Assembly (NCBI GenBank): GCA_902795095.1
Contig: CADBKB010000025.1
Coordinates: 1 to 16,529, forward strand
Length of the DNA: 16,529 bases
Direction: 5' to 3'
Source of the DNA: Oscillospiraceae bacterium
GTDB lineage: Bacteria; Bacillota_A; Clostridia; Oscillospirales; Oscillospiraceae
The notes under the pieces were generated by a model. The model had not been told where the DNA came from and made no database searches. It worked only from the letters and a program-made list of their open reading frames with translations. Each line of letters begins with the position of its first letter. Position 1 is the stretch's first letter. The translations under genes were made by a program, and so were the position numbers. Shown here piece by piece: positions 1-16,529 of this stretch.

Positions 1-337
1 ACATCCGCCCGCCTGCACCGCGCCCGTAGGGGCCGATGCCTACACCGGCCCGTTGGGGACCATCGATGCCCTGCCGGATCAAATCGGCAGGCACGGGCGC
101 ATCTGGGGATGCGCCCCTACGGCGATTCCGTCCGCAGGGGCCGAACTCGAAGAGTCTCGAATATATGCCCACTTCGGCCCGTTGGGGACCATCGATGCCC
201 TGCCGGATCAAATCAGCAGGCACGGGCGCATTTGGGGATGCGCCCCTACGGCGTTTCCGTCCGTAGGGGCGGATGCCCACATCCGCCCGCTTGCTCCGCA
301 CCCCTTGGCTCCCTGCGCGCAGTGCATTTTCGGCGGG
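1..337. repeat. Non-coding region packed with 27-bp palindromic repeat units
   Basis: No gene is supported here. The stretch holds several copies of a 27-bp imperfect palindrome that begins GTAGGGGCG and ends CGCCCG or a close variant. Copies lie at 26-52 (+), 95-120 or so (-), 223-249 (-) and 263-289 (+), and a truncated unit reaches the window edge at 1-11. The frames that stay open on the plus strand here are rich in Arg, Pro, Gly and Ala and follow the repeat, so they are not genes. The same family recurs at 7224-7462. The region lies downstream of the 338-1771 gene (minus strand), and I see no clear T-rich terminator in it. Confidence 0.85.
46..270. repeat. 96-bp direct repeat, two copies (46-141 and 175-270)
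   Basis: Positions 46-141 and 175-270 match over 96 bases with four substitutions and no gap, at an offset of 129 bases. Each copy contains one 27-bp palindrome in minus orientation, a CTGCCG/CGGCAG inverted repeat (broken by one base in the second copy) and a palindrome-type left end at its 3' border. The 33 bases between the copies are unrelated. Two copies with substitutions do not make a CRISPR array. A recent local duplication of a repeat-containing block fits best. Confidence 0.9.
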
Positions 338-1771
338 TTATTCCGCCTTCGTACCGCAGTAGGGGCAGAAGGCCTGGCCCGGGGCGAGGTCCGCGCCGCA
401 GGCAGGGCAGGTCGCGGATGCGTCCGGCGCGGCGGGGGCGATCTGAGCGCTGCCGGCCGTGGGCCGCGCGCGCTTTTTCCGGTTCCGGCGGCTGACGCCC
501 ACCACGATGCCCACGATAATCAGAATCACGGCGATCCGCCCGAGGATGAAGCCCACCCGGAAGCCCCTTCTGGCCGCCGGCGTGTCCTGGGCCTGCCCCT
601 CGGCAGGCGCGATGGCCGGAAAATCGGCGCTGCCCAGCATGGAGCGGAATTCCTCGTAGCGCGGATGGTCGGAGGTTCCGGTGAACCGGAAGACGTGATA
701 GCAGCCGTCGCGCAGGAATATGGCGATCGTACCCTTCGGCTCCGTCGTATCTTCCTTCTTGCTCCCCGCGTACTCTACGACACAGTACTCTCTGCCGTTG
801 ATCGTCTGCTTTTCGCTGTTTGTCACGTTGTAGGGAAGCCCCGCTTCGATGGATCGCACCGTCATCCGGCTCTGGTTGAACTCTTCCCGGGGCAGCAGCT
901 TCCGGATCAGCTTCGGCATGCTGCCGATGATATCATAGCTTTCATACTGCACGCTGACGTCCAAATCGTCGGAGCGGACGAATCCGACCGTGGCAACGGG
1001 CTGAAACACTCCCTTCGCAGACGGGTCCTGCGCCGTCTCCACCCGGATCCATCCCGCCGGAACGGTGAAGCTCGCGCCGGTGGCCTCGTCGAGGTAAGTA
1101 TCCGGCTGCTGCGCGGGTCCGCTGTCGGGTTCCGGCTGCTGGGCGGGAGCTTCCTCCGGATCGGGCTGCTGCACAAAATCGTCGTCCTCCCCGAAGCGGA
1201 GGCCGGCAACCAGCTCCTCGCCAAGGGTCCGGCAGCGCTCGGGCATCTCCGCGCCAGAGTATTTCAGGCCGAGTATCACAGTCTGGAAATCATAGGCGGT
1301 CATATACATGATGACAAACACCGGCTGGCCGTCCGGGTCGACGCGGCTGCCATCGAAGCGGAAGAACGCCGTCTGCTCCGTGCGGACAACCTCGGAAGAG
1401 GAGATCGTGAAGCCCGACGCCTCCAGCTCGGCGCGGAATTCCTTGATCAGTACCTCCAGCGCGGCGTCATCAAACAGATCGATCCGCTCGATGGGACTGG
1501 CTTTGGCGCTGAGGAAGCAGCCAAAGCACGGATCGGCGTTCTCAAGGACCAGATAGACATTGTTTTCGGCCATCCACTGCTGTGTGTCCGCAATGTACTG
1601 GCCCATGACGGGATCGCTGGGATCGGAGTCCCGGGTGATGGCGGTGTAGCTTGCGGGCACGTCGATGCGCAGCTTCAACGCATCGATGTGGACGGTCCTG
1701 GTATCTGCGGCATGGGCGCAGAACGCCAGTACCGCGACGAAAAAGAGAATCAGCCCAACGCGACGTTTCAT
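338..1771 (-). CDS. Exported/membrane-anchored two-domain protein with C-terminal zinc ribbon, function unknown
   Basis: This 477-residue protein is not assigned to a known function. It starts with a signal peptide or signal anchor (residues 1-22, MKRR then a hydrophobic run ending AHA-A). Two diverged similar domains follow (about 24-195 and 228-388); each opens with a short beta-type segment, RIDVPASY and FTVPAGW, reminiscent of PsbP/DUF1795-like folds. They are joined by a 10-residue repeat (QQPxxxxxPA, 201-224). A membrane segment lies at about 406-426, then a basic stretch, and a cytoplasmic zinc ribbon ends the protein (CPAC 455-458, CPYC 469-472). The expected topology is outer domains and inner zinc ribbon, as in many Firmicute membrane proteins with zinc-ribbon tails. 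GGAGG six bases before the ATG fixes the start. It has its own promoter (1808-1836), so it need not belong to the kinase operon upstream. A sensing or envelope role is a guess. Confidence 0.85.
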   Translation of the reverse strand: MKRRVGLILFFVAVLAFCAHAADTRTVHIDALKLRIDVPASYTAITRDSDPSDPVMGQYIADTQQWMAENNVYLVLENADPCFGCFLSAKASPIERIDLFDDAALEVLIKEFRAELEASGFTISSSEVVRTEQTAFFRFDGSRVDPDGQPVFVIMYMTAYDFQTVILGLKYSGAEMPERCRTLGEELVAGLRFGEDDDFVQQPDPEEAPAQQPEPDSGPAQQPDTYLDEATGASFTVPAGWIRVETAQDPSAKGVFQPVATVGFVRSDDLDVSVQYESYDIIGSMPKLIRKLLPREEFNQSRMTVRSIEAGLPYNVTNSEKQTINGREYCVVEYAGSKKEDTTEPKGTIAIFLRDGCYHVFRFTGTSDHPRYEEFRSMLGSADFPAIAPAEGQAQDTPAARRGFRVGFILGRIAVILIIVGIVVGVSRRNRKKRARPTAGSAQIAPAAPDASATCPACGADLAPGQAFCPYCGTKAE

Positions 1772-1807
1772 GACGGTCCTCCTGTGGGTTGGATTTGCCT
1801 GGGGTTT

Positions 1808-1836
1808 ATTATACTACATCGTTCGCACGGGCGCAA
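1808..1836 (-). promoter_or_regulatory. Sigma-A-type promoter for the zinc-ribbon protein gene
   Basis: On the minus strand TTGCGC (1831-1836) is followed after 17 bases by TATAAT (1808-1813). The perfect -10 hexamer stands out in GC-rich surroundings, 37 bases before the ATG at 1771, with a GGAGG ribosome site in between. Confidence 0.7.
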
Positions 1837-1866
1837 GTCCCGCGGCTCCCGGGCAGAGCAAAGCAA

Positions 1867-1890
1867 CGCGCCCGCCGGGTGGCGGGCGCG
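1867..1890. terminator. Strong GC hairpin between the kinase operon and the zinc-ribbon gene
   Basis: CGCGCCCGCC (1867-1876) and GGCGGGCGCG (1881-1890) form a perfect 10-bp stem with a 4-base loop. It lies about 55 bases past the stop of the minus-strand kinase at 1946. On the minus strand the following tract is only partly T-rich (TTGCTTTGCT); on the plus strand it is TGTTTT. It probably ends or slows transcription of the kinase operon, but the poor U-tract leaves its efficiency open. Confidence 0.55.
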
Positions 1891-1945
1891 TGTTTTGATC
1901 CAATGCTTTGTTTAGGACGTATGGGACGGTCTCTCCGAGTTTGTA

Positions 1946-3976
1946 TCACTTTTTCCGGTGGAACAGGCCGTGGGCCTTGGGCTTGTCCTCGGCATGGGGG
2001 GCGTCGGCACGGGGGCTGTGGGCCTCGCGCTCCACCAGGTCGTAGGCGCGGCTCACGTCGTCCCGGGTCGTGGAGGCCAGCACCTCGCGGACAATGGCGT
2101 CCAGCTCCGGATCGCCGTAGGCGGGATCCTCCCGGACCGCGGTGGCTGCCGCCTCCATATCCGCGGCGGCCTCCCGCAGGGGACGGAGCTCCGGCGCCGC
2201 GGCCTTGCTCTGCACATCCGGCGTCCTGCGCTCTGCCTTCCCGTCCCCGGGCTCCGCCGTCCTGCCCCTAAGCTCGGGCTGCGGCGCAGGCTTTGGCGTC
2301 CGGGGCTGCGCCTCGGGCGTCGGGGCGCTCTTTTTCTGTGCGCTCCCGTGGGCGGCGCTGTGTTTTTCCGTCCCGGCCTTGGCGTCGCGGGCGGCGCCGC
2401 GCTTCTGCTCGGCCTGCTTCTGCTCGTCACTGGCGGAGCTGTAGTTCTCATAACTGCCGTAGCCGCCGTAGCTGCCATAGCTGTTATAGCTGTTGTAATG
2501 TCCGTAGTGGCCGTAGCTGCTGCCGGCATAGCCGCTGCCGCCGTAGGCGCTGCCGTAGTTGCCGTAGCGGCTGCCGTAGCCGTAGCCGTAGCTGTAGCGG
2601 TAGCCGTAGCCGCGGCTGCCCGCCTTGGCGTTGACGCTGTTGAGCACATAGCCCAGCAGCTTCGTCCGGCAGTCCGCCACAGCCTGCATGCCGTCGGCGA
2701 TGCGGCTGCCCGCGGTGGCGCCGGAGCGCACGACATAGATGGCCCCATCGCAGTGCTGGGCGAAAACGGCGGCGTCGGTGAGCATGCCGATGGGCGGCGT
2801 ATCGATCACCAGCAGATCCGCGGCCTTCTCCAGCTGCGTCAGCACCTCGTCGAGGCGGCCCCGGCGCAGCAGGGCGATGGGCCGGTCGACCCGGCCGCCG
2901 CACAGCAGCTGAACGCCGGTATCGTCAATGGGGATCAGGCTGGCTGTGGGATCCAGGTCCGGGTCCCGCAGCAGCTCGCCCATGCCGGCGGACTCCGTCT
3001 CGACGGCGAAGAAGCTGCGCAGCTCCTGGGTGCGCAGGTCCGCGTCTACCAGCACCACCCGCAGGCCGGACCGGCCAAGGCTCAGGGCCAGGTTGGCGGC
3101 GATGGTGGATTTGCCCTCGCCGGGCACCGTGCTGGTGACAAGGATGCGCTTGAGATCCTGCTCCCGGCACATGCGCAGCACACGGGCGCCCAGCACGCGG
3201 ATGGCCTCCCGGTACACCGGGGGCAGATGCTCGTTGCGCAGGCTGAGCTGGTTGCCGCCCCGGGACCGGCGCTTAAGCACGGTCTGGGGCACATGGACGA
3301 TGCACGGCACATTGGTATACTGCTTGAGATCGCCGGTGGAGGTGACGATGGTCTGCATCTGGGCCAGCAGGCACAGGATCGCCAGCACGAGCAGCCCCGC
3401 GCCCAGCGCGCCGATGACGGCGGAGCGGGTGAAGTTCGGCACATTGACCGGGACGGCGGAGCGCACCGGGGCCTCGATGATGGAGATGCTCGCCGCGCCG
3501 ATATAGACGAAGGCCATATCGGGATAGCACTTGAGCACGGCGTTGAGGATATTGTAGGCGTCATCCGGGCTGGATGAGCGCACCGTCAGGGTGAAGAGGT
3601 TGGAATCCGCGACGACCCGGGGCGTGATGGCGCCGTTGATCCGGCTGGTGCCCAGCTCCCGGAGGATGCGCTCGCGCATGGCGTCGGACTGGATGATGGT
3701 GGGGAAGGTGGCGACGATCTGCCGGGTATAGGTGGAATTGGTCTTGTCGCCCACGCCGATGACGTCGGTGACGGTGCTGTTGTCCACCTTCACGGACAGC
3801 ACCGCGTGGGATTCATACATGGGGGAATAGGATCGCTTCGCGCGGACGCCCATGAGCAGGGCGCCCAGGACGGCGGCCAGGAGCACCAGCCAGAAGGTGC
3901 GCCGCAGCAGCCGCAGAGAATTGGAGACGAAGCGGATCAGATCAAACTGTTCGTTGACGCGCTGTTCATCCTGCAT
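1946..3976 (-). CDS. BY-kinase (Wzz/CpsC-CpsD fusion) with Tyr-rich tail and long C-terminal extension
   Basis: This 676-residue bacterial tyrosine kinase couples a Wzz-type chain-length domain to a CpsD-type cytoplasmic kinase. Membrane segments lie at about 28-44 and 185-205 and flank an outer domain. The kinase has Walker A PGEGKST (285-291, K289), Walker A' VVLVDADLR (307-315) and Walker B LLVIDTPP (388-395). The tail (457-512) carries 19 tyrosines in YG/YGS/YGH contexts, the usual autophosphorylation cluster. Unlike typical family members, which end there, it runs on for about 160 residues: a charged, Ala/Pro-rich stretch and then a possible helix (618-652). I chose the ATG at 3976, eleven bases inside the end of the upstream gene, because GGAGGG precedes it by about four bases; the open frame reaches further up, but only through low-complexity sequence antiparallel to the neighbour's YGK repeat. 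Role inferred: regulation of exopolysaccharide export, reversed by the phosphatase at 6316-7062. Confidence 0.93.
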   Translation of the reverse strand: MQDEQRVNEQFDLIRFVSNSLRLLRRTFWLVLLAAVLGALLMGVRAKRSYSPMYESHAVLSVKVDNSTVTDVIGVGDKTNSTYTRQIVATFPTIIQSDAMRERILRELGTSRINGAITPRVVADSNLFTLTVRSSSPDDAYNILNAVLKCYPDMAFVYIGAASISIIEAPVRSAVPVNVPNFTRSAVIGALGAGLLVLAILCLLAQMQTIVTSTGDLKQYTNVPCIVHVPQTVLKRRSRGGNQLSLRNEHLPPVYREAIRVLGARVLRMCREQDLKRILVTSTVPGEGKSTIAANLALSLGRSGLRVVLVDADLRTQELRSFFAVETESAGMGELLRDPDLDPTASLIPIDDTGVQLLCGGRVDRPIALLRRGRLDEVLTQLEKAADLLVIDTPPIGMLTDAAVFAQHCDGAIYVVRSGATAGSRIADGMQAVADCRTKLLGYVLNSVNAKAGSRGYGYRYSYGYGYGSRYGNYGSAYGGSGYAGSSYGHYGHYNSYNSYGSYGGYGSYENYSSASDEQKQAEQKRGAARDAKAGTEKHSAAHGSAQKKSAPTPEAQPRTPKPAPQPELRGRTAEPGDGKAERRTPDVQSKAAAPELRPLREAAADMEAAATAVREDPAYGDPELDAIVREVLASTTRDDVSRAYDLVEREAHSPRADAPHAEDKPKAHGLFHRKK
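2441..2608 (-). repeat. Tyrosine-rich tail-coding region of the second kinase
   Basis: The DNA here is an irregular repeat of CCGTAG/CTGCCGTAG on the plus strand and encodes residues 457-512 with 19 tyrosines. Dipeptide YG steps at the start give way to YGS, YGH and YNS triplets. The irregular codons suggest older expansion than in the YGK tail at 4005-4058. Confidence 0.85.
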
Positions 3977-5417
3977 GGCTTCCCTCCTGACTGGAAGCGG
4001 CGTACTTGCCGTATTTCCCGTACTTGCCGTACTTGCCGTACTTTCCATACTTGCCATAGCTGCCGTAGCCGTAGTTCTCCTGCACCGGCATCCAGGTGCG
4101 CGCGTCATTGAGCACGATGCCGAGGAACTCGGCGCCGCTGTCGCGCAGGGTATCGATGGTATCGTTGATGGCGGGGGCCACGCTCACGCCCTGGCGCACC
4201 ACCATCAGCGTGGCGGTGCACAGCTGGGCCAGCTGCTCGGCGTCGGCAAACAGGCTCAGCGGCGGCGTATCGATGAGGATATAGGAGAACTTGTCCTCCA
4301 GGGTGCGGAGCATGGCGGCAAAGGCCGGGTCGCCGAACAGGTCCGCCAGCTCCCGCTGGGTCTTGGGCGCATAGACCGTATACAGATCCATGTCCTCCCG
4401 CTTGGCCAGCCGCAGCTCGCACCGGCCCACCCGGAAGGTGTGCAGATCGATCCATTTGCCCGGCGCCGCGGCGGTACGGGGCGAATCGGGCATGAAGCGG
4501 GAGGGCTTGCGGAAGTCCGCGTCCAGGATCACGACGCGGTCGGTCCGCTGGAGCATGGCATAGGCCAGGTTGTCGGTCAGCATGGTTTTGCCCTCATGCT
4601 CGCACAGGGAGCACACGGCGAATACGCCGCGGCCGTACTCGCTGCGCTTCTGCTCCAGCAGGGTGCAAAGCCGCTGCACCGCCTCGGCAAAGGCGAAGCT
4701 GACGGTGGGCTCGGAGATGATCAGCGTGCGGCGCTTGCGGCCCTTCTCATGGCCGATGGTGGCCAGCAGCCGGGCGTCGAGCAGATCCCGGGCGCCGTTC
4801 TCGTTCTGGATGACGTCCTGGGAGAGGAAGGCGAAGATCAGCCAGCCCGCCATCAGCAGCGCCCCCAGCACCGCCGCGATGGCCATGGCGGTGTTCCGGG
4901 AGATCTTGCTGCCGGAAACGGTGTAGATCGTGGGGGCGTTGAAGGGGCGCACCAGCATATTCTGGCTGACGTAGCCCGTCAGGGAATCGTAGCTCTTGCA
5001 GACGCTCTGCATCAGGGCATAGGCCTGCTTTGCGGTGGGCGCGGTGAGGCTGACGTCCATCAGGTTCGTCTCCTCCTGCACCGTCACCTTCATGTCGCCG
5101 TCATAGCCGGGATAGCCCGCCGTCGCGGCGACGCGGCCGCGCACCAGGTCGGTATTGAGCAGATCCGAGAAGGTCTTCGCCGCGTTGATGGCGGCGTTGT
5201 TGCTCTGCACCACGGAGGCGTTGGCCACCCGGGAGGTGACCACCATGGTCTGTCTGGCGCCCACGGCATTGGGGAAGAACAGGGTCATCACCGTGCCTGT
5301 GAGCAGCGCGCAGCTCAGCGCCGCCAGCATGATCATCCACAGCTCCCGCAGGCAGACGCGGATCAGATAGCTCGGCTCGATGTGGCTGAGCTTCATGGTA
5401 CGGAATGCTTCGGTCAT
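3966..5417 (-). CDS. BY-kinase-like Wzz/CpsD fusion with degenerate P-loop and (YGK)6 tail
   Basis: This 483-residue paralogue of the next gene has the same plan: membrane segments at about 27-48 and 177-199, a Wzz-type outer domain between them, and a cytoplasmic P-loop domain. Walker A' (VVILDADFR, 296-304) and Walker B (YILIDTPP, 379-386) are intact. Walker A reads CEHEGKTM (272-279) where the sister protein has VPGEGKST: the first Gly is His and the second Thr is Met, while K277 and T278 remain. ATP binding may be weakened or altered. The tail has nine tyrosines (449-472), with six consecutive Tyr-Gly-Lys units (454-471), so it is strongly basic. GGAGG seven bases before the ATG sets the start, which overlaps the stop of the Ig-like gene by four bases (ATGA). 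The 3' end overlaps the sister kinase by 11 bases. It may be an active kinase, a pseudokinase partner or a substrate of the sister protein; sequence alone cannot decide. Confidence 0.92.
   Translation of the reverse strand: MTEAFRTMKLSHIEPSYLIRVCLRELWMIMLAALSCALLTGTVMTLFFPNAVGARQTMVVTSRVANASVVQSNNAAINAAKTFSDLLNTDLVRGRVAATAGYPGYDGDMKVTVQEETNLMDVSLTAPTAKQAYALMQSVCKSYDSLTGYVSQNMLVRPFNAPTIYTVSGSKISRNTAMAIAAVLGALLMAGWLIFAFLSQDVIQNENGARDLLDARLLATIGHEKGRKRRTLIISEPTVSFAFAEAVQRLCTLLEQKRSEYGRGVFAVCSLCEHEGKTMLTDNLAYAMLQRTDRVVILDADFRKPSRFMPDSPRTAAAPGKWIDLHTFRVGRCELRLAKREDMDLYTVYAPKTQRELADLFGDPAFAAMLRTLEDKFSYILIDTPPLSLFADAEQLAQLCTATLMVVRQGVSVAPAINDTIDTLRDSGAEFLGIVLNDARTWMPVQENYGYGSYGKYGKYGKYGKYGKYGKYAASSQEGSHAG
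4005..4058 (-). repeat. Six 9-bp tandem repeats encoding (Tyr-Gly-Lys)6
   Basis: Six in-frame 9-bp units, CTTGCCGTA on the plus strand with third-position variants, encode YGK six times at the end of the first kinase. The protein repeat is perfect while several codons differ (TTTCCCGTA, CTTTCCATA), which suggests selection for the peptide and not just recent slippage. Confidence 0.93.
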
Positions 5418-6259
5418 GGCTGTTCCTCCATCGTTTCCTCCACCACAACGGTCAGGATGACCTGGGTGCTCAGGCCCTCGGCGTTGGTGGCGGTATAGGT
5501 GACCTCATAGGTCCCCGGGGTGTCGGTATCCACTTCGCCGGCGATATCCAGGCGATCGTAGGACCGGCGCAGGCGGGACGTCCCGCTCTCATAATAGGCG
5601 CTCAGGTAGCTCTTCGGATTGAATCTGTCGCCCTGCTTGAGGTAGACGAGGTAGCTCGACAGCTCGACGACCGGGGCGGCCGGGTCGGCGGGCCGCACGA
5701 TCACGGGGACGCTCACGGTGGACACGTCGCCCAGATTGTTCATGACCCAGAGGGTGAGATGATAGACCCCGGCAACCCGGTTGTTCAGATCCGGCGAGGC
5801 GATGCGGATCATGGAGGTGATGTTCCCCTCCAGGCAGTCGCGGGCAAAGACCCTGCCCCGCAGGGCAATGGTGTCGCCCACGTCGTAGATCAGCGGCTGG
5901 GGGATGGACAGCCGCGGCGCCTCGTAATCGGAATAGATCACGGTGCGCGAGGCGCTGGCATAGTTCTCCGCGCCGTCGAAGACCATATAGCGCACCCGGG
6001 CGGAGTTGACGCCGGTGAGCTGGCTCACGCTGTCAACGAAAACGGCGCCCGTGAGATCGCCGTCCCGGTCGTCGGAGGCGGTGACGCCCCGGAGAAGGGC
6101 TTCGTCGCCGTCCTTGACGCTGACGGTGACGGTATCGGCGTCCATCCGGATCTGGGGCGGGATCACGTCCTTATAGAACTGGGTGTAGTAGATCGCCAGA
6201 ACAAAGGCGGCGATGGACAGCGCTGTGATCACGCACAGGATGATTTTGAGTGTTTTCAT
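5414..6259 (-). CDS. Membrane-anchored protein with three bacterial Ig-like (DUF5011-like) domains
   Basis: This 281-residue protein has an N-terminal anchor (about residues 5-27) and no other membrane segment, so nearly all of it should lie outside the cytoplasm. Three beta-sandwich repeats follow at about 35-108, 114-189 and 196-274. The first has the VTASDDRDGDLT signature of DUF5011/bacterial Ig-like repeats, and the third ends in PGTYEVTYTATNAEG, also typical. I chose the ATG at 6259 because GGGAGG precedes it by four bases; the frame continues upstream only as a shadow of the phosphatase gene. The stop overlaps the first kinase's ATG as ATGA, so the two are probably translationally coupled. 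A hairpin (GGCGTC/GACGCC, 6294-6309) lies between this gene and the phosphatase. A partner that presents or senses surface polymer next to the Wzz domains is inferred, not shown. Confidence 0.88.
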   Translation of the reverse strand: MKTLKIILCVITALSIAAFVLAIYYTQFYKDVIPPQIRMDADTVTVSVKDGDEALLRGVTASDDRDGDLTGAVFVDSVSQLTGVNSARVRYMVFDGAENYASASRTVIYSDYEAPRLSIPQPLIYDVGDTIALRGRVFARDCLEGNITSMIRIASPDLNNRVAGVYHLTLWVMNNLGDVSTVSVPVIVRPADPAAPVVELSSYLVYLKQGDRFNPKSYLSAYYESGTSRLRRSYDRLDIAGEVDTDTPGTYEVTYTATNAEGLSTQVILTVVVEETMEEQP

Positions 6260-6315
6260 GGCACCTCCCGGTACTGTTAGAAGTATCTTTTCAGGCGTCG
6301 GCGGACGCCGGGGGA

Positions 6316-7062
6316 TCATGCGCCCGCCCCGGGAAAGGGCGCGACGCTCTGGTCGGAAATCATATGGCGGGGGTTTTCCCGGAACAGGAGCTCGGCATAG
6401 TCCGCCGCGCAGTTTTCGGAAACCCACCGGTAGCCCTCGCGCAGGTCCGGCGTGCGATACAGGGGGCTGTGGGCGTCGCTGGCGGACAGATGGGCCAGCC
6501 GCCGGCCGGCGATCCACCGGGCGCACTCCATCACCTCGGCGCCGAAGCCGCCGGTGAGGCTGCCCCGGTTGAGCTGCAGCAGCCAGCCGTTCCCGGCCCA
6601 GGCGCGAACCAGCTCCGGCGTCCACTGCACGCAGAAATATCGCTCGGGGTGGGCGATGACGGGCACCAGGCCCGCCCGGCTCACGGCCTCGGCGCAGTCG
6701 GCGATGGCCGCGGAGCGGATGTCAAAGGGGAACTCGATGAGCAGATAGCGGCTGCCTGCCAGGGTGAGATATTCGCCCGCGCGCAGCAGGGGCGCCGGGG
6801 TGCCGAGACACAGCAGCTCCATGCCGGAATACAGCCGCAGGGGGATGCCCTCGGCATCCAGCAGCTCGCCGGCCCGGCCGACGGCCTCCAGGATCATGCG
6901 CAGACGCTCGGGCAGATAGGGGTCGTCGGTGCTGCAATGGGGCGTGCAGACCATGCCGACGGTGCCGGCCTCCGCGGCAATGCGCGCCATGGCCAGCAGA
7001 TCCGCCTCATCCCGCGCTCCGTCGTCCAGACCGGGCAGGATATGGCTGTGCAGATCCAGCAT
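6316..7062 (-). CDS. cpsB: PHP-type protein-tyrosine phosphatase, CpsB/YwqE family
   Basis: A manganese-dependent phosphatase of the PHP fold that removes phosphate from the tyrosine tails of BY-kinases in the cytoplasm. All family landmarks are present in 248 residues: DLHSHILPGLDDGA (3-16), TPH (40-42), GME (80-82), IAHPERY (136-142) and SDAH (195-198), giving probable metal ligands H5, H7, H42, E82, H138, D196 and H198. Length matches CpsB and YwqE. The ATG at 7062 follows a GGAGGAGG-like site and a good promoter at 7101-7129. As first gene of the operon, ahead of both kinases, it supplies the reverse reaction of the cycle. Function is confident; the exact substrate is inferred from position. 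Confidence 0.95.
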   Translation of the reverse strand: MLDLHSHILPGLDDGARDEADLLAMARIAAEAGTVGMVCTPHCSTDDPYLPERLRMILEAVGRAGELLDAEGIPLRLYSGMELLCLGTPAPLLRAGEYLTLAGSRYLLIEFPFDIRSAAIADCAEAVSRAGLVPVIAHPERYFCVQWTPELVRAWAGNGWLLQLNRGSLTGGFGAEVMECARWIAGRRLAHLSASDAHSPLYRTPDLREGYRWVSENCAADYAELLFRENPRHMISDQSVAPFPGAGA

Positions 7063-7100
7063 CCGTGCGCCTCCTCCCCCTTATAATCATAGTCCGAATA

Positions 7101-7129
7101 AGTATATCATAATTTCAGCATAATTGCAA
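7101..7129 (-). promoter_or_regulatory. Promoter of the phosphatase-kinase operon
   Basis: On the minus strand TTGCAA (7124-7129) is separated by 17 bases from TATACT (7101-7106), in an AT-rich patch about 40 bases upstream of the phosphatase ATG. No other promoter-like site was seen inside the four-gene block, where genes overlap or lie within 60 bases of each other. Confidence 0.75.
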
Positions 7130-7578
7130 TGAACCCGCCGCTCTTTTTTGCGACCGAATCGCACCGTTTTCCCCAAAATCGCCCGCCCCGCGGGTGCGGC
7201 GGTTGACGGAAGCCCGACGCAAGCGGGCGGATGTGGGCATCCGCCCCTACGGGTGCAGCGGTATTTTGCGGGCCGGTTCTTACGGGTGCGGATTTTCGTA
7301 GGGGCGCATGCCCACATGCGCCCGTGCACGCCGAATTGCTTCCCATAGATACCGTTGGTTCCGCAACAGGTGCGGCGCAGGCGGGCGGATGAGGGCATCC
7401 GCCCCTACGGGTGCGGCGGATGAGTGGAACCGCCCGTAGGGAGGCGTCCCCTGACGCCTCCGTGCGCGCCGATTTGACCGGCGGGGGAAGCTATTTTCCT
7501 TTTGAAGGGCCGCGGCCCTTCGGGCCTTGCAGTGACGTGCGCACCGCGGCGGCAATTTCCCGGGGAATGGGAATGTAA
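7130..7578. repeat. Repeat-rich intergenic region between divergent operons
   Basis: No gene is supported. Four 27-bp palindromic units of the family seen at 1-337 lie at 7224-7250 (-), 7298-7324 (+), 7382-7408 (-) and 7436-7462 (+). The last is a variant with a different stem, GGAGGCGTC/GACGCCTCC. Several are bordered by GGGTGCRGCG or GGGTGCGG, so the flank is part of the repeated block. An unrelated perfect 18-bp palindrome follows at 7504-7521. The frames open across this region are repeat-driven and lack ribosome sites. Confidence 0.85.
7504..7521. repeat. Perfect 18-bp GC palindrome
   Basis: GAAGGGCCG is followed directly by its reverse complement CGGCCCTTC. There is no loop and no T-tract after it on the plus strand, and only four A bases precede it, so it is not a good terminator. 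It lies about 90 bases upstream of the response-regulator -10 element. Its role is unknown; a dimeric-protein binding site or cruciform is possible. Confidence 0.6.
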
Positions 7579-7620
7579 TTAACAAAATGTTCAAGAACAC
7601 GGAGAAAAAACGTATATAAT
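7579..7620 (+). promoter_or_regulatory. Promoter of the response regulator operon with a possible PhoP-type tandem box
   Basis: A perfect TATAAT lies at 7615-7620 in AT-rich sequence, with TTCAAG (7590-7595) at a -35-like distance (17 bases to the overlapping TATATA at 7613). TTAACA (7579-7584) and TTCAAG (7590-7595) start 11 bases apart, the helical repeat used by tandem TTAACA-type boxes of Firmicute PhoP regulators. Because the operon encodes an OmpR/PhoB-family regulator, autoregulation is plausible but unproven. Confidence 0.55.
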
Positions 7621-7639
7621 GGAAGTAAGAAATAATGAT

Positions 7640-7652
7640 GGGAGGAGTCCCC

Positions 7653-7655
<3 letters not shown>
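7640..7655 (+). promoter_or_regulatory. Ribosome binding site that selects a GTG start
   Basis: GGGAGGAG (7640-7647) followed by five bases and GTG (7653) is an ideal initiation region. Two in-frame ATG codons (7635 and 7638) abut or overlap this site and have no comparable site of their own, so translation most likely begins at the GTG. Confidence 0.8.
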
Positions 7656-8336
<681 letters not shown>

Positions 8337-8339
8337 GGC

Positions 8340-9764
8340 ATGAAAACCATGTTCAGCCGTCAGTTTGCCCTGACGGCGAGCCTGATCATTCTGAGCGTGC
8401 TGCTGCTGGGCCTGGCCTTCCGGGTGTTCATCGGCCGCTACGCCGCCGAGACCGCCCGGCAGACCCTGGAGCACAACGCCGACGTCATCACCGACCTGGC
8501 CGCCGCCTACGATTCCACCGACGCCCTCGGCGCCAGCTGGGACGTGCGCATCAATCTCTCCTTTGCCTCCACCGTGGCCGATACCAACGCCGTCATCTGC
8601 GACAGCACCGGCACGGTGATCGTCTGCTCCTGCAGCACCGTGCTGTGCGAGCACATGGGCAAGCAGCTGGAGGCGGACCTGGTCCGCCAGGTCATGGAGG
8701 AAGGGTTCCATTCCGACACCGCCGTCGTCGCGCCGCTGTATCCCGAGGAGCGCTATCTCGTGGCGGAAAACGTCATCTCCCGGGCCTCGAATGAATCCAT
8801 CGGCCTGGTGCTGGTGTCTTCCCCCACGGCCCAGACGCGGGAGGTGGTCGCCCGCACCACGGACTTCTTCCTCATCACGGGCCTGGTGGTTCTGCTGCTG
8901 GCCATGCTGGCGGTGTCGCTGCTGGCCCGCTCCATCAGCCGGCCCCTGGCCGATATGGCCTCCGCCGCCCGCCGCTTCGGCCACGGCGAGCTCGAAACCC
9001 GCGTCGCCACCGGCGGCAGCAACACCGTGGAGATGGACGAGCTGGCCGTCGCCTTCAACAATATGGCCCAGTCCCTGGAGAAATCCGAGCGCCAGCGCCG
9101 GGAATTCGTGGCCAACATCAGCCACGAGCTCAAAACGCCCATGACCACCATCGCCGGCTTTATGGACGGCATGCTCGACGGCACCATCCCGCCGGAGCGC
9201 CATCCCCAGTACATGCAGGCGGTGTCCGACGAGGTGCGGCGGCTGTCGCGGCTGGTGCGGGGCATGCTGGAGACCTCGCGGCTCCAGTCCCAGGGCATCC
9301 CCGACGCCCGCAAGCGGGTATTCGACGTATGCGAGAAGGCCGGGCAGGTGCTGCTGAGCTTCGAGCAGAAGATCAACGCCAAGGGCCTGGCGGTACAGGT
9401 GGATATGCCCGACGAGCCCGTGGAGGTCTTCGCCGAGGCCGACTCCATCACCCAGGTGCTCTACAACCTCATCGACAACGCGGTGAAATTCTCCGACGGC
9501 TCCCTCGGCCTGCGGGTGGTCCGGGAGGACATCAAGGTCCTCGTCACGGTTTCCAACTCCGGGCCCACCATCCCGGAGAGCGAGCTTTCGCTGATTTTCG
9601 ACCGCTTCCACAAGACCGACAAGAGCCGCTCCGCCGACCGCGACGGTGTGGGCCTGGGCCTGTATATCGTGCGGACCATCATTCTCAGCCACGGCGAGGA
9701 TATCACCGTCACCAGCCGCGACGGCGTGACCGCCTTCACCTTCAGCCTTTCCGTGCCGAAGTAA
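8340..9764 (+). CDS. Sensor histidine kinase with cysteine-rich extracellular domain
   Basis: This 474-residue membrane kinase should phosphorylate the regulator encoded just upstream. Order: membrane segment (about 10-31), extracellular sensor domain (32-175), second membrane segment (176-197), HAMP (198-250), HisKA with phosphoacceptor H262 in NISHELKTPM, then an ATPase domain with N-box NLIDNAVKF (376-384), FDRFHKTDKSRS (420-431) and G2 GVGLGLYIV (436-444). There is no PAS domain, unlike WalK. The sensor carries C87, C96, C98, C103 and H105 in a short span (C-x8-C-x-C-x4-C-x-H), which could bind metal or form disulfides. The ribosome site is weak, consistent with coupling to the preceding gene. 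Confidence 0.95.
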   Translation: MKTMFSRQFALTASLIILSVLLLGLAFRVFIGRYAAETARQTLEHNADVITDLAAAYDSTDALGASWDVRINLSFASTVADTNAVICDSTGTVIVCSCSTVLCEHMGKQLEADLVRQVMEEGFHSDTAVVAPLYPEERYLVAENVISRASNESIGLVLVSSPTAQTREVVARTTDFFLITGLVVLLLAMLAVSLLARSISRPLADMASAARRFGHGELETRVATGGSNTVEMDELAVAFNNMAQSLEKSERQRREFVANISHELKTPMTTIAGFMDGMLDGTIPPERHPQYMQAVSDEVRRLSRLVRGMLETSRLQSQGIPDARKRVFDVCEKAGQVLLSFEQKINAKGLAVQVDMPDEPVEVFAEADSITQVLYNLIDNAVKFSDGSLGLRVVREDIKVLVTVSNSGPTIPESELSLIFDRFHKTDKSRSADRDGVGLGLYIVRTIILSHGEDITVTSRDGVTAFTFSLSVPK

Positions 9765-9815
9765 GGCGCCGATCCGGGGCGGATCCGCAATCTGTGTTTC
9801 TGAAGAGGCATTGCC

Positions 9816-11036
9816 ATGTATGATGTGAATTACGATGAATTTGAACCCGTCGGGCAGCCGGACGGCGGCACCTATTCCACCGCCATGCCCACGCGAAAGC
9901 GCCATGTGGGCCTGGCCGTCGCGGTGAGCCTGCTGGTGATCCTCCTGTGCGCGGCGATGACCGTCATCAGCCTGTTCACGGTGCGCGTCGAGCGCAGCGC
10001 GGGCGGGACCAGCTTCATCTTCACCGAGCGCAGGGCCGACGCGCCCGCGGACGAGGCCGAGCTCCCCGCACTGCCCGCCGAGACCCCCGGCACCGAGCAG
10101 ACCGTCGCCACGGAGATCCACCGGAGCGACGACGATACGCTTTCGCTGTCGGAGATCTACCGCAAGGTGGCGCCCAGCGTGGTCTCCGTGGTATGCGCCG
10201 TGGAGCCCGTGCCCCTGGATCGCAGCGGCATCATCCTGTCCGAGGAGGGCTATATCGTCACCAGCTGCAGCGTGGTCCGGGGCACCGGTCCCATCACCGT
10301 GCTGCTGTCCGACGGCACGGAGTGCCCCGCCGTGGCGGTGGGGGGCGATCCCCTGTCCGATCTGGCGGTGGTGAAGATCGACGCCGAGGGCCTGACGCCC
10401 GCGGAGCTCGGCGACAGCGACGCCCTCGCGGTGGGCGAGCAGGTGCTCTCCATCGGCGACCCCCGCGGCCTGGAGCTGCGCGCCGCCATGACCGACGGCA
10501 TCATCTCCTGCATCAGCCGCGATCTCGAGCTGGACGGCCGCACCATGACCGTCCTGCAGACCAACGCCAACCTGCCCGCCGGCGGCTACGGCGGTCCCCT
10601 GATCAACATGCGGGGCCAGGTGGTGGGCATCAACGCCGAGCACCTCGGCACCTTCGCCAGCTCCGCCGGGAATCTCGGCCTGGCCGTTCCCATCGGCGAG
10701 GCGCAGAACATCGTCGATGAGCTGATCGACCACGGCTATATCCCCGGCCGGCCCTCCCTCGGCGTGTCCGGGCAGAGCGTCAGCGACACCGCCCAGGCCT
10801 ATTACCACCTGCCCGCCGGCGTCTATGTGGAGGAGGTCACCGTCGACGGCGCCTGCGACCGGGCCGGCATCCGGGTCGGCGACATCATCACCGCCATCGA
10901 CGGCGCGGCGGTGCACAGCTTCGACGAGCTGGAGCGTGTCAAGAACCGCTATAAATCCGGCGATACCGTCACCGTCACCGTCTACCGCAACGACCAGATC
11001 ATGAATGTGACCCTGACCCTCGACACGATCCGATAA
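9816..11036 (+). CDS. HtrA/DegP-like trypsin-PDZ membrane protein lacking catalytic His and Ser
   Basis: This 406-residue protein has the layout of Firmicute HtrA: short cytoplasmic N-terminus, one membrane segment (about 31-54), a linker, a trypsin-like domain (about 112-305) and one PDZ domain (about 312-403, with GVYVEEVTVDGACDRAGIRVGDIITAIDG). Aligned to DegP, the catalytic His of TNNHVV is S152 in GYIVTSCSVV, and the nucleophile of GNSGGPL is Y258 in AGGYGGPL; only the Asp (D182 in DPLSDLAVVKI) remains. It is very unlikely to cleave peptides as a classical HtrA. Five cysteines (C127, C151, C170, C232, C347) fall in the outer part, one beside the lost His. It is the third gene of the two-component operon, 51 bases after the kinase, with a weak AGAGG site. 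Binding or chaperone-like sensing is inferred. Confidence 0.93.
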   Translation: MYDVNYDEFEPVGQPDGGTYSTAMPTRKRHVGLAVAVSLLVILLCAAMTVISLFTVRVERSAGGTSFIFTERRADAPADEAELPALPAETPGTEQTVATEIHRSDDDTLSLSEIYRKVAPSVVSVVCAVEPVPLDRSGIILSEEGYIVTSCSVVRGTGPITVLLSDGTECPAVAVGGDPLSDLAVVKIDAEGLTPAELGDSDALAVGEQVLSIGDPRGLELRAAMTDGIISCISRDLELDGRTMTVLQTNANLPAGGYGGPLINMRGQVVGINAEHLGTFASSAGNLGLAVPIGEAQNIVDELIDHGYIPGRPSLGVSGQSVSDTAQAYYHLPAGVYVEEVTVDGACDRAGIRVGDIITAIDGAAVHSFDELERVKNRYKSGDTVTVTVYRNDQIMNVTLTLDTIR

Positions 11037-11053
11037 TCCCGCCAAGGCATACG

Positions 11054-11147
11054 GACGTGCCGCAAACCGCGCGAATCCGTCATTCCGGCCGGTGACCGAC
11101 CTCACCGGGCCAGCGATGACCGCACGGTTTGCGGCACGTCTTTTTTT
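11054..11147 (+). terminator. Large hairpin terminator after the HtrA-like gene
   Basis: GACGTGCCGCAAACCG (11054-11069) pairs perfectly with 11125-11140 and is followed by seven T (11141-11147). The 55-base interior can fold further: GTCAT (11079-11083) with ATGAC (11116-11120), and CCGGTGA (11089-11095) with TCACCGG (11102-11108). It starts 17 bases after the HtrA-like stop and ends 72 bases before spoIIP. It should end the two-component operon; its large size leaves room for an attenuator or small RNA end. Confidence 0.85.
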
Positions 11148-11219
11148 CTGTCTCCACGGATCTGCGGTTCTGCTTCGGGCCGCGGACGCATAGGATGGAA
11201 GCGGGAGCGTGATGCACAA

Positions 11220-12215
11220 ATGAAGCAACACAGGCTCAATCGCAGCCTGCGGGACCGATCCGTCGTTGCGGGGCTGTGGCTGATGCTGCTGGCCCTCTGC
11301 CTCCGGCTGACCCTGGCCTGGCCCGGCCGGGCGCCGGAGCTGCGCCCGGTGCGCCGGGCCCTGTTCCTGGCGGGCCAGTGCCTGCGCGCCTCGCAGGTCA
11401 CCGAGGAGACCGCCTCCGAGCGCGTGGAAAAGCCGGAGAAACCGCCCAAGCAGGCGCGCGCCGCGCCGCAGCCGCAGTTCACCGATCGGGAAGCAGAGGC
11501 CATCGCCATTGACGGCGGCGAGGATAACGCCCTGGATACCGCCTCCCTGCTCCTGGCGCCCCTGCGCCTGCACACGGAAACGGACCCCCTGGTCCTCATC
11601 GTTCATACCCATACCTCCGAGGCCTATACGCCCGAGCCGGGCTGGGAATATGAGCCGTCGGATGAATATCGCACCCGGGATCCCGCCCACAGCGTGGTGC
11701 GGGTGGGAGAGGCGCTGGCGGAGGAGCTGCGCCGCCTGGGGGTGGGGGTGATCCACGACCGCACCGTCTGCGACGACCCCGACTATGACAGCGCCTATGA
11801 CCGCAGCTGCGACGAGATCGCCGCCCAGCTCGCGGCCCATCCTTCGCTGCAGATCGTGCTGGACCTGCACCGGGACGCGGTCCCCGGGGGCACCGCGGAC
11901 ACTGTCCGCCTGGACGGGGAGGACTGCGCCCGGCTCATGCTGGTGGTGGGCACCGACGCCGGCGGGCTGGAGCACCCCAACTGGCAGGAAAACCTCTCCT
12001 TCGCCCTGAAGCTCCAGGCCCTGCTGAACCGGTCCAGCCCGGGCATGTGCCGGGATATCTCCCTGCGCTCCGCCCGGTTCAACCAGCATTTTACCCCCTG
12101 CTCCGTGCTGGTGGAGATGGGCACCGCGGACAATACCCTCGCCCAGGCCCTGCCCACCGCCCGCCGTCTGGCCGGCGCCCTGCGGGAGCTGATCGATCTG
12201 AGCGAGCCCGTGTGA
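11220..12215 (+). CDS. spoIIP: Stage II sporulation protein P (SpoIIP), peptidoglycan amidase/endopeptidase
   Basis: A membrane-anchored cell wall hydrolase that works with SpoIID and SpoIIM during engulfment of the forespore. Membrane anchor at about 14-34, a charged Pro-rich linker (60-90), then the amidase domain. Landmarks are LIVHTHTSEAY (126-136, metal ligands H129 and E134 expected), VLDLHRDA (213-220, H217), the NLSFALKLQALLN...PG segment (258-275), RFNQHFTPCSVLVEMGTADNT (286-306) with E299. At 331 residues it is shorter than the roughly 400-residue Bacillus subtilis protein, mainly in the N-terminal linker. The ATG at 11220 has GGGAG 12 bases upstream; a nearer ATG at 11212 stops at once. 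A sigma-E promoter is expected, but I could not identify one with confidence. It appears to be monocistronic between two terminators. Confidence 0.95.
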   Translation: MKQHRLNRSLRDRSVVAGLWLMLLALCLRLTLAWPGRAPELRPVRRALFLAGQCLRASQVTEETASERVEKPEKPPKQARAAPQPQFTDREAEAIAIDGGEDNALDTASLLLAPLRLHTETDPLVLIVHTHTSEAYTPEPGWEYEPSDEYRTRDPAHSVVRVGEALAEELRRLGVGVIHDRTVCDDPDYDSAYDRSCDEIAAQLAAHPSLQIVLDLHRDAVPGGTADTVRLDGEDCARLMLVVGTDAGGLEHPNWQENLSFALKLQALLNRSSPGMCRDISLRSARFNQHFTPCSVLVEMGTADNTLAQALPTARRLAGALRELIDLSEPV

Positions 12216-12264
12216 TCCGCCGCCCGCGGCGGTATAAATCTTCCGAAAAAACCGTATATTACGC

Positions 12265-12292
12265 AAAAAAGCAGCCTTTCGGCTGCTTTTTT
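12265..12292. terminator. Bidirectional Rho-independent terminator between spoIIP and mscL
   Basis: Six A, the stem GCAGCC (12271-12276), loop TTTC, GGCTGC (12281-12286) and six T form a symmetric hairpin. It serves spoIIP on the plus strand and the par-serS-mscL operon on the minus strand; mscL ends five bases away. Confidence 0.95.
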
Positions 12293-12296
12293 GTAA

Positions 12297-12761
12297 TTAT
12301 TCCTTCTTGAGCAGGTCGCGGATCTCGGTGAGGAGCTTCTCCTCGGCGCTGGGCTCGGGTGCTTCTTCCTCTTTTTCCTCTTCTTCCTCGTCCTCCTCCT
12401 TCTTGGCGGCGGCACGAAGCTTGTTCATGCCCTTGATCATCGCAAAGATCACGATGGCCAGGATCAGGAAGGTAATGATCGCGGAAATGAAGTTGCCGAA
12501 GTTCAGGTAATTCACCACAACCTCGCCGGTCTCCGGGTCGATCTTATCGCCGAACAGGGAGGGCAGGGCGATCCGCCAGCTGGAGAAATCCACGCTGCCG
12601 GTGAAGATGGAAATGATGGGCATGATGATATTGTCGGTGAAGGCGGATACGAGATCCTTGAAAACGCCGCCGATCAGGACGCCCACGGCCATGTCAAACA
12701 GATTGCCCTGCAGAGCAAACTCTTTGAACTCTTGAATTAAACTCTTCTTCTCTTTTGCCAT
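12297..12761 (-). CDS. mscL: Large-conductance mechanosensitive channel MscL
   Basis: A homopentameric pressure-release channel of the cytoplasmic membrane, opening under hypo-osmotic shock. At 154 residues it shows the N-terminal helix with EFKEFALQGNLFDMAVGVLIGGVFKDLVSAF, the first membrane helix and pore lining (about 18-50), an outer loop (55-85), the second membrane helix (about 88-112) and a cytoplasmic helix ending in LLTEIRDLLKK. The cytoplasmic linker is unusually acidic (a Glu/Asp run at about 122-132). The start has AAGGAGAG, whose first bases overlap the serS stop; 12 bases separate the genes. As last gene of the operon it shares the par-serS transcript or has an internal promoter not seen here. 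Confidence 0.97.
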   Translation of the reverse strand: MAKEKKSLIQEFKEFALQGNLFDMAVGVLIGGVFKDLVSAFTDNIIMPIISIFTGSVDFSSWRIALPSLFGDKIDPETGEVVVNYLNFGNFISAIITFLILAIVIFAMIKGMNKLRAAAKKEEDEEEEEKEEEAPEPSAEEKLLTEIRDLLKKE

Positions 12762-12773
12762 ACGTTTCTCTCC

Positions 12774-14060
<1,287 letters not shown>

Positions 14061-14080
14061 TTGATTCACCTCATTGTAGT

Positions 14081-14638
14081 TTAGGGTTCGTTCTGCCCAT
14101 TGGTTTGCGTCGGTTCTGCGGGCGCCGTCAGGGCGTCAAGCTGCTTCTGCGCGGCCTCGGAGAGGGTCGGACGCAGGGCCTCCAGCGCTTCGAGGGCCTT
14201 GGCCCGTTCGGCCTCGTCCCGGGCGGCGACGGCCTTGAGCAGCAGATCGTAGGCCTTGCGGGCTTCCTCGAGGCCGGCCTGCCTGCCCTCGGCCTCGCCC
14301 TCGGCGCGGCCCTCCGCCCGGGCGAGCTCCCGGTCGGCAGCGGCGGCCTCCGTCTGGGCCCGGTTTTCATCGGTCAGCGTCTCCAGCTCCTGCTGCAGGC
14401 GCTCGTTTTCCTCGGTCAGCTCCCGGTTGGTATCCTGCAGGCGCTCCGCGTTCTGCAGGGCGCTGGCGGAGGTGGCGTTGAGCTGGGAGATGGTGGATTG
14501 GGAATTGAATACCTGAATGAGATAGGAAAACAGCACCAGCAGAAAGGCCACCGCAAACAGGATCATCATATAGCGCAGCAGGGCGGTGCGCTTCTGCTCG
14601 CTCATGGGTGCGCTGCGCGCTTCTTTTTCTTCGTTCAT
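14081..14638 (-). CDS. Single-pass membrane coiled-coil protein of unknown function
   Basis: I do not recognise this 185-residue protein. A short charged cytoplasmic N-terminus precedes one membrane segment (about 24-42), then a Gln/Glu/Leu-rich coiled coil (about 48-106), an Ala/Glu/Arg/Gly stretch (107-125), a helical segment with two repeat-like halves (125-170) and a polar Pro/Thr/Gln tail. It occupies the place where many Clostridia carry a DUF4446 gene between parB and serS; that family also has a membrane segment plus coiled coil, but I do not see its usual conserved sequence, so homology is uncertain. The start is fixed by GGAGG six bases before the ATG, which overlaps the parB stop as ATGA, indicating coupled translation with parB. 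If the N-terminus is inside, the coiled coil is outside the cell. Confidence 0.85.
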   Translation of the reverse strand: MNEEKEARSAPMSEQKRTALLRYMMILFAVAFLLVLFSYLIQVFNSQSTISQLNATSASALQNAERLQDTNRELTEENERLQQELETLTDENRAQTEAAAADRELARAEGRAEGEAEGRQAGLEEARKAYDLLLKAVAARDEAERAKALEALEALRPTLSEAAQKQLDALTAPAEPTQTNGQNEP

Positions 14639-15501
14639 TTTTTGCCTCCAAGGGTTTCCAGGGCGTCCAGCAGCCGCTGGAGATCGTCCAGTCCGTAGTA
14701 TTCCAGCTCCACGCGGCCCTTGCGCTTTCCGGCGACGATTTTCGCGCGGCGGCCGAGGCTCCGGCTCAGATCCCGGGCGCACTCGGCATAATAGTCCACC
14801 GCCGTCTCCGGCACGGGCTCTGTCTCCTCGACGGGGCCGGCTTCCAGCTTTTTGCACAGCGCTTCGGTCTGGCGGACGCTCAGGCGCAGGGCCAGGACCT
14901 TGCGCGCGGCGGAAAGCTGCTGCTTCGCGCCGGGCAGGGCCACAATGGCCCGGGCATGTCCGGCGGAGAGCTCGCCGCCCTCCACCATGGCCAGCACCTC
15001 GGGGCAAAGCTGCAGCAGGCGCAGGCTGTTGGCCACGGCGGGCCGGGATTTTCCCACCCGGTCGCTGATGTCGGCCTGGCTCATGCCGTGCTCGTCCTGC
15101 AGGACCTGATAGCCCCGGGCTTCCTCGATGGGGTTCAGATCCTCGCGCTGGAGGTTCTCAATGAGGGCCAGCTCCATGGCCTTGCGGTCGTCGGCCTCCA
15201 CCACCAGCACCGGGACCTCCTGCAGTCCCGCCATCCTGGCGGCCCGCCAGCGGCGCTCGCCGGCGATGATCTGATAATAATCTCCGGGCATTTCCCGGAC
15301 GTTCAGGGGCTGCAGGATCCCGTGGGCCGCGATGGAATCCGCCAGGGACTGCAGGGCCTCGGGGTCGAAGCTGGACCGGGGCTGGGTGGGATTCGGTTCC
15401 ACCCGGGAGATGGGCACGGTCCGAACGCCGCCGGCCTCCTGTGCCGGGGCGTCGAAGTCGCCCAGAAGGGCGCCGAGGCCCTTTCCAAGACCTTTTGCCA
15501 T
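14635..15501 (-). CDS. parB: Chromosome partitioning protein ParB (Spo0J family)
   Basis: A parS-binding CTP-dependent clamp that loads near the origin and recruits condensin. The 288-residue protein has the N-terminal MAKGLGKGLGALL typical of ParB, box I with AGERRWRAA (80-88) for CTP binding, IENLQREDLNPIEEA (114-128), a helix-turn-helix (about 141-163) for parS, and a C-terminal dimer domain ending in YYGLDDLQRLLDAL. GGAGGAG precedes the ATG at 15501 by five bases. The frame is open further up, but only through parA in another frame. A single base separates it from the parA stop. Its targets, two parS sites, lie at 16354-16395. Confidence 0.97.
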   Translation of the reverse strand: MAKGLGKGLGALLGDFDAPAQEAGGVRTVPISRVEPNPTQPRSSFDPEALQSLADSIAAHGILQPLNVREMPGDYYQIIAGERRWRAARMAGLQEVPVLVVEADDRKAMELALIENLQREDLNPIEEARGYQVLQDEHGMSQADISDRVGKSRPAVANSLRLLQLCPEVLAMVEGGELSAGHARAIVALPGAKQQLSAARKVLALRLSVRQTEALCKKLEAGPVEETEPVPETAVDYYAECARDLSRSLGRRAKIVAGKRKGRVELEYYGLDDLQRLLDALETLGGKK

Positions 15502-15502
15502 T

Positions 15503-16261
15503 TCAGCTCCTCCTGTCGATGATCTCCCGCGCCAGCTGGTCATAGGCCTTGGCCCCGCGGCTGTGGCGGTCGTAGATCTGTATGGGCAGGCCGTGGCTGG
15601 GCGCCTCGGCCAGACGGACATTGCGGGGAATGACGGTGGAGAAGACTTTTCCCGGGAAATGCCGGCGCACCTCCTGGGCCACCTGCAGGGAAAAATTCGT
15701 TCTTCCGTCGAACATGGTCAAAAGCACGCCGAAAATCTGCAGGCTGGGATTCAGCCGGGCCTTGACGGCGCGCAGGGTGCCCATGAGGTCGGACAGGCCC
15801 TCCAGGGCAAAATACTCGCACTGCACCGGCACCAGGATGCTCCCCGCTGCGCACAGGCCGTTGACGGTGAGCAGCTCCAGCGAGGGCGGGCAGTCGATGA
15901 GGATATAGTCGTAGTCCGGCGCCAGGGGCTCCAGGATGCCCTTGAGGATGAACTCCCGGCGCTCCATGCCCGCCAGCTCCACGCCGGCCCCGGCCAGGGA
16001 CGCCGAGGAGGGCAGCAGATCGCCGTAGGGGGTATGGCGCAGCACGTCGGCGGCGCTGCGCTCGCCGGTGAGCACATGGTAGACCGAGGCCTTGACCCGG
16101 CGCTTGTCCATGCCCATGCCGGAGGTGGCGTTGGCCTGGGGGTCGAAGTCGCACAGCAGCACCCGCTTGCCGGCGGCGTGCAGGCCCGCGCAGAGGTTGA
16201 CGGCCGTCGTGGTTTTGCCCACGCCGCCCTTTTGATTCACGATGGCAATGATCGCGCCCAT
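15503..16261 (-). CDS. parA: Chromosome partitioning ATPase ParA (Soj family)
   Basis: A DNA-binding ATPase that cooperates with ParB in origin segregation and, in Bacillota, in DnaA control and sporulation. The 252-residue protein shows the deviant Walker A motif KGGVGKTT (11-18), Walker A' VLLCDFDPQAN and Walker B YILIDCPPSL, plus the LSDLMGTLRAVK segment and C-terminal AEAPSHGLPIQIYD typical of Soj. It lacks the N-terminal DNA-binding domain of plasmid P1-type ParA, as expected for chromosomal forms. The start at 16261 follows a GGAG-AAAGG site. It is the first gene of the operon with parB, the coiled-coil gene, serS and mscL. Confidence 0.97.
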   Translation of the reverse strand: MGAIIAIVNQKGGVGKTTTAVNLCAGLHAAGKRVLLCDFDPQANATSGMGMDKRRVKASVYHVLTGERSAADVLRHTPYGDLLPSSASLAGAGVELAGMERREFILKGILEPLAPDYDYILIDCPPSLELLTVNGLCAAGSILVPVQCEYFALEGLSDLMGTLRAVKARLNPSLQIFGVLLTMFDGRTNFSLQVAQEVRRHFPGKVFSTVIPRNVRLAEAPSHGLPIQIYDRHSRGAKAYDQLAREIIDRRS

Positions 16262-16304
16262 GGCCGCATCCTTTCTCCGGGCAGGCCGGATAAATTCAGT
16301 CTAT

Positions 16305-16332
16305 ATTATAGCATAGTTTTTCCGGTTTTCAA
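16305..16332 (-). promoter_or_regulatory. Promoter of the parAB-serS-mscL operon
   Basis: On the minus strand TTGAAA (16327-16332) and a perfect TATAAT (16305-16310) are 16 bases apart, and the -10 lies 43 bases from the parA ATG. A parS site begins 22 bases upstream of the -35, so ParB bound there could influence this promoter. Confidence 0.8.
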
Positions 16333-16353
16333 TCCGCCGAAGAAAATTTTCTG

Positions 16354-16369
16354 TGTTTCACGTGAAACG
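16354..16369. promoter_or_regulatory. parS site 1 (one mismatch)
   Basis: TGTTTCACGTGAAACG matches the Bacillota parS palindrome TGTTTCACGTGAAACA except for the last base. The central TTTCACGTGAAA is intact, so ParB should bind it. Confidence 0.9.
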
Positions 16370-16379
16370 CGGCGCATTG

Positions 16380-16395
16380 TGTTTCACGTGAAACA
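16380..16395. promoter_or_regulatory. parS site 2 (perfect)
   Basis: TGTTTCACGTGAAACA is an exact copy of the canonical parS palindrome. Its centre is 26 bases from that of the first site, so the two lie 2.5 helical turns apart on roughly opposite DNA faces. Confidence 0.95.
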
Positions 16396-16398
16396 CGC

Positions 16399-16434
16399 AA
16401 AAAGGGCGTGTTGCAAAATAAAAAGCGACACGCC
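16399..16434 (-). terminator. Possible terminator of a minus-strand gene beyond the window
   Basis: 16405-16414 pairs with 16425-16434 (GGCGTGTTGC with GCGACACGCC, one G-T pair) around a 10-base A/T loop. Read on the minus strand it is followed by C and five T (16399-16403). It would insulate parA and the parS sites from a minus-strand gene ending past 16529. Confidence 0.55.
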
Positions 16435-16529
16435 GAAACAGAAGGAAAGGCTGCAAAAAGAGAGCAGCAGGGGGACAGTGATGGGGGGCAAGGCCCGCCC
16501 TTCGCGTTCAATCAAAAAGATTTCCGGCA
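16435..16529. other. Short unassigned stretch at the window edge
   Basis: I see no gene here that I can support. A minus-strand frame at 16329-16511 stays open, but it runs through both parS sites and the hairpin, has an atypical Cys/Phe/Ser-rich composition and no known family features. The 3' end of an upstream minus-strand gene could begin just outside the window. Confidence 0.5.

Follow-up and report, generated by a model that had tools for sequence, protein, structure and literature searches.

A predicted HtrA-type pseudoprotease with a conserved cytosolic tail in a two-component operon of Oscillospiraceae

Introduction

Membrane-anchored HtrA proteins like HtrA, HtrB and HtrC of Bacillus subtilis consist of an N-terminal transmembrane segment, a trypsin-like domain and typically one PDZ domain, and in several Gram-positive species two-component genes (CssRS, YycFG) lie upstream of the anchored HtrA (PMC12826053, accessible part). 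DegS and AlgW are PDZ-gated, membrane-anchored sensor proteases, and DegS transmits its signal through cleavage of an anti-sigma factor (PMC12826053, accessible part). Pseudoproteases derived from HtrA have been described before. When 91 prokaryotic genomes were surveyed, 42 of 966 serine proteases from five families were listed as inactive homologues (PMC2605481, in excerpt), and inactive HtrA-type domains occur in plant Deg proteins (PMC3473262, in excerpt). MamO is HtrA-derived, has a degenerate active site and performs non-catalytic work beside its active paralogue MamE (PMC4794232, in excerpt), and PflC of Campylobacter jejuni combines an HtrA fold and PDZ domains with a lost triad in a genome that encodes an HtrA with the triad elsewhere (PMC12222027, in excerpt).

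Here we analysed a 16,529-nt stretch of DNA from an Oscillospiraceae bacterium (the window), in which an HtrA-type gene follows a two-component pair. In contrast to the Gram-positive anchored HtrAs with their Ser-His-Asp triad, its product lacks the Ser and the His and carries a fixed cytosolic motif, and unlike DegS it is without the residues needed for cutting. MamO differs in its proteobacterial origin, the Thr at its nucleophile position, its metal site and its TauE-like domain, whereas PflC is a periplasmic flagellar scaffold with an atrophied cleft region, for which the accessible part of PMC12222027 mentions no two-component operon. The protein adds a Gram-positive example that has an operon and a tail of its own and whose intermediate stages are preserved. 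The open-licence literature (titles and abstract openings) yielded no report of this pseudoprotease clade, and nothing was found there on HtrA combined with a two-component system in Oscillospiraceae.

An HtrA fold without its catalytic residues

The features of the locus are as follows.

7635..8336, + strand: OmpR/PhoB-type response regulator, first gene of the operon (Pfam Response_reg and Trans_reg_C)
8340..9764, + strand: membrane-bound histidine kinase resembling WalK/PhoR, whose sensor domain is extracytoplasmic and of alpha/beta type (HAMP, HisKA, HATPase_c)
9816..11036, + strand: predicted HtrA-type pseudoprotease, 406 aa, ATG start, frame undamaged
9828..9848, + strand: NYDEFEP, residues 5-11, core part of the motif that the pseudoprotease clade has fixed in its cytosolic tail
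9906..9971, + strand: transmembrane helix, residues 31-52 (AlphaFold helix and sequence)
10224..10631, + strand: trypsin-like domain, residues 137-272 (Pfam Trypsin_2, E 4e-27)
10269..10271, + strand: S152 (AGC) at the catalytic His position, by alignment
10359..10361, + strand: D182 (GAT), catalytic Asp retained, by alignment
10587..10589, + strand: Y258 (TAC) at the catalytic Ser position, GGYGG versus GNSGG, by alignment
10752..11021, + strand: PDZ domain, residues 313-402 (Pfam PDZ_2, E 4e-17; block pLDDT 91-98)
11053..11147, + strand: strong hairpin with a T run between htrA and spoIIP, a likely terminator of the operon (MFE -59.9 kcal/mol)

The encoded protein has the architecture of an HtrA-type protein, with an N-terminal transmembrane helix followed by the trypsin-like and PDZ domains, and since a basic RKR precedes the helix, its N-terminus probably lies inside the cell. 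Pfam, PDB sequences and the predicted fold all place it in the HtrA/DegP family by descent (S1C fold), and the AlphaFold model matched DegP, DegS and AlgW. All 17 NCBIfam models that matched did so below their cut-offs, including degP_htrA_DO (221 versus 416 bits) and the MamO model NF040961 (54.2 bits versus a cut-off of 800).

S152, D182 and Y258 align at the His, Asp and Ser columns of the relatives, and HMMER alignments to DegP/DegQ-type chains from the PDB agree, confirming what had been proposed from the sequence alone. The protein thus has neither the His-Asp-Ser triad nor the GNSGG motif of active HtrA/DegP. Also lost are Gly136, Asn150, Asn254 and Asn257, catalytic-loop residues conserved in 100% of 32 intact relatives (hand-picked from the 121 aligned rows described below). 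Among the outer histidines, H306 is retained in 12 of 13 members of the window's subclade and in 5 of the remaining 25 proteins, and each of the others in at most two of the 13 subclade members. The substitutions are clean, as had been claimed, and the gene is not broken: the frame is undamaged in the window and is open in two further genomes (G001 and G105) as well. The protein database, which lists predicted proteins, offers no such test. With its fold kept, its triad lost and its gene retained across lineages, the protein appears, on the grounds of sequence and structural model, to be a true HtrA pseudoprotease that has kept anchor, fold and PDZ domain.

The triad was lost within one clade

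A protein search returned 1513 matches (from at least 7997 candidates), of which the best 120 were aligned with the query to give 121 rows, one of them identical to the query. Among these rows the triad is altered in 64, and the remaining 57 are all H-D-S. The substitutions are not a matter of chance, as the 63 rows grouped with the query each have an altered triad too, and the sequence-only reading was right to expect no intact triad among close relatives, as the 61 best-ranked matches (P0002-P0062) are all altered. Among the matches listed, the first intact row is P0063, with 46% identity over 98% of the query; a few intact rows there reach 50-52% identity, over shorter stretches only. A second search with this intact protein as query added 92 further proteins, all H-D-S.

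At position 258 the 64 altered rows carry Tyr (53), Phe (7), Cys (2), Ala (1) or Ser (1), so that Tyr or Phe accounts for 60 of them. His is present at its site in 41 rows, another residue takes its place in 21 and the alignment has a gap in 2, and the Asp is kept in 61. The row with Ser at 258 (P0011) has Ser at the His site and is still altered; a chance return of Ser is the simplest reading.

In a quick tree of 75 tips, which included 44 of the 64 altered rows and left out the catalytic columns, the altered proteins formed one clade of 46 tips (44 rows and two loci) with an SH-aLRT of 100. A clade produced artefactually by shared loss columns was rejected, as a quick tree built without the active-site loops retained it (39 of 62 tips, SH-aLRT 99). 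The minimum number of changes on the trees was two for the Ser, and four (75-tip tree) or three (62-tip tree) for the His, suggesting that the Ser was probably lost once at the base of the clade and the His later and repeatedly. The direction of change, from intact to altered, follows from the intact state of the sister. An origin separate from MamO and other HtrA pseudoproteases is very likely.

Within the family, 112 of 250 genomes had an HtrA match at 1e-60, and when the triad was read in the 30 best loci of those genomes, it was altered in G001 and G105 and intact in the other 28. A clade-member query matched only these two at 1e-75 among 400 family genomes, a sample that overlaps the 250; G001 and G105 are the sole two genomes of their genus in the genome set.

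Cysteines in and around the dead site

The outer part of the window protein contains five cysteines (127, 151, 170, 232 and 347). The count given earlier, C151 and four others, was correct, whereas the view that C151 is odd for an HtrA did not hold: Cys is the commonest residue at this position (25%) in the 32 intact relatives, and we rejected it as a special feature. Among the best 120 matches and the query, 56 of the 62 altered rows that can be read at positions 136 and 137 have a Cys at one or the other, as against none of 57 intact rows, in which these positions are Gly-Thr/Ser. This clade-common Cys could possibly provide a disulfide, a metal site or other new chemistry in the dead site. 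It also raises the idea that the clade is still enzymatic with a relocated nucleophile, for which the His retained in 41 of the 64 altered rows could be cited; we regard this as very improbable, as the window protein has Arg136 and Ser137 (window 10221-10226), no Cys there and no His at 152.

A conserved cytosolic tail that probably preceded the loss

The altered subclades share an N-terminal tail consensus, NYDEFEP...GG-x-YST-[AG]-x-P. Of 61 altered rows (P0003-P0062 and P0084), 60 carried the pattern, the exception being P0017, whose N-terminus is absent; of 150 others it occurred in 3, namely P0063 and P0242 (both intact) and P0098 (altered, with a deletion). P0063 is the sister of the clade in both trees, and P0242, which is 76% identical to P0063, lies outside the trees; among the rows of both searches these are the only intact ones with the motif. 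Because two intact rows near the clade carry it, the tail probably arose before protease activity was lost. Taken together, graded states seem to be preserved in living proteins: intact with the tail, Ser lost with His kept, and both lost.

In groups hand-picked from the 121 rows for the tail and loop comparisons, tail identity between altered subclades was 0.58-0.80, versus 0.49-0.61 for the core, and tail identity between intact groups was 0.27-0.28 (in gappy alignment columns), versus 0.55-0.65 for the core. These identities among intact groups, together with the pattern counts, led us to reject an ordinary HtrA tail. AlphaFold assigned the tail a pLDDT below 50, as expected for a short linear motif. 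A DNA pattern for YDEFEP had six matches in 300 family genomes, four in unrelated frames and two in HtrA genes, one each in G001 and G105. No second tail-bearing protein was thus found in the 300 family genomes, and hence no hint of a partner.

Outer domains evolve under weaker constraint

Compared with the nearest genome (L001), htrA had a dN/dS of 0.53, the kinase 0.19 and the regulator 0.04, and two intact htrA pairs gave 0.12 and 0.25; these whole-gene values were computed on stop-to-stop frames and so extend over some codons upstream of the start. When the first 90 aligned codons were left out, the values were 0.65 for htrA and 0.13 and 0.22 for the intact pairs. The fold, PDZ domain and anchor had been described as intact and well conserved, and all three are indeed present, whereas with a dN/dS of this size the protein is well conserved only in a relative sense. 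Rough regional values against L001, from short stretches, were 0.12 for the tail (residues 1-28, 27 codons), 0.08 for the transmembrane helix, 0.86 for the linker, 0.54 for the protease domain and 0.63 for the PDZ domain, so that the PDZ is less conserved than the tail. The HtrA identity between window and L001 was 69%, versus the 83% (SD 3.6) predicted from kinase identity, and in the other two clade pairs it was 54 versus 73 and 51 versus 72 expected; the prediction is based on 91 non-independent pairs of 14 intact loci.

In three intact groups the active-site loops exceeded the core in conservation by 0.09 to 0.14; for four altered groups the difference ranged from -0.06 to +0.04, with +0.06 in a seven-row subset and -0.10 in one pair. 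The loops have lost their extra constraint in the altered groups. Between window and L001 they are the best-kept part of the outer domains (55/64). A dead cleft turned into a newly constrained surface was rejected: the loops-minus-rest difference was 0.007 over ten members (reached by 136 of 294 circular shifts) and 0.063 over seven members (51 of 294). Constraint on the outer part is reduced without being absent, and the fast evolution of this part fits relaxed constraint as well as it fits a new function.

The high dN/dS, the excess divergence relative to the kinase and the ordinary loops are what one would see in a relic that erodes slowly while selection is relaxed and that persists as a passenger of its operon. 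We consider this distinctly improbable, given the open frames in the window, G001 and G105, the strong constraint on tail and transmembrane helix, short as these stretches are, and a core that is about as similar among members of altered groups (identity 0.67-0.84, one pair 0.89) as among members of intact ones (0.68-0.78).

The operon is older than the pseudoprotease

As noted previously, htrA lies directly behind the sensor kinase on the same strand, with 51 nt between the kinase stop (9764) and the htrA start (9816). Among 20 family regions, one of them from G105, 14 had a regulator and a kinase upstream of htrA; in one of the other six the kinase was cut by the contig end, and five had neither gene in the available stretch. 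Because HtrA is intact in 13 of the 14 loci with this order, the arrangement is inherited and predates the loss, and the place behind the kinase is consequently no evidence for a new sensing role. The claim that the protein reports to the kinase, which had been argued from adjacency, was therefore not supported on that ground.

Linkage was also assessed indirectly by size matching between two lists of the best 120 HtrA and kinase matches, in which 13 pairs agreed exactly in the size of the longest contig, nine of them altered proteins from every subclade, versus a mean of 1.3 and a maximum of five pairs with shifted values. In G105 (L077), kinase and htrA are separated by an additional gene that encodes 410 aa and contains repeats.

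A direct role as accessory sensor, binding misfolded peptides or wall fragments and signalling to the neighbouring kinase through the transmembrane helix or the tail, nevertheless has several points in its favour: the kinase is the immediate neighbour in the window and in L001 and lies a single inserted gene away in G105, the nine size-matched altered proteins point indirectly to linkage with a kinase orthologue, and the tail would lie on the same side as the kinase signalling domains. We hold it to be possible and yet doubtful, since the gene order is the same where HtrA is intact, the kinase sensor domain looks alike with an intact or a dead HtrA, and the 410-aa gene separates the two in G105. 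A related and slightly more doubtful proposal is an accessory receptor subunit of its own two-component system, in which PDZ domain and dead cleft would read envelope peptides and the tail would inform the kinase or another partner; if true, a protease would have been converted into a receptor, and its living relatives would still show the steps in between.

The kinase model (AlphaFold, 15 sequences, mean pLDDT 80) had a WalK-YycH model as its best Foldseek match. For the response regulator, the best NCBIfam models, MtrA (242 bits) and YycF (233 bits, with a cut-off of 340), both scored too low to pass. The YycF model did not single it out as WalR: the G001 orthologue ranked second of 12 (231 versus 242 bits).

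Intact paralogues and the proposed function

G001 and G105 each encode two further HtrAs with intact triads, 34-41% identical to the pseudoprotease, and the window's organism presumably has such paralogues too, judging by these sister genomes. Three of eight genomes with an intact orthologue had no second HtrA at E 1e-30. Spare HtrA copies may have permitted triad loss, although the sample is small. A regulatory subunit of the intact paralogues, acting through mixed trimers or by activation, would have precedents in MamO, which activates MamE without catalysis (PMC4794232, in excerpt), and in plant Deg7, whose inactive domain is involved in trimerization (PMC3473262, in excerpt). Even with two intact HtrAs in each sister genome, we judge it unlikely, the paralogues being only 34-41% identical to their supposed partner.

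The explanation we favour, as a probable though far from certain one, is a membrane-anchored binding pseudoprotease, encoded by the third gene of an ancestral response regulator-kinase-HtrA operon. The lineage would first have fixed the cytosolic N-terminal motif (NYDEFEP...GG-YST) and then lost the nucleophile (Ser to Tyr or Phe), with the His lost later in some branches, including that of the window. On the outer membrane face, the PDZ domain and the trypsin-fold cleft could hold unfolded or C-terminal peptide clients as a holdase or receptor, the tail could dock a cytosolic partner, and proteolysis would be left to the intact HtrA paralogues. Made under the two-component system, such a protein would absorb part of the stress on secretion or the envelope and in this way dampen kinase signalling, much like engineered inactive HtrA in B. 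subtilis. Within this explanation we infer the order of events, client binding, the tail partner and the kinase effect; direct control of the kinase would be a guess. With the inactive B. subtilis variant (S260A), htrA promoter activity was below that with wild-type HtrA, and yield and fitness were better, from which the authors inferred retained chaperone activity (PMC10715036, in excerpt). This variant comes closest to a working model of how a pseudoprotease behaves within a two-component circuit.

A graded natural clade beside an old two-component operon would allow direct tests of non-cutting HtrA roles, and of whether HtrA talks to the neighbouring kinase. Labels such as 'serine protease' on such genes of gut Oscillospiraceae can mislead about activity.

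Additional features of the window and related loci

A spoIIP-like sporulation gene (11220-12215) lies downstream of the operon and is present in L001 too; it had no match in the 20 family regions, some of which end shortly after htrA. Its membership in the operon is unlikely, as the terminator-like hairpin (z -8.0, equal stability in 0 of 200 shuffles) separates it from htrA. In the kinase sensor domain, residues ~87-107 contain a cysteine cluster (VICD...VCSCS...CEH), possibly a metal or redox site; in an alignment of 15 kinases, encoded beside intact as well as dead HtrAs, its C96 and C103 each reach a conservation of 90% or more. The inserted 410-aa gene of G105 (L077 4648-5880) has a Cys-rich N-terminus and tandem repeats that may be RCC1-like. 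A tyrosine-kinase-like neighbour in L001 (229-2817) carries in its tail a tandem repeat of approximately PVRETPVQAPKREIEQK, with masked bases inside. The left end of the window and the region 5' of the operon are intergenic in appearance, and a 47-nt repeat with the core GGGCG..CGCCCCTACGG occurs in four copies in the window (85-131, 214-260, 7215-7261 and 7373-7419), two of which sit within a 109-nt duplication.
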